DNA of 64,000 nucleotides, taken from assembly GCF_017302985.1 (NCBI RefSeq), contig NZ_JAFIMU010000010.1, positions 372,001-436,000 on the forward strand, read 5' to 3'. A program made the translations under genes and the position numbers. This DNA comes from Corallococcus macrosporus (GTDB lineage: Bacteria > Myxococcota > Myxococcia > Myxococcales > Myxococcaceae). Of this stretch, positions 1 to 64,000 are shown piece after piece. How positions within the stretch are numbered: the stretch's first letter is position 1; every line of letters starts with the position of its first letter. The notes beneath the pieces are model-generated. The model had not been told where the DNA came from and ran no database searches. It worked only from the letters and a program-made list of their open reading frames with translations.

Positions 1-1
1 G

Positions 2-289
2 ACGCTCAAGGCCATGGCGCCCGGTGGCCGCGTGGTGGTGGTGGGCAACCTGGAGTCGGGGGTGGTGAACCTCAACCCGGGCCTGGTCATCGTGAAGGAG
101 CTGGAGATTCTTGGCGCGTACGCGACGACGCGCGAGGAGCTGGACGAGTCGCTGCGGCTGACGGCCAAGGGCCTCATCCGCCCCTTCGTGTCGGAAGAGG
201 TGGCGCTGGCGGACGCGGGCCGCGCGCACTTCCGGCTGGAGAACCGGGAGGTTGCGGGCCGGCTGGTGCTGGTGCCGCCGGCGGCGTGA
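2..289 (+). CDS. aibC: AibC-like medium-chain (zinc-type) dehydrogenase/reductase, C-terminal part
   Basis: The reading frame is open from the window edge, so only the last ~95 residues are visible. They hold the end of the Rossmann domain (GGRVVVVGNLESG, then a segment on switching to the next subunit edge, LEILGAYATTREEL) and the C-terminal catalytic fold ending in EVAGRLVLVPP, typical of MDR alcohol dehydrogenase/quinone reductase proteins. It lies 43 nt upstream of an HMG-CoA synthase gene on the same strand. In Myxococcus, AibC is an MDR enzyme that reduces 3-methylcrotonyl-CoA to isovaleryl-CoA and is encoded next to mvaS; the gene order here matches. The AibC assignment is an inference from this context; the family call is firm. 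Confidence 0.75.
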   Translation, partial: TLKAMAPGGRVVVVGNLESGVVNLNPGLVIVKELEILGAYATTREELDESLRLTAKGLIRPFVSEEVALADAGRAHFRLENREVAGRLVLVPPAA

Positions 290-332
290 GGCCTTCTGGA
301 TTCGCGACCATTTTTGACTTGAGGAGCTCCCC

Positions 333-1583
333 ATGAAGAAGCGGGTTGGAATCGAAGCGCTGGCGGTGGCGGTCCCCCGGCGGTACATCGACATCGAGGA
401 CCTGGCGCGGGCGCGCGGCGTGGACCCGGCGAAGTTCACCGCGGGCCTGGGCGCGAAGGAGATGGCGGTCAACGACCCGGGTGAGGACTCGGTGTCGCTG
501 GCGGCCACGGCGGCCGCGCGGCTCATCCAGCAGCAGGGCGTGGACACGTCGAAGCTGGGCATGCTGGTGGTGGGCACCGAGACGGGCGTGGACCACTCGA
601 AGCCCATCGCGTCGCATGTGCACGGCCTGCTGAAGCTGCCGCGCGCCATGCGCACGTTCGACTCTCAGCACGCGTGCTACGGCGGCACGGCGGGCCTGAT
701 GGCGGCGGCGGAGTGGATCGCGTCTGGCGCCGGTGCGGGCCGCTCCGCGCTGGTGGTGTGCACGGACATCGCGCGCTACGGCCTGAAGACGGCGGGCGAG
801 CCCACCCAGGGTGGCGGCGCGGTGGCGCTGCTGGTGTCGGAGACGCCGGACCTCCTGGCGCTGGACGTGGGGCTCAACGGCGTGAGCACCGCGGACGTGT
901 ACGACTTCTGGCGGCCGGTGGGCCGGCGGGAAGCGCTGGTGGACGGGCACTACTCCATCAGCTGCTACCTGGACGCCATGGCGGGCGCGTACCGGGGCTG
1001 GCGCGAGCGCGCCATGGAGCAGGGGCTGGTGCGGTGGGACTCGAAGCTGCCCAGCGAGCAGCTCGCGCGCATCCTCTACCACGTGCCCTTCTGCAAGATG
1101 GCGCGCAAGGCGCACGCGCAGGTGCGGCTGTGCGACCTGGAGGACTCGGGCAGCGGGCCGGCCACGCCGGAAGCGCGCGACGAGGCGGCGAAGTCGCAGG
1201 CCAGCTACGACGCGCAGGTGGCGAAGTCGCTGGGGCTGAACGCGCGCGTGGGCAACGTCTACACGGCGTCGCTGTACCTGGCGCTCGCGGGCCAACTGCA
1301 CGCGGAGGGCGCGGCGCTGGCGGGCCAGCGCATTGGACTGCTGTCCTACGGCAGCGGTTCCTGCGCGGAGTTCTTCTCCGGCATCGTGGGTGAGAAGGCG
1401 GCGGAGCGCATGGCCCGCGCGGACCTGGACACGGTGCTGGCGAAGCGCGAGCGCGTGTCGGTGGAGGAGTACGAGCGGCTGATGAACCTGCCCTACGACG
1501 CGCCGGAGGCCATCGCCCCGGAGCCCGGCACGTTCCGGCTGGCGGAGATCCACGAGTTCCGCCGCAAGTACGCGGGGGCGTAA
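333..1583 (+). CDS. mvaS: Hydroxymethylglutaryl-CoA synthase
   Basis: 416-residue thiolase-fold enzyme condensing acetyl-CoA with acetoacetyl-CoA to HMG-CoA. Seen: catalytic Cys115 in HACYGGT, the general acid/base Glu83 in GTETGVD, and the CoA-site His250 in YHVPFCKMARKAH; full family length. An AGGAG ribosome site lies just upstream of the ATG. In myxobacteria this enzyme feeds both the mevalonate pathway and, with LiuC and AibABC, the alternative isovaleryl-CoA route used to make iso-branched fatty acids when leucine breakdown is limiting (known for M. xanthus). The AibC-like gene directly upstream supports membership of the aib operon, so regulation is probably by an AibR-type TetR repressor outside the window. 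Confidence 0.93.
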   Translation: MKKRVGIEALAVAVPRRYIDIEDLARARGVDPAKFTAGLGAKEMAVNDPGEDSVSLAATAAARLIQQQGVDTSKLGMLVVGTETGVDHSKPIASHVHGLLKLPRAMRTFDSQHACYGGTAGLMAAAEWIASGAGAGRSALVVCTDIARYGLKTAGEPTQGGGAVALLVSETPDLLALDVGLNGVSTADVYDFWRPVGRREALVDGHYSISCYLDAMAGAYRGWRERAMEQGLVRWDSKLPSEQLARILYHVPFCKMARKAHAQVRLCDLEDSGSGPATPEARDEAAKSQASYDAQVAKSLGLNARVGNVYTASLYLALAGQLHAEGAALAGQRIGLLSYGSGSCAEFFSGIVGEKAAERMARADLDTVLAKRERVSVEEYERLMNLPYDAPEAIAPEPGTFRLAEIHEFRRKYAGA

Positions 1584-1682
1584 AGCCTCACGGATTCCAC
1601 TGAAGGCCCACGGGCGATGCGCGTTTCTGCGTGCATCGCCCGTCTGCCTTGTCTGATAGGGTTCACGTCAAGGGAGTCTCCT

Positions 1683-3149
1683 TTGAGCGTGGAGCGATTG
1701 CGGCACCTGTTCGCGAAGGCATTGAAGGCCTCACTGGCCACGCCGCTTGTGATTGCCGGATGCCACGGTGAACGGCACGTGAAGCCGGACGTGCCCCCTG
1801 GACTCCTGGCGACGAACTACCGCCGGATCCGGTGCGAGGAGGCTCCTACCCGAGAAGGATATTCCTACGTCGACGGCGTCCCCGAAATCGACAGGGCCTG
1901 GATGGTGCCCGCGCCGGACTTCGTCGAATGGAGGCGGTACTCGTACCGCTGGGGGTTCGTCTTCAACCGCGCGCAACGCCGGCCGCTCAACGGACGCTGG
2001 CGAGTCCAGACGGAGTGGAAGCGGTTTCCGGGCTTCCTGCCCATCTTCTCCACGGGGGAAGCCTGTGAGACGGCTCTCGACAAGGAGGCCTGCCTCAAGG
2101 CGCTCCAGGCGCAGGACGGAGGCGAGGAAGGCATTCAAGGTGTTTGTGCTGGTTTTCCCATGGGCATTTGCACTGCCTATTACGTGGTGACCACGCGCGG
2201 CGACGAGGTGCGGACCTACAACACGATGGATTCCCTCAGACAGGTACTGGGCACCATCGACCGGGCACAGGAGGCCGCCCTCCTGGCATTCGCGGCGGGC
2301 CACGACGTCTGCTCACCCACCGAGTTCCCCCCAGCAGTCGGCGTCAACCCCGACGAGGGCTTCACGGTCCTGGTGCAGAACGGCCATGCCTGTGGTGAGG
2401 GCACCTGGACGGCTCGGGTTCCGGTGCGGGTCTCCTCGTCTGGCGAGGTCGTCGAATACGAACCCATCATCGTCAAGTACGGCGACAGCGGCTGCTACCC
2501 CGGCAGAAGGCCCGTGGGGCTCCAGGAGGTGGTGGCCCAGGGCTCCTGCGAGGACGCCCTCGGCGCCTGGTTCGCGCGAGCCGCCCGGCTGGAGTCCGCC
2601 TCCATCCACGCCTTCCTCCGGCTGCGCGAGGAGCTGGCCCTGCACGGTGCGGGTCAGGCCTTGCAGGACGCGGCGCTCGCCAGCGCGGCGGATGAGGTCC
2701 GGCACGCGGAGGTCACCACCCGGCTCGCGCGTCGCTTCGGGGCCGAACCTCCCCTGCCCTCCGTGGCCGACGTGCCGCCTCGGGCCTTGCTCGAGGTGCT
2801 GCTCGACAACGCCGTGGAGGGTTGCGTGCGCGAAACGTACAGCGCGCTGCTGGCCCACCATCAAGCGCTGCACGCGGAGGACCCGGAGATCCGCGAGGCC
2901 ATGGTCCGCATCGCGGACGACGAGACCCGGCACGCGGGCCTGTCGTGGGACATCGACACGTGGGCCGCACCGAAGCTGTCCCCAGCCGAGCGCGACACGC
3001 TCCGCGATGCCCGGCGGCAGGCGCTGGCCGAGCTGTGCGCGGAGGTGGCGGTGCCACTGGACGCGCGCCTGACAGCGGACGCGGGGCTGCCTTCACCGGC
3101 GGTGGGGCTGGCGCTGCTGGACTCACTGGAGCAGGAACTCTGGGCCTGA
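1683..3149 (+). CDS. Lipoprotein with C-terminal ferritin-like domain (paralog 1)
   Basis: 488 residues from a TTG start, chosen because AGGGAG lies 6 nt upstream and because the N-terminus (ERLRHLFAKALKASLATPLVIAGC) then aligns with the neighbouring paralog from its ATG. The basic n-region, short hydrophobic stretch and IAGC lipobox predict a lipoprotein. Residues ~30-285 are an unrecognised domain with several Cys. Residues ~288-470 look like a four-helix ferritin-like bundle: E in RLESASIHAF, EVRH in ADEVRHAE, E in CVRETYSAL, and ETRH in DDETRHAGLSW, a duplicated E...ExxH diiron pattern. Function is unknown; a periplasmic or outer-membrane metal-binding or oxidase role is an inference. An ATG 66 nt upstream in frame would give a 510-residue form without a good signal peptide. 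Confidence 0.8.
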   Translation: MSVERLRHLFAKALKASLATPLVIAGCHGERHVKPDVPPGLLATNYRRIRCEEAPTREGYSYVDGVPEIDRAWMVPAPDFVEWRRYSYRWGFVFNRAQRRPLNGRWRVQTEWKRFPGFLPIFSTGEACETALDKEACLKALQAQDGGEEGIQGVCAGFPMGICTAYYVVTTRGDEVRTYNTMDSLRQVLGTIDRAQEAALLAFAAGHDVCSPTEFPPAVGVNPDEGFTVLVQNGHACGEGTWTARVPVRVSSSGEVVEYEPIIVKYGDSGCYPGRRPVGLQEVVAQGSCEDALGAWFARAARLESASIHAFLRLREELALHGAGQALQDAALASAADEVRHAEVTTRLARRFGAEPPLPSVADVPPRALLEVLLDNAVEGCVRETYSALLAHHQALHAEDPEIREAMVRIADDETRHAGLSWDIDTWAAPKLSPAERDTLRDARRQALAELCAEVAVPLDARLTADAGLPSPAVGLALLDSLEQELWA

Positions 3150-3230
3150 CGAGGTCCATGTCCCAGGTTGCCCGGGCCGCGTGTCCAAGTGGGGCGGGCT
3201 TGGGGCTCGCGCCTTGCCTCCGAGGGATTC

Positions 3231-4589
3231 ATGAACGCCGACCGGCTGCGATTTCTCTTCTCCCGCGCCCTGCGCACCTCCCTGGCCACGCCGCTGCTCC
3301 TCGCGGGATGCGGAACGGAGCCCGTCGTACAGCCCCCACCGACGAAGCCGGAGCCTGTCGACCTGAGCCAGCACTCGGACGTCGCGTGTGCGAACGGCCT
3401 CCCCGTCATCACCGGGCTGACCATCGAGCCTGCTCCGGATGCGATCCAGCTCCGCGATGTCGACCGGATTCCCCCTTATGACGACCACCTCCGGACGTCG
3501 GAAGGAGAAGCCTGCGCGACGGCTTCGGATCCGCGGGCGTGCCTGGACCGAGTGGAAGCGTTGGGTGTCACTCGAGGCTTCCCGCGAATCTGTGGCCTCA
3601 GCATGGAGTGCTCGGAGGGCTTCCTCGTCACGACCCGCGGGGATGAGGTGACGGCGTACACGCCCCCGGAGTCCGTCCGGGCCCTGCTGGGCAGCATCGA
3701 CACCCCCGAGGAGGCCGCGCTCCTGGCCTACGCCTCGGGCTATGCCCTGTGCGGATACCCCGCCTATGAGCGCGGCAAGGTGCGGGCCCTTCCGGACGGG
3801 AGCTTCAGCGTGGTCAGCATCCAGGACTACGACTGCGAAACGAACGTGTACGAGACCCGCCACGACCTGAAGGTCACGCCGTCCGGCGTCGTGACGGAGG
3901 AAGGCACCTTCCCCCTCAAGGAAGGCAAGCCCGACTGCGTCGTCGGCCGGAGGCCCGTCGGACTCCAGGGCGCCCCGGACGGCGGCTGCGAGGACGCGCG
4001 GGGCGACTACTTCGCGAAGGCCGCCCGGCTGGAGGCCGCCGCCATCCACGCGTTCCTGCGCCTGCATGACGAACTGGCCCTGCACGGTGCCACCCGTGAG
4101 TTGCAGGCCGCGGCGCTGGCCAGCGCACGGGACGAGGTACGCCACACCGGCGCCACCGCCCGCCTCGCCCTCCGCTTCGGCGCCACGCCCGTGCCTCCCG
4201 CCGTCACCAGCCTGCCATTGCGTCCGCTGGACGAGGTGCTGCTCGACAACACCGTGGAGGGCTGCGTGCGGGAGACCTATGGCGCGCTGGTGGCGCACCA
4301 TCAGGCCCTGCACGCGAAGGACCCGGAGATTCGCGAAGCCATGGCGCGCATCGCGGACGACGAGACCCGGCACGCGGGCCTGTCCTGGGACATCGACGCG
4401 TGGGCCCGGCCCGCCCTCTCCGCCGAGCAACAGGCTTCACTAAACGAGGCCCGGCGTCAGGCCATCGCGGTGCTGCGCGAGGAGGTGGCCGTGCCGCTGG
4501 ACGCGCACCTGAGCGCCGAAGCGGGCCTGCCCTCTCCCGCGGAGGGACTCGCGCTGCTCGACACGCTGGAGCAGTCGCTCTGGACTTGA
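3231..4589 (+). CDS. Lipoprotein with C-terminal ferritin-like domain (paralog 2)
   Basis: 452-residue tandem paralog of the preceding gene, starting at ATG after CGAGGGA. The N-terminus has basic residues, a hydrophobic stretch and the lipobox LLAGC. The middle region contains the shared segment beginning VTTRGDEV and a shared GRRPVGLQ block. The C-terminal ~170 residues repeat the putative diiron ligands (LEAAAIHAFLRL, DEVRHT, CVRETYGAL, DDETRHAGLSWDID). The C-terminal bundle is far better conserved between the two paralogs than the middle region, so the bundle is probably the conserved functional part and the N-terminal region the divergent one. The gene starts 81 nt after the first paralog's stop and is probably co-transcribed. 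No specific function can be assigned. Confidence 0.8.
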   Translation: MNADRLRFLFSRALRTSLATPLLLAGCGTEPVVQPPPTKPEPVDLSQHSDVACANGLPVITGLTIEPAPDAIQLRDVDRIPPYDDHLRTSEGEACATASDPRACLDRVEALGVTRGFPRICGLSMECSEGFLVTTRGDEVTAYTPPESVRALLGSIDTPEEAALLAYASGYALCGYPAYERGKVRALPDGSFSVVSIQDYDCETNVYETRHDLKVTPSGVVTEEGTFPLKEGKPDCVVGRRPVGLQGAPDGGCEDARGDYFAKAARLEAAAIHAFLRLHDELALHGATRELQAAALASARDEVRHTGATARLALRFGATPVPPAVTSLPLRPLDEVLLDNTVEGCVRETYGALVAHHQALHAKDPEIREAMARIADDETRHAGLSWDIDAWARPALSAEQQASLNEARRQAIAVLREEVAVPLDAHLSAEAGLPSPAEGLALLDTLEQSLWT

Positions 4590-4593
4590 GGCG

Positions 4594-5616
4594 CTACTGC
4601 ACTTCCGCGCGCAGGTCGGGGAACACCTTCCCCACCTTCCCGAGCAGGTAGTCCCCATACGTGCCCCGGAAGGCGTGCACGCTCTGCCGGTCCCAGCGCT
4701 CCGCGTGGTCATCCGCGCCGGCGTCCTTCAACGCGGGCGAGTCGATGGCGCGCACCTCCGCCGTCCAGTCCGGATCAAAGAAGAACGGCAGCGACAGCCT
4801 GTCGCGGCCCGCGCGGTTGAGCACGCGGTGCGGAGTGGAGCGGTACACGCCGCGCGTCATCCGGTCGAGCATGTCGCCGATGTTGCACACGAACGCATTC
4901 TCCACCGGCGGCGCGTCCACCCAGCGCGTGTGTCCGTCCTGGCGAGTCTTCACCTGGAGCCCGCCCGCGTCGTCCTGCTTGAGGATGGTGAGCACACCGT
5001 AGTCGGTGTGCTCGCCCACGCCCCACACCGGCAGCCCCTCCGCGTCCACCTCCGGGCCTGGCGGGTAGTTGAAGATGCGGAACAGCACCGTCGGATCGGC
5101 CATGTACCGGGTGGCGAAGTAGTCCGCCTCCAGGTCCAGGCTGAGCGCGATGCCGGACATCAACGAGTGCCCCAGCGACGTCAGCGCCGCCATGTACTCC
5201 AGCACCGCGCCGCCCAGTCCCTCCGGCTCCCGTGGGAACAGGTTCGGACCATGCAGCGGAGTGCCGGCGCGCACGCGAGGGTCGTCCGGCGGCAACTCCG
5301 TGCCGAAGTACAGCCCCTCCTTGCGGTCCGGCCGGCCCGACGTGAGCTCCCCACCCACCGGGAAGAACCCCCGCCAGGCCCTGCCGCCAAGCGCCATGCG
5401 CACCCGCTGCTTCTCCGCCTCTGGCCGCGCGAAGAAGTCCCGAGCCAGCGTCTCCAGCCGGGACTGGAGCCCCACGTCCACCCCATGGCCCACGACGTAG
5501 AAGAAGCCGGTGTGGCGGCATGCCGTGCCCAGGCGGGCGGCGGCCTCCCTTCGGGCCTGTGGACTCGATGAGGCGTCGACGAGAGCTCGGACGTCGATGA
5601 TGGGCACGGTATCCAT
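4594..5616 (-). CDS. Fe(II)/2-oxoglutarate-dependent oxygenase (isopenicillin N synthase-like)
   Basis: 340 residues starting MDTVPIIDV, the usual N-terminus of the DIOX_N/2OG-FeII_Oxy family. Iron ligands are H203 and D205 in GEHTDYGVLTIL and H263 in STPHRVLNR; R273 and S275 in GRDRLSLPFFF form the 2-oxoglutarate carboxylate site. The frame is open further upstream, but that part is the VOC remnant in another frame and does not resemble this family, so ATG 5616 with GGAG upstream is preferred. The stop lies 2 nt from the end of the convergent ferritin-like gene. Family members hydroxylate, desaturate or cyclise small molecules; the substrate cannot be read from the sequence. Confidence 0.88.
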   Translation of the reverse strand: MDTVPIIDVRALVDASSSPQARREAAARLGTACRHTGFFYVVGHGVDVGLQSRLETLARDFFARPEAEKQRVRMALGGRAWRGFFPVGGELTSGRPDRKEGLYFGTELPPDDPRVRAGTPLHGPNLFPREPEGLGGAVLEYMAALTSLGHSLMSGIALSLDLEADYFATRYMADPTVLFRIFNYPPGPEVDAEGLPVWGVGEHTDYGVLTILKQDDAGGLQVKTRQDGHTRWVDAPPVENAFVCNIGDMLDRMTRGVYRSTPHRVLNRAGRDRLSLPFFFDPDWTAEVRAIDSPALKDAGADDHAERWDRQSVHAFRGTYGDYLLGKVGKVFPDLRAEVQ

Positions 5617-5671
5617 GACGGACTCCAGGAGCGACTGCCCCAGGTGGGCGAGGTCGCGTGCGACGACCGCT

Positions 5672-5935
5672 TCAGCGGAGCTGCTCGGCCAGCGCGACGA
5701 TGATGCCCTCAGGGTCGCGGACGGAACAGAGCCGATATCGGTTCTCGTTCCGGACCAGCCCACCAACGAGTTCAGCGCCATGGGCACGCAGGCAGGCAAC
5801 GACGCCCTCGATGTCGTCGGCAGCGAACACGATGTGTCGGATGCCCAGCGTGTCCACCAGCGCTCAACTCGGCCGTGGCCATCCGGGGTCCGCATCATCG
5901 CAGTGTTGGCGAGGTGCCAGGACGTCCCGGTCACT
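5672..5935 (-). pseudogene. VOC/glyoxalase-family remnant, frameshifted with internal deletion
   Basis: Two pieces of one vicinal-oxygen-chelate protein lie in different minus-strand frames. The upstream piece (about 5935-5885) reads TAMMRTPDGHGRVE, a common mid-protein motif of this family. The downstream piece (5857-5672) reads DTLGIRHIVFAADDIEGVV...SVRDPEGIIVALAEQLR, the normal C-terminal half. The ~20 residues that usually link them are missing and the frame changes at the junction; the N-terminal third is absent as well. The short downstream ORF has an ATG, but half a VOC domain would not complete the metal site, so it is called a pseudogene. Confidence 0.72.
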
Positions 5936-6862
5936 CCCCCCCGGACACTGAGGAACCCCGGGGCGCTGAGGGCCAGGAGGCAGCCCGCCCTCATCAGGCT
6001 TCGCCTGTGGAACCAGCAGCGCCCCGCTGCCGGGTTCCATGATGCGGGCCGGCTCAGGGGGACGCGCATCGGGCGCATCGACCCGCGCAGGAGCTGACAC
6101 GGGGCCGTCGGGCAGGCACTCCTGGGCGAGGGGGTCGTCTGGGGCCTCATGCTTCTGGGGAGCAGGGGCGAACTGGTCAAGCACCCGCTCATCGCACGCC
6201 TTCAGCATCACCGGCAGTTGGTGCTGAAGCGCCTGCATGTCACGCTCGTTCAGGGCATGCATCGCGCACCTGGCCCATTGGCTCAGGGCTTCGCCGCCCA
6301 TGAAGGGCAGCAGCCGCGCCGCAATGCCTCTAAATGCCCGTTGCAGCGATTGGATGAGGAGCAAATGCCCGGGACGCGCAGCCGTCTGGGCCGCCAGTCG
6401 CAGCAACTCGAATTCCAACTGGGCACAGCGCTCTCCGGGGTACCAGCGCGCCGCGTCCGAGAGCGCGTAACAGACGGACTCCAACTGGCCCACCTGTGAC
6501 TCGGCGGCGCTCGCGCAGCAGTCGGCCAGGAGCTCCACCAGCACCTGCCGCTTGAGGCTGAAGAAGCCTTCCAAGAGCCGCCGGCACTCCTCGGAGCGCG
6601 GGTTATGCAGCGCCAGGCCCAGGTTCTCCAGCGTCAGGGACTCGTCCAGCGCCACCGCACGCGCCTGGCGCCCGGAGCGCTGCACCACCAGGCCCCGCGC
6701 CGCCAGCCGCCGCAAGGCCTCGCGCACCGTGCCCCGGCTCACCCCATACCAGCCAGCCATCACCCGCTCAGAAGCCAACCGCCCGTTCCTCGGCAGCCTC
6801 CTCAGTGCGATGTCCCGCTCGATCTGCTCCTCCACGTACGCCACGAGACCTACCCGCACCAT
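5864..6862 (-). CDS. GntR-family transcriptional regulator (FadR/FCD-like)
   Basis: 332 residues from ATG 6862, chosen because GAGGAGGGGG lies 6 nt upstream; an upstream in-frame extension is not family-like. The N-terminal winged helix is clear (GRLASERVMAGWYGVSRGTVREALRRLAARGLVVQR, residues ~25-60). The following helical region (LLEGFFSLKRQVLVELLADCCASA and on to ~residue 235) fits an FCD-type ligand-binding domain, though its metal ligands are not obvious. The last ~90 residues are Pro/Gly-rich, of low complexity, and run through into the VOC remnant in another frame, so the native C-terminus may have been lost and replaced by read-through. It probably regulates itself or neighbours through sites in the upstream 400-nt gap. 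Confidence 0.8.
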   Translation of the reverse strand: MVRVGLVAYVEEQIERDIALRRLPRNGRLASERVMAGWYGVSRGTVREALRRLAARGLVVQRSGRQARAVALDESLTLENLGLALHNPRSEECRRLLEGFFSLKRQVLVELLADCCASAAESQVGQLESVCYALSDAARWYPGERCAQLEFELLRLAAQTAARPGHLLLIQSLQRAFRGIAARLLPFMGGEALSQWARCAMHALNERDMQALQHQLPVMLKACDERVLDQFAPAPQKHEAPDDPLAQECLPDGPVSAPARVDAPDARPPEPARIMEPGSGALLVPQAKPDEGGLPPGPQRPGVPQCPGGSDRDVLAPRQHCDDADPGWPRPS

Positions 6863-6982
6863 CACCGTCCCCCTCCTCGCCCATGCTTCGCCCATCCAAC
6901 CAGAGGGGTCTGACATGGACGCGTGGGCAATCCATCCCCCATCCCTGGCAGGGCCAGGCGGTCTCGGGTGGCGGGCGATGCG

Positions 6983-7007
6983 AACTGGTCCGACTGTTGG
7001 ACCAGTT
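6983..7007. repeat. 25-bp palindrome, intergenic copy
   Basis: Left arm AACTGGTCCGAC, centre T, and a right arm that is its reverse complement with one mismatch. The same 25-bp design occurs twice inside the NRPS gene at 37852-37876 and 37912-37936. This copy could be a GntR operator by position, but the coding copies argue for a dispersed repetitive palindrome (REP-like). Confidence 0.7.
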
Positions 7008-7157
7008 GGTGGACCTCGCTCCCGGCAGGGGGGCCTCGGCACATGAGCCCGCCCTGGCTTCCGCTCAAGCCCATCCGCTCGGCCCACCGCTGCGCTTCAC
7101 GTGACGCGTTTTCGAGGCGTGCATCTTCGAGCCGCGCTTCGGATCGCGGGATGGATT

Positions 7158-7183
7158 GACCGACCGCTGTCGGCCTGTCGGTC
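7158..7183. promoter_or_regulatory. Inverted repeat upstream of oxidoreductase, possible operator
   Basis: Perfect 7-bp arms GACCGAC and GTCGGTC separated by 12 nt, about 80 nt upstream of the oxidoreductase start. Its size and position fit a repressor site; nothing identifies the regulator. Confidence 0.3.
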
Positions 7184-7262
7184 GCGCGGATGTCGGGAAG
7201 GCGGCAGGGGCAGGCCCTCGCGGATGTCCGCACCGGGGCCACTTCCCGCTACCCTCCGGTCC

Positions 7263-8315
7263 ATGACCTCCGCTCGTGTCCCTGGCTCCCCGCTGCGGGT
7301 GGGCCTCCTCGGCTATGGCCTGTCCGGCTCGCGCTTCCATGGGCCCCTCATCGCCGCGGAGCCCGCGTTCACCCTGGCCGCCGTGGCTTCGAGCCGCGCG
7401 GAGGCCGTGGCTCGCGACTGGCCGGGCGTTCGCACCGGCACTGTGGAGTCGCTGCTGGCGGATCCGGACCTGGATGTGCTTGTCGTGTGCACACCCAATG
7501 AGCTGCATGCGCCGCTCGCGGAGCGGGCGCTGCGCGCGGGCAAGCACGTGGTGGTGGAGAAGCCCTTCGCGCTGGACGCGGACGAAGCGCTTCGGCTGGA
7601 CGCGCTCGCGAAGGAGCGGGGCCTGTGCCTCACCGTGTTCCACAACCGGCGCTGGGATGGCGACTTCCTCACCGTGCGCCAGTTGCTGGAGCAGGGGCGG
7701 CTGGGAACGCTCTACAGCCTGGAGAGCCACTTCGACCGCTTCCGACCCCAGGTGAAGGCGCGCTGGAAGGAACAGGACGTTCCCGGAGGCGGCACGCTGT
7801 GGGACCTGGGCTCGCATCTCATTGATCAGGCCGTGCAGCTCTTCGGCCTTCCAGAGTCCGTGGCCGCCGACCTGGGCCAGCAGCGTCCGGGCGCACAGGG
7901 TACGGACTGGTTCCACCTGGTGCTTCGCTACGGCACGCTGCGCGTGGTGCTGCACTCGGGCTCCGTGGTGCATGACCCGTGGCCCCGCTTCGTGTTGCAG
8001 GGAGACCGGGATGCGTACGTGAAGTCCGCGCTGGATCCGCAGGAGGGCCAGCTCGAAGCGGGCCTGCGTCCCGGCCACCCGGACTTCGGCCGCGAGCCCT
8101 CGGAGCGCCATGGCCGGTTGCTGTCCTCGGGGGAAACCGTCGCCACCGTGCCCGGTGACTACGGTCAGTTCTACCGGCAGCTCGGCGCCGCCATCATTCA
8201 CGGCGCTCCGGTGCCCGTGACGGCCCTGAGCGCGAGCGACACCGTGCGCGTCATCCAGGCCGCGCTCCAGAGTGACCGGGAGGGCCGCCGCATCGCTCTG
8301 CCCCCTCGGGGTTGA
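7263..8315 (+). CDS. Gfo/Idh/MocA-family oxidoreductase
   Basis: 350 residues. The N-terminal NAD(P)-binding Rossmann fold shows GLLGYGLSGSRFHGPL near residues 14-29, then VVCTPNELHAPLAERALRAGKHVVVEKPFALDADEA with the family's EKP motif (~residue 99). The C-terminal part (VFHNRRWDGDFLTVRQLL, GGGTLWDLGSHLIDQAVQLFG) is the GFO_IDH_MocA_C alpha/beta domain with the usual catalytic D/H segment. ATG 7263 is chosen because the Rossmann motif then begins at normal distance; upstream in-frame codons have no homology. Related enzymes oxidise or reduce sugars, inositols or biliverdin-type substrates; the substrate is not determinable. Confidence 0.9.
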   Translation: MTSARVPGSPLRVGLLGYGLSGSRFHGPLIAAEPAFTLAAVASSRAEAVARDWPGVRTGTVESLLADPDLDVLVVCTPNELHAPLAERALRAGKHVVVEKPFALDADEALRLDALAKERGLCLTVFHNRRWDGDFLTVRQLLEQGRLGTLYSLESHFDRFRPQVKARWKEQDVPGGGTLWDLGSHLIDQAVQLFGLPESVAADLGQQRPGAQGTDWFHLVLRYGTLRVVLHSGSVVHDPWPRFVLQGDRDAYVKSALDPQEGQLEAGLRPGHPDFGREPSERHGRLLSSGETVATVPGDYGQFYRQLGAAIIHGAPVPVTALSASDTVRVIQAALQSDREGRRIALPPRG

Positions 8316-8316
8316 G

Positions 8317-8790
8317 TCAGAGCACCTTCTCCAGCACCAGGAACGTGGGCGACGTGTAGCCCGCGTGCGTGCCGTGCGAATGGAAGACGTAGCCCTGTCG
8401 CGCGTACCACGCATGGTGCGACGTGAGCGCGAGCCGGACCGAGAGGCGCACTCGCGTCTGGCCCAGCTCTCGCGCGCGGGACTCCACCGCCTGCATGAGG
8501 CGCAGCGACACGCCCCGGCCCCGGTGGGACGGCAGCACCGCGAGCCGATCCAGATAGAGATGGTCCGACTTCGGGTGGAAGAACACGCAGCCGAAGAGGC
8601 TGCCGTCCAATTCCGCGACGAAGGCGCCGCCGTCCGAAAGCTCGCGCCTCACCACGGCCTCCGTCTTGTCGTGCGCGCTGGAGGGCGGATCCAGGCGGCC
8701 CCGGTATTCCTCGAAGGCGTCGCGCAACACCTGCGTGAGCCGCGCGGCATCGGTCGGCACGGCTTCGCGGATCAGGGAGGACTCAGGCAT
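8317..8790 (-). CDS. GNAT-family N-acetyltransferase
   Basis: 157 residues. The acetyl-CoA-binding motif A is clear: LDRLAVLPSHRGRGVSLRLMQAV with the R/Q-x-x-G-x-G/A-type loop, followed by the motif B region ALTSHHAWYARQGYVFHSH. Its stop lies 1 nt from the end of the convergent oxidoreductase gene, and its start is 284 nt from the megasynthetase start, with which it shares a divergent promoter region. Substrate unknown. Nothing besides position ties it to the NRPS-PKS product. Confidence 0.85.
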   Translation of the reverse strand: MPESSLIREAVPTDAARLTQVLRDAFEEYRGRLDPPSSAHDKTEAVVRRELSDGGAFVAELDGSLFGCVFFHPKSDHLYLDRLAVLPSHRGRGVSLRLMQAVESRARELGQTRVRLSVRLALTSHHAWYARQGYVFHSHGTHAGYTSPTFLVLEKVL

Positions 8791-8802
8791 TCCCGAAGTC
8801 TA

Positions 8803-8845
8803 GTGGAAACATCCGGCGCGAGCGTTTCCACCACCACGGTGAAAC
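8803..8845. promoter_or_regulatory. Clustered GTGGAAAC/GTTTCCAC half-sites in the megasynthetase promoter region
   Basis: GTGGAAAC (8803-8810) and GTTTCCAC (8824-8831) form a perfect inverted repeat with 13-nt spacing; a related half-site GGTGAAAC follows at 8838-8845. They lie in the 284-nt gap between the divergent GNAT gene and the NRPS-PKS gene. Three related half-sites in 43 nt suggest an operator for a dimeric regulator controlling one or both genes. This is inferred from pattern only; a chance hairpin is possible. Confidence 0.4.
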
Positions 8846-9074
8846 ACCGCTGAGAGACGTCACAAGACACCGGGCGTGGAGCGGAATTCCCGGAGTGTTC
8901 ACATCGTTCGCGAGTGCGCGTGCCCGAGCGGGCTGACAACCAGGCCCCTGTGAGCAAATCGCTGCGGCCGTGTCGGAGGGACTGTCTACTATCCCGCGCG
9001 CTCACGAGTCCGGGAAGCCGTCACACCGCCTTCCCGTGCGTTCGCGAGGCCCCCCTCCAAGGAGTCGCAGGTCC

Positions 9075-12000
9075 ATGGCTTCCACCCCTGAGCAGAAGCG
9101 CGCGCGGCTGGCGGAACTGCTGCGCGAGAAGCGCCGCCCCACGTCTCGTGTCCCGGCCTCGTTCGGACAGGAGCGCATGTGGTTCCAGGAGCGGCTGGCA
9201 CCAGGGCAAGCCGGGTTGAACCTGCTCTATTCGGTGCGCCTGGAGGGGCGGCTCGACGTGCCCTCCCTGGCGGGCAGCCTGAACGAAGTGGTGCGCCGTC
9301 ACGCGGTGCTGCGCACCACCTTCGTGGAGCAGGACGGACGGCCGTGGCAGCGCATCGCGCCGGAGCTGGACGTGCCCCTGCCTGTTGTTCCGGTGGCGGA
9401 TTCGGAGGAGGCGTGGCGCAGGCTGCACGAGGAGGCCCTTGCGCCGTTCGACCTGGAGCAGGGACCGCTGCTGCGCGCCGTGCTGTTCGAGGTTTCTCCG
9501 GCCGAGCACCTGTTGCTGCTCGCGCTGCACCACACCGTGTCCGATGGCTGGTCCATGGGACTGCTGGTGCACGAACTGGGCGTGCTCTACGAGGCCCTGG
9601 CTTCCGGGGGAACGCCGGTGCTTCCCGCGCTGGCGTTGCAGTACTCGGACTTCTCCGTGTGGCAGCGCGAGGCGTTGAAGGGCGAGGCGCTGGAGGCGGC
9701 GATTGAGGTGTGGCGCTCGCGGCTGGATGCGCGGGCCGTGCTGTCTCTGCCCACGGACCGGCCCCGCACCGGACAGGCGGACAGCCGCGGCGCGACGGTG
9801 ACCGCGATGCTTCCCGGCGCGCTGGTCCAGCGGCTCGCGGCCCTGGCTGGACAGGAAGGCACCACGCTGTTCACCGTGTTGCTCGCGGGCTTCAAGCTGC
9901 TGCTCTCGCGCTACTCCGGTCAGGATGACTTGACGGTCGGCACGCCTGTCGCGGGACGCTCGCGCGCGGAGCTGGAGCCGCTGGTCGGGTTGTTCGTCAA
10001 CACGCTCGCGCTGCGCACGTCACTGGAAGGAGACCCTTCGTTCCGCGGGCTCATCGGCCGCGTGCAGGCGACGTCGGTGGAGGCCTTCGCGCACCAGGAC
10101 GTGCCCTTCGAGAAGCTGGTGGAGGTCCTCCAGCCTCCTCGCCACCTGGACGTTCCGCCGTTCTTCCAGGTGATGTTCGTCCTGCAGAACACGCCGCTGC
10201 CCGCCGTGCGCCTGCCGGGACTGACGCTGGACGCGCAGCTCGTGGACAGCGGCTTCGCGCAGTTCGACCTGACCCTCTTCGCCTTCGAACAGGCGGACGG
10301 TCTGCGCCTCACCGCCGAGTACCGCACCGCCCTCTTCGACGAGGCCACGATGGTGCGGCTCATGGGCCACCTGCGGGTCCTGCTGGAGGACGCTGTCTCC
10401 CGGCCGGAGGCTCGCCTGTCGGAGCTGTCGCTCCTGGACGCGGCGGAGCGGCAGCGCGTGCTCCACGCGTGGAACGGGCCTCGTGAGGCGTACCCGCGTG
10501 GAGTGCTGTTGCATCAGCTCGTGGAAACGCAGGTGGCGCGCACGCCGGACGCGGTAGCCGTCACGTTTGGAGAGACGTCGCTCACGTATGCGCAGCTGGA
10601 GGCCCGGGCCAACCCGCTTGCGTGGCACCTGCGGTCGATGGGCGTGGGGCCGGAGGTCCGCGTCGGGTTGATGCTGGAGCGGTCGTTGGAGATGGTGGTG
10701 GCGCTGCTCGCGACGTTGAAGGCGGGAGGTGCGTACGTCCCCCTGGATCCGTCCCTGCCCGCGCAGCGGCTCGCGTGGATGTTCGAGGATGCCCGGCCCG
10801 CCGTGGTGCTCGTCCAGGAGCGGCTGGTGGCGCGGCTTCCGGCAGGTGTCGGCGTCCCGGTGCTGCGGTTGGATTCCCAGTGGGCGGAGGTGGCGCGGCA
10901 GCCGTCCTCGGCGCCTCCTGCCTTGGCCTCCGAGGACGCGCTGGCCTACGTCATCTTCACCTCCGGCAGCACGGGACGTCCGAAGGGCGCGATGAACGCT
11001 CACCCTGGCATCGTCAACCGGCTCCTGTGGATGCAGGGGGCACATCCGCTGTCTCCAGACGATGCGGTGCTTCAGAAGACGCCGTACAGCTTCGACGTGT
11101 CCGTGTGGGAGTTCTTCTGGCCGTTGATGACGGGGGCACGACTGGTGGTGGCTCGGCCAGGGGGACACCAGGAGCCGGGCTACCTGGCGGACCTCATCGC
11201 GAAGGAGCGCATCACCGTCACGCACTTCGTGCCGTCCATGCTCCAGGCGTTCCTGGAGGAGCCCGGCCTGGAACGGTGCGCGTCGCTGCGCCGGGTGGTG
11301 TGCAGCGGGGAAGCGCTGCCGTCGGAGCTGGCCGAACGATGCCTGGCGCGGCTGCCCGGCATCCGGCTGCACAACCTCTATGGCCCCACCGAGGCCGCCG
11401 TGGAGGTCACTGCGTACGAGTGCGCCCGTGGAGCGCTCGGGCGCTCCGTGCCCATCGGGTATCCGGTGGCGAATACGTGGATCCGGTTGCTGGATGCGTC
11501 GCTGCGGCCGGTGCCCCAGGGGGTGCCGGGAGAGCTGTTCATCGGGGGCGTGCAGGTGGGGCGTGGCTACCTGGGCCGGCCGGACCTGACGGCGGAGCGC
11601 TTCATCCCGGACGGGTTCAGCGACTCGCCCGGGGCCCGGCTCTACCGCACGGGCGATCTCGCCCGGTGGCTGCCCGACGGCGCCATCGAGTACCTGGGCC
11701 GCACCGACTTCCAGGTGAAGGTGCGCGGGCTGCGCATCGAGCTGGGGGAGATTGAAGCCGCGCTGGAGCAGCACCCCGCCGTGAGGCAGGCCATCGTCGT
11801 GGCGCTGGCGGGCGTCACGGCGAGCGACACGCGGCTGGTGGCGTACCTCGTCGGCGGTGCGGACGTGCCAGGGGCGGAGGCGCTTCGGACGTTCCTCGCG
11901 GAGAAGCTTCCCGAGTACATGGTGCCGGGGGCCTTCGTTCCGTTGGAGGCACTGCCTCTGACGTCCAGCGGCAAGGTCGACCGCAGGGCACTGCCCGCGC

Positions 12001-15000
12001 CGGATGTCGTCTCGGCCGTGGCTCCTGAGTACGTCGCGCCTCGCACGCCCACGGAGGAACGGCTGGCTTCGCTGTGGGCGGAGCTGCTGCGCGTGGAGCG
12101 CGTGGGCGTGCATGACGACTTCTTCGCGCTGGGTGGCCATTCGCTGCTCGCGACGCAGCTCCTGTCGCGCATCCGGGCGACGTTGCAGGTCGAGCTGCCC
12201 CTGCGCTCGGTGTTCAAGACGTCGATGCTCGCTGCGTTGGCGGCCTCCCTGGATGAGGCGCGGGGCCGGACGACGGGTCTTCAGTCGCCGCCCCTGCGGC
12301 CGGTGTCGCGGGACGGGGAGTTGGCGCTGTCGTTCGCGCAGCAGCGCCTGTGGTTCCTGGAGCAGCTCCAGCCCGGCGGCGTGGCCTACAACCTGCCTGG
12401 GACGGTCCTGCTCGAAGGCGTGCTCCATGTCCCCGCGCTGCGGCAGGCCCTGGATGCGCTGGTCCAGCGTCATGAGGTGCTGCGCACCACGTTCGCATCC
12501 GGGACACAGGGGCCCGTCCAGCGCATCGCGGATCAAGCTGCGTGCCCGTTCGAACTCGTGGACCTGGACGCGCTGCCTCCAAGCCCGCGCGTAGCCGCTG
12601 CGCAGCAAAGTGGCATCCTGTCCCTGGAGCGGGCTGCGCATGTGAGCGCGCGAGAAGCCTCTGCACAGCGAAGTGACAGCCAGTCCCTGGAGGGGGCTGC
12701 TCACGCGAGCGCGCGCCCCGCTGCTGCGCAACCGAGTGGTCCCCATTCTCTGGAGAGGTCCGCGAACAAGGACCCACGCGAGGCCGCTGCACAGCGCGGT
12801 AGCTCCAATTCCCAGGAGTGGGCCGCTCATGCGAGTCCGCACAAAACCGCTCTACAGCTGGGTGGCACCCCTTCCCAGGAGTGGGCTGCCCACGCGGGCT
12901 CGCACGAAGCTCCTGCGCTGCGGAGTGGCATCCAATCTCTGGAGCAGGCTGCCCGCACGGGCTCGCACGAAGCTGCTGTGCAGCGGAGAGGCATCCATTC
13001 ACTGGAGGGGGCTGCTCACGCGAGTCCGCGCGAAGCCGATGCACTGCTGAGTGGCACCCAGTCCCTGGAGGGGACCACCCATGCTCAGCACGCGCGTGAC
13101 GCGAGACAGCCGGATGACATCAATGCCGTGGCGGCGGGCAGCTCCATCCCGCGCACCCCTACAGCCGAACAACAGGCCGGTGATGCGCGTGCGGCCCGGC
13201 TGCGGGACTTCATCTCCGAGCAGGCACAGCGGCCTTTCGATCTGGCTCGGGGACCGATCTTTCGTGCGGTGCTCGTGCGGCTGGAGGAGACGCGGCATGT
13301 GCTGCTCGTGCTCACGCACCACATCGCCTCGGACGGTTGGTCCACGGGGGTGCTTGTGCGTGAGCTGGTGGCGCTGTACCGGGGCTTTGCTTCCGGCGCG
13401 CAGGCTTCGCTTCCGCCCCTTCCCATCCAGTACGCGGACTTCGCTGCGTGGCAGCGGCAGTGGCTTCAGGGAGAGGTGCTCAGGACTCAGCTTGCCTGGT
13501 GGCGTGAGCAGCTTGCGGGGACGCCTCCACTCCTGATGCTTCCCACGGACCGGCCTCGTCCGGCGGTGCAGACGTTTTCGGGCGACCTGCTTCCGGTGCT
13601 CCTGCCCCGGAAGATCATGGAAGGCGTGCATGCGGTGGCGCGGCAGGCCGGCGCCACGCCGTTCATGGTCCTGCTGGCCGCGTATCAGCTCCTGCTGTCC
13701 CGGTATGCCGGGCAGGATGACGTCAGCGTTGGCGCTCCGGTCGCGGGCCGCACCCGTTCGGAGACCGAGGGGCTGATTGGCTTCTTCGTCAACACGCTCG
13801 TGCTGCGTGCGCGCATCGACCCGCGTGCTTCGTTCCGGACGCTGCTGGCGCAGGTTCGCGCCACCACGCTGGGTGCCTTTGAGCACCAGGACGTTCCTTT
13901 CGAGAAGCTGGTGGAGGAGCTCCAGCCCGCTCGCGACCCGAGCCACACGCCCTTCTTCCAGGTCACCCTCACCCTCCAGAACGCTCCCACCGCGGAGTGG
14001 CGGCTGCCGGACCTCACGCTGCGCGAGTTGCCTCCGCCCTTCACGCCGTCGAAGTACGACTTCAGCCTCATCCTGGAGGAGTCGCCGGAGGGCTTCACCG
14101 GGAGCCTCCACTACAACACCGACCTCTTCGACGCGGCCTTCCTCCAGGAGTTGATGCGGGGCTACGCCTCGTTGCTGGAGTCACTTCCCGCGCAGCTTGA
14201 AGTTCCGGTGGAGCGCCTTCCGCTCATGCCCCTGGAGGCTCGGCGCCGGGTGCTGGAGGAGTGGAGCGGGGCTGCTGGCGTCCGGGACTTCTCCTCGCAA
14301 TCCATCCCGGCTCGCTTCGCGGAGCAGGTCGCTCGGACGCCGGACGCGGTGGCGCTCGTGTCCGAGGCCGGCGGTCTGACGTATGCGCGGCTGGAGGCCC
14401 GGGCGAACCAGCTTGCGCACCACCTGCGTGCTTCGGGCATCGCGGAGGGCAGCCGCGTCGCGGTGCTGTTGCCCCGCTCCCCGGACCTCATCGTTTCGCT
14501 GCTGGCCGTGCTCAAGGCCGGGGCGGCCTACGTCCCCATCGACCTGCATGCCCCGCCCGAGCGCTGGTCCCTCCTGCTGGAGCAGTCCGGGGCAGCGATG
14601 GTCGTCACGCTGGAGGCGCTCGCGGATGAGCTGCCGTCACTGATGACGCCGCTGGTGCTGCTGGATGCGGATGCGTCCCGCGTGGCGGCACGTCCGGAGA
14701 CCTCGGTGCTGGAGCAGCACACGGCGGGGGACCGGTTGGCCTATGTCCTCTTCACCTCGGGCTCCACGGGGACTCCCAAGGGCGTGTGTGTTCCGCATCG
14801 CGCCGTGCTGCGGCTGGTGGTGGACACCGGCTTCATGCGCTTCGGTCCGGAGGAGGTCGTCCTTCAGCTCGCGCCGGCCGCGTTCGACGCGTCGACCCTC
14901 GAAATCTGGGGTGCGCTGCTCCATGGTGCCCGGCTCGGGATCGCGCCTCCGGGCGAGCTGTCCCTCTCGCGCATCGCGGGGCTCCTCACCGAGCACCAGG

Positions 15001-18000
15001 TCACCACGCTGTGGCTCACGGCCGCGCTCTTTGAACAGATGGCCGTGCACCATCCGGAGGCCCTTGCCTCCGTGTCGCAGGTGCTGGCGGGCGGCGACGT
15101 GCTCCCGGCGGCCCGTGTCCGGGAGCACCTGTCCCGACTGCCTCCGGGCTCGGTGCTGATCAACGGCTACGGACCCACGGAGAACACCACCTTCTCCGCC
15201 ACGCACCCGATGCAGGCGGGCGACGCGGTGGGGACCGCCGTTCCCATCGGGCGTCCGCTGCCCCACTCCACCGCCTACGTGCTGGATGCGGCGATGCGGC
15301 CGGTGCCTCCTGGCATGCCTGGAGAGCTGTACGTCGGCGGTGAAGGGCTCGCGTGGGGCTACCTCCACCAGCCCGCCCTCACCGCCGAGCGCTTCGTGCC
15401 CCATCCCTTCAGCACGGCGCCGGGTGCTCGGCTCTACCGCACGGGGGACAGGACGCGCTGGCGCGCGGATGGCTCGCTGGAGTTCCTGGGGCGCACCGAC
15501 TTCCAGGTGAAGCTGCGCGGCTTCCGCATCGAACCAGGTGAGGTCGAGGCCGCGCTGCGCCTCCTGCCGGATGTGCGGGAAGCCGTGGCCGTGGTGCGCG
15601 AGGACGTCGCCGGAGACAAGCGGCTGGTGGCCTACGTCGTCGGCGAAGCCCTGGACGGCAAGGCCCTGCGATCCGCGCTCCAGGAGCGGCTCCCCGATTA
15701 CATGATCCCCAGCGCCTTCGTGGTGCTGGACGCCCTGCCCCTCAACGCCAACGGCAAGCTGGACCGCTCCGCCCTTCCCGCTCCCGAAGCGCCCGTGGCT
15801 TTGGCGGACCGGTACGTCGCGCCTCGCGATGCGGTGGAGGAACAGCTCGCCGCCCTCTTCGCGGAAGTGCTGCATGTGGCTCGCGTGGGCATCCACGACG
15901 ACTTCTTCGACCTGGGCGGCCACTCGCTGCTGGCCACGCAGGTGGTGTCGCGCGTGCGTTCGACGCTGGGCGTGGAGTTGCCGCTGGGCGACCTCTTCGC
16001 CGCTCCCACGGTGGAGACGCTCGCGGTCCGGGTGACGGCGCTGCGCTCGCGGGGCGAAGCACGTCCGGGGACTCCGCCGCTCGTGGCGGTGCCTCGCTCC
16101 GGGCCCGTGCCGCTGTCCCATGCGCAGCAGCGGCTGTGGTTCCTGGATCAGCTCCAGCCGGGCAGTGCCTTCTACAACGTGCCCGGCATCCTGGTGCTCG
16201 ATGGGGCGCTGGATGCTTCCGCGCTGGAGCAGTCCCTCCAGTCGCTGGTGCGGCGCCATGAAGTCCTGCGCACCACGTTCGCGTCCGAAGGGGACTCGCC
16301 GGTCCAGCGGATCCACTCCGATGGGACGCTCACGCTGCCCGTCGTCTCGCTGGAAGCCATTCCCGAGAACCACCGTGAAGCCGAGGCGCACCGCCACGCC
16401 GCCTCCGAAGCGGCTCGGCCTTTCGACCTGGGCACGGGGCCCCTCGTCCGCGCCGTGCTGCTGCGGCTGGATTCACGGCGTCACTGGCTGCTCCTCACGC
16501 TGCACCACATCGTCTCCGATGGTTGGTCCATCGGCGTCTTCGCTCGCGAGCTGGGTGCGCTGTACCGGGCCTTCGCTGCTGGACAGGCTCCGGCGCTGGC
16601 GCCCCTGCCCCTCCAGTACGCGGACTTCGCTGTGTGGCAGCGCTCCTGGCTCCAGGGGGACGTGCTCCAGGCGGAGCTGGACTGGTGGCGGCAGCAGTTG
16701 GATGGCGCTCCCACCTCGCTGGAGTTGCCCACCGACCGGCCTCGCCCCTCCGCGCAGTCGTTCCGGGGGGCGTCGCTTCCCGTGTCGCTGTCCACCGGCG
16801 TGTCCGAAGCGGTGAAGGCACTGGCGGCCCGCGAAGGCGCCACGCCGTTCATGGTGCTGCTCGCGGGCTTCCAGTTGCTGCTGTCCCGCTACGCGGGGCA
16901 GGACGACGTGCTCGTGGGCTCCGCCATCGCCAACCGCAACCGCGCGGAGACGGAGGGGCTCATCGGCTTCTTCGTCAACACGCTGGTGCTGCGCGCTCGC
17001 ATGGATCCGCGGGGCTCGTTCCGCGCGCTGCTGGCCCAGGTGAAGGCGACGACGCTCTCGGCGTACGCGCACCAGGACCTCCCCTTCGAGAAGCTGGTGG
17101 AGGGCATGCAAGGGGCTCGTGACCTGAGCCGTTCCCCGCTGTTCCAGGTGGCGTTCACGTTCCAGAACGCCCCCGTGGGAGCGCTGGACCTTCCCGGCCT
17201 GCGCCTGGAGCTTCGCGGCGGGGCCATCACCACCGCGAAGTTCGACCTGGACTTCAGCCTCCAGGAGCGGAACGGCGCGTTCAGCGGCGACCTCAACTTC
17301 AGCACCGACCTCTTCGACGCCACCACCGTCACCCGGATGATGGCGCACTTCGAGGTGCTGCTCGGCGCGCTCACGGCTCGGCCAGAAGCACCGGTGCGGG
17401 AGCATTCGCTGCTCGGCGGCGCTGAGCGCCAGCGGGTGCTCGTGGACTGGAACGCCACGCACCGTCCGCTCGCGCTCCACACCGTGCCGGAGCTGTTCGC
17501 GGCCCAGGTCCTCCGCGCTCCCGATGCGGTGGCGGTCCAGCACGAGGGTCAGGTGCTGACCTACTCGGCGCTGGCGACGCGGGCGCGGCGGTTGGCCTTG
17601 CGCCTGCGGGCCTCCGGACTCCGGCCTGAAGCCCGGGTCGCGCTGTGCGTGGAGCGGGGGCTGGAGCTGGTGGTGGGGATGCTCGGCATCCTGGAGGCGG
17701 GCGGCTGCTACGTGCCCATGGATCCCGCCTATCCGCGCTCGCGCCTCGCGTTCATGTTCGAGGACGCGGGCATCTCCGCGGTGGTGGGCCAGCGGGACCT
17801 GCTGAGCGCCCTCCCCGCGCATTCGCTGCCCACGGTGTACCTGGGGTCGGAAGCGGAGGGGCCCGGTCCGCAACCCGCGCTCGCTTCCGAGGACGTCGCC
17901 GTGCGGCCGGAGCAACTGGCGTACGTGCTCTACACGTCCGGCTCCACGGGCACGCCCAAGGGCGTGGGCATCACGCACCAGTCCATCGTGCACCTGGTGC

Positions 18001-21000
18001 GGGACACGAACTACGTCGAGCTGGGACCGGACGACTGCATGGTCCAGGCGGGGACGCCGTCGTTCGACCTGGCCACCTTCGAGATCTGGGGCGCGCTGCT
18101 CAACGGCGCCCGGCTCGTCATCCTTCCGCGCGAGGTGACGCTGGCGCCCATGGAACTCGCACGCACGCTGCGCGAGGTGGGCGCCACCACGGCCCTGTTC
18201 GCCACGGCGCTGTTCCACACCGTGGCGCGGGAAGTCCCGGACGCGTTCGCCACGATGCGCTTGGTCATCTACGCGGGTGAGGCCGCCAACGCGGATGCGG
18301 CTCGCGCGGTGCTTCGCGCGGGGCCTCCGGACCGGCTGGTGAACCTCTATGGCCCCACGGAGTGCACCGTGGGCGTCACCACGCACGACATCGTGGACCT
18401 GCCGGAGCACGCGACGTCAGTGCCCATCGGCCGGCCGATGACGCGCGTCCAGACGTACGTGCTGGATGCGCAGGGCCAGCCCGTGCCCGTGGGCGTCCCG
18501 GGCGAGCTGTACCTGGGCGGCGACGGACTGGCCCGGGGCTACCTGGGCCGCCCCGCGCTGACGGCGGAGCGCTTCGTGCCTTCGCCGTTCGGTGACGAGC
18601 CCGGTGCGAGGCTGTACCGCACGGGCGACCGCGTGCGGTGGCTGGCGGACGGGACGTTGGACTTCCTGGGCCGCATGGACACGCAGGTGAAGCTGCGCGG
18701 CTTCCGCATCGAGCTGAGCGAGGTGGAGGCCATCCTGCGCCAGCACCCGTCGGTGAAGGCCGCGGTGGCGGGGGTGAACGCGGATCGCCTCGTGGCGTGG
18801 TACGTGCCGGGCGCTCCGGTGGAAGCGGCGGAGCTGCGCGCGTTCGTCTCCGAACGGCTGCCTTCGCCGCTGGTGCCGTCCGCGTTCGTGTCGCTGGACG
18901 CACTGCCGCTCACGCCCGTGGGCAAGGTGGACCGCAAGGCCCTGCCGTCTCCGGATGCGCGCTCGGTCGCCGCCGGGCCCGTGGCTCCGGAGCGGATGAC
19001 CCTGTTCCAGCAGCGCATCGCCACGCTGTTCCAGGAATTGCTCCGACTGGAGTCCGTGGGGCTTCACGACGACTTCTTCGTCATCGGAGGGCATTCCCTG
19101 CTGGCCACGCAGCTCGTCTCCCGGCTGCGGTCGACCTTCGGCGTGGAGCTGCCGCTGCGCGCCCTCTTCGATGCGCCCACCGTCGCCCGGCTCACGGAGC
19201 GGGTGGAGGCCCTGCTGCTCTCGCGCGTCGCGGGACCGCGCATCCCGGCGCTCGTCGCGACGTCACGGGATCGGGAGCTGCCGCTGTCGTTCGCGCAGCA
19301 GCGGCTGTGGGTGGTGGAACAATTGCGCCCGGGTGGCAGTCACTACAACATCGCCACCGCGCTGCGGCTGGACGGCGCGCTGGACGTGGAGGCGCTGCGC
19401 CGAGCCCTGGAGCTCGTCGTCTCCCGACACGAAGCCCTGCGCACCACCTTCGCGATGAAGGACGGACAGCCCGTCCAGAAGGTGCACATAGCGGGCACGT
19501 GGGAGCTGCCCATCACGGACCTGACCACCGTGCCCCGGGAGTCTCGCGAGGCCGAGGCCCAGCGGCGCTCCGTGGAAGAGGCCGCGCTTCCCTTCGACCT
19601 GGGCTGGGGACCGGTCCTGCGCACCCGGCTCTTGCGGCTGGAGGCCCGGGAGCACCTGCTGCTCCTGTGCATGCACCACATCGTCTCCGATGGCTGGTCG
19701 CTGGGCGTGCTGGTCCGTGAAGTGGCCGAGGGCTACGAGGCCTTCGCCTCTGGCCGGACGCCCGTGCTGCCGGCGCTATCCGTGCAGCCCGCGGACTTCG
19801 CCGTATGGCAGCGCTCCTGGCTCCAGGGGGACGTGCTGGCGCGGGAGGTGGCGTGGTGGAAGCAGCACCTCGCCGGAGCGCCCCAGGTGCTGGAGCTGCC
19901 CGCGGACAAGGTGCGCCCGGCGCTCCAGTCCACGAAGGGGGCACTGCTTCCCGTGCACCTTCCGGCGGCGCTGGTGGAGCGGTTGGTGACGCTGGGCCGC
20001 TCGGAAGGTGCGACGCCGTACATGGCGCTGCTCGCGGTGTGGCAGGTGCTGCTGTCGCGGTACTCGCGGCAGGAGGAGCTGCTGGTGGGCTCGCCCATCG
20101 CGGGGCGGGACCACTCGGAGCTGGAGGGGCTGGTCGGCTTCTTCGTCAACACGCTGGTGCTTCGCGGGCGCGTGCATCCGGGGGACTCGTTCCGCACGCT
20201 GCTGGCCCAGGTCCGGGCCACGGCGCTCTCCGCCTTCGAGCACCAGGACCTGCCCTTCGAAAAGCTTGTGGAGGAGCTCCAGGTGCCTCGCGACCTGAGC
20301 CGCAACCCGCTGGTGCAGGCGGTGTTCGCGCTCCAGAACGCGCCCACCGGCGAACTGAAGGCCCCGGGGCTCACGCTGCGGCCGGTGCCGGTGGACAACG
20401 CCACCGCGCGCTTCGACCTGGGCCTGCTGCTGCATGAGGCGCCGGACGGCCTGCGCGGCGTCATCGAGTACAGCACCGACCTCTTCGAGCGTTCCACCGT
20501 GGAGCGGCTGGCCGGGCACCTGCGGACGTTGCTCGACGCCGTCGTCGCCGCGCCGGACGTGCCGCTGGCCCGTCTGGACTGGCTCACGCCCGAGGAGCGC
20601 CAGCAGGTCCTCACGACCTGGAACGCCACGGACGTGGACTATCCGCGTGAGTCGAACATCGCGGAACGCTTCGCGCTCCAGGCCGCACGGCGTCCGGAGG
20701 CCATCGCGCTGGAGTTCGGGGACGCGCGGCTGACGTACTCGCAGCTGGAGGCGCGGGCGAACGCGCTGGCGTGGGTGCTGCGCGCGCAAGGCGTGGGCCC
20801 GGATGCGCTGGTGGCCGTGTGCCTGGAGCGCTCCGTGGAGCTGATCGTCACGCTCCTGGCCATCCTCAAGGCGGGGGGCGCCTACGTGCCGCTGGATGCC
20901 GCGTATCCGGCGCGGCGGCTGGCGCTCATGGTGGAGGACGCACCGCCTCGACTGCTCGTCACCACGCGCACGCTGCGGGCGTCGCTGCCGGTCGCGGAGG

Positions 21001-24000
21001 GCGTGCCGTGCCTCTTCGTGGAGGAGGTCCGCCTGGAGGGGCAGCCCGCTTCCGCACCAGACGTGGCCCTGTCGTCGCGGAACCTCGCGTACGTGGACTT
21101 CACCTCCGGCAGCACCGGCCGTCCCAAGGGCGTCGCCGTGGAGCACCGGGGCGTGCTGCGGCTCCTGCACGGTGCCACCTGGGCCCGCTTCACCCCGGAC
21201 GAGACGTTCCTGCTGATGGCGCCCCTGTCCTTCGACGCGTCGACGCTGGAGCTGTGGGGTCCGCTGCTGTTCGGCGGCAGGCTCGTCGTCTTCCCGCCTC
21301 AGCGCTCCACCGACCTGGAGCTGCTGGGGCAGGTCATCCGCCGTCACGGCGTCACGTCGCTCTACCTGTCCGCGGGCCTGTTCGCGCAGGTGGTGGACGT
21401 GAAGCTGGAGGTGCTGCGCGGGCTGCGGCAGCTCATCGTGGGCGGGGACATCCTGTCCCCCACGCACACGCGCCGCGTGGTGGAGACGCTGGGCCTTCCG
21501 GTGATCAACGGCTACGGCCCCACCGAGGCCACCGTCTTCGCCTGCTGCCTGCGCATGGAGCGGCCCGAGGACATCCGGCCCGAGTCCATTCCCGTCGGCC
21601 CTCCCCTGCCGAACACGCGGACGTTCGTGGTGGACGGCTCGATGCGGCCGGTGCCCGTGGGCGTGCCGGGAGAGCTGCTCATTGGCGGGGACGGACTCGC
21701 GAGGGGCTACCTCTCCCGCCCGGACCTCACCGCCGAGCGCTTCATCCCCCACCCCTTCGCCACCACGCCCGGCGAGCGCGTGTACCGCACGGGCGACCGC
21801 GTGCGCTGGCGCGCGGACGGGAGCCTGGAGTTCCTGGGCCGCATCGACAGCCAGGTGAAGGTGCGCGGCTACCGCATCGAGCTTTCCGAGGTCGAAGCCG
21901 CCCTGCGGGATTGGCCCGCGCTCACGGACGCGATCGTGATCGTGCGCGAGGACGTGCCCGGAGATCAGCGGCTCGTGGCCTACGTGGTGGCGGGCGTGCT
22001 GGACGTCCCCGCGCTGCGCGAACACCTGCGGCAGCGGCTGCCCGAGTACATGGTCCCGGCCGCGTTCGTCTCGCTGCCCGTCCTGCCCCTCTCCGCCACC
22101 GGCAAGGTGGACCGTCGGGCCCTGCCCGCGCCAGACGTCACAGCCAGTGCTCGCAAGGGCCGGTTCGTGGAGCCCGCGGATCCGCTGGAGGAACAGATCG
22201 CTGCCGTCTGGGCCCGGGAGCTGGGCGCCCGGAGCGTCGGTGTCCATGATCACTTCTTCGAGGACCTGGGGGGCACGTCGCTGACCGTGGTCCGCGTCGC
22301 CAGCCGGCTGCACGATGCGCTTCAGCGCGACGTGCCCGTGGTGTGGCTCTTCGAGCACCCGACTGTTCATGGACTGGCCCGGAGACTGGGGCGCGAAGGA
22401 CTGAGCGCACAGCCGGCCCGCGTGACCGTGCCCGTCTCCGAGCCAGTGCCTTCGCAGCCCGTGCCCGTGCCTTTGCCTTCCGAAACGGTGAAGGACGGGA
22501 CGGCGGCGCTGCCGTCGAACGCCATCGCCATCATCGGCATGTCCGGGCGATTCCCGGGCGCGGCGTCGGTGGAGGAGTTCTGGCGCAACCTGCGTGAAGG
22601 CGTGGAGTCCATCTCCCACTTCACTCCCGAGGAGCTGGAGTCCATGCCGGGCCTGCCTCCGGGCGTGGAGCTGTCACAGCACCCGGGGTTCGTGCCCGCC
22701 CATGGTGTGCTCGCGGACATCGAGGAGTTCGATCCCGCGTTCTTCGACATGGCCTTGCGCGAGGCGCAGTGGACCGACCCGCAGCAGCGGATGTTCCTCC
22801 AGTGCGCGTGGACGGCGCTGGAGGACGCGGGCCTCGACCCCGCGCGCTTCCCGGGCGTCATCTCCCTCTTCGCGGGAGCGAACGAGTCCGGCTACGCGGC
22901 CGAGGTGCAGCGGCACCTGCCGCTGGACTCGGCGGCGTTCTTCGAGCTGTTCGGCACCGCGACCTACCAGAGCCTGCCGACGAAGGTGTCCTACAAGCTG
23001 GGGCTCACCGGCGAGAGCATGCTCGTGTACACGGCGTGCTCCACGGGGCTCGTGGCGGTGCACGTCGCGTGTCAGAACCTGCTGGCCGGCTTGTCGGACG
23101 TGGCGCTCGCGGGCGCGACGCGGCTGTCGGTGCCGCAGCGCACCGGCTACGTGCATCAGGAGGGGATGATCTACTCCCCGGACGGCCACTGCCGCGCGTT
23201 CGATGCGAAGGGCCAGGGCACCGTCTCCGGCAGCGGCGTGGCCGCGGTGGTGCTCAAGCGCCTGGAGGACGCGGTCCGCGACGGCGACCCCATCCACGCC
23301 GTCATCCGAGCCACCGCCGTCAACAACGACGGGCGCGACAAGTCCGGCTTCACCGCGCCCAGCGTGCAGGGCCAGGCGACCGTCATCACGCAGGCGCTGC
23401 GGCGCTCGGGCGTGACGGCGCGGGACATCGGGTACGTGGAGGCGCACGGGACGGCGACGCCCCTGGGCGACCCCATCGAGGTCGCTGCGCTCCAGCGTGC
23501 CTACGGCCTGGGCCCCGAGCACCAGGGCACCATCGCGCTCGCTTCGCTCAAGACGAACGTGGGCCACCTGGACACGGTGGCGGGGCTCGCGGGGCTCATC
23601 AAGGTCGCGCTGTCGCTGCGCGAGGAGGAGATTCCTCCCAGCCTCCACTTCGAATCGCCCAACCCGAGGATCGACTTCGACGCGGGACCGTTCTTCGTCA
23701 ACACGCGCTTGCGGCCCTGGCCTCGGGGGAAGACGCCCCGGCGCGCGGCGGTGAGCTCCTTTGGCGTGGGCGGGACGAACGCGCACGCCGTGCTGGAAGA
23801 GGCCCCGGTCGTCCGCAGTGGGCCCTCGGCTCGCTCGCACCAGTTGTTCGTGTTGTCGGCGCGCTCGCCGGAGTCCCTGGAGGCGGGAGCACAGGCGCTG
23901 GCGTCGCACGTGCTGGCGGACCGGTCTCCGGAGGCGCTGGAGGCAGCGTCGTTGAAGCTGGCGGATCAAGTGTTGTCCGCGCGGTCGCCGGAAGCGCTGG

Positions 24001-27000
24001 AGGCAGCAGCGAAGCAACTGGCGCTGCGGGTGTTGTCGGCGCGGTCGCCGGAGTCCCTGGAGGCGCTGTCGGCCCGGTTCTCCGTGGACGTCGCGAGCGA
24101 CGGGAGCGGGTTCGCGGACACGGCGTACACGCAGGCCGTGGGACGGCGGGCCTTCGAGTACCGGCGCATGGTGGTCGCGAGGGATGCGGAGGACCTGGCG
24201 AAGCAGCTTCGCAAGCCGGCCACGCCCGCGAGGTTGAAGGACGTGGAGGGGGCCCGCCGCAAGCGGGTGGCCTTCGTGTTCTCCGGTCAGGGTTCGCAGC
24301 AGGTGGGCATGGGGCGGGAGCTGTGCGCGTCCGTGCCGGTGTTCCGCGCGCAGGTGGAGACGTGCCTTGGATTGCTGGACGCGCCCCTGCGCTCGCGAGT
24401 GGACGCGCTGCTGCGGCCTGGACCGGGCCAGGAGGCGGAGGCGTCCGCGTCGCTCGCGGATACGCGCGTCGCGCTGCCGGCCCTGTTCACGGTGCAGGTG
24501 GCCCTGGCCCGGCTGTGGCGGGAGTGGGGCATCGTTCCGCACGCGGTGCTGGGACACAGCTTCGGTGAGTACGCCGCGGCCTGTGTCTCGGGCGTGCTCT
24601 CCCTGGAGGACGGCCTGCGGCTGGCCGTCGCGCGCGGGGAGCTGATGCACCGGTTGCCTCCGGGCGCGATGCTCGGCGTGGCGCTGCCTGCGGCGGAGGT
24701 CCAGGCCCTGCTCTCCGGTCGTCTGACGCTCGCGGCGCTCAACGCGCCGGACCGGTGTGTCGTCTCCGGGCCCGTGGACGAGGTGGAGCGATTCCAGGCG
24801 GTGTTGCAGGAGCGCAAGGCGGGCGCGGTGCGCATGCCGTCGGGTCACGCGTTCCATTCGGCGGACGTGGAGCCGTTGATGGGGGAGCTGGCTCGCGTGG
24901 TGGCTTCGCTCCAGAGGCATGAGCCTTCCGTGCGGTACGTCTCCAGCCTCACGGGAGCGCTGGCGCGGCCGGGCGAGCTGATCGCACCGGACTACTGGGC
25001 CACGCAGATGCGGCAGCCCGTGCGCTTCACCGATGCGGTGGGGACGCTGCTGGAAGAGGGCTGCAGCGTGCTGCTGGAGGTGGGGCCCGGCCAGGACCTC
25101 ACGCCGCTGATGCGTGCGTGCCTGGGTGAGGACAAGGAGCGCGTGAAGGCGCTCGCTTCGTTGCGCCGGGGCGGCACGACGACGGAGCAGTCGGGGCTGT
25201 TGCAGTGCGTGGGTGAGCTGTGGATGCAGGGACTGGACGTGGACTGGACCGCGTTCTACGCCCACGAGCAGCGTCGTCGCGTGCACCTGCCGACGTACCG
25301 GTTCCTGCGCAAGCGCTGCTGGGTGGAGCCTCGCGGCCCGGGCGGTGCATCCGTGGGCACGGGCGTCGCACAGACGGCCGCACCGCAGCACCACATCGCC
25401 GAAGCTGGGGCCCAGACAGAGGCGGCAGGAGCGGCGATGGTGCCTCCGTCCCTGACGCGTCCTGACTCTCCGTTGGCGCCGACAACGGTCGACAGGCCTG
25501 CGCTGCCCGTGAGCACGGGTGCACTGACGGTCCCCCAGACCACGCGGGCGCTGCCCTCCAAGTCCCCTGCCCTCCCGGTGCCCGGTGGTCGTGAGGATGC
25601 GCCTCGCGGTGACGTGGAGGTCCGGATCGCCACGCTGTGGCGTGAGCGGCTGGGCGTGGACTTCGTCGGACGCGACGACAACTTCCTGGAGCTGGGCGGC
25701 AACTCGCTCATGGCCGCGCAGCTGCTCAACCAGCTCCGCGACACCTTCCATGTCCAGGTGCCGCTGGCCGCCCTCTTCGAAGCGCCCACCGTCGCGGGGC
25801 TTGCCTCCCGCATCGAGCCGCTGCTCCAGAACGCTCCCGCCCAGGAGCCCACGCGCGAGCTGCCTCTCGTGCCCCGATCCCGCACGGAACCGCTGCCGCT
25901 GTCCTTCGTGCAGGAGCGCGTCTGGCGCCTGGAGCAGTACCTCCCCGGCCTGTCCGCCTACACGATTCCCTTCGTCCTGCGCCTGGAAGGCCCCGCCGAG
26001 CCCGCCATCCTGGAGCGCGCCATCCAGGAGGTCGTCCAGCGTCACGAGGCCCTGCGCACCACCTACGACGCCGTGGACGGCAAGCCCGTGCAGCGCTTCC
26101 ATCCCTTCGTGCGCATCCCGCTCCCCATCGTGGAGGTGGAAGGCACGCCCGAGGAGCGCGAGGAGGCTGCCCTCCACATCGCCCGCGAGGACGCAGCACG
26201 CCCCTTCGACCTGGTGCGAGGCCCCGTGCTGCGCACCACGCTCGTGCGTCTGCGCTCGGACCTGCACCTGCTGGTCTGCGCCATCCACCACATCGTCTGC
26301 GACACGCTCTCCACGGCGCTGTTCCTCCAGGAGGTCGGCCAGCTCTACGCCGCCTTCCTCCAGGGCCGGCCGTCTCCGCTGGCGCCCCTGCCCGTGCAGT
26401 ACGCGGACTTCGGCGCGTGGCAGCGGCAGTCGCTCGCGGAGGCCCGCTTCCCCGAGCAGGAACAGTGGTGGCGTCAGCGGCTGGCCGGCATGCCCCGGCG
26501 GCTCGGCGTTCCCTCCGACCGGCCCCGGCCCTCGAACTGCCCGCTCACCTCCGAGCGCATGGTGCTGGACTTCCCACCGGCGCTCGCCGAGGCACTGGTC
26601 GCCTTTGGACGCAGCGAGGGCTTCACGTCGTACATGACGGTGCTCGCCGCGTGGAACGCGCTCCTGCACCGCTACACCGGGCAGGCGGACCTCATCGTCG
26701 GCACGCCCATCGGCAACCGCACGCGGCCGGAGCTGCTGCCGCTCATCGGCTACGTGGCGCACTCGGCCGCGTTCCGCACCCACGTCGGGGATGACCCGAG
26801 CTTCCGCGAGCTGCTGCACCGCGTGCGGCGCGAAGTCACCGACGTGCAGTCGCGGCCGGACGTGCCCTTCGAGATGCTCGTCGAACAGCTCGTCCCGGGC
26901 CGGGACATCGGCCGCGAGCGCATGACGGACACGGTCTTCGTCTACCACTCGAATCTAGAGATGGGCGGCGACGCGCTGGCGGCCGTCGGAGCGCGAGGCA

Positions 27001-30000
27001 CGTTCATCGAGGTGCCGGGCACGCCCGTGCAGTGGGGCGCCACGCTGTCGGACCTGACGCTCATCCTCACCGAGGAACCCGGCCGCGTGCACGGCGCGCT
27101 GGAGTACGCGACGGAGCTGTTCGACGCGTCCACCGCGCGGCGGATGCTGGAGCACTTGCAGGTGTTGCTCGGCGCGGCGCTGGCCCGGCCCGAGGAACCC
27201 CTCTCCCGCCTGCCGCTGGCCACCGAGTCCGAGCGCCGCGCCTGGCCCGTCCCACCGCCCGTCACGCACGCTCCAGTCCTGCCCGCACGGCTGCGTGAAC
27301 ACGCACTGCGAAAGCCGGACGCCGTCGCCGTGGAGCAGGCGGGGCGCACCTGGACGTGGCGGGAACTGGCCTCGCGAGCACAACGGCTCGCCCTGCGGCT
27401 GCGGGAACAGGGGCTCCAGCCGGGAGAACCCGTGGCGCTCTGCCTGCGCGCGTCGCCGGAGAAGCTGGCCGCGCTGTGGGGTGTCCTGGAGGCCGGTGGT
27501 GCTCCGGTGACGCTCGGGCCCACGGATCTGGACTCACTGGCCGTCTACGCCGTGGAGGGCAGCGTCGTGCCCTGGCTCGTCACCTGGCGGGGGCTCTTCA
27601 CCTCCACGCGCCTGGAGTCCTCGCGCGTCCTGCACGTCGAAGAAATGCTGGGGGACGCGTCGTCCGTAGCGGGAGACGCGGCGCTTCCGCTTCCCTCCCC
27701 GGAGTCCCTGGCGTGGCTGCTGCCCATGGGCGCGAGTCAGCCCGCGTGGACGTTGAGTCACGCGTCGCTCTCGGGATTCTTCGCGGGCCTGGATGCGCGG
27801 CTGCATCCGGCGCCAGGCACCACCTGGCTCGCCGCGTCCGAACCGGCTCCCGAGAAGCCCGAACTGGAAGCCCTCTGGGCCCTGTCGCGCGGCCTGCCCG
27901 TGCTCTTCCCGGCCGAGTCCACGGCATCGCGCCGGGCCTCGTCAGCCGGGGAGTCCTCGCGTCCGCTCCAGCTCAGCCTGTCGTACTTCGCCAATGACGA
28001 GGACTCGCTCACCGGCCCCAAGTACGAGCTACTGATGGAGGGCGCGAAGTTCGCGGACGCGCAAGGCTTCTCCGCCATCTGGACGCCCGAGCGGCACTTC
28101 CACTCGTTCGGCGGCATCTACCCGCAGCCCGCGGTGGTCTCCGCGGCGATCGCGGCCGTCACTCGCAACCTGCGCCTGCGCTCCGGCAGCGTCGTGTTGC
28201 CGTTGCATGATCCGCTGCTCGTCGCGGAGCAGTGGGCCGTCGTGGACAACCTGTCGCAGGGCCGCGTCGACGTGTCCGTGGCCACGGGCTGGCACGTCCA
28301 GGACTTCGTCTTCGCGCCCGGCAACTACGCGGACCGGCGCAACATCCTGCTGCGGAACCTGGAGACGCTGCGCGGCCTGTGGCGCGGCGAACGGCTGCGG
28401 CGGCCGGGCGGCAACGGCGTCACCGTGGAGGTGGGCCTGCGTCCGAAGCCGGTGCAGAAGGAGCTGCCCGTGTGGCTCACCGCCACCGCGAACCCGGAGA
28501 TGTTCCGGCTCGCGGGCGAGCTGGGCGCGGGCGTCCTCACGGGCCTCTTCGCCCACTCGCTGGAGGAGCTGAAGCCGAAGGTGGCCCTCTACCGCGAGGC
28601 CTGGCGCCGCAACGGGCACCCGGGCCGGGGCCACATCACGTGCATGCTGCACACGTTCCTCGGTGACGACGAGGCGGAGGTCCTGAGGCAGGTGCGCAAG
28701 CCGCTGCTGGCGTACTTCCGCAGCTCGGCGGACATCACGACGTCGCTGCTCGCCGCGCAGGGATATCAGGGGGAGATCGCCAAGGTGTCCCGCGAGGACA
28801 TCGACGCGCTGCTGGAGCACACCTTCGAGCACCACGCGAAGGGCACGGGGCTCATCGGCACGGTGGAGAGCGGCATCCAGCGGCTGCGGGACGTGCGGGC
28901 CTCGGACGTGGACGAGGTGACGTGCCTCATCGACTTCGGACTGGAGACGCCGGTCGTCCTGGAAGGGCTCCGGCGTCTGGCCAGGGCGAGGGAGGCCGTG
29001 GCCGCGGATGCGGCGTCCCACTCGCTGCGGGTGCGCGGCGAGCAGGAGACGGACGCGGAGGAGCTGGTGTCCCTGGCCCGGCGCTCGGGCGCGGTGCTGG
29101 TGAACACCACGGCGAGGCTGGCCCGTGCGTTGACGGACCTCCCGGGAGCACGTGAGGCCCTGGCGCCGGTAGGTGCATGGGTCCTGGAGAACGCGTCGGA
29201 GGAGCTGGCGTCGGCGCTCCAGCGCACGGCGGGCGGCAGCGTGCTGCTCGCGGGCGAGGCCCGTGACGGAGGCCTGTTGCCGCGCGCACCGGAGGAGAAG
29301 CTGCCTCCGGGGCTGGACGTCTGGGTGCTGGACGCGGCCGGGAACCCCGTGCCCGCGGGCGTCGTGGGAGAGCTGGCCCTGTCGGGCGCGGGTCTGCCCG
29401 CTTCGCTCTGGAGATCGGGTGATGCGTCCGAGCGACTGGTGCCGCATCCGTTGAATGGGGGCATGAGCCTCTACCGCACCGGCCGTCCCGTGCGTTCGCG
29501 CGCGGATGGCCGTGTCGAAGCCGTGAACCTCCCTGGGTTCAAGCTGCCCGCGCAGCGCCCCATGGCTTCGGGAGCCGCGAGTGCGCCAGCGGGTGCGCCA
29601 TCCTCCACTGTCTCCACCGTCGTGGCCTCCAGTGCCCTCCAGGCAATTCCGCGCGCACCGCGCGACCGGCCCCTGCCGCTGTCGTTCGCGCAGCAGCGGC
29701 TCTGGTACCTCCAGGAGCTGGAGCCGGAGAGCACCGCGTACAACAACGCGATCATCTTCCGGCTCACGGGCACGTTGGACGTCACCGCGCTCCAGACGGC
29801 GCTCCACGCCCTCGTGGAACGCCATGAGGTCCTGCGCACCACCTACGCGCTGGCCGACGACGGCGCGGTGCAGGTCGTCCATGCGACCGGCGCCCTTCCC
29901 CTGGAGACGGAGGACGTTCCCGGCGACACGGCCGAAGCGCGCGAAGCCGCCATGCTTCGCCGCTGCCAGGCGTACACCGCCACGCCGTTCCACCTGGACA

Positions 30001-33000
30001 CGGGCCCCGTGGCCCGCGCGCTCCTGCTGCGGCTGGCTCCCGACACGCACGTCCTCCACCTGCTCCTGCACCACGTCGTCTCCGACGCCTGGTGTGCCCT
30101 GGTCCTCAGCCGCGAGCTGCCCGTCCTCTACGCCTGCGCCAGCGCGGGAGTCCCCTCCGTCCTGCCGCCGCTGCCGGTGCAGTACGCGGACTACGCCGTG
30201 TGGCAGCGCGCGTGGCTGACAGGCCCGGTGCTGGCGGAGCAGGCCCGCTGGTGGAAGGACCTGCTCCAGGGCACGCCGCCGCTGGAGCTGCCCACCGACC
30301 GGCCTCGCCCCGCCACGCAGTCCTACGCGGGCGCCGCCCACGCCTTCCACCTGCCTCGCGAGCTGTCCGAGCCCCTGCTCGCCCTGGGCCGCCGTGAGGG
30401 CGCCACGTCCTTCATGGTCCTGATGGCGCTGTTCCAGGTGCTGCTCGCCCGCACCTCCGGACAGGACGACTTCGCGGTGGGCACGCCCATCGCAGGCCGC
30501 TCCCGCCCCGAGGTGGAAGGCCTGCTGGGCTGCTTCGTCAACACGCTCGCCTTCCGCGCGAAGCTCCACGGGGCGCCGGGCTTCCGGGAGCTCGTGTCGC
30601 GCGTGAAGCAGCAGGCCCTGGGTGGCTACGCACGGCAGGACATGCCCTTCGAGCAACTGGTGGACGTGCTCCAGGTGCCTCGCGACCTGAGCCGCACGCC
30701 GGTGTTCCAGACCGTCCTCAACGTCATCAACGTGCCCGAGGCCCAGACGACAGGAGGCGCAGGGCTCCAGATTGGCGGCGTGGACGTGCCGGTGACGACG
30801 TCCAAATTCGACCTGACCCTGGAGGTCTGGGAGCAGCGCGACGGCCTGCGCTGCCGCCTGGAGTACGCCACCGCCCTCTTCGACGCCGCGACCCTGACCC
30901 GCATGGCGGAGCACCTGACCGAGCTGGCGAAGGCCGTCGTCGCCGCGCCGGACGCTCCCGTCTCCACCCTGCCGTGGCTCACGCCGGACGCACGCGCACA
31001 GGTGCTGCTCGGCTGGAACGACACGCGCGTGGACTTCCCCCGTGGCGCCACGCTCCACCAGCTCTTCGAAGCCCAGGCTGAACGGACGCCTGGAGCCATC
31101 GCGCTTCAGTTCGAAGCGCAGCGCCTCACGTACGCGCAGCTCGATGCACGCGCCAACCAGCTCGCGCACCACCTGCGGGCTCGCGGCGTGGGTCCGGAGA
31201 CCCTGGTGGGCGTCTGCCTGGAGCGCTCCCTGGAGATGGTCGTCGCCCTGCTGGGCGTCCTGAAATCCGGCGCGGCCTACGTGCCGTTGGATCCGGCCAC
31301 GCCCGCGGAACGGCTCGCCGGGATGCTGGAGGACACCGCCACGCCCGTTCTGCTCATCCAGGAGCGCTTCCGCGCTACGCTGCCTTCGCACGCAGCGCAG
31401 GTCGTCGCGTTGGACGCGCAGTGGGAAGCCATCGCGCGGGAGTCCACGACTCGTCCTGAACCGCTCGCCGGTGAGGACTCGCTCGCCTACGTCATCTTCA
31501 CCTCCGGGAGCACCGGCCGTCCCAAGGGGGCGATGAACGCGCACGCGGGCGTCGTCAACCGGCTGCGCTGGATGCAAGCGCGGTACGGCCTGACGCCTTC
31601 GGACACGGTGCTTCAGAAGACGCCGTTCAGCTTCGACGTGTCCGTGTGGGAGTTCTTCTGGCCCCTGATGACCGGTGCGCGGCTGGTGCTCGCGCGGCCG
31701 GGAGGGCACCAGGAGCCGGACTACCTGGTGGCGCTGATGGCCCGTGAGGGCGTGACGACCGCGCACTTCGTGCCGTCCATGCTGCGCGTCTTCGCGGAGG
31801 AGCCCGGCCTGGAGTCCCTGACGCGCCTGCGTCAGGTGATGTGCAGCGGCGAAGCCCTGCCCGCGGACCTGGTGCTCCGCGCGCAGTCCCGTCTGCCGCA
31901 CGCCACGCTGCACAACCTCTACGGCCCCACCGAGGCCGCCGTGGACGTCACGTCCTGGGAGGCCCCACGCGACGCGGCACTCCGCGTCGTCCCCATTGGA
32001 CGGCCCGTGGCCAACACGCGCATGTACGTCCTGGATCGTCACGGGCAGCCGGTGCCCGTGGGCATCCCGGGGGAGCTGTTCATCGGCGGCGTACAGGTGG
32101 GCCGGGGCTACTGGCGCCGCCCCACCCTCACCGCCGAGCGCTTCATCCCCGACGCCTTCAGCGACACGCCCGGTGCCCGCCTGTACCGCGCGGGCGACAT
32201 CGCCCGGTGGCGCACCGACGGCACGCTGGAGTACCTGGGCCGAGCGGACTTCCAGGTGAAGCTGCGCGGCTTCCGCATCGAACTGGGCGACATCGAAGCC
32301 GCGATCCAGTCCTGGCCCGGCGTGCGCGACTCCGTGGCCGTCGTGCGCCAGGATGACTCGGGAGGACCGCGCCTCGTCGCCTACGTCACCGTCGATGGCG
32401 GGACGCTCGACACGGCGGGGCTGCGCGCGTTCCTGCACTCGCGGCTGCCCGAGTACATGGTGCCCTCCGCCCTCGTCCGCCTGGAGTCCCTGCCGCTCAC
32501 CTCCAGTGGCAAGGTGGACCGCAAGGCCCTGCCTGCGCCGGACGCTCCCGTCGCCGTTCGCGGAGAGCCCATCGCCCCGCGCGACGACACCGAGCGCACC
32601 CTGGCGGAGATCTTCGCGCAGGTGCTCGGCATCGCGAGGGTCGGCGTGCGGGACAGCTTCTTCGCGCTGGGCGGCCACTCGCTGCTCGCGACCCAGGTGG
32701 CCGCGCGAGTGCGTGCGCGGCTGGGCCGCGAGGTGCCGCTGCGCACGCTGTTCGAAGCCCCCACCGTGGAGGCGCTCGCCAAACGCGTCGCCCTGTCCGG
32801 AGCCGAGGCCCCCGCTCCGGTCCAGCCCGAGCCGGCTGCCTCCACCGGCCTCACTCCGCTGACGCGAGGGGTACGGCCCGCCGTGCTGCCGCTGTCGTTC
32901 GCGCAGCAGCGGCTGTGGTTCATCCATCGACTGGGCGCCGCGGACACGGCGTACAACATGCCGTTCTCGCTCCGGCTGGAGGGCACGCTCGACGTCGGCG

Positions 33001-36000
33001 CGCTCCAGCGGAGCTTCGACCGGCTGCTGCGCCGTCATGAGGCCCTGCGCACCACGTTCCGCGAGTACGAAGGCGCACCGGAGCAGGTCATCCACGCCCC
33101 CGGCCCGCTGCACATGCGCCAGGGGGACCTCACCGGTATCCCGGACCTCGAGCAGCGCCGAGCCGAGGCCTCACGGCTGTCCACGGAAGAAGCCCGCACG
33201 CCATTCGACCTGGAGCAGGGACCCCTCCTGCGGGCGTTGTTGCTGAAGCTGTCGCCCACGGAGCACGTGCTGGTGCTGAACCTGCACCACATCATCTCCG
33301 ACGGCTGGTCCACGGGCGTCCTGGTGCGAGAGATGGGCGCGCTCTACGCCGCCCTCTCCCAGAACCTCCCGTCCCCGCTGCCTGAGCTGCCCGTGCAGTA
33401 CGCCGACCACGCGCTGTGGCAGCGAGGCTGGTTGCAGGGCGCGGTGCTGGAGGCACAGCTCGGCTACTGGCGGCAGCAGTTGGAAGGAGCGCCGTCACAC
33501 CTGGAGCTGCCCACGGATCATCCGCGTCCGGCGCGTCAGACCTTCCGTGGCGCCCTGATGCCGTTCACGCTCCCGCCCGCTTCGAGCGAAGCCCTGGAGT
33601 CCCTGGCCAGGCGAGAAGGCGCCACGCCGTACATGGTGCTGCTGGCCGCGTTCCAGGTGCTGCTGGGCCGCTACGCCGGTCAGGACGACGTGCTGGTGGG
33701 CTCGCCCATCGCGGGCCGCCGCCACGCCGAGTCCGAAGCCCTCATCGGCTACTTCGCGAACACGGTCGTCCTGCGCACCCGGCTGCGCGAGGACGACACC
33801 TTCGTCTCGCTGCTGGCGCGAGTACGGGACACGACCCTGGGCGCGTACGAGCACCAGGACCTCCCGTTCGAAAAGCTCGTCGAAGAGCTGAAGCCCGCGC
33901 GCGACGCGTCCCGCACGCCCTTCTTCCAGGTCACCTTCACGCTGCAGAACGCGCCGCTGCCGCCGCTGGCCCTGCCCGGCCTGACGCTCGAACCGATGAA
34001 CGCCGACCCGGGCGCGATCCGCTTCGACCTGGAGCTGCTGCTGCACCGTGCGCCAGAGGGCTTCACGGGTGGCCTCAACTTCAATACCGCCCTGTTCACA
34101 TCCGGCACGGTGGCCGGGATGGCCCGGCACCTGAAGGTGCTGCTCGACGCCGCGGTGGCCGAGCCAGCGACGCCGCTGACACGCCTGCCGCTGCTCACGC
34201 CAGACGAACGGCGGCAGGTGCTGAACACCTGGAATGACACCGCGACGGAGTATCCGCGTGAGGCCTCCGTGCCCGCGCTGTTCGTGGAGCAGGCCGCGCG
34301 AACGCCGAACGCCATCGCCGTGAGGATGCCCGCGAGTGCCGGAGCCTTCCTGCCAGCGGACGCGGCACGCGAGCTTTCGTACGGAGAACTCGACCGACGT
34401 TCCAACCAGCTCGCGCACCACCTGCGACGGATGGGCGTGCGGCCCGGGGATCGCGTGGGGCTGTGCTTGGAGCGTTCGCCGGAGCTGGTCACCGGCATGC
34501 TCGGCATCCTCAAGGCGGGCGCGGCCTACGTGCCCGTGGAGGCGAAGGCTCCGGCGGATCGCACGACCTGGGTGCTTCAGGAGGCGGGCGTCAGCGTGCT
34601 CGTCACGCAGGAGGCACTGGCGGATGAACTGCCGCAGGTGACGGACCTGCAGGTCCTGCTGGACGGAGACGCTGATCCGATTGCACGGCAGCCGGACACG
34701 GCGCTGGACCTGACCGTGCCCGCCGACGCGCTGGCCTACGTGATGTTCACGTCGGGCAGCACCGGCCGTCCCAAGGGCGTCTGCGTGCCCCACCGGGGCA
34801 TCGTGCGCCTGGTCCGTGGCAACGGCTTCATCAACTTTGGCCCGGAGCAGGTCTTCCTCCATGCGGCACCGGTCGCGTTCGACGCGTCCACGCTGGAGCT
34901 CTGGGGCGCGCTGCTGCATGGCGCGAAGCTGGTGCTGGCACCTCCGCGTGCACTCTCGCTGTCGGAGCTGGGCACGCTGCTGGCCGTGGAGGGCGTCACC
35001 ACGCTGTGGCTCACCGCCGCCCTCTTCGAGCAGATGGTCCTGCACGAAGGTGCCTCGCTCGCGGGCGTGCGGCAGGTCCTGGCGGGCGGCGACGTGCTGC
35101 CCGTGCCTCGCGTTCGGGAACACCTGGCGCGAATGGCGCCGGATGCCGTGCTCGTCAACGGCTACGGCCCCACGGAGAACACCACCTTCTCCACCACGCA
35201 CACGCTGCGCGCCGGAGACACCGTGGAGCGCTCGGTGCCCATCGGCAGGCCGCTGGCGAACTCCACCGCGTGGGTGCTGGATGCGCACTTGCAGCCCCTG
35301 CCACCAGGGCTCCCCGGTGAGCTGTACGTGGGCGGCGACGGCCTCGCCTGGGGCTACCTCCAGCGGCCGAACCTCACCGCCGAACGGTTCATCCCCCACC
35401 CCCACTCCGCCACGCCGGGTGCCCGCCTGTACCGCACGGGCGACCGGGCCCGCTGGCGCGACGACGGCACTTTGGAGTTCCTGGGCCGCACCGACTTCCA
35501 GCTCAAACTCCGAGGCTTCCGCATCGAGCCCGGAGAAGTGGAGGCCGTGCTGCGCCAGGCTCCGGACGTGCGCGAGGCCATCGTGCTCGCGCGCGAGGAC
35601 GTGCCCGGAGAGAAGCGGCTCGTGGCCTACGTGGTCCTCGAAGAGGACGCCGCCAGCACCGACCGCGTGAAGGCGCACGCGCAACGGCAGCTCCCCGACT
35701 ACATGGTGCCGTCCGCCTGGGTGGCCCTGCCGTCCCTGCCCCTGTCACCGAACGGCAAGGTCGACCGCAAGGCCCTGCCCGCACCCGAAGCGCCCCGGTC
35801 CTCGGAGTCCACACGCGAGGCCCCGCGGAACACGCTGGAGGCCCAGCTCGCGGCCATCTGGGCGGAGGTGCTGCACCTGGACGCCGTGGGCATCCACGAC
35901 GACTTCTTCGACCTGGGCGGCCATTCGCTCCTGGCCACGCAGGTGGTGTCGCGGATCCGCGCGGTGCTGGGCGTGGAGCTGCCCCTCGGTGAGCTGTTCA

Positions 36001-39000
36001 ACGCGCCCACCGTGGCCGCGCTCGCGCAGCACCTGGGCGCCACCACGAAGCGGGATGCCCAGGTGCCGCCGCTCACCCGGACGCCCAGGCCTCCGCTGCT
36101 GCCGCTGTCCTTCGCGCAGCAGCGGCTTTGGTTCATCGATCAGCTCGAACCGGGCAGCGCGCTCTACAACATGCCCGTCGCCCTGCGGCTCCTTGGCGCG
36201 CTGGACGAGGCAGCGATCAAGGGAAGCCTGGACGCGCTGATGGCGCGGCACGAAGCCCTGCGCACCACCTTCCGCACGGAGGCGGGCCAGCCCGTGCAGC
36301 ACATCCACGCCCAGGCCACCGTGCCGCTGGAGCGCGTGGACCTGACGTCGCTTGAGGACACCGGAGTCCGCCTGCGCGAAGCGGAGCGCCGGGCCACGGA
36401 GGAGTCACAGCGGCCATTCGACCTGGAGCGGGGGCCGGTGATCCGCGCCCTGTTGCTGAAGCTCGCGGCGGAGGAGCACGTGCTGGTGCTCCACCTGCAC
36501 CACATCGTCTCCGACGGATGGTCGCTGGGCGTGATGGTGCGCGAGCTCACCGCCCTCTACGCGGCCCTGCGAGAAGGCCGTCCGCCCGCGCTTCCGGCGC
36601 TGCCCGTGCAGTACGCGGACTTCGCGCTGTGGCAGCGAGGCTGGCTCCAGGGTGAGGCGCTGGAGGCGCAGCTCGCGTGGTGGACCAGCCAGCTCGCCGG
36701 AGCCCCCCGAGCCCTGGAGTTGCCCACCGACAAGCCCCGTCCCGCCGTCTCCACGCAGCGCGGCGACACCGTGCCGGTGCACCTGCCCCTGGCCCTGTCC
36801 GAGCGCGTGGAGACCCTCGCAAGGCAGGAGGGCGCCACGCCGTTCATGGTGCTGCTCGCGGCCTTCCAGACGGTCCTGCACCGCTACTCGGGCCAGGATG
36901 ACGTCCTCGTCGGAACACCCATCGCGAACCGCCGTCACGCGGAGACCGAGGGGCTCATCGGCTTCTTCGTCAACACGCTGGTGCTGCGCGGAAGCTTCGG
37001 CGCCCGGACGACGTTCCGGGAGCTGCTGGCCCAGGTGCGCACCACCACGCTGGGCGCGTACGAGCACCAGGACATCCCCTTCGAGCGGCTGGTGGAGTCC
37101 CTGCAGCCAACGCGCGACCTGGGACGCATGCCGCTGTTCCAGGCGATGTTCGCGCTCCAGAACGCGCCAGTGCCGGAGCTGTCGCTGCCCGGGCTCACCG
37201 TGCGGCCCGCGGCCCTCGCGGAGCGCACCACGTCCCAGTTCGACCTGAGCCTGGACCTGGACCGCCGCGAGGATGGCTTCCACGGCAAGCTCGAATACGC
37301 CACGGACCTCTTCGAGCGTCCCACCATGGCGCGGCTCCTCACCCACCTGCAGGTGCTGCTGGAGGCGGTGCTCACGCAGCCGGATGCACCGCTGTCCGGC
37401 GTGTCCCTCGTCTCGGAGCAGGAACGCCAGCGGCTTCTGGGCGACCTGGCCGGAGGCGTGTCGCCGTTCGACGGAGACGGCACACTGCACGGCCGCTTCG
37501 AGGAGCAGGTGGCGCGGACCCCGGACGCCGACGCCGTGGTGTTCGGGGCGACGACGCTGTCCTTCCAGCAGCTCAATGCCCGGGCCAACCAGCTCGCCTG
37601 GCACCTGCGCTCGCTGGGCGTGGGGCCGGAGGTCCCGGTGGCCTTGTGCCTGGAGCGCTCGGCGGAGAGCGTCATCGCGCTGCTCGCGGTGAACAAGGCT
37701 GGAGGCGCCTTCGTGCCCCTGGACCCGTCCGCGCCCGCCGCGCGCAAGTCATTGGTCCTCAAGGATTCTGGCGCGACCGTGCTGGTGACGACGCGGGCGC
37801 TGCAAGAAGCGTGGCGACCCGAGGTGGCCCACCTGGTACGGCTGGACGAAGAACCTGTCCGACAGTCGGACAGGTTTGGGGAGGCCGTGCCGGCGGAGGC
37901 GGGAGACCTCCAACTGGTCCGACTGTCGGACCAGTTCACGGACAACCCGCCGCCGGCGGCGGGCTCGGGGAACCTCGCCTATGTCATCTACACCTCCGGC
38001 TCCACGGGCACGCCCAAGGGCGTAATGGTGCGCCACCGCTCGCTGATGCACCTGCACCACGCGCTGCTGCGGACGGCCTATGCGGGACAGCCCCCGACGC
38101 TCCGCGTCAGCATCAACGCGCCGCTGTTCTTCGATGCCTCCATCGAGCAGGTGCTCCAGTTGCTGGGCGGCCACTGCGTGTGCCCCGTGCCGGACGACCT
38201 CCGGCTGGAGCCGGAGCGGATGCTCGAGTGGCTGGAGCGGATGCGCGTGGACGCGCTGGACTGCACGCCCGCGCAACTGAAGCTGCTCCTGGACGCGGGG
38301 ATGCTGGAGCGTCCCCGCCTGCCCGCACTGGTGCTGGTGGGCGGCGAGGCGCTGGACGAGGTGATGTGGCGGCGGCTCGCCACAACCTCCCGCACGCGGG
38401 CCTTCAACGCCTACGGCCCCACCGAGTGCACCGTGGACGCCACCGTGTGGGACGTTCAGGGAACGACCCACGCGCAGCCCGTCATCGGCCGGCCGTTGGA
38501 CAACCTGCGCGCGTACATCCTCGACGCGCGTCAGGAGCTGGTGCCCTTCGGTCTGCCGGGTGAGCTGTGCTTCGCCGGAGAGGGCGTCGCGCGTGGCTAC
38601 CTGGGCCGTCCGCACCTGACCGCCGAGCGCTTCCTGCCGGATCCCTTCGGCACGGAGCCCGGCGCACGGCTGTACCGCACGGGCGACAAGGTCCGCTGGC
38701 GCGAGGACGGCACGCTCGAGTTCATGGGCCGCCTGGACTTCCAGGTGAAGCTGCGCGGCCACCGCATCGAGCTGGGCGAAATCGAAACCACGCTGCGAAC
38801 ACACCCGAATATCCGGGACGCGGTGGCGCTGGTCCGCGAGGACGTTCCAGGTGACGCGCGCCTCGTGGCCTACGTGACGCCGGAGGTGGACACCGCTCCG
38901 CTTCGCGAGCACCTGCACCGGCACCTGCCCGAGTACATGGTGCCCGCCGCCCTCCTCGCCCTGCCCGTCCTACCGCTGACCCCGAACGGCAAGGTGGACC

Positions 39001-41663: not shown

Positions 41664-41739
41664 CAGGCCACCCCACAACGCACACCCGGGACGAACACCC
41701 AGGCGCTCAGCACGCTGCCCACGAGCTGCCTGGACATCC

Positions 41740-42564
41740 TCAGGGCGACGGCGCCAGCCCCGCGCCGGGCTTCACCAGCACGACGCGCGAGTAGGCCATC
41801 TGGAAGCCCAGGCGCATGGCGTTGCGCTCGGTGGGGATGCCGGGCGAGGACATGATGGCGGCCAGGTCACTGCCCTTCTCCCGGCCCCGGGCCAGCCGCG
41901 CGGCGATGAGCGCCTGCTGCACGCCGCGCCGCCGGTACGCCGGCAGCACCGACGTGCCGAACAGGGACGTGAGCCCGTCGCTCACCTCGCAGCCCCCTGC
42001 TCCCGCCGGCTCGCCGTCGATCCATGCCATGTACGAGTCCGAGTCGGGCTTGCGCGCCGCCTTCAACCCCATCTCCCAGAAGACCTCCGGCATCTGCTCG
42101 CCTTCCGGGACGAAGCCGCTGCCGGCGACCGCCACGAACCGGCGCACCGCCGCGTCGTCGGACGGATCCACCCGCTCGATGCGCAGCCCCGGGGGCACGC
42201 TCTTCGTCAGCAGCGACAGGTCCTCTCCGGCGGGAAGCGGCCGGTACAGCACCGTCTCGAACTCGCGCAGCACGAAGCCCCGGTCGGCCAGGCCCTTCAG
42301 CAGGGCCTGCGACGCGAAGGGGCTCAGCTCCGCCTTGGGCTCCACCCCGCGCGAGGAGAAGAAGTCCACCAGCGCGTCCAGCTCCGCGCCCGTGACTTCA
42401 CGCTCGAAGCCGTAGCCGCACGACTTGTTGATGTACGAGCCCACGCCGCCAAACGCCATCCAGCCGTCGGCGAGCGGCGCGGAGTCCGTCGCCAGCGCCA
42501 CCGCGGAGGTGGCCTGCTTGGACTCGAACCGCCGCGCGATCTCCACCAGGTTCACGTCGTTCAT
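41740..42564 (-). CDS. GNAT-family acetyltransferase (two-domain)
   Basis: 274 residues. The C-terminal half has a clear GNAT acetyl-CoA site: LFGTSVLPAYRRRGVQQALIAARLARGREKG (about residues 200-230), then SSPGIPTERNAMRLGFQMAYSRVVLVKP, typical of motif B. The N-terminal half (GYGFEREVTGAELDALVDFFSSRGVEPKAELSPFA) resembles the degenerate first half common in tandem-GNAT proteins. It is convergent to the megasynthetase gene, 76 nt from its stop. Substrate unknown; involvement with the NRPS-PKS product is possible but unsupported. Confidence 0.85.
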   Translation of the reverse strand: MNDVNLVEIARRFESKQATSAVALATDSAPLADGWMAFGGVGSYINKSCGYGFEREVTGAELDALVDFFSSRGVEPKAELSPFASQALLKGLADRGFVLREFETVLYRPLPAGEDLSLLTKSVPPGLRIERVDPSDDAAVRRFVAVAGSGFVPEGEQMPEVFWEMGLKAARKPDSDSYMAWIDGEPAGAGGCEVSDGLTSLFGTSVLPAYRRRGVQQALIAARLARGREKGSDLAAIMSSPGIPTERNAMRLGFQMAYSRVVLVKPGAGLAPSP

Positions 42565-42593
42565 CCGGTCCCTTTACACCGGGCAGGGCCGAG

Positions 42594-43316
42594 TCAGTGA
42601 GTGGGAACGCGATCCGGAGGCGGTGCGGGAGAGGACAGGAGCCCGTCCAGCACGCCATAGGCATAGAGCGCCGCGAAGGCGTAGGCGCCCACAAGATAGG
42701 AAACGTTGAAGGCCCGGGCCGTGGGCGCGTCCTGCTCGGAGTAGCGGCCGTCGGAGCCGCGCAGGGACAGGGCCACGCCCAGGGAGACCGCGGACACGGC
42801 GAACGTGGTGCCCTGGCCCACCGCCAGCGCCGTGCCCTTGGAGCGCCGGCCGTGAACGAGGTGGCCCACGCCGAACGGCACCAGGTACCAGCCCTGCGAC
42901 GCCGGGCGGGATTCAACGAGGACGGGAGCGGAGCGGGAGGGCGGAGGCAGGAGCACGGGAGGCCGGCGCTCAACGGCGCGCCGGGCGATGCGGTCGCGCC
43001 GCTGGACGTTCACGCGCTCGACGAAGGCGATGAAGTCCGGCGGATACACGAGTGGGTCCAACTTCGCGTCGGGGTTGAGCGCAAGGCCCTCCACGGCCTC
43101 CTGCTCCGCGCGAGGCAGGTCCTCCTGTGCGTGGAGTGTGGCGGCGAGCAGCAGATGGGCTTCGGCCTCTTCCTGCGGGTTGGAGAGTCGCAGGGGCTGG
43201 AGCAGGCCCTCCAGCGAGGCCCGGGCCCGGGGCAGGTCGCCGGACTGGTAGGCCTCACGTGCGGGTCCCAGCGTGGGCGCAGCCGCGAGCACGAGGGACA
43301 CGATGGCGGTCTTCAT
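42594..43316 (-). CDS. Putative exported TPR-like membrane protein coupled to a Ser/Thr kinase
   Basis: 240 residues. The N-terminus MKTAIVSLVLAAAPTLG is a probable signal peptide. Residues ~18-80 (AREAYQSGDLPRARASLEGLLQPL...AEAHLLLAATLHAQEDLPRAEQEAVEGLALNP) are TPR-like helices, followed by a basic Pro-rich stretch and two or three hydrophobic segments (YLVPFGVGHLVHG, TFAVSAVSLGVALSL, VGAYAFAALYAYGVLDG). Its ATG overlaps the kinase stop by 4 nt (ATGA), so the two are translationally coupled. Such small TPR/membrane partners often follow PEGA-domain kinases in myxobacteria; the function is not known. Confidence 0.75.
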   Translation of the reverse strand: MKTAIVSLVLAAAPTLGPAREAYQSGDLPRARASLEGLLQPLRLSNPQEEAEAHLLLAATLHAQEDLPRAEQEAVEGLALNPDAKLDPLVYPPDFIAFVERVNVQRRDRIARRAVERRPPVLLPPPSRSAPVLVESRPASQGWYLVPFGVGHLVHGRRSKGTALAVGQGTTFAVSAVSLGVALSLRGSDGRYSEQDAPTARAFNVSYLVGAYAFAALYAYGVLDGLLSSPAPPPDRVPTH

Positions 43317-45292
43317 GGCGACGTCTCCAGCACGACCGTGGTGCGGGAGCCCGCCACCGCATTGAGCGATTGCCGCAGCACATTGCCGCCCGAGTCACGG
43401 GCCGACACGAGGTGTCCCCCATGCGTGAGCTTCACGGGAGCAGGCAGCGGGGCCACGCCCACCTCCACGCCATCGACGAAGACGCGGGACGCCGCGGGCG
43501 CGACGATGGTGACCTCCGCGTCGCGAACCCGGAGGGACACTTCCCTGGACAGCGCTGCACCGGCAGCCACATCGAGCACTTCCTCGACAGGTTCGCAGAG
43601 GGGATTGTGGAAGCGGATCCGGTGCACGCCGGGAGTCAGCCGCAGTTCGCGCAGCCTCGGTGTGTAGCCCCGGCTCTGGCCATCCACGAAGACCTCTGCC
43701 CACGGGCGCGTCGCCACCGTGAGGGTCGCGAAGTCCTCTGCGTCCGGAACACGAACGGGCACGTCCTGCTCCTGACCAGCAACGGCCTCCGTCGAGGAAC
43801 GCGAGTCCCGAGGCCGCGAAGTGACAGCGGTCTCCCGTGTCGGCGGACTTGAAGTCCGTGAAGGAGCCCCGGAGGAACCGCCGTTCGTGCTCGCGGCGAA
43901 CGCGGAGTCGCCCTTCGTTGCGTTGGAAGCCACCGTGTTCGAACTGGCGCCAGACGCGGAGTTCACGGAGGTGTCCCTCGCTGCACCGGCCGCCATGCCA
44001 GATGGATGAGCGGAGGCACCCGCAGCGTTCGAACCCGAGACGGACTGAGGAGGCCCGGAGGCGCCACTCAGTGAAGCCACGCCCGATGGCACAGCGGGAC
44101 GCACAGAGGTTGCCGCAGTTGAGGCGTCGGCATCCTGCTCACGTGAGCGCCATCCCCACGTCCCCAGACTCCCCAGCACTCCCGCGAGCACCACGCCCGC
44201 CACGAGCCCCTTCGTTCGTTCCGGCCAGGCATCCCACGCGCGCCGCACCAGCCCCTTCCTCATCGGACGCGAGCGCAGGAGCGCCAGCACCTCGGGGGCC
44301 CCGGGTTGGAGCATCAGCGCGGCGTTGAGGCACCGGGCGGCCTGGGCCCCCTGCCCTGCTCCAAGCAACGCGCGGCCTTCGCCCAACAGCCGCTGGAACC
44401 CGTCCTCGCGCCAGCGGGCCACCGACGTCTCCTGCGCCAGGAAGAAGGCCCGTGATGCTTCCGCGGGCGCACCGACCCACGGCCGCAGCACCGCCTCCAG
44501 TTCCTGCACCAGCGCCGCCCCATCCGCGGGCCGGTCGCGCGCATCCCGGGCCAGACACCTTGCGACCAGCGCCCCCAGCGGCGCGGGCGTGCCCGGCGCC
44601 ACGTCCACCAGCGACGGCGCATCGCGGGTCATCACCGAGACCGCCAGCCGAGCACTGCCCTCTCCGGCATGCGGCGTCGTCCCCGCGCACAGCTCGAACA
44701 ACACGACGCCCACCGCGTAGACGTCCGACGCCGGAGACCACGCCCCGGTGTCGATGCGCTCGGGCGCCATGTACGCCAGCGAGCCGATGATGGCGCCAGT
44801 GCTCGTCAGCCGGGCGCGATCCGCCAGCGCCGCGATGCCGAAGTCCGCGAGCTTCAGCGGCCCCCCGCGCGCGACGAGCACGTTCTCCGGCTTGACGTCC
44901 CGGTGCACCACGCCCCGCGCGTGCGCCGCCTCCAGCGCGCGGGCCAGCTCCCAGCCCAGCAGCGCGACGGCCTCGGGCGGCATGGGCGCCAGGCGCTGCG
45001 CCAGCTCGCGCAGGTTCTCGCCCTGCACCCACTCGCAGACGAGGAACGGGCCGCGCACGGCGTCCTCCCCCACGTCATGCACCGCCAGCACATTGGGGTG
45101 CTGGAGCGACGCCACCACCTCCGCCTCCTGGCGGAAGCGCTCCGTGAAGCGGGCCTCCATGCCCGGGTGCAGCACCTTCACCGCCACGCGGCGGGACAGC
45201 CGGAGGTCGCGGGCGAGGAAGACCGTCGCCATCCCGCCCCGCCCCAACTCCTGCTCCAACTGGTAGCGGCCGGCCAGCAGTTCGCCCGTCAT
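43313..45292 (-). CDS. Ser/Thr protein kinase with transmembrane segment and PEGA domain
   Basis: 659 residues. The Hanks-type kinase domain (residues ~10-270) is complete: glycine loop GRGGMATV, Lys39 in VAVKVL, Glu57 in the C helix, HRDVKPEN with Asp132, DFG with Asp150, and SLAYMAPER. A juxtamembrane helical part (AQAARCLNAALMLQPGAPEVLALL) is followed by a single membrane helix near 360-380 (GLVAGVVLAGVLGSLGTWGW). Next is a long Ser/Ala/Gly-rich low-complexity linker (~390-510), then a PEGA-type domain (ATLTVATRPWAEVFVDGQSRGYTP...LTPGVHRIRFHNP) and a second related repeat (VFVDGVEVG). It probably senses an envelope signal and phosphorylates cytoplasmic targets. Confidence 0.92.
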   Translation of the reverse strand: MTGELLAGRYQLEQELGRGGMATVFLARDLRLSRRVAVKVLHPGMEARFTERFRQEAEVVASLQHPNVLAVHDVGEDAVRGPFLVCEWVQGENLRELAQRLAPMPPEAVALLGWELARALEAAHARGVVHRDVKPENVLVARGGPLKLADFGIAALADRARLTSTGAIIGSLAYMAPERIDTGAWSPASDVYAVGVVLFELCAGTTPHAGEGSARLAVSVMTRDAPSLVDVAPGTPAPLGALVARCLARDARDRPADGAALVQELEAVLRPWVGAPAEASRAFFLAQETSVARWREDGFQRLLGEGRALLGAGQGAQAARCLNAALMLQPGAPEVLALLRSRPMRKGLVRRAWDAWPERTKGLVAGVVLAGVLGSLGTWGWRSREQDADASTAATSVRPAVPSGVASLSGASGPPQSVSGSNAAGASAHPSGMAAGAARDTSVNSASGASSNTVASNATKGDSAFAASTNGGSSGAPSRTSSPPTRETAVTSRPRDSRSSTEAVAGQEQDVPVRVPDAEDFATLTVATRPWAEVFVDGQSRGYTPRLRELRLTPGVHRIRFHNPLCEPVEEVLDVAAGAALSREVSLRVRDAEVTIVAPAASRVFVDGVEVGVAPLPAPVKLTHGGHLVSARDSGGNVLRQSLNAVAGSRTTVVLETSP

Positions 45293-45344
45293 CGCGCGCG
45301 CAGTCTAGGAAGCGCGATCCGCGCGAGCAAACCCCGGGGCGCCG

Positions 45345-45893
45345 TCACTGCTGGCACACGCGCAGGGTGCTCCCGGGGATCAGGACACACGCCCCGGGCC
45401 GCGAGTCGGGGCACTCCGCATCCGACCGGCAGGGTTGCTGGCACTTCTTCCCACTTCCCAGGTCGGCACAGAGGCCGCAGCGGGTGCACTCCAGCGAGGA
45501 CTCGCAGAACCTCCCCAGGCTCTCCGGTGTCAGGCCCTCGCACGTCTCGACGCACACGGACTCCGGTGCCGGCGAGCACTGGTAGCCCGAAGGACAGTCC
45601 TGCACACCACAGCGCCGCGAGCAGCGTCCGTCCTTGCAGCTCGCGATTCCGTAACAGGCGATGTTGTCCGAACAGGGCTCGGTGAGCCGGGGGCCAGGCT
45701 CGCACTCATCGTAGAAGTCATTGCAGCGCTGGCCCGCCGGACACTCCCGGTCCGCGGCACACGACACCACGCAAGACGCCCCCGCACATCCCGCGTCCGG
45801 CGACTCACGCACCTGGATGTCGAGCGGACAGCCCGGGCCCACCAGCAGGACCCCGAGCACGAGGAGGAACGGGAACGGGCGACGCATGGTCAC
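45345..45893 (-). CDS. Cys-rich lipoprotein
   Basis: 182 residues from a GTG start; ATG 45887, two codons later, is equally possible. The N-terminus MRRPFPFLLVLGVLLVGPGC is a lipoprotein signal with the modified Cys at its end. The mature part is rich in Cys in repeating patterns (CAADRECPAGQRCNDFYDEC, CRSDAECPDSRPG), a DxxCPxGxxC motif family frequent in secreted myxobacterial proteins and probably disulfide-bonded. No enzymatic motif. It lies 52 nt upstream of the kinase start and may be co-transcribed with it. Confidence 0.8.
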   Translation of the reverse strand: MTMRRPFPFLLVLGVLLVGPGCPLDIQVRESPDAGCAGASCVVSCAADRECPAGQRCNDFYDECEPGPRLTEPCSDNIACYGIASCKDGRCSRRCGVQDCPSGYQCSPAPESVCVETCEGLTPESLGRFCESSLECTRCGLCADLGSGKKCQQPCRSDAECPDSRPGACVLIPGSTLRVCQQ

Positions 45894-45929
45894 AAGGAGT
45901 ACTTCAAGGCGAAGGAGGAAGCACAGCCC

Positions 45930-47648
45930 TCAATCCTCTTCGCCCAGGTAGCGGAACACGGAGCGCAGGCCGATGCCCAGGGCCTTGGCCGCCTCCTTCT
46001 TGCTGCCGCCGCTGCGGGCAATGGCCTCGCGCACGTAGCGCAGCACGAAGGCATCACGCGCCTCGTCCAGGGGCACCAGCGGCGCCGTGTCCGCGGCCAG
46101 GTCCAGGTCCTCGACGCCAATGAGCTCCCCGGACGCGAGGATGACCGCGCGCCGCACCCGGGACACGAGCTCCCGGACGTTGCCCGGAAAGGGATGACCG
46201 CGCAGCGCCTCCGCCGCCTTCTGCGTGAAGCCCCTGGCCCGGGCCCCCTCCTGCTTCAGCACGTGGTGCGCGATGAGCAGCACGTCCTCACCGCGCTCCC
46301 GCAGCGGGGGCACCTCCACGCGCACTTCATCCAGGCGGAAGAGCAGGTCCTCACGGAAGGCACCCCGGGCGACGAGCGCCTTCAAGGGCTGGTGCGTGGC
46401 CGCGACGACGCGCATGTCGACCTTGCGCGGACGGTGCTCTCCCAGCCGCGTCACCTCGTGTTCCTGGACGACTCGCAGCAGGCGCGACTGGAGCGACAGC
46501 GGCATGTCTCCAATCTCATCCAGGAAGAGCGTGCCCCCATCCGACGCCTCCACCAGCCCCGCGCGGTCGGACGTCGCGCCGGAGAACGCCCCGCGAGCAT
46601 GACCGAACAGCTCGCGCTCGATGAGTGACTCCGGAAGCGCCGCGCAGTTGATGGCCACCAGCCGGCCGCGGCGGCCGCTCCGCCGGTGAAGCGCGCGCGC
46701 CACCTCCTCCTTGCCCGTGCCCGTCTCTCCCTGGATGAGCACGTGGAGCGACGTGGGCCCCAGGCGCTCCACCTGCCGGTAGAGGTTCCGCATCGCGGAG
46801 GATTCACCGATGAGCCCTTCGAACGTGGCCGCGGCGATGCGCTGCGTGAGGCTGTCCACCTGCTCCCGCAGCTCGGTCAGTTCGCGGGACGTGGCCAGCA
46901 GCAACGCCGCGAGCGAGGAGAGCGCCATCGCCTCCTCCAGCTCGCGAGGCGAGAACGGAGGGCTGCCCAGGCGCCGCCCCAGGTACACGGCACACAGGGG
47001 CGCGGAGGCCGCGCGCAAGGGCAGCACGAGCGCGGAGGTCAGCCTCAGGGCCAGGACACTGGGAGCCCCCGCGAGCGCCGCCTCCGCCGCGATGTCCGGC
47101 ACCAGCACCGGCGCCCCGGAGCCCACGACCTGATCCACCAGGCTGTCCACCACCACCGAAGCCGGCACGGAGCCGGTGGCCCCCAGCACCTGCCGCCGGT
47201 CGCCCTCCACCGACACGAGGAAGCCCACGTCCGCGGACGTCACGTCCGCGATGCCGCGCAGCGCGGCCTCCAGCAGCTCCGCCGCCGGACGCTGCACGAG
47301 CAGCCGCGAAGCAAAGTCCGTCAGCACGCCCAGGAGGCGCGAAGGCGTCGCGGAAGGCACCGGCGAGCCCCCGGAAGCCGTCAGCGTGAGCGACGCCTTG
47401 CCCAAGCTGAAAGACGCCCCCGGCTCCAGCGGCGACAGCTCCACCCGCTTGCCACCCACCCGGACGTCGCAGTCCGGGGCGGCGGCGGACACCGTCCACC
47501 CTCGCGCGTCCCGGAACAGCAGGGCATGGCTGCCCTTCACCCCGGGCGCGGAGAGGACGACGTCACACGCGGGCTCCGAGCCCACGGACACCACCGGCTT
47601 CTCCAGCGCGAAGGAGCGTCCGTCCGGGAGGGTCAGGAAGAAGCCCAC
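45930..47648 (-). CDS. Sigma-54-dependent activator, FHA-GAF-AAA+-Fis HTH
   Basis: 572 residues from GTG 47648. Residues 1-95 fit an FHA domain (VVSVGSEPACDVVL...VKGSHALLFRD), so input is probably a phosphothreonine partner. Residues ~105-265 fit GAF. The AAA+ domain has Walker A GETGTGKE, GAFSGA in place of the sigma-54-contacting GAFTGA loop, Walker B FLDEIGD and FREDLLFRL. The last ~35 residues are a Fis-type helix-turn-helix (SKKEAAKALGIGLRSVFRYL). It starts 4 nt after the carbonic anhydrase stop, so the operon probably runs SQR-like, carbonic anhydrase, activator. FHA-type activators are a known myxobacterial class often paired with Ser/Thr kinases, and one is encoded immediately downstream. 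Confidence 0.92.
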   Translation of the reverse strand: MGFFLTLPDGRSFALEKPVVSVGSEPACDVVLSAPGVKGSHALLFRDARGWTVSAAAPDCDVRVGGKRVELSPLEPGASFSLGKASLTLTASGGSPVPSATPSRLLGVLTDFASRLLVQRPAAELLEAALRGIADVTSADVGFLVSVEGDRRQVLGATGSVPASVVVDSLVDQVVGSGAPVLVPDIAAEAALAGAPSVLALRLTSALVLPLRAASAPLCAVYLGRRLGSPPFSPRELEEAMALSSLAALLLATSRELTELREQVDSLTQRIAAATFEGLIGESSAMRNLYRQVERLGPTSLHVLIQGETGTGKEEVARALHRRSGRRGRLVAINCAALPESLIERELFGHARGAFSGATSDRAGLVEASDGGTLFLDEIGDMPLSLQSRLLRVVQEHEVTRLGEHRPRKVDMRVVAATHQPLKALVARGAFREDLLFRLDEVRVEVPPLRERGEDVLLIAHHVLKQEGARARGFTQKAAEALRGHPFPGNVRELVSRVRRAVILASGELIGVEDLDLAADTAPLVPLDEARDAFVLRYVREAIARSGGSKKEAAKALGIGLRSVFRYLGEED

Positions 47649-47652
47649 GGCC

Positions 47653-48291
47653 TCACTCCTTCGTGAGGTCGTAGACCTCCTGGATGTTGTGGAGCGTCTG
47701 GACGAAGTCCAGCTTCAGGTCCTGGAGGATGCCGTTGCGCAGGTCGAACACCCACGAGTGCACGATGGGGAAGCCGCGCGTCAGGTAGGACTTCTGCACG
47801 GCGGCCGTCTTGATGATGTTGATGCTCTGCTCCAGGACGTTGAGCTCCACCAGCCGCTCGTAGCGCTTCGTCTCGTCCGCGATGGCGTCCAGCTCCTGCT
47901 TGTGGAAGCGGTACACGTCGCGGATGTTGCGCAGCCAGGGGTTGAGCAGCCCCAGGTCCTTGGGCTGCATCGCCGCGCGCACGCCGCCGCAGCCGTAATG
48001 GCCGCAGACGATGATGTGCTTCACGTCCAGATGCCGGACGGCGTAGTTGATGACCGACATCACGTTGAGGTCGACGTTGTTGACCAGGTTGGCCACGTTG
48101 CGGTGCACGAACACGTCACCGGGCGGCAGGCCCATGATCTGGTTGGCGGGGACGCGGCTGTCCGAGCACCCGATGTAGAGGAAGTCCGGCTGCTGCGACA
48201 CCGACAGCTTGGTGAAGTAGTCCGGATCCGCGCGGAGCTGCTCCTCCGCCCAGAGCTTGTTGTTCTCGAAGATCTTGTCGTAGGGAGTCAC
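47653..48291 (-). CDS. Beta-class carbonic anhydrase
   Basis: 212 residues from GTG 48291 (MTPYDKIFENNKLW, the normal start of this family); a TTG at 48351 would add 20 atypical residues. Zinc ligands Cys42 (IGCSDSR), His98 and Cys101 (CGHYGCGG) and the Asp44-Arg46 dyad are present, as is GDVFVHRNVANLV. It interconverts CO2 and bicarbonate in the cytoplasm. It sits between an SQR-like gene and a sigma-54 activator on the same strand with near-zero spacing downstream, so it is probably co-expressed with the sulfide-handling enzyme. Confidence 0.94.
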   Translation of the reverse strand: MTPYDKIFENNKLWAEEQLRADPDYFTKLSVSQQPDFLYIGCSDSRVPANQIMGLPPGDVFVHRNVANLVNNVDLNVMSVINYAVRHLDVKHIIVCGHYGCGGVRAAMQPKDLGLLNPWLRNIRDVYRFHKQELDAIADETKRYERLVELNVLEQSINIIKTAAVQKSYLTRGFPIVHSWVFDLRNGILQDLKLDFVQTLHNIQEVYDLTKE

Positions 48292-48351
48292 GGCCGGGAC
48301 GCTGGCACGGGCCGGGTCCCACCGTCGAGCGTTCGCTTGCCGAAGTGTCAA

Positions 48352-49566
48352 TCAGGCACGCCCCCGCAGCATCCAGTCCCAGTACAGGCGCGGCAGCCCG
48401 TACTTCTTGAGCAGCCACAGGTCGCGCCGCTCCACCAGGGTGTTGATGAACGGGAGGCTCGGCGCGGGCTTGCCCTCGTAGTCGAACTCCGCGAGCAGCA
48501 TCCGGCCGTAGCCCGTCACCAGCGGACAGGACGCATAGCCGTCATAGCGCGCCGTGGGCTCGCGCCCCTCCATCACCGCGAGCAGGTTCTCCACGAGCAC
48601 CGGCGCCTCCGCCCGGACGGCCGCGCCGGTGCGGGACGTGGGCAGGTCGCTGGCATCCCCGATGGCGAACACGTCCGGGTGATCCGGATGTTGCAGCGTG
48701 TGCTTGTGCGCCTTGACCCAGCCCGCGTTCGGGCCGTCCTGATGGGCGAGTGCGCTGCGCTTGATGAAGTCCGGAGCGCTCTGCGGCGGCGTGACGTGGA
48801 GCAGGTCATAGCCCACCGTCACCCGCTCCCGGCGCCCCTCCCGCGTCACCGCGAAGACGGCCTCGCGGGAACCCGCGCGCACCTCCACCAGGTCGTGGCC
48901 GAAGTGCGTCTCGATGCCGTAGCGATCCACGACGCCCTCCAGCACCTTCGCGAAGGGCTGCACCGCGAAGAGCGCCTTGGCCCCCGAGCCGAAGACGACG
49001 CGCGACTTCCCGGCGAGCCCGCTGCGGCGCAGGTGATCCGCCACCAGGTACATGATCTTCTGCGGCGCCCCCGCGCACTTCACGGGCGTGGCCGGGTGGG
49101 TGAAGAGGGCCGTGCCGCCCTGGAACGCCCGCACCATCTCCCACGTCTTCGGCGCGAGCCGGAACTCGTAGTTGCTGGACACGTACGGAGTCTCCAGCGC
49201 GTCGCGCAGGCCGTGCACCCGGTCCCAGTCCAGTTGGATGCCGGGAGCGACCACCAGGAAGTCATAGGCCAGGCACTCCCCGCCCCGCGTGCGCACCTGC
49301 CGGGAGACGGGGTCCACCTCCTCCGCCCGGTCCTGGATCCACCGCGTCCCCTCCGGGATGTAGTCGGCTTGCGGCCGCACGGAGCTCGCGATGTCCGCGG
49401 CGCCAGCGCCCACCAGCGTCCACAGCGGCTGGTAGTAGTGCTTGTCCGAGGGCTCGAGGATGGCGACGTCGCGCACGCCCTTGCGCCGCAGGCGGGCCGC
49501 GACCGTGAGGCCCGCGCTACCGCCACCGATGATCAGCACCCGGTGGTGCCACGAGGGAGCGGTCAT
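48352..49566 (-). CDS. Sulfide:quinone oxidoreductase-like FAD flavoprotein
   Basis: 404 residues from ATG 49566; an upstream in-frame extension lacks homology. FAD-binding GGGSAGLTVAARL at 14-26 follows VLII. Features of the SQR family: HYYQPLWTLVGAG, AYDFLVVAPGIQLDWDRVHGL, the conserved Cys164 in PVKCAGAPQKIMYLV, VFAIGDASDLPTSRTGAAVRAEAPVL, and a late Cys in YASCPLVTGYGRMLLAEFDY. The C-terminus ends with amphipathic aromatic residues (LYWDWMLRG) suited to membrane binding. It probably oxidises sulfide to persulfide and reduces quinone. The divergent neighbour encodes an ETHE1-like persulfide dioxygenase, the classic next step. Confidence 0.88.
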   Translation of the reverse strand: MTAPSWHHRVLIIGGGSAGLTVAARLRRKGVRDVAILEPSDKHYYQPLWTLVGAGAADIASSVRPQADYIPEGTRWIQDRAEEVDPVSRQVRTRGGECLAYDFLVVAPGIQLDWDRVHGLRDALETPYVSSNYEFRLAPKTWEMVRAFQGGTALFTHPATPVKCAGAPQKIMYLVADHLRRSGLAGKSRVVFGSGAKALFAVQPFAKVLEGVVDRYGIETHFGHDLVEVRAGSREAVFAVTREGRRERVTVGYDLLHVTPPQSAPDFIKRSALAHQDGPNAGWVKAHKHTLQHPDHPDVFAIGDASDLPTSRTGAAVRAEAPVLVENLLAVMEGREPTARYDGYASCPLVTGYGRMLLAEFDYEGKPAPSLPFINTLVERRDLWLLKKYGLPRLYWDWMLRGRA

Positions 49567-49721
49567 GGACGGCCTCCGTATGAGCGGCGGGGAGCCTGCG
49601 TGCGCAGCTTCCCCAGGGCAACTGTGCCCCGAGGCGACTTCACGTTGAAAGCAGGACATCCCCTTTTCCTGGCCCCGGCTTCCGGAGCAGGATTCACGGG
49701 CCCGAACCCGGAGTCTCCGAC

Positions 49722-50423
49722 ATGCTCTTCCGCCAGCTCTTCGACTCCGAGTCGTCGACGTACACCTATCTCATCGGGGATGAGTCCACGCGGCAGGCCG
49801 TGCTCATCGACCCGGTGCTGGAGCAGGTGGACCGCGACCTGCGGGTGGTGTCCGAGCTGGGACTCGTCCTCACCCACGTCTTCGACACCCACGTGCACGC
49901 GGACCACGTCACCGCGTCCGGCGTGCTGCGCGAGCGCACGCGGTGCCAGGTGGTGGCCGGAACGGGAGGGGCCGACGCCGCCGACCTCCACGTGCGGCAT
50001 GGGGACACGGTGTACGTGGGCCAGTGCGCCTTCCAGGTGCTCGCCACGCCGGGCCACACGGACGACAGCGTGAGCTACCTGCTGGGCGACCGCGTCTTCA
50101 CCGGGGACACCCTGATGGTGCGGGGCAACGGCCGCACCGACTTCCAGAACGGCAGCGCCAGCCAGCTCTACGACTCCATCACCCGCGTCCTCTTCCAGCT
50201 CCCGGACGCGACGCTCGTCTATCCCGGGCACGACTACCACGGCCACACGGCGACGAGCATCGGCGAGGAGAAGCGGCACAACCCGCGCATCGCGGGACGG
50301 AGCCGCGAGGAGTTCATCCAGGTGATGAACGCCCTCAACCTGCCCCGCCCCAAGAAGATCGACATCGCCGTCCCGGCCAACCGCGCCTGTGGACGGACGG
50401 AGCCCCCGGCACCGGGGGCCTGA
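49722..50423 (+). CDS. ETHE1-like persulfide dioxygenase (metallo-beta-lactamase fold)
   Basis: 233 residues. The mononuclear iron site of the ETHE1/PDO group is visible in THVHADH (56-62), ATPGHTDDSVSYLL, FTGDTLMVRGNGRTDFQNG and VYPGHDYHG. The RTDFQ segment after GDTL and the DYHG motif distinguish this group from glyoxalase II. It oxidises glutathione persulfide to sulfite. It is transcribed divergently from the SQR-like gene across a 155-nt gap, and its 3' end lies 2 nt from the convergent glutathione peroxidase gene. Confidence 0.88.
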   Translation: MLFRQLFDSESSTYTYLIGDESTRQAVLIDPVLEQVDRDLRVVSELGLVLTHVFDTHVHADHVTASGVLRERTRCQVVAGTGGADAADLHVRHGDTVYVGQCAFQVLATPGHTDDSVSYLLGDRVFTGDTLMVRGNGRTDFQNGSASQLYDSITRVLFQLPDATLVYPGHDYHGHTATSIGEEKRHNPRIAGRSREEFIQVMNALNLPRPKKIDIAVPANRACGRTEPPAPGA

Positions 50424-50425
50424 CG

Positions 50426-50977
50426 TCAGGCCGGCTTCGCCAGCTCCGCGTCAATGGCCTGCAACAGCCGCGGATCCTCCGCCGTCACGTCCGGCGCGAA
50501 GCGGCCCGCGACGCGGCCATCCCGGCCGATGAGGAACTTCTCGAAGTTCCACTGCACCTCCGGCTGGGGGTTCGCCTCGATGCCGTAGCCCTTGAGGCTC
50601 GCGCGCATGGAGCCCTCGCCCGTGGCCACCGGGATGGCGCCCGTGAGCGCGTGGTAGAGCGGGTGCTTGTCCTGCCCCACCACGGAAATCTTCGAGTACA
50701 TCGGGAAGGTCACGTCGTACTTCAGCGTGCAGAACTGCTGGATCTCCGCCTCGCTGCCCGGCTCCTGCCCCAGGAAGTTGTTCGCGGGGAAGCCCAGCAC
50801 CTCCAGGCCCTGCGCCTGCTTGCTCGCGTAGAGCTTCTGCAGGCCTTCGTACTGGGGCGTCAGGCCGCACTTGGACGCGACGTTCACCACCAGCAGGACC
50901 TTGCCCTTGTGCTGACCGAGCGTCCGGGGGGCGCCGTCGATGCCTTTGAGGGGGATGTCGAAGAGGTTCTGGCTCAT
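50426..50977 (-). CDS. Glutathione peroxidase (Cys type)
   Basis: 183 residues, thioredoxin fold. Catalytic Cys37 in NVASKCGLTPQYEGLQKLY replaces selenocysteine; the partner Gln in FPANNFLGQEPG and Trp in VQWNFEKFLIG complete the usual tetrad. Reduces peroxides or lipid hydroperoxides using thioredoxin or glutathione. It overlaps no neighbour; the 267-nt gap upstream separates it from the divergent acyltransferase cluster. Confidence 0.94.
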   Translation of the reverse strand: MSQNLFDIPLKGIDGAPRTLGQHKGKVLLVVNVASKCGLTPQYEGLQKLYASKQAQGLEVLGFPANNFLGQEPGSEAEIQQFCTLKYDVTFPMYSKISVVGQDKHPLYHALTGAIPVATGEGSMRASLKGYGIEANPQPEVQWNFEKFLIGRDGRVAGRFAPDVTAEDPRLLQAIDAELAKPA

Positions 50978-51148
50978 GTTCTGCTCGGTCTCCGTTCGAG
51001 GGGGCGGCCACTCTAACGGGCCGGACGTGGGATGTCTTTCTTTGAGTCGTGACGCGCGCTACTCGCGGAGGAGGCTCGAGCCACGGCGGGATGTCTACCC
51101 CTGGCGCGCTTTACGCGATGTGCCGATCCAGGCGACTGTTCTGTTGCA

Positions 51149-51166
51149 GGCGAGACACATCTCGCC
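51149..51166. promoter_or_regulatory. Perfect inverted repeat upstream of the acyltransferase cluster
   Basis: Arms GGCGAGA and TCTCGCC with a 4-nt centre, about 80 nt upstream of the first gene of the 51245-57892 cluster, in the gap shared with the divergent glutathione peroxidase gene. It has no T-run, so it looks more like an operator than a terminator. Regulator unknown. Confidence 0.4.
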
Positions 51167-51244
51167 CCAATCCTTGAACACGTTTGCCATTGCGCCGGCG
51201 CCCGCCGCCAGCGGCAGCATTGCGAAAGCCAGAGGGGGAAGTCC

Positions 51245-51979
51245 GTGGCTGATACAGGTGGTGGCGCGTCCCGCGACGAGGAGCTCGCCTCCCGTCTCGC
51301 GGCGATGAGCGTCCTGGAGACGCGGATGGCCCGGCTCGGCGCGGGCCAGACGCCCGTGGTGATGGCAGGCCCCTTCTTCCATGCGACGACCCCCGCCGAG
51401 GTCGAACGCGTGCGCCAGTTCCGCGACGCCCAGTACCGGGCGCGGCTGAGCTACCTGCTGAGCCCCGAGCAGCTCCAACTGGACTGGCGGCTGGAGCTGG
51501 ACGAGCGCAGCGCGCACTTCCACGCCAGCCGCGACGGCCAGCTCGTGGGCAGCCTGCGCATCACGCCCGGCCCCTTCGAGTTCCAGGCGCTGGCCCCCTC
51601 CCTGGAAGGTGAAGCCCCCCGGTTCCAGGGCTACGCGGAGTTCAGCCGGCTGGTGGTGGATCCAGAGGCGCGCAGCCCCTCTGTCACGCCGCGCCTGCTC
51701 GTCGCGGCCTGCACCTGGGCGATGACGGAGGGCTACGTCGGCATCGTCGGCCTGTGCCGCCGGGCCGCGCGCACCGTGTTCGAGCGCTACGGGCTGGCCG
51801 CGGCCTCCGAGGAGCAGCACCGCGTGCCCATGCGGGGCCCCCAGCCCTACACGCTGATGGCGGGCACCTGGCCGCAGCTCATCGCCGCGAGCACCCGGAT
51901 GTCCGAACGACTCACCCGCCTCCGGCTGAATGACTCACCGGACGCCTATTCCCGCTTGGTTGAGGTGGAACAGACATGA
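51245..51979 (+). CDS. N-acyltransferase of the LuxI/FeeM-like GNAT group
   Basis: 244 residues from GTG 51245, preceded by GAGGGGGAAG. It has the arrangement of autoinducer synthases and N-acyl amino acid synthases: a conserved R/YR segment (VRQFRDAQYRARLSYL, residues 57-70), GQLVGSLRITPGP (98-110) and the signature E-x-S-R in YAEFSRLVVDP (130-140), then a GNAT second half ending in IVGLCRRAARTVFERYGL. LuxI enzymes use acyl-ACP and S-adenosylmethionine; FeeM uses acyl-ACP and an amino acid. Which of these applies cannot be told. Its stop overlaps the next gene by 4 nt. Confidence 0.72.
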   Translation: MADTGGGASRDEELASRLAAMSVLETRMARLGAGQTPVVMAGPFFHATTPAEVERVRQFRDAQYRARLSYLLSPEQLQLDWRLELDERSAHFHASRDGQLVGSLRITPGPFEFQALAPSLEGEAPRFQGYAEFSRLVVDPEARSPSVTPRLLVAACTWAMTEGYVGIVGLCRRAARTVFERYGLAAASEEQHRVPMRGPQPYTLMAGTWPQLIAASTRMSERLTRLRLNDSPDAYSRLVEVEQT

Positions 51980-52698
51980 CCGACACGACAAAGGCAGTCC
52001 CCGGCCTGGAGGCCCTGAAGCAGCGCCGCTCCCAGGTCTGGGACGAGCTCCTGGGCCAGTCCCGCTTCGTCCGCACCGTCCAGCAGGGCGAGGTCACCAA
52101 GGCGCTCTACGCGCTGTATCTGATTGAGACGTATCACTACACCCGTCACAACGCCCGCAACCAGGCGCTGGTGGGCGTGCGCTGTGAGGACGACCGGCAC
52201 TACCAGAAGTTCTGTTTCAACCACGCGGAGGAGGAGGTCGGCCACGAGCAGATGGCCCTGCACGACGTGGCCAGCATGGGGCTCCAGCCGGGGTTCCCCA
52301 TCCCGCGCGCCCTGCCGGCGACGGACGTCCTCATCGCGTACCTGTACTGGGTCTCCTACCAGGGCAATCCCTTGCAGCGCCTGGGGTACAGCTTCTGGGC
52401 GGAGAGCTGCTACGACTACATCCGGCCGCTCCTGGGCAAGGTCCAGAAGACGCTGGGGCTCACCCCGGCGCAGATGACCTTCTTCGTCGCGCACTCGGAC
52501 ATCGACGCGGAGCACTCGCAGGCGGTCGACGAGATGATCGCCAAGAAGTGCAAGACGCCCGAGGACTGGGAGGACGTGGCCCAGGTGATGGAGACCAGCC
52601 TCCGGCTGACCTGGCGCATGATGGACGAGGTGGCGGACGCCTACGCCCAGCTCATCGATGGGCGCAGCGAGCGGGCCGCCTTCCTCAAGGCGCTGTGA
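51976..52698 (+). CDS. Heme-oxygenase-like diiron oxidase (iron-containing redox enzyme family)
   Basis: 240 residues, all helical. Candidate metal ligands follow the HDO pattern: Glu51 in LYLIETYHYTRHN, Glu86 and His90 in NHAEEEVGHEQM, then His173, Asp175/177 and His180 in VAHSDIDAEHSQ. Family members (for example UndA, BesC, SznF) use O2 and a labile diiron centre for desaturation, C-C cleavage or N-oxygenation of amino or fatty acids. Coupled to the preceding acyltransferase gene by ATGA, it probably acts on the same molecule. TenA-like proteins share the fold but lack the carboxylate ligands seen here. Confidence 0.76.
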   Translation: MTDTTKAVPGLEALKQRRSQVWDELLGQSRFVRTVQQGEVTKALYALYLIETYHYTRHNARNQALVGVRCEDDRHYQKFCFNHAEEEVGHEQMALHDVASMGLQPGFPIPRALPATDVLIAYLYWVSYQGNPLQRLGYSFWAESCYDYIRPLLGKVQKTLGLTPAQMTFFVAHSDIDAEHSQAVDEMIAKKCKTPEDWEDVAQVMETSLRLTWRMMDEVADAYAQLIDGRSERAAFLKAL

Positions 52699-52708
52699 GC
52701 CCCAAGCC

Positions 52709-53788
52709 ATGGCACGCGCCTACTTCAGCCACCTGAACTATTCGCTCGGCGACGAGGACTCCAGCGTCGAGCTGCACGCCCTCCCGGCGGACGCCCGGCA
52801 CGTGGTGGCCGTCGCCGGCAGCGGCGGGCGCGTGGTGCCGCTCCTCGCCCGAGCGCCCCGGAAGCTGACGTGCGTGGACATCTCCGACACGCAGCTCGCG
52901 CTTACCGAGCTGCGCATCGCCGCGCTCCGCCAGTTGAACCACGCGGAGTACCTGGGGCTCCTGGGCTACGAGGACATGTCCATCCAGCGCCGGCTGGAAC
53001 TCCTCGCCACCCTGCCCCTGTCAGGCACGGCGCGGACAGCCCTGGACCCCGTGTGGAAGGCGGTCCAGGCCGGCGAGCGCATCGTCTACCTGGGCCGCTT
53101 CGAGGGGATGTTGCGCACGCTGTCGCGCTTCGTCGGGCTGTTCACCGGCCAGCGCGGCCGGAAGATGTTCGACCAGCCGGACGTCGCGGGGCAGCGCGCC
53201 TGGTTGGACACGGGCTTCCCCAAGGCGGCGTGGAAGCTGGTTCTCCTCTTGATGGGCAACTCCGCGGTGCTCAACTCGCTGCTCTACCGGGGGGACTTCC
53301 CGAAGAAGAACCTCCCGGGCAGCGCGTTCCGCATTTACTGGGACATCTTCGACCGGCTCTTCCGCACGCTGCCGGCGCGCTCCAGCTTCTTCCTCCAGCT
53401 CGTGTTCTTCGGAGAGCTCCGCTACCCGGAGGGCTATCCCATCGAGTGCGACGCGGACGTCTTCCTTGCGGCGCAGCAGGCCGCGCGCAAGAGCGGCATC
53501 ACGTACGTCCGGGGCGACATCATCCAGCACGTCCAGGAGCAGCGGGACGTGGACTTCGTGTCGCTCTCCGACGTGCCCTCATTCCTCCCGCCGGACCGCG
53601 AGCGCGACTTCCTGAACGCGATGAAGCCCGGCCTCACGCCGGACGCCCTGGTCGTCACGCGGGGGCACCTGCGCGTCGCCGCACCGGAGGTCCAGGGCTA
53701 CGAGGCCGTCTCCGACCGCTACCAGGACGCCATCGCCCAGGAGCGCACGCAGCTCTGGCGGATCCACTTCTATCAACGACGTTCTTGA
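52709..53788 (+). CDS. DUF3419-family protein, BtaA-like SAM-dependent transferase
   Basis: 359 residues from ATG 52709, 10 nt after the preceding stop. The N-terminal part has a SAM-binding motif I-like stretch (HVVAVAGSGGRVVPLLARAPRKLTCVDISDTQLALTELRIAALRQL). It continues with LGYEDM and a long helical part, and ends with FVSLSDVPSFLPP and TRGHLRV. This matches DUF3419, which includes BtaA, the enzyme that moves the 3-amino-3-carboxypropyl group of SAM to diacylglycerol for betaine lipids. No BtaB methyltransferase gene is near, so another acceptor or an unmethylated homoserine lipid is possible. Confidence 0.76.
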   Translation: MARAYFSHLNYSLGDEDSSVELHALPADARHVVAVAGSGGRVVPLLARAPRKLTCVDISDTQLALTELRIAALRQLNHAEYLGLLGYEDMSIQRRLELLATLPLSGTARTALDPVWKAVQAGERIVYLGRFEGMLRTLSRFVGLFTGQRGRKMFDQPDVAGQRAWLDTGFPKAAWKLVLLLMGNSAVLNSLLYRGDFPKKNLPGSAFRIYWDIFDRLFRTLPARSSFFLQLVFFGELRYPEGYPIECDADVFLAAQQAARKSGITYVRGDIIQHVQEQRDVDFVSLSDVPSFLPPDRERDFLNAMKPGLTPDALVVTRGHLRVAAPEVQGYEAVSDRYQDAIAQERTQLWRIHFYQRRS

Positions 53789-53801
53789 GGAGCGCCGTCC
53801 C

Positions 53802-54686
53802 ATGCATGCCGTGAAGCTGACGAAGACGTTCGACCCCCAGGCGCTGGAGGCGGCCTACCACGCCGTCCGCCGCCACGTGGAGGCCCTGCCCGCGGGCTAT
53901 CCCGGCGAAGGCCATCAGGGGTGGACCTCCATCTGTCTGCACTCCGCCACGTCGGGAGCCTCGCCCGTGCTGGAGCAGGCCCCCTATCTGCGCGACCTGC
54001 TCTCCGGCCTGGGCTTGAAGCTGCGGCTGGCGCGCCTGCTGCGCCTGGAGCCCGGCGGCGTCATCCGCGAGCACTCGGACGCGTTCCTCTCCAAGCGCAT
54101 CGTCCGGCTGCACATCCCCGTGGTCACCCACCCGGACGTGGAGTTCTTCGTGGGCGGCCAGCGGTGCGTCTGGAGCGCGGGAGAGTTCTGGTACGGCGAC
54201 TTCTCGCTGCCGCACCACGGCGTCAACAAGAGCGCCGTGGCCCGCATCCACCTCGTCCTGGACGTCACGGCGGACGACGCGCTGTTGCACCTCTTCCCAC
54301 CGCAGCAGGTCCCGCCGTCGCTCCAGGCGATGGGGAGTGAAGCCGCGGAAGCGGAGCTGGATCCACGCGTGGTGGAGCGCTTCGCCTTCGACTTCACCCT
54401 CCCCCAGGGCTTCACGCTGCCCGGCACGGGCCTCGCGCCGCTGCCGTCCGAGGCCCGGGGCGGCATGCGCATGGTGGACAACGAGCTGTGCATCTTCGTC
54501 AACGAGCAGCCGATGCTGAAGGCCGTTCCGGTGTCGGAGGACACGGTGGACCTGCTCGGCATGGGGCCGGAGGCGCGCCTGCGCTACACGTTCCGGGGCG
54601 AAGCAGTGCGGGATGTGACGCTCACCGTGGGCACGACCCCGGTGTACTCGTTCGACGTGCGCCATGGCTCCGGTCAGGCTCATTGA
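53802..54686 (+). CDS. Aspartyl/asparaginyl beta-hydroxylase-like 2-oxoglutarate oxygenase
   Basis: 294 residues. The family's iron site is visible: His91-x-Asp93 in IREHSDAFLSKRIVRLHIPV, and the distal His139 with Arg148 in LPHHGVNKSAVARIHLVLDV; the AspH family often uses a two-histidine site, so Asp93 may or may not bind. The last ~110 residues (FDFTLPQGFTLPGTG...VYSFDVRH) form an extra beta-rich domain of unknown role. Bacterial members hydroxylate Asp, Asn or lipid-linked chains (LpxO is a distant relative). It overlaps the next gene by 23 nt. Confidence 0.82.
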   Translation: MHAVKLTKTFDPQALEAAYHAVRRHVEALPAGYPGEGHQGWTSICLHSATSGASPVLEQAPYLRDLLSGLGLKLRLARLLRLEPGGVIREHSDAFLSKRIVRLHIPVVTHPDVEFFVGGQRCVWSAGEFWYGDFSLPHHGVNKSAVARIHLVLDVTADDALLHLFPPQQVPPSLQAMGSEAAEAELDPRVVERFAFDFTLPQGFTLPGTGLAPLPSEARGGMRMVDNELCIFVNEQPMLKAVPVSEDTVDLLGMGPEARLRYTFRGEAVRDVTLTVGTTPVYSFDVRHGSGQAH

Positions 54687-55794
54687 GCACGCCCCTCCGT
54701 CCACGGAGGGCAGCGACAGCGCGAGGCTGGCGTCGAAGCTCGTCGGCCACTACGTCGAGCGCGGCACCACGCCCTTCATCGGGAACACCCGCCACCGCGT
54801 CCTCCTGGCGGACGTGGATGGCGAGGTGACGCCGCTCATCGTCAACGACGGCGCGGACAGCGACTGCTACCTGACGTCGCCGTTCATCAACTACATCACC
54901 TACGCGGAGGAGTTCGTGGACTCCGTGAAGGAGCCCGGCACGCGCAGGGCGCTCCTCGCGTTCATCCGCGCCGTGCGGGCCGTCATCCGCCCAGCGCACC
55001 TGGACCGGGTCGTCTACGTGAACCACTGGATGGTGGCCACGGGACCGGCGCTGCGCTTCACACCGGAACAACTGGAGAGGCTGACGCAGGCGCTGCGCGA
55101 GCGCTTCCCGAAGCACGCCTTCGTCTTCAAGCGGGCCACCGCGGAGACGGCGGAGGCGGTGGCCCGCGAGCGTCCGGGCGCGGGGCTGCAAGCCATCTTC
55201 AACCGGCAGATGTACGTGTGGCGGCACGAGGAAGGAAAGAAGCCGCCCCGCGAGTTCCGGCAGGACCGCAACCTGCTGAACCAGCACCGCGCGAACCTGC
55301 GCCGGCTCACGGCGGCCGACCCGGGCGTCATCGACCGGCTGCGCGAGCTGTACCGGGCGCTCTACATCGACAAGTACTCCGACCATAACGCCTTCTTCAC
55401 GGAGGCCTGGTTCGAGGAGGTGTTCCGGCAGGGGCTGCTGGAGGTCTACGGCATCGAGGTGGAGGGCCGCCTCGCCTACTTCGTCACCTGCTTCGTCGCG
55501 GGCGGGGAGCTGATTGGCTCCGTGGTGGGCCACGACCCGGTGCTGTCGCGCAAGCACGGCCTGTATCGAGCGGGAATGAGCCACCTGATGCAGCTGGCGG
55601 AACAGCGAGGCCTGCCACTCAACCTCAGCTCCGGCTCCGGGCAGTTCAAGCAGAAGCGAGGGGCCACGCCGCTGACCGAGTACGAACTGCTCTGCTTCTC
55701 TCACCTGCCCTGGCGTGCAAGGCTGTCCTGGTCGTTGCTCCGACGCATCTACAACGAGGTCGGCCCCAGGGTGTTCTCCGCCCTGAGCATCTGA
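54664..55794 (+). CDS. GNAT/FemAB-like N-acyltransferase
   Basis: 376 residues. The N-terminal half (HRVLLADVDGEVTPLIVNDGADSDCYLTSPFINYITY) and C-terminal half (YGIEVEGRLAYFVTCFVAGGELIGSVVGHDPVLSRKHGLYRAGMSHLMQLAEQRGLPLNLSSGSGQFKQKRGA) fit the tandem GNAT fold of FemAB or Acetyltransf_6 proteins. The final G-x-x-x-FK-x-x-RGA motif is typical where the second acetyl-CoA or aminoacyl site closes. The start overlaps the hydroxylase gene by 23 nt, implying coupled translation. Probably adds an acyl or aminoacyl group to the cluster's product. Confidence 0.74.
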   Translation: MAPVRLIEHAPPSTEGSDSARLASKLVGHYVERGTTPFIGNTRHRVLLADVDGEVTPLIVNDGADSDCYLTSPFINYITYAEEFVDSVKEPGTRRALLAFIRAVRAVIRPAHLDRVVYVNHWMVATGPALRFTPEQLERLTQALRERFPKHAFVFKRATAETAEAVARERPGAGLQAIFNRQMYVWRHEEGKKPPREFRQDRNLLNQHRANLRRLTAADPGVIDRLRELYRALYIDKYSDHNAFFTEAWFEEVFRQGLLEVYGIEVEGRLAYFVTCFVAGGELIGSVVGHDPVLSRKHGLYRAGMSHLMQLAEQRGLPLNLSSGSGQFKQKRGATPLTEYELLCFSHLPWRARLSWSLLRRIYNEVGPRVFSALSI

Positions 55795-55814
55795 CCGCCC
55801 TCGTCGAGGACCGC

Positions 55815-56450
55815 ATGCTCTACACGCCCCGCACCTTCCAGGAGTCGGACCTCCCCACGCTGCACGCGTTCATGCGGCAGCACAGCTTCGCCACGGTCAT
55901 CTCGCACGGCTCCAGCACCCACGTCTCGCACGTGCCGCTGCTGCTGGTGCCTGGCCGGGGCGGCAAGGGCACGCTGCTGGGGCACCTCGCACGCGCCAAT
56001 CCGCACTGGAAGGACTTCGACGGCGAGCGGCCGGTGACCTGCGTCTTCCATGGTCCCCACGCCTACATCTCACCCACCTGGTACAAGATCCGGCCCTCGG
56101 TGCCGACCTGGAACTACGCGGTGGTGCACGCGCTCGGACGGCCCCGGATCATCGACACACCGGCGGAGCTGTCCAAGCTGATCGACGCGACGATCGCGGA
56201 GTACGAGCCCGCCATCGGAGTCCCCGGCCACGACACCCGCCTGTCCGAGGAGCAGCACGCGCGGATGCTGGAGCAGATCGTCGGCTTCGAGCTGCCCATC
56301 GAGGAGCTCCAGGGCAAGTTCAAGCTGGGCCAGAACCGCTCGGCGGAAGACCAGGCGGGAATGATGGAAGCGCTGGCGAGCCAGGGCGGCGAAGCGCTGG
56401 CCCTGGTCGAGCTGATGCGCGAGCGGTCCCGCGCGCGCGAAAAACCCTGA
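55815..56450 (+). CDS. PaiB-like FMN-binding protein
   Basis: 211 residues with the split-barrel flavin fold of PaiB ('FMN-binding negative transcriptional regulator'): SDLPTLHAFMRQHSFATVISH, HVPLLL, LLGHLARANPHWKDF, GPHAYISPTWYKI, VPTWNYAVVHA and KFKLGQNRS are all family landmarks. PaiB was named as a regulator in Bacillus, but the domain has no DNA-binding motif and may be a flavin-dependent reductase or oxidase. It lies 20 nt after the GNAT gene in the same operon. It could supply a redox step or act independently. Confidence 0.86.
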   Translation: MLYTPRTFQESDLPTLHAFMRQHSFATVISHGSSTHVSHVPLLLVPGRGGKGTLLGHLARANPHWKDFDGERPVTCVFHGPHAYISPTWYKIRPSVPTWNYAVVHALGRPRIIDTPAELSKLIDATIAEYEPAIGVPGHDTRLSEEQHARMLEQIVGFELPIEELQGKFKLGQNRSAEDQAGMMEALASQGGEALALVELMRERSRAREKP

Positions 56451-56479
56451 CGCAGTTCCCTCTCCGGAGGCCCCCGCAC

Positions 56480-57892
56480 ATGACACGGCAGCGAGTCCTC
56501 ACCCCTTCCGAACCGCTGAAGCGGACGTGGGCGCTGAGCGCCGTGGACGTCGCGCTCAAGGACATGTTCGTGAGCTTCGCGGCGGTCTTCAGCGGGCGCA
56601 TCGACACCGAGCGCTTCACCCAAGCGCTCCGAGCGACGCTGATCCGCTACCCGTTCTTCCACGGCACGCTGAGACAGCAGGACGACGCGGTACTCGTCCT
56701 CTGCCACCACCCGTCCCGCCCCGGGGTGCGTGAGGGCATGAGCGCCGTCGGCCTGGACCTGGACGAAATCGACGCGCCCTTTCCCACGGGAGACCGGAGG
56801 GTCCTCTACTCCGGGGACTTCGTCTCGCGGCTGGCGCCCGGGAAGCCACCGGCCCACGACGGGCGCCGTCCCCTGCTGCACCTGAAGCTCACGCACTTTC
56901 GCGATGCCTCCGTGGTGGGCCTGAGCTGGAACCACGCGCTGACGGACCTGCACGGCATCTACGACTTCCTGCGCGCGGTGTCTGTCGCCTACACCGACCC
57001 GGGCCACGAGCCAGGAGAACCGCCCGTCTTCGATCGGCGTGACATCTGGAGGCACCTGGGCGAGCCGGGTGAAGCAACCGGAGCCCAGCCCTCCAGGGAG
57101 GGCCGTCACGGCATCGTCCACATCTCGCGGGCGAAGGCGACACTGGGCATCGCTCGTTACCTGAAGCAGGCCGTGACGGATGCCGTGCCTGTGTGCCTCT
57201 TCATGGACGAGGACGGCGTCGACACCATCAAGGCCCAGGCGCAGGCCGCGGGCACCAAGGTGTCCACCAACGACGTGGTCAACGCGACGCTGCTGAAGTT
57301 CTTCGGCGAGTGCACCCGCGAGCAGCACGCCCCACCCGAAGTGGGCTTGTACTTTCCCATCGACGTCCGAGAGCTGCTGGGAGCACCGTCAGGCTCCGTG
57401 GCCAACTGCCTGGGCAATGCCTCCGCGATGCTGAGGCGCGCGGACCTCTGGAGTTCCAGCGTCACGGAGCTGGCCCTCCGCAACCGGGCCGTGGTGTCTG
57501 CCTATGGCCGGGAGCAACTGCGCGAGGACCTGCACTGGGCGGACTACTGGCGCCGCAACACGAGCCAGGGGAGCGTGTATCACCACTGGCTGCTGGGGCA
57601 GGACCGCGTCTACTGCTCGAACTGGACCAGCCAGGAGCTGGCGCGCGTGCGCTTCGACGATGCGGCCTTCGTCACGCTGCTGCGAAGCTCCCAGCTCAAC
57701 AAGTGGCTGCTGCTGCCAGCCTTTCACAGCACGGTCCTGCCGCGCATGGAGGGCGGCCGGATGAAGCAGGTGGTGCGGGTGAGCGTCCGGCGGGAGCACT
57801 TCCGGACGCTGGCGCGGCACCTGCGCGAATGGCCCCACGTGCAGGAGGCCATCCGTCTGGACACCGGAGAACGGCTCAGGGCCGCGGCGTAA
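56480..57892 (+). CDS. BAHD-like acyltransferase (condensation-domain superfamily)
   Basis: 470 residues. The catalytic HxxxD motif is His152-Ala-Leu-Thr-Asp156 in GLSWNHALTDLHGIYDFLRAV, at the place expected for the BAHD/transferase family. The second half (STNDVVNATLLKFFGECTR, YFPIDVRELLGAP...VANCLGNASAML) matches the family's channel region, and CSNWTSQEL occupies the place of the structural DFGWG motif. BAHD enzymes esterify or amidate alcohols and amines with acyl-CoA. It overlaps the convergent FemAB-like gene by 17 nt and is the last plus-strand gene of the cluster. Confidence 0.8.
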   Translation: MTRQRVLTPSEPLKRTWALSAVDVALKDMFVSFAAVFSGRIDTERFTQALRATLIRYPFFHGTLRQQDDAVLVLCHHPSRPGVREGMSAVGLDLDEIDAPFPTGDRRVLYSGDFVSRLAPGKPPAHDGRRPLLHLKLTHFRDASVVGLSWNHALTDLHGIYDFLRAVSVAYTDPGHEPGEPPVFDRRDIWRHLGEPGEATGAQPSREGRHGIVHISRAKATLGIARYLKQAVTDAVPVCLFMDEDGVDTIKAQAQAAGTKVSTNDVVNATLLKFFGECTREQHAPPEVGLYFPIDVRELLGAPSGSVANCLGNASAMLRRADLWSSSVTELALRNRAVVSAYGREQLREDLHWADYWRRNTSQGSVYHHWLLGQDRVYCSNWTSQELARVRFDDAAFVTLLRSSQLNKWLLLPAFHSTVLPRMEGGRMKQVVRVSVRREHFRTLARHLREWPHVQEAIRLDTGERLRAAA

Positions 57893-59093
57893 TTGGCTGC
57901 TCCGCCAGTGCCGGGTCCTGGAACACGGGAACGTCCTCCTTGAAGACGTTGCGTTCCACCGGAGGGGGCGGCTTCATCAGGTTCTGGGTGAGCCAGCCCA
58001 GGCCCTGACGCTGCAGGGCGGACCGGTGCCAGATCCAGGCCGACACATGGACGGGCTGGGCACCGACGCTCATCTTCGGCCCGGCCGTGGTCATCCCCAT
58101 GTTGACCGCCTTGCAGCCGTGCTCGATGCCGTAGCGGACGACCTCGTACAGCAGCCGGAAGTAGACCCCCTCCTCCAGGGCCGCCTCGCGGGAGAACCCG
58201 GTGCAGGAGAACCGGAGCATGGGGCCGTCGACGAACAGCAGCCCGAACCCGGCGATGCTGTCATCAGGCCGGCGCAGCAGCATCACCTTCGCCTCGGGCA
58301 TGTCGCTGGCGGAGGCGAAGAAGCCCTCGGTGAGGACCAGCCGCCGGTACTGGGTGGCGCGGTCGTAGAGAGTCCGCCACAGCGCGGTCAGCTGGGGCGC
58401 AAGCTCCGCGAACTGCTCCACGACCTCGACGCGAAGCGAAGCCGTCTCCTTCATGCAACCCGCGAGTCGCCCCCGGTAGCGGGCCCGCATGTGGGCCTTG
58501 TATTCATTGAACGAGGTGAACGGCAGCGGAACGACGAACGCCGCAGGGAGCGGCGAGGGCACGAAGCCCATCCGGCGGAGCACTTCCACGGCACAGGGAG
58601 CGGCCGTCGGCTCGATGTCCCGGATGACGACCAGCGAGGCACGCTGACGGTCCGCCTCCGCTTGCGCCCAGCGCGCCAGGGTCGTGATGGCTTCCGTGCT
58701 GGACAGCGACGAGCGCACCGGGAACCCCACTCCCGCCGGGTTGCCCACTTCGATGACGCCGTACTTCAGGAAGCGAGGCGCCGCGCCGCGCACCAGGTGG
58801 ACGGCCTGCTGGATCCGCTCATTGCCCAGGTCCGCCCCGTCGATGGTGTTGCGATAGGTGGCGGCAACGCCCACGGGCTGCCCGCGTCCGTCGCTCAGCG
58901 TGACGGGGACCTGATGGAACCCGTCCATCTGGATGTGCTGGGCGCACTTCAGGAACCGCTGGCTGAGGTTGAAGTGTCCGTCGGGAACCCAGCAATCCCA
59001 ATCACGCGCGCCCCCGTCCTTCCAGAACGCCCCACCGGCTTCCCGGACCGTCACTTCGACGGATGAAAGCCTCTCAGCACTGCTACCGCGCAT
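57876..59093 (-). CDS. GNAT/FemAB-like (DUF482-type) N-acyltransferase
   Basis: 405 residues from ATG 59093, with GGAGG 6 nt upstream; an upstream in-frame ATG is less likely. The protein has two GNAT-like halves. The second (YKAHMRARYRGRLAGCMKETASLRVEVV, LYDRATQYRRLVLTEGFFASASDMP, ALEEGVYFRLLYEVVRYGIEHGCKAVNMGMTTAGPKMSVGAQP) closely follows the FemAB/DUF482 pattern. Although on the opposite strand, it converges with overlap on the BAHD-like gene and is a second FemAB-type protein in the same cluster, so it probably belongs to the same pathway. Confidence 0.75.
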   Translation of the reverse strand: MRGSSAERLSSVEVTVREAGGAFWKDGGARDWDCWVPDGHFNLSQRFLKCAQHIQMDGFHQVPVTLSDGRGQPVGVAATYRNTIDGADLGNERIQQAVHLVRGAAPRFLKYGVIEVGNPAGVGFPVRSSLSSTEAITTLARWAQAEADRQRASLVVIRDIEPTAAPCAVEVLRRMGFVPSPLPAAFVVPLPFTSFNEYKAHMRARYRGRLAGCMKETASLRVEVVEQFAELAPQLTALWRTLYDRATQYRRLVLTEGFFASASDMPEAKVMLLRRPDDSIAGFGLLFVDGPMLRFSCTGFSREAALEEGVYFRLLYEVVRYGIEHGCKAVNMGMTTAGPKMSVGAQPVHVSAWIWHRSALQRQGLGWLTQNLMKPPPPVERNVFKEDVPVFQDPALAEQPITPRP

Positions 59094-59236
59094 GTCATTC
59101 CTCCGCGGACATCGGAGGCGGAACAGTGCCTTGACGCCCCATGACACGGGAAGGCTCCGGCGGGTTGCCGGAGGTCTGTCACAAAACCCAACCGTGTTCT
59201 CAAGGCAATGTCAGAGGCTCCTCGCAGGATGCCGCC

Positions 59237-60451
59237 GTGTCTCACTCATCTCCGGTGTCGTCTCAAGAGCGCGTCGAATTGGTGGATGCCCTGCGCGGCT
59301 TCGCGCTGTGCGGTGTCTTCGTCTCGAACAGCTTCCTCTGGTTCGGAGGCCGCAACCTGCTGCCCCCCGAACAGCTCCGGGCCCTGGGCTCACCGCTGCC
59401 CGAGCTGGTGACCGGAGCCCTCTTCCTGTTCTTCGTGGCGCACAAGTTCCTCAACCTCTTCGGCTTCCTCTTCGGGCTGGGCTTCTCCATCCAGTTGTCG
59501 CGAACGGAGGCGCGCGGTGCCTCGCACGTCCCCGTCCATCTGCGGCGGATGGGGGTGCTGTTCTGCATCGGAGCGGTGCACCTGCTGGCGCTCTGGATGG
59601 GAGACATCCTCCACCTGTATGCGCTGGCGGGTCTCCTGCTGCTGCTCTTCGCCGGGAAGACGGACCGGACACTGTGGCGCTGGGTGGTGGTGTTGCTGGG
59701 AGTGATGCCGCCCCTGGTGCTCGCGCTCCAACTCTGGGGGCCGGAAGTCACGGCGCATGCCCCTGAATCAGCGCTGCGGGCCGAGCTGTTGGCAGCGCTC
59801 TCCAGTGGCTCCGTGTGGACAGCGCAGGCGGGCAACGCCCGCTACGTCTGGGAGACCTGGTTCAGCTCCCCTCGCGTGCTCATCTGGCTCACGCTCATCC
59901 TGGGCCGCTTCCTGCTGGGCCTGCTGGCGGGGCGTCACCGGCTGTTGCAGGACGTGGAACGCCACCGTCCCCTGCTCCGCCGGATGCTGTGGTGGGGGCT
60001 GTGCGTGGGAGGACTGCTCAACGCAGGAGGACTGCTGGCGTTCCAGCTGCGAGCCCAAGGCCTGGATCCGGCGAGCCACACCGGGCTGTTCCTCCTGACT
60101 GCGTTCCAGGAGCTTGGATACGCGTCCCTGGGAGCAGCGTACCTCGCCGGCTTCGCGCTGCTCTTCCAGCGTGAGCGCTGGCGCCGGGCGCTGGGGGTGC
60201 TGTCCCCCGTGGGCCGCATGGCGCTGACGAACTACCTGATGCAGACGGTGCTGAGCCTGTGGCTCTACAACGGCTGGGGCCTGGGGCTCATCGGCCGCGT
60301 GCCACCGTCACACTGTGTCGGCATCGCGCTGGTTCTGTTCGCGGTGCAGGTGCTGCTCAGCCACGCATGGCTGAAACACTTCCGCTTCGGTCCCGCGGAG
60401 TGGCTGTGGCGGTCACTCACCTACGGCCGCCTCCAGCCCCTGCGCGGATGA
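59237..60451 (+). CDS. DUF418-family integral membrane protein
   Basis: 404 residues from GTG 59237 (SHSSPVSSQERVELVDALRGFALCGVFVSN, the usual DUF418 beginning); an in-frame ATG at 59141 adds 32 unrelated residues. About eight to ten hydrophobic segments are visible, including LFLFFVAHKFLNLFGFLFGLGFSIQL and MGVLFCIGAVHLLALW. It ends with the family signature FRFGPAEWLWRSLTYGRLQP. The family (YeiB-like) has no established function, though related acyltransferase-3 proteins acylate envelope molecules. Confidence 0.88.
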   Translation: MSHSSPVSSQERVELVDALRGFALCGVFVSNSFLWFGGRNLLPPEQLRALGSPLPELVTGALFLFFVAHKFLNLFGFLFGLGFSIQLSRTEARGASHVPVHLRRMGVLFCIGAVHLLALWMGDILHLYALAGLLLLLFAGKTDRTLWRWVVVLLGVMPPLVLALQLWGPEVTAHAPESALRAELLAALSSGSVWTAQAGNARYVWETWFSSPRVLIWLTLILGRFLLGLLAGRHRLLQDVERHRPLLRRMLWWGLCVGGLLNAGGLLAFQLRAQGLDPASHTGLFLLTAFQELGYASLGAAYLAGFALLFQRERWRRALGVLSPVGRMALTNYLMQTVLSLWLYNGWGLGLIGRVPPSHCVGIALVLFAVQVLLSHAWLKHFRFGPAEWLWRSLTYGRLQPLRG

Positions 60452-60457
60452 ACGGCT

Positions 60458-60724
60458 TCAGTGAAGGCACGTCAACGTCGAAGGACTGCACTCGTAGCCG
60501 GCGTTGCAGTACTTCCCCTGGCAGCACCGCTTCATGAAGCCACCACAGCCCGTGTCCAGGTTGGCCTGGGTCTTCTCACCCGGCACGGCTTCCATCGCAG
60601 GAGCCTGGGCCTCGGTCGACACTCCCTCCGTCTGCTCGGTGTCCGCCGTCTCCGCTCCACCACAGGCCAGGGCAAACCCCAGCCCCATCACGACGAAAGC
60701 ACTCTTCACGAGACGCGTCAGCAT
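60458..60724 (-). CDS. Small Cys-rich lipoprotein
   Basis: 88 residues from ATG 60724 with GAGGAG upstream. The signal MLTRLVKSAFVVMGLGFALAC ends in a lipobox with Cys21. After an acidic Thr/Glu/Ala-rich stretch, the C-terminal 32 residues carry six Cys (TGCGGFMKRCCQGKYC, YEC, TCLH), spaced like a three-disulfide mini-domain. No enzymatic function is evident. Such small disulfide-rich lipoproteins are common in myxobacteria. The gene converges on the DUF418 gene with a 6-nt gap. Confidence 0.82.
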   Translation of the reverse strand: MLTRLVKSAFVVMGLGFALACGGAETADTEQTEGVSTEAQAPAMEAVPGEKTQANLDTGCGGFMKRCCQGKYCNAGYECSPSTLTCLH

Positions 60725-60949
60725 TGGGAGCTCCTCTCGGTGAGAACCGCGGCGCTCTGAATATCGGAAGCAGGCATGCGCTTGCAATTCAATGCCTTGC
60801 ATCCGAACCATCCCGTTGCAAAGGGATTGAATCTCGGTCCCCACCAGCCCTGACGCACGCGGATGCCTGGAAACGTCTTGCCCCAGCGGCAGGGCAAGCA
60901 GCGTGATGACTGGCCAGTGCCACACCCAAGGCGCAGTTTTGAATTCGCC

Positions 60950-62092
60950 ATGGACGTCCCCGCCTCGCTGCTCGACTTCTCGCTCACTCAAGGAAGCGCA
61001 CTCGGTTGGCGGCGCTCGATTGCCCGCCCCCGCCGGGCCTCCCGGCCGTTGCGGATCCTCGTGCTGACGCTGGTGGGCTGGCTGCCGCTCCTCGCCCTGT
61101 CGCTCGCCCAGGGCGGGCCCACCGTGCCGTGGGCGTTCCTGCGCGACCTGGGGATCCACGTCGAGTTCCTGGTGTCTCTACCGCTGCTCATCGCGGCCGA
61201 GCGCTACGTCGACCTGAGCCTCGGGGCGGCCGTGCGCCAGTTCGTCGTCTCCGAGCTGATTGATGCGAAGCACCTGGCCACCTTCGAGGGCATCGCGCGC
61301 GGGGTGATGTGGCTGAGGCGCAACGCCACCATCGAGGCCGGGCTGCTCGTGGCCTCCTTCGCCGTGTCCTTCATGGACCTGCCCCACCAGGCGAACCCGG
61401 GCTGGGTCCACACGGAGCCCGGTGGCCCGCCCACCCTGGCCGGGTGGTGGTACCTCGTGGTGAGCATGCCCCTCATCCGGTTCCTGGTCCTGCGCTGGTT
61501 CTGGCGGGGCGTCCTGTGGGCCCTCTTCCTGTTCAGGGTCTCCCGGCTGCCGCTCGCCCTCGTGCCCACGCACCCCGACACCGCGGGAGGCCTGGGCTTC
61601 CTGGGCACCTGCCAGGCCAGCTTCGCCCTCATCGTCCTCGCGGTGGCCTCCACGCTCACCGCGCAGCGGCTGGCGCGAGCCCCCGGCGCGGACTTCACCG
61701 ACTACGCCCTTCACCTGTTCGCCTTCGCGCTCCTCAGCCTGCTCATCGTTTTCGCGCCGCTGGCCTTCTTCAGCCGTCAGCTCCTGTTCGCGAAGCGGCG
61801 GGGGGACCACGCCTATTCGGGCGTGGCTTCCTGGCACTCACGGCGCTTCGAGCAGCGGTGGTTCCACCGCGAGCTGCCCGCCGGACAGGAGCTGCTGGGC
61901 GCGCCCGAGTTCTCCTCGCTCGCGGACCTGGGGACCTCCTTCAACACCGCGCGCAGCATGCGCTGGTTCCCGGTGGACGTCCGTGCGGCGCTGGCCGTCC
62001 TCATCGCGGCCATGGCGCCCATGGTGCCCCTGCTCCTCGCCGATCGACGCTTCCTCGAGGTGATGTTGGCGCTCGGAAAAAGCGTGCTCTGA
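60950..62092 (+). CDS. Polytopic membrane protein of unknown function
   Basis: 380 residues from ATG 60950 (MDVPASLLDFSL); an earlier in-frame ATG at 60863 would add 29 residues that do not look like part of the family. About seven hydrophobic segments: LRILVLTLVGWLPLLALSL, IHVEFLVSLPLLIAAE, IEAGLLVASFAVSF, WWYLVVSMPLIRFLVLRWFW, FALIVLAVASTL, LLSLLIVFAPLAFF and ALAVLIAAMAPMVPLLL. No catalytic motif was recognised. The first loop has a basic cluster (WRRSIARPRRASRP) just before the first helix. Confidence 0.72.
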   Translation: MDVPASLLDFSLTQGSALGWRRSIARPRRASRPLRILVLTLVGWLPLLALSLAQGGPTVPWAFLRDLGIHVEFLVSLPLLIAAERYVDLSLGAAVRQFVVSELIDAKHLATFEGIARGVMWLRRNATIEAGLLVASFAVSFMDLPHQANPGWVHTEPGGPPTLAGWWYLVVSMPLIRFLVLRWFWRGVLWALFLFRVSRLPLALVPTHPDTAGGLGFLGTCQASFALIVLAVASTLTAQRLARAPGADFTDYALHLFAFALLSLLIVFAPLAFFSRQLLFAKRRGDHAYSGVASWHSRRFEQRWFHRELPAGQELLGAPEFSSLADLGTSFNTARSMRWFPVDVRAALAVLIAAMAPMVPLLLADRRFLEVMLALGKSVL

Positions 62093-62111
62093 GTCCAGAG
62101 CCTACGAACCG

Positions 62112-62885
62112 TCAGCGCTCGGCGAAGGCCTTCTCGGTGACGTAGTGCCCGGCCTCACCCGGGGTGCCCTCCCGGAAGCCGCGCTCCTCCAGCATGGTCG
62201 TGAGGTCCGAGAGCATGCCGGGGCTGCCACAGAGCATCACCCGGTCCACCTCCGGGTTCAGCGGCGGCAGGCCCACGTCCTTGAAGAGCTTTTCGCTCTG
62301 GATGAGGTCGGTGATGCGGCCCGTGTTGCGGAAGTCCTCACGCGTGACGCTCGGGTAGTACGTGAGCTTCTGCTTCACCAGCTCCCCGAAGAACTCGTTC
62401 TGGGGCAGCTCGTGGATGAAGAGGTCGTGATAGGCCAGCTCCTCGGCCCGCCGGCAGGTGTGCGTGAGGATGACCCGGTCGAACTGCTCGTACGTCTCCG
62501 GGTCCTTCACCAGGCTGAGGAACGGCGCCAGGCCCGTCCCCGTGCTCAGCATGTAGAGGTTCTTGCCGGGCAAGAGGTGCTTGAGCACGAGCGTGCCCGT
62601 GGCCTTCTTGCTGACGAGGACCTGGTCCCCCTCCTTCAGGTGCTGCAGGCGGGAGGTCAGCGGCCCGCCGGGCACCTTGATGCTCAGGAACTCGAGGTGG
62701 TCGTCATAGTGCGCGCTCACCATGCTGTAGGCGCGCAGCAGCGGCCGGCCTTCGACTTCCAGGCCCATCATCGTGAACTGGCCACTGGCGAAGCGGAAGC
62801 CCGGGTCGCGCGTGGTGACAAAGCTGAACAGGGTGTCGGTCCAGTGGTGCACCCGCAGCACGGACTCCTTCATGAGACTGCTCAC
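62112..62885 (-). CDS. fpr: Ferredoxin/flavodoxin-NADP+ reductase
   Basis: 257 residues from GTG 62885, with GGGAG upstream; ATG 62873 lacks a ribosome site. FAD-binding RAYSMVSAHYDDHLEFLSIKV (the RxYS motif) and GPLTSRLQHLKEGDQV are followed by the NADP-binding half: NLYMLSTGTGLAPFLSLVKD, VILTHTCRRAEELAY and RVMLCGSPGMLSD. The C-terminus ends in aspecific residues GHYVTEKAFAER as in bacterial (subclass I) Fpr. It exchanges electrons between NADPH and ferredoxin or flavodoxin, feeding biosynthesis or stress responses. Confidence 0.93.
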   Translation of the reverse strand: MSSLMKESVLRVHHWTDTLFSFVTTRDPGFRFASGQFTMMGLEVEGRPLLRAYSMVSAHYDDHLEFLSIKVPGGPLTSRLQHLKEGDQVLVSKKATGTLVLKHLLPGKNLYMLSTGTGLAPFLSLVKDPETYEQFDRVILTHTCRRAEELAYHDLFIHELPQNEFFGELVKQKLTYYPSVTREDFRNTGRITDLIQSEKLFKDVGLPPLNPEVDRVMLCGSPGMLSDLTTMLEERGFREGTPGEAGHYVTEKAFAER

Positions 62886-63104
62886 GTCATCGCTCCCAAA
62901 GAGGGTCAGGCCTACACGAGCGCCTCGCGCTCGAACACGCCGCGTTCTGCGACGGATTCCCCGCCGAGAACAAGGGAAGTCGGCGGGCAGCCTGCCTTGC
63001 GCTTATTGAGGGGTTCAGGTCTCCAGCGGCTCTTCTCACACGCCCTGTGAGGATGCCAGCCGTCAACCCGACTCTTCCCTGATTCACGGCTAGGATGGGA
63101 AAGC

Positions 63105-64000
63105 ATGGGGCACGGTGCTTTCGGCGACCTACAACTCGAAGCGGAGATCGGGCGCGGCTCGCAGAGCGTGGTCTACCGGGCCTCGCGCGGGGGCGCTGTC
63201 TTCGCACTCAAGGTCCTCCGGGAGGACGTGGCGCGCTCCGGCCACGTCTCGCGGACGCGCTTCCGCCGGGAGGCCGCGCTCCTGGCGTGTCTGCGGCACC
63301 GGAGCCTGCCGGCGATCCTCGAGGTGGGAGATGTAGACGGGCGGCCCTACCTCCTGCTGGAGCTCGTCCTCGGGCCGAGCCTCGCGGCGCACTTCGCGCA
63401 GGGGCGGCCGACGGAAGCTTCTCTCATTTCCATCGCGCGGGACCTCGCCGGGGCGCTGTCGGAGGTCCACCGGCACGGGCTGGTCCACCGGGACGTGAAG
63501 CCGCAGAACGTGGTGGTCTCGGACATCGGGCGCGCCACGCTGATCGACTTCGGGTTCGTCGCCCGGGCCACCGGCGGCGAGGCGGGCCGCAAGCTGGCGG
63601 GGACGCTGCAATACAGCGCGCCGGAGCAGTCCGGCATGCTCAAGCGGCCCGTGGACGGACGGGCGGACCTCTACGCGCTCGGGGCCATCCTCTTCGAGGG
63701 CGCCGCCGGCCGGCCCCCATTCACCGCCACCGACGTGGGCGAGCTGCTGCGGCAGCACGCCGCGCACCGTCCACCGGACCTGCGCGTCCTCCGTCCGGAC
63801 CTGAGCCCGGCCCTGGTCGCGGTCATCGAGAAGCTCCTCGCCAAGGACCCCGACGACCGGTACCCGTCCGGCGAAGCGCTCGCCGCCGACCTCGACCGCC
63901 TCTCCGGGCTGGAGGCATCTGGCAAGGCAGAGCTCCGCACGACACCGGTCGCGGAGTCCGCGTTCGCCGGCCGTGAGGCGGAGCTCGCCTCGCTGTCCCG
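63105..64000 (+). CDS. Ser/Thr protein kinase, N-terminal part (probable kinase-AAA ATPase)
   Basis: 298 residues are visible; the frame is open at the window edge. The kinase domain is complete: glycine loop GRGSQSVVYRA, Lys36 in ALKVL, HRDVKPQN with Asp130, IDFG with Asp148, GTLQYSAPEQSG and RPVDGRADLYALGAILFE. It is followed after ~20 linker residues by AFAGREAELASLS, the usual first residues of the predicted ATPase (AAA_16-like) domain attached to many myxobacterial kinases, so a large kinase-ATPase signalling protein is expected. ATG 63105 follows AGGATGGGA; the nearby ATG at 63095 is out of frame. Confidence 0.9.
   Translation, partial: MGHGAFGDLQLEAEIGRGSQSVVYRASRGGAVFALKVLREDVARSGHVSRTRFRREAALLACLRHRSLPAILEVGDVDGRPYLLLELVLGPSLAAHFAQGRPTEASLISIARDLAGALSEVHRHGLVHRDVKPQNVVVSDIGRATLIDFGFVARATGGEAGRKLAGTLQYSAPEQSGMLKRPVDGRADLYALGAILFEGAAGRPPFTATDVGELLRQHAAHRPPDLRVLRPDLSPALVAVIEKLLAKDPDDRYPSGEALAADLDRLSGLEASGKAELRTTPVAESAFAGREAELASLS

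Follow-up and report, generated by a model that had tools for sequence, protein, structure and literature searches.

A block of eight genes in the predatory soil bacterium Corallococcus macrosporus (A to H), located within a 64,000-nucleotide stretch of DNA (the window, meaning here the whole stretch that was analysed), is solidly indicated by gene order and sequence comparison to be a co-inherited biosynthetic cluster, a unit of inheritance within the genus. Its first three genes, encoding a FeeM-like acyltransferase, a heme-oxygenase-like dimetal oxidase (HDO) and a DUF3419 protein, form a core shown by comparison of predicted proteins to recur in unrelated bacteria. The chances are evenly balanced that the cluster makes an N-acylated, methionine-derived small molecule. 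The first-pass annotation of this DNA had recognised no characterised pathway with this set of genes, and literature searches likewise yielded no description of the combination.

Organisation of the cluster

The block spans positions 51245-59147 and comprises seven plus-strand genes followed by the convergent gene H. Intergenic spacing is small throughout, the widest gap being the 29 nt between F and G, while the 3' ends of G and H share 17 nt. The ORF coordinates confirmed the layout initially annotated (seven plus-strand genes and a convergent eighth, with gaps of at most 29 nt), and Pfam supported the families named, with H marginally under its cut-off. The features are as follows:

51021..51244, plus strand: upstream region, putative promoter side, conserved along with the cluster
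51245..51979, plus strand: A, FeeM/LuxI-like GNAT acyltransferase (PF21926)
51976..52698, plus strand: B, HDO (PF14518 Haem_oxygenas_2, 81.7 bits)
52709..53788, plus strand: C, DUF3419 (BtaA-like) class I SAM enzyme (PF11899)
53802..54686, plus strand: D, AspH-superfamily Fe(II)/2OG hydroxylase, proline-hydroxylase-like (PF05118)
54664..55794, plus strand: E, FemAB/GNAT-like acyl- or aminoacyltransferase (PF13480 Acetyltransf_6, 29.8 bits, cut-off 22)
55815..56450, plus strand: F, PaiB-type FMN split-barrel protein (PF04299 FMN_bind_2, 172 bits)
56480..57892, plus strand: G, BAHD/condensation-like acyltransferase (PF02458 Transferase, 37.3 bits)
57876..59147, minus strand: H, second FemAB/GNAT-like transferase (PF13480, 21.6 bits, cut-off 22)
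59141..60451, plus strand: DUF418 membrane protein, candidate extra member (PF04235)

The longest ORF of C extends from 52658 to 53788; its start is probably at 52709, because this position, 10 nt past the stop of B, corresponds to the first residue of several DUF3419 homologues.

Inheritance within Corallococcus

Of 16 Corallococcus genomes, six (G000, G002, G003, G007, G010 and G011) carried genes A-H in synteny and two more (G001 and G015, the copy of the latter being divided between two contigs) carried A-G without H, with the cluster absent from the remaining eight. Protein identity ranged from 74 to 98% in the five other genomes with A-H, where gene order was unchanged, and from 57 to 80% in the two with A-G; dN/dS was 0.09-0.50 for the genes compared. 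The scattering among relatives that would have spoken against a cluster was therefore not found. Orthologues of H (89-100% identity) were confined to the six A-H genomes of the 16, other matches being at most 25% identical, and the same six genomes alone held orthologues of the DUF418 gene (85-100%; other copies at most 60% identical), whose start overlaps that of H. The G002 copy ends at a contig edge and has one stop inside its stretch. This DUF418 membrane protein is a candidate extra member of the block and is co-inherited with it.

The upstream region 51021-51244 was 86% identical in G011 and 91% in G002 (approximately 224 bp) and 73-74% identical in G007 and G010 (approximately 245 bp), with no match of at least 80 bp in G003; a sigma-70 scan found no forward promoter. 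To the left of about 51021 the window had no adjoining match, yet G002, G007, G010 and G011 continued to match each other. The left flank contains a metallo-beta-lactamase-like gene (49722-50423) and, named by eye, SQR-like (48352-49659) and GPx-like (50426-50977) genes. These three were rejected as cluster members, as none of the tblastn matches listed in the sister loci, which extend 0.9 to 5.2 kb beyond the start of A, was to them. Membership in a giant upstream NRPS-PKS gene was also discarded: that gene ends 9.6 kb away, and the genes in between include one for a sigma-54 activator and the metallo-beta-lactamase-like one.

Recurrence of the core in unrelated bacteria

The FeeM-HDO-DUF3419 core was found in four further clusters outside the window type: a second cluster in C. 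exercitus (L022), one in Trinickia (L034), one in another genome of Trinickia's family (G537, L067) and one on a Deefgea plasmid (L103), which came to light after the profiles were built. This distribution is a lower bound, the contig scan having used two peptide patterns. The core genes stood in the same order in Corallococcus as in Trinickia, G537 and Deefgea, with protein identities near 50%. The eight families thus hold together within Corallococcus, but their conservation as a full unit, as first envisaged, had to be abandoned more widely, where the core alone recurs. No Pfam model was reached by the FeeM-like protein of L022 or by its L034 counterpart, and the Deefgea protein remained under the FeeM cut-off; kinship with A was detected by tblastn for L022 (E 2e-10), L034 (E 7e-15) and L067 (E 5e-11), and by our own profile for Deefgea (E 3e-31). 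A further genome, G143, carries HDO-DUF3419-AspH-PaiB with no FeeM match.

As controls, 0 of 19 distant HDO loci and 0 of 7 distant DUF3419 loci carried core partners by our own profiles; the HDO figure leaves room for remote FeeM kin, since the FeeM profile missed FeeM-like neighbours in L070 and L106 that Pfam detects. Identities of HDO and DUF3419 proteins co-varied (Spearman 0.85 over 36 pairs from 9 modules, the pairs being non-independent), with 4 of the 8 window-type Corallococcus sets included in the matrix. The near copy L017 (G011) was left out of every alignment, L016 (G002) out of the 14- and 18-row HDO sets and the 7-row DUF3419 set, and the HDO and A proteins of G015, split between contigs, out of all sets. 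In the 18-row HDO tree, DUF3419-linked rows required two changes and occupied one branch side in 20% of bootstrap trees, so the pairing may have had one origin or several.

FeeM-like/HDO pairs also occur without DUF3419, so the step order and the substrate of A are not fixed by the core. HDOs at 33-44% identity, encoded in G066, G127, G628 and at another Trinickia locus, had other neighbours, namely BAHD-like and PKS genes, KASIII-like with GH3-like genes (twice) and a weak FeeM-profile match (E 1.6e-5). On plasmids of P. syringae and P. coronafaciens the HDO lies alongside anthranilate-synthase and ligase genes; the P. syringae GNAT had no FeeM Pfam match (own profile E 7e-4), whereas the GNATs of Agarilytica and G685 matched Pfam FeeM and were missed by our profile.

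Predicted enzymes of the core

The first gene had been annotated as a LuxI/FeeM-like synthase, and only the FeeM half of this label held: A passed the FeeM model PF21926 (31.9 bits, cut-off 27) and failed the LuxI model Autoind_synth PF00765 (21.3 bits, cut-off 24). In a Foldseek search with its AF2 model (pLDDT 81) the best E-values belonged to general GNATs, with the AHL synthase MesI at rank 15, FeeM (2g0b) at rank 28 and RpaI at rank 44 (TMq 0.57 for each of the last two). An assignment as AHL synthase was rejected on the sub-threshold LuxI score, the resemblance being one of fold only, and A is predicted to transfer an acyl group from acyl-ACP to nitrogen. Known pathways with FeeM or N-acyl amino acid synthases include the fee clusters. 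The stieleriacine cluster (BGC0002080) resembles the one in the window in that it makes a small molecule and opens with an N-acyl amino acid synthase, and stieleriacines are N-acyl dehydrotyrosine derivatives formed by acylation and oxidation; in that pathway, however, the substrate is tyrosine, and HDO, DUF3419, SpeD and AspH are not named in the accessible portion of its description, whose main text has no word starting with 'oxygenase' or 'iron-containing' (PMC7293339).

B is a putative O2-dependent diiron oxidase. Its sequence provides the six-residue 3-His/3-carboxylate motif, with E87, H90, E143, H173, D177 and H180 conserved without exception in the 18 aligned rows; in HDOs this set lies on three core helices (PMC11611611, PMC13185094), and AetD and MboA are there given ligands of the same kind. 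No acidic residue occurs at positions 55-63 of B in the 18-row alignment, which fits the 3H/3C class with substrate binding Fe1. The nearest characterised profile match (E 2e-10) was the mangotoxin acetylenase MboA, a desaturase that shares the set, with E-x-x-H, E143 and H-x3-D; its substrate is a tripeptide from ATP-grasp ligases and its reductase a flavin/Fe2S2 protein, whereas B is partnered by FeeM-like and DUF3419 proteins (PMC13185094). The heme-oxygenase-fold protein 3dde from Shewanella, to which the PDB assigns no function, belongs to the same HDO subfamily (phmmer E 5.3e-77).

C passed PF11899 (84.6 bits, cut-off 28.2) and its model has a class I methyltransferase fold, for which Foldseek returned no match at E <= 0.001. 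BtaA, a member of DUF3419, is the 3-amino-3-carboxypropyl transferase of betaine-lipid synthesis. C resembles it in Pfam family and class I SAM fold and is predicted to be a 3-amino-3-carboxypropyl transferase using SAM; it differs from BtaA in being linked to HDO and FeeM with no BtaB among the cluster proteins, and in having a sister clade with SpeD and an altered motif I. In the literature searched, the papers naming DUF3419 dealt, judging by titles, with algae, the betaine lipids of plants and a smut fungus, and among titles and abstract openings on decarboxylated SAM in natural products nothing was judged relevant.

A SpeD (AdoMet decarboxylase) gene adjoins all four further clusters. Motif I of DUF3419 reads ADCGSR in the SpeD-linked rows vs AGSGGR in C and the SpeD-less rows, so that Asp replaces Gly in the SAM-binding motif, and 4 of the 11 fixed differences between the two groups fall in residues 39-44. 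The AspH/proline-hydroxylase-like gene accompanies SpeD-less clusters and was not found in the four SpeD-linked loci. These patterns suggest that the donated group is the aminocarboxypropyl of SAM in the window and the aminopropyl of decarboxylated SAM in the SpeD-linked relatives. As the SpeD-linked DUF3419s form one clade (99/99), the correlations of SpeD, Asp39 and AspH count as one evolutionary event; moreover, SpeD occurs outside the window cluster in 16 of 16 Corallococcus genomes searched, so decarboxylated SAM may also reach the window cluster. By eye, a 2OG-oxygenase-like gene of another type was seen on the opposite strand in Trinickia, some 2 kb away from the core, so the absence of AspH there need not mean absence of hydroxylation.

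Accessory genes

D passed PF05118 (60.4 bits, cut-off 22.6), and its metal- and 2OG-binding residues H91, D93, H138 and R148 were the same in all 8 aligned rows. The AspH-like label thus stood and could be refined, the best solved match being a hydroxylase of a free amino acid, L-proline cis-4-hydroxylase (4p7w, E 4.5e-9), followed by a 'Beta-hydroxylase' (7v4f, 0.001), the proline oxidase 1e5r (0.0012, third and close to 7v4f) and 7v4p (0.0083). Unlike these L-proline hydroxylases, D is linked to DUF3419 and HDO. F could possibly supply electrons or carry out a flavin oxidation step; a PaiB-type relative is present in G143, and Trinickia has a different flavin split-barrel protein (PF12900) with a homologue in G537. 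G matched the NCBIfam PapA5-like model at E 3.1e-6, far under the cut-off. Genes D-H are conserved within Corallococcus, D and F occurring also in G143.

Proposed pathway and alternatives

In the proposed route, A would transfer an acyl chain from acyl-ACP onto an amine, B would use O2 and two irons to oxidise an amino-acid-like intermediate, most likely by desaturation or oxidative decarboxylation, and C would add the 3-amino-3-carboxypropyl group of SAM. D would hydroxylate the amino-acid part, F would provide electrons or an additional redox step, and E, G and H would attach extra acyl or aminoacyl groups. Sibling clusters with SpeD would use decarboxylated SAM in place of SAM, with DUF3419 moving aminopropyl; D, which would need the carboxylate, would accordingly be missing from them. 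In a LuxI-like variant, A may first acylate the amine of SAM or decarboxylated SAM, and C then transfer the acylated arm. A broader proposal, tentative and rather doubtful, is a new class of bacterial pathway in which an acylated scaffold oxidised by the HDO receives from DUF3419 a methionine-derived unit, C4 with SAM as donor or C3 with decarboxylated SAM, and in which the donor was switched in one clade through the Gly-to-Asp change and the capture of SpeD.

Acylation of N-hydroxy-amines by GNATs is usual in siderophore pathways. The HDO might accordingly be an N-oxygenase, with A converting its N-hydroxy product by acylation into a hydroxamate or a similar metal ligand and DUF3419 extending a metallophore-like scaffold. 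SznF, RohS, FlcE and HrmI are HDO N-oxygenases, and the FeeM-like/HDO pair recurs apart from DUF3419; this reading is nonetheless unlikely, as no siderophore transporter is among the Pfam matches of the eight proteins, B shows no extra auxiliary glutamate of the SznF/RohS type (its place judged from spacing), and MboA, the nearest match of B, is a desaturase. HrmI is itself described as a 3H/3C HDO, which makes the missing glutamate non-decisive.

The homoserine lipid or signal first suggested fared poorly. C alkylating a lipid alcohol like BtaA and A acting like LuxI, with a membrane lipid of homoserine or betaine type or a signal of acyl-homoserine type as the product, would suit the BtaA family of C, the AHL-synthase fold of A and the several acyltransferases, yet it is quite unlikely: neither a LuxR-type receptor nor a BtaB-like betaine-lipid N-methyltransferase is among the Pfam matches of the eight proteins (weak methyltransferase-domain matches of C aside), A lies over the FeeM and under the LuxI cut-off, and a patchy spread over 8 of 16 genomes is unlike a structural membrane lipid. 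Plain betaine-lipid synthesis was rejected on the absence of BtaB from the cluster.

Some SAM enzymes form azetidine-2-carboxylate, and C could cyclise SAM to that product, or decarboxylated SAM to azetidine, with hydroxylation by D and acylation following. The proline-hydroxylase match of D would agree with this, as would the formation of azetidines by the HDO PolF. No azetidine synthase was recognised among the fold matches listed for C, a negative that carries no weight by itself, and the reading appears highly improbable. That unrelated accessory genes lie together by chance on a genomic island, as the variable left flank and the absence of the block from half of the genus might suggest, is hardly credible given the tight overlaps, purifying selection and negative controls, and for the core its presence in Trinickia, G537 and Deefgea, in the order seen in Corallococcus, largely refutes it.

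Implications

The compact five-gene Deefgea plasmid operon is suited to reconstitution, and the SpeD/motif-I pattern yields a sharp prediction on donor choice in DUF3419 enzymes. HDOs have repeatedly furnished new chemistry (nitriles, alkynes, azetidines), and the subfamily of the solved but unexplained 3dde would gain a pathway context common to myxobacteria and Betaproteobacteria.

Gene cluster in the window and its inheritance within Corallococcus

The following features were delineated in the window, whose host genome spans 9.8 Mb:

Window 8970-41663, plus strand: 10,897-aa ORF, giant NRPS-PKS
Window 45930-47648, minus strand: sigma-54 activator carrying FHA and GAF domains
Window 51021: left-hand break in homology
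Window 51245-59147: gene cluster A-H

The ORF listing bore out seven plus-strand ORFs and one convergent minus-strand ORF in the cluster, the start of C lying probably at 52709. The families assigned by the first-pass annotation to all eight proteins were recovered by Pfam, except that only the FeeM half of the LuxI/FeeM label of A stood, A exceeding the FeeM cut-off and not that of LuxI, while H (FemAB/GNAT-like) fell slightly under its cut-off. Upstream of A, homology with sister genomes breaks off at 51021, which on sequence comparison is a rearrangement point at the left side of the block.

The expected co-conservation was found among the 16 Corallococcus genomes searched: A-H are syntenic in six and A-G in two more, one of these spread over two contigs. 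The DUF3419 gene is present in eight genomes and a close HDO (heme-oxygenase-like diiron oxidase) in those same eight. A close orthologue of the DUF418 gene adjoining H, truncated in G002 where the contig stops, occurs in exactly the six A-H genomes. dN/dS ranged from 0.09 to 0.50 (A-G against three genomes, H and DUF418 against two). Gene A of genome G003 (locus L018, 10796-11524) shares 74% identity with the window copy, compared with 87-96% for neighbouring genes, a divergence that could possibly reflect changed acyl or amine specificity, or gene replacement.

In G010 and G011, DNA approximately 2 kb upstream of the cluster matches part of the sigma-54 activator gene at 68-69%, perhaps merely through a shared common domain. 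Condensation, adenylation, ketosynthase and luciferase-like monooxygenase domains were detected in the first 8,000 aa of the NRPS-PKS ORF.

The FeeM-HDO-DUF3419 core in other bacteria

Scanning 84,980 species genomes with a DUF3419 alignment returned at least eight loci (seven Corallococcus and one Trinickia fusca); 398 genomes sampled from Trinickia's family yielded the core in Trinickia and one other, G537, and 72,556 plasmids yielded Deefgea piscis and two weak Shinella matches. Among 195 genomes of the window's phylum, DUF3419 matches occurred in 15: the eight Corallococcus, G143 and six distant ones.

Gene arrangements outside the window-type cluster
C. exercitus second cluster ("mini"): FemAB-SpeD-FeeM-HDO-DUF3419-FemAB
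Trinickia and G537: SpeD-FeeM-HDO-DUF3419-flavin split barrel, then serine hydrolase (opposite strand in G537); Pfam for Trinickia genes
Deefgea: FeeM-HDO-DUF3419-SpeD-monooxygenase-like gene-serine hydrolase
G143 (another myxobacterium): AspH-HDO-DUF3419-PaiB, without FeeM match

Among the window type, the mini/Trinickia/G537 group, Deefgea and G143, identities were 49-58% for HDO and 45-58% for DUF3419, compared with 24-32% for FeeM where present, so that A evolves fastest; inside the mini/Trinickia/G537 group they were 69-84% and 40-68%. A 2OG-oxygenase-like gene, named by eye, lies approximately 2 kb from the Trinickia core (L034, 5220-5993, minus strand).

Distant homologues served as negative controls. 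FeeM, DUF3419 or AspH profiles matched at none of 19 distant myxobacterial HDO loci (about 1.5 kb or less per side), tblastn found none of the three at two such loci over 19.5 kb (L026, L027), and none of the partners was found at any of seven distant DUF3419 sites, spread over six genomes (9-12.5 kb examined). The FeeM profile is insensitive to remote kin, having missed loci L070 and L106, so the HDO-locus control can be relied on for DUF3419 and AspH, less so for FeeM.

Other gene sets also surround HDOs. On conjugative plasmids of Pseudomonas syringae and P. coronafaciens (L104, L105), a conserved operon-like set comprises a LuxR regulator, anthranilate synthase I/II, phenylacetate-CoA-ligase-like and GNAT genes, HDO, flavodoxin, an EamA exporter and an alpha/beta hydrolase; this HDO has 23 matching Pseudomonas plasmid records. 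In G127 (L060; the window's phylum) and G628 (L069; Trinickia's class), an HDO adjoins ketoacyl-synthase-III-like and GH3-like adenylating genes, named by eye, forming a further HDO cluster.

SpeD and motif I of DUF3419

The SpeD (AdoMet decarboxylase) gene adjoins four DUF3419 genes, all with motif I ADCGSR, whereas the rows without SpeD, eight in all (seven from Corallococcus plus G143), carry AGSGGR. Distant DUF3419s have different motifs at this site; Gly is kept in G127, and no Asp was seen at the Gly/Asp position in the other distant alignments printed. Four of the 11 fixed differences between SpeD-linked and SpeD-less rows fall at residues 39-44 (hypergeometric 7e-6 over 359 columns, a rough guide only, as the six columns were picked post hoc). 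In class I SAM enzymes, the motif I loop binds SAM at its methionine end; Asp there would repel a carboxylate and be suited to decarboxylated SAM with its bare amine. Among the loci compared, the AspH-like gene accompanies the SpeD-less form only. Since all SpeD-linked rows fall in a single clade (99/99), the SpeD, motif I and AspH pattern counts as one event.

Enzymes B, C and D

All six metal ligands of B are kept in 18 of 18 rows and acidic residues are absent at 55-63, the auxiliary-helix position being placed by spacing. At the sequence level this pattern fits the 3H/3C HDO class, in which the substrate itself is reported to bind Fe1. The closest solved relative is 3dde, to which no function is assigned; among characterised HDOs, the closest in profile comparison is MboA, reported in PMC13185094 to be an acetylenase. 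C is predicted to adopt a class I SAM fold plus a helical insert (pLDDT 80.5, model built from 11 sequences). Among solved structures D matches a free-proline hydroxylase best; a 'Beta-hydroxylase' and another proline hydroxylase come next, at similar E-values.

Proposed pathway

From the observed family membership and linkage of the genes, we infer a step order, substrates and a product: A would catalyse N-acylation, B an oxidation and C the transfer of a methionine-derived unit, after which D would hydroxylate; F may contribute flavin chemistry, and E, G and H additional acylations. FeeM-like/HDO pairs lacking DUF3419, in Agarilytica, G685 and weakly P. syringae, suggest joint action of A and B, to which C contributes an extra step. 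In G685 (L070, 7457-9321), a FeeM-like acyltransferase fused to a cyclic-nucleotide-binding domain follows HDO.

The first-pass view that no characterised pathway has this gene set held within the open-access literature searched in full text, where no description of the combination was found. The kinds of enzyme are already known, unlike the pathway core.
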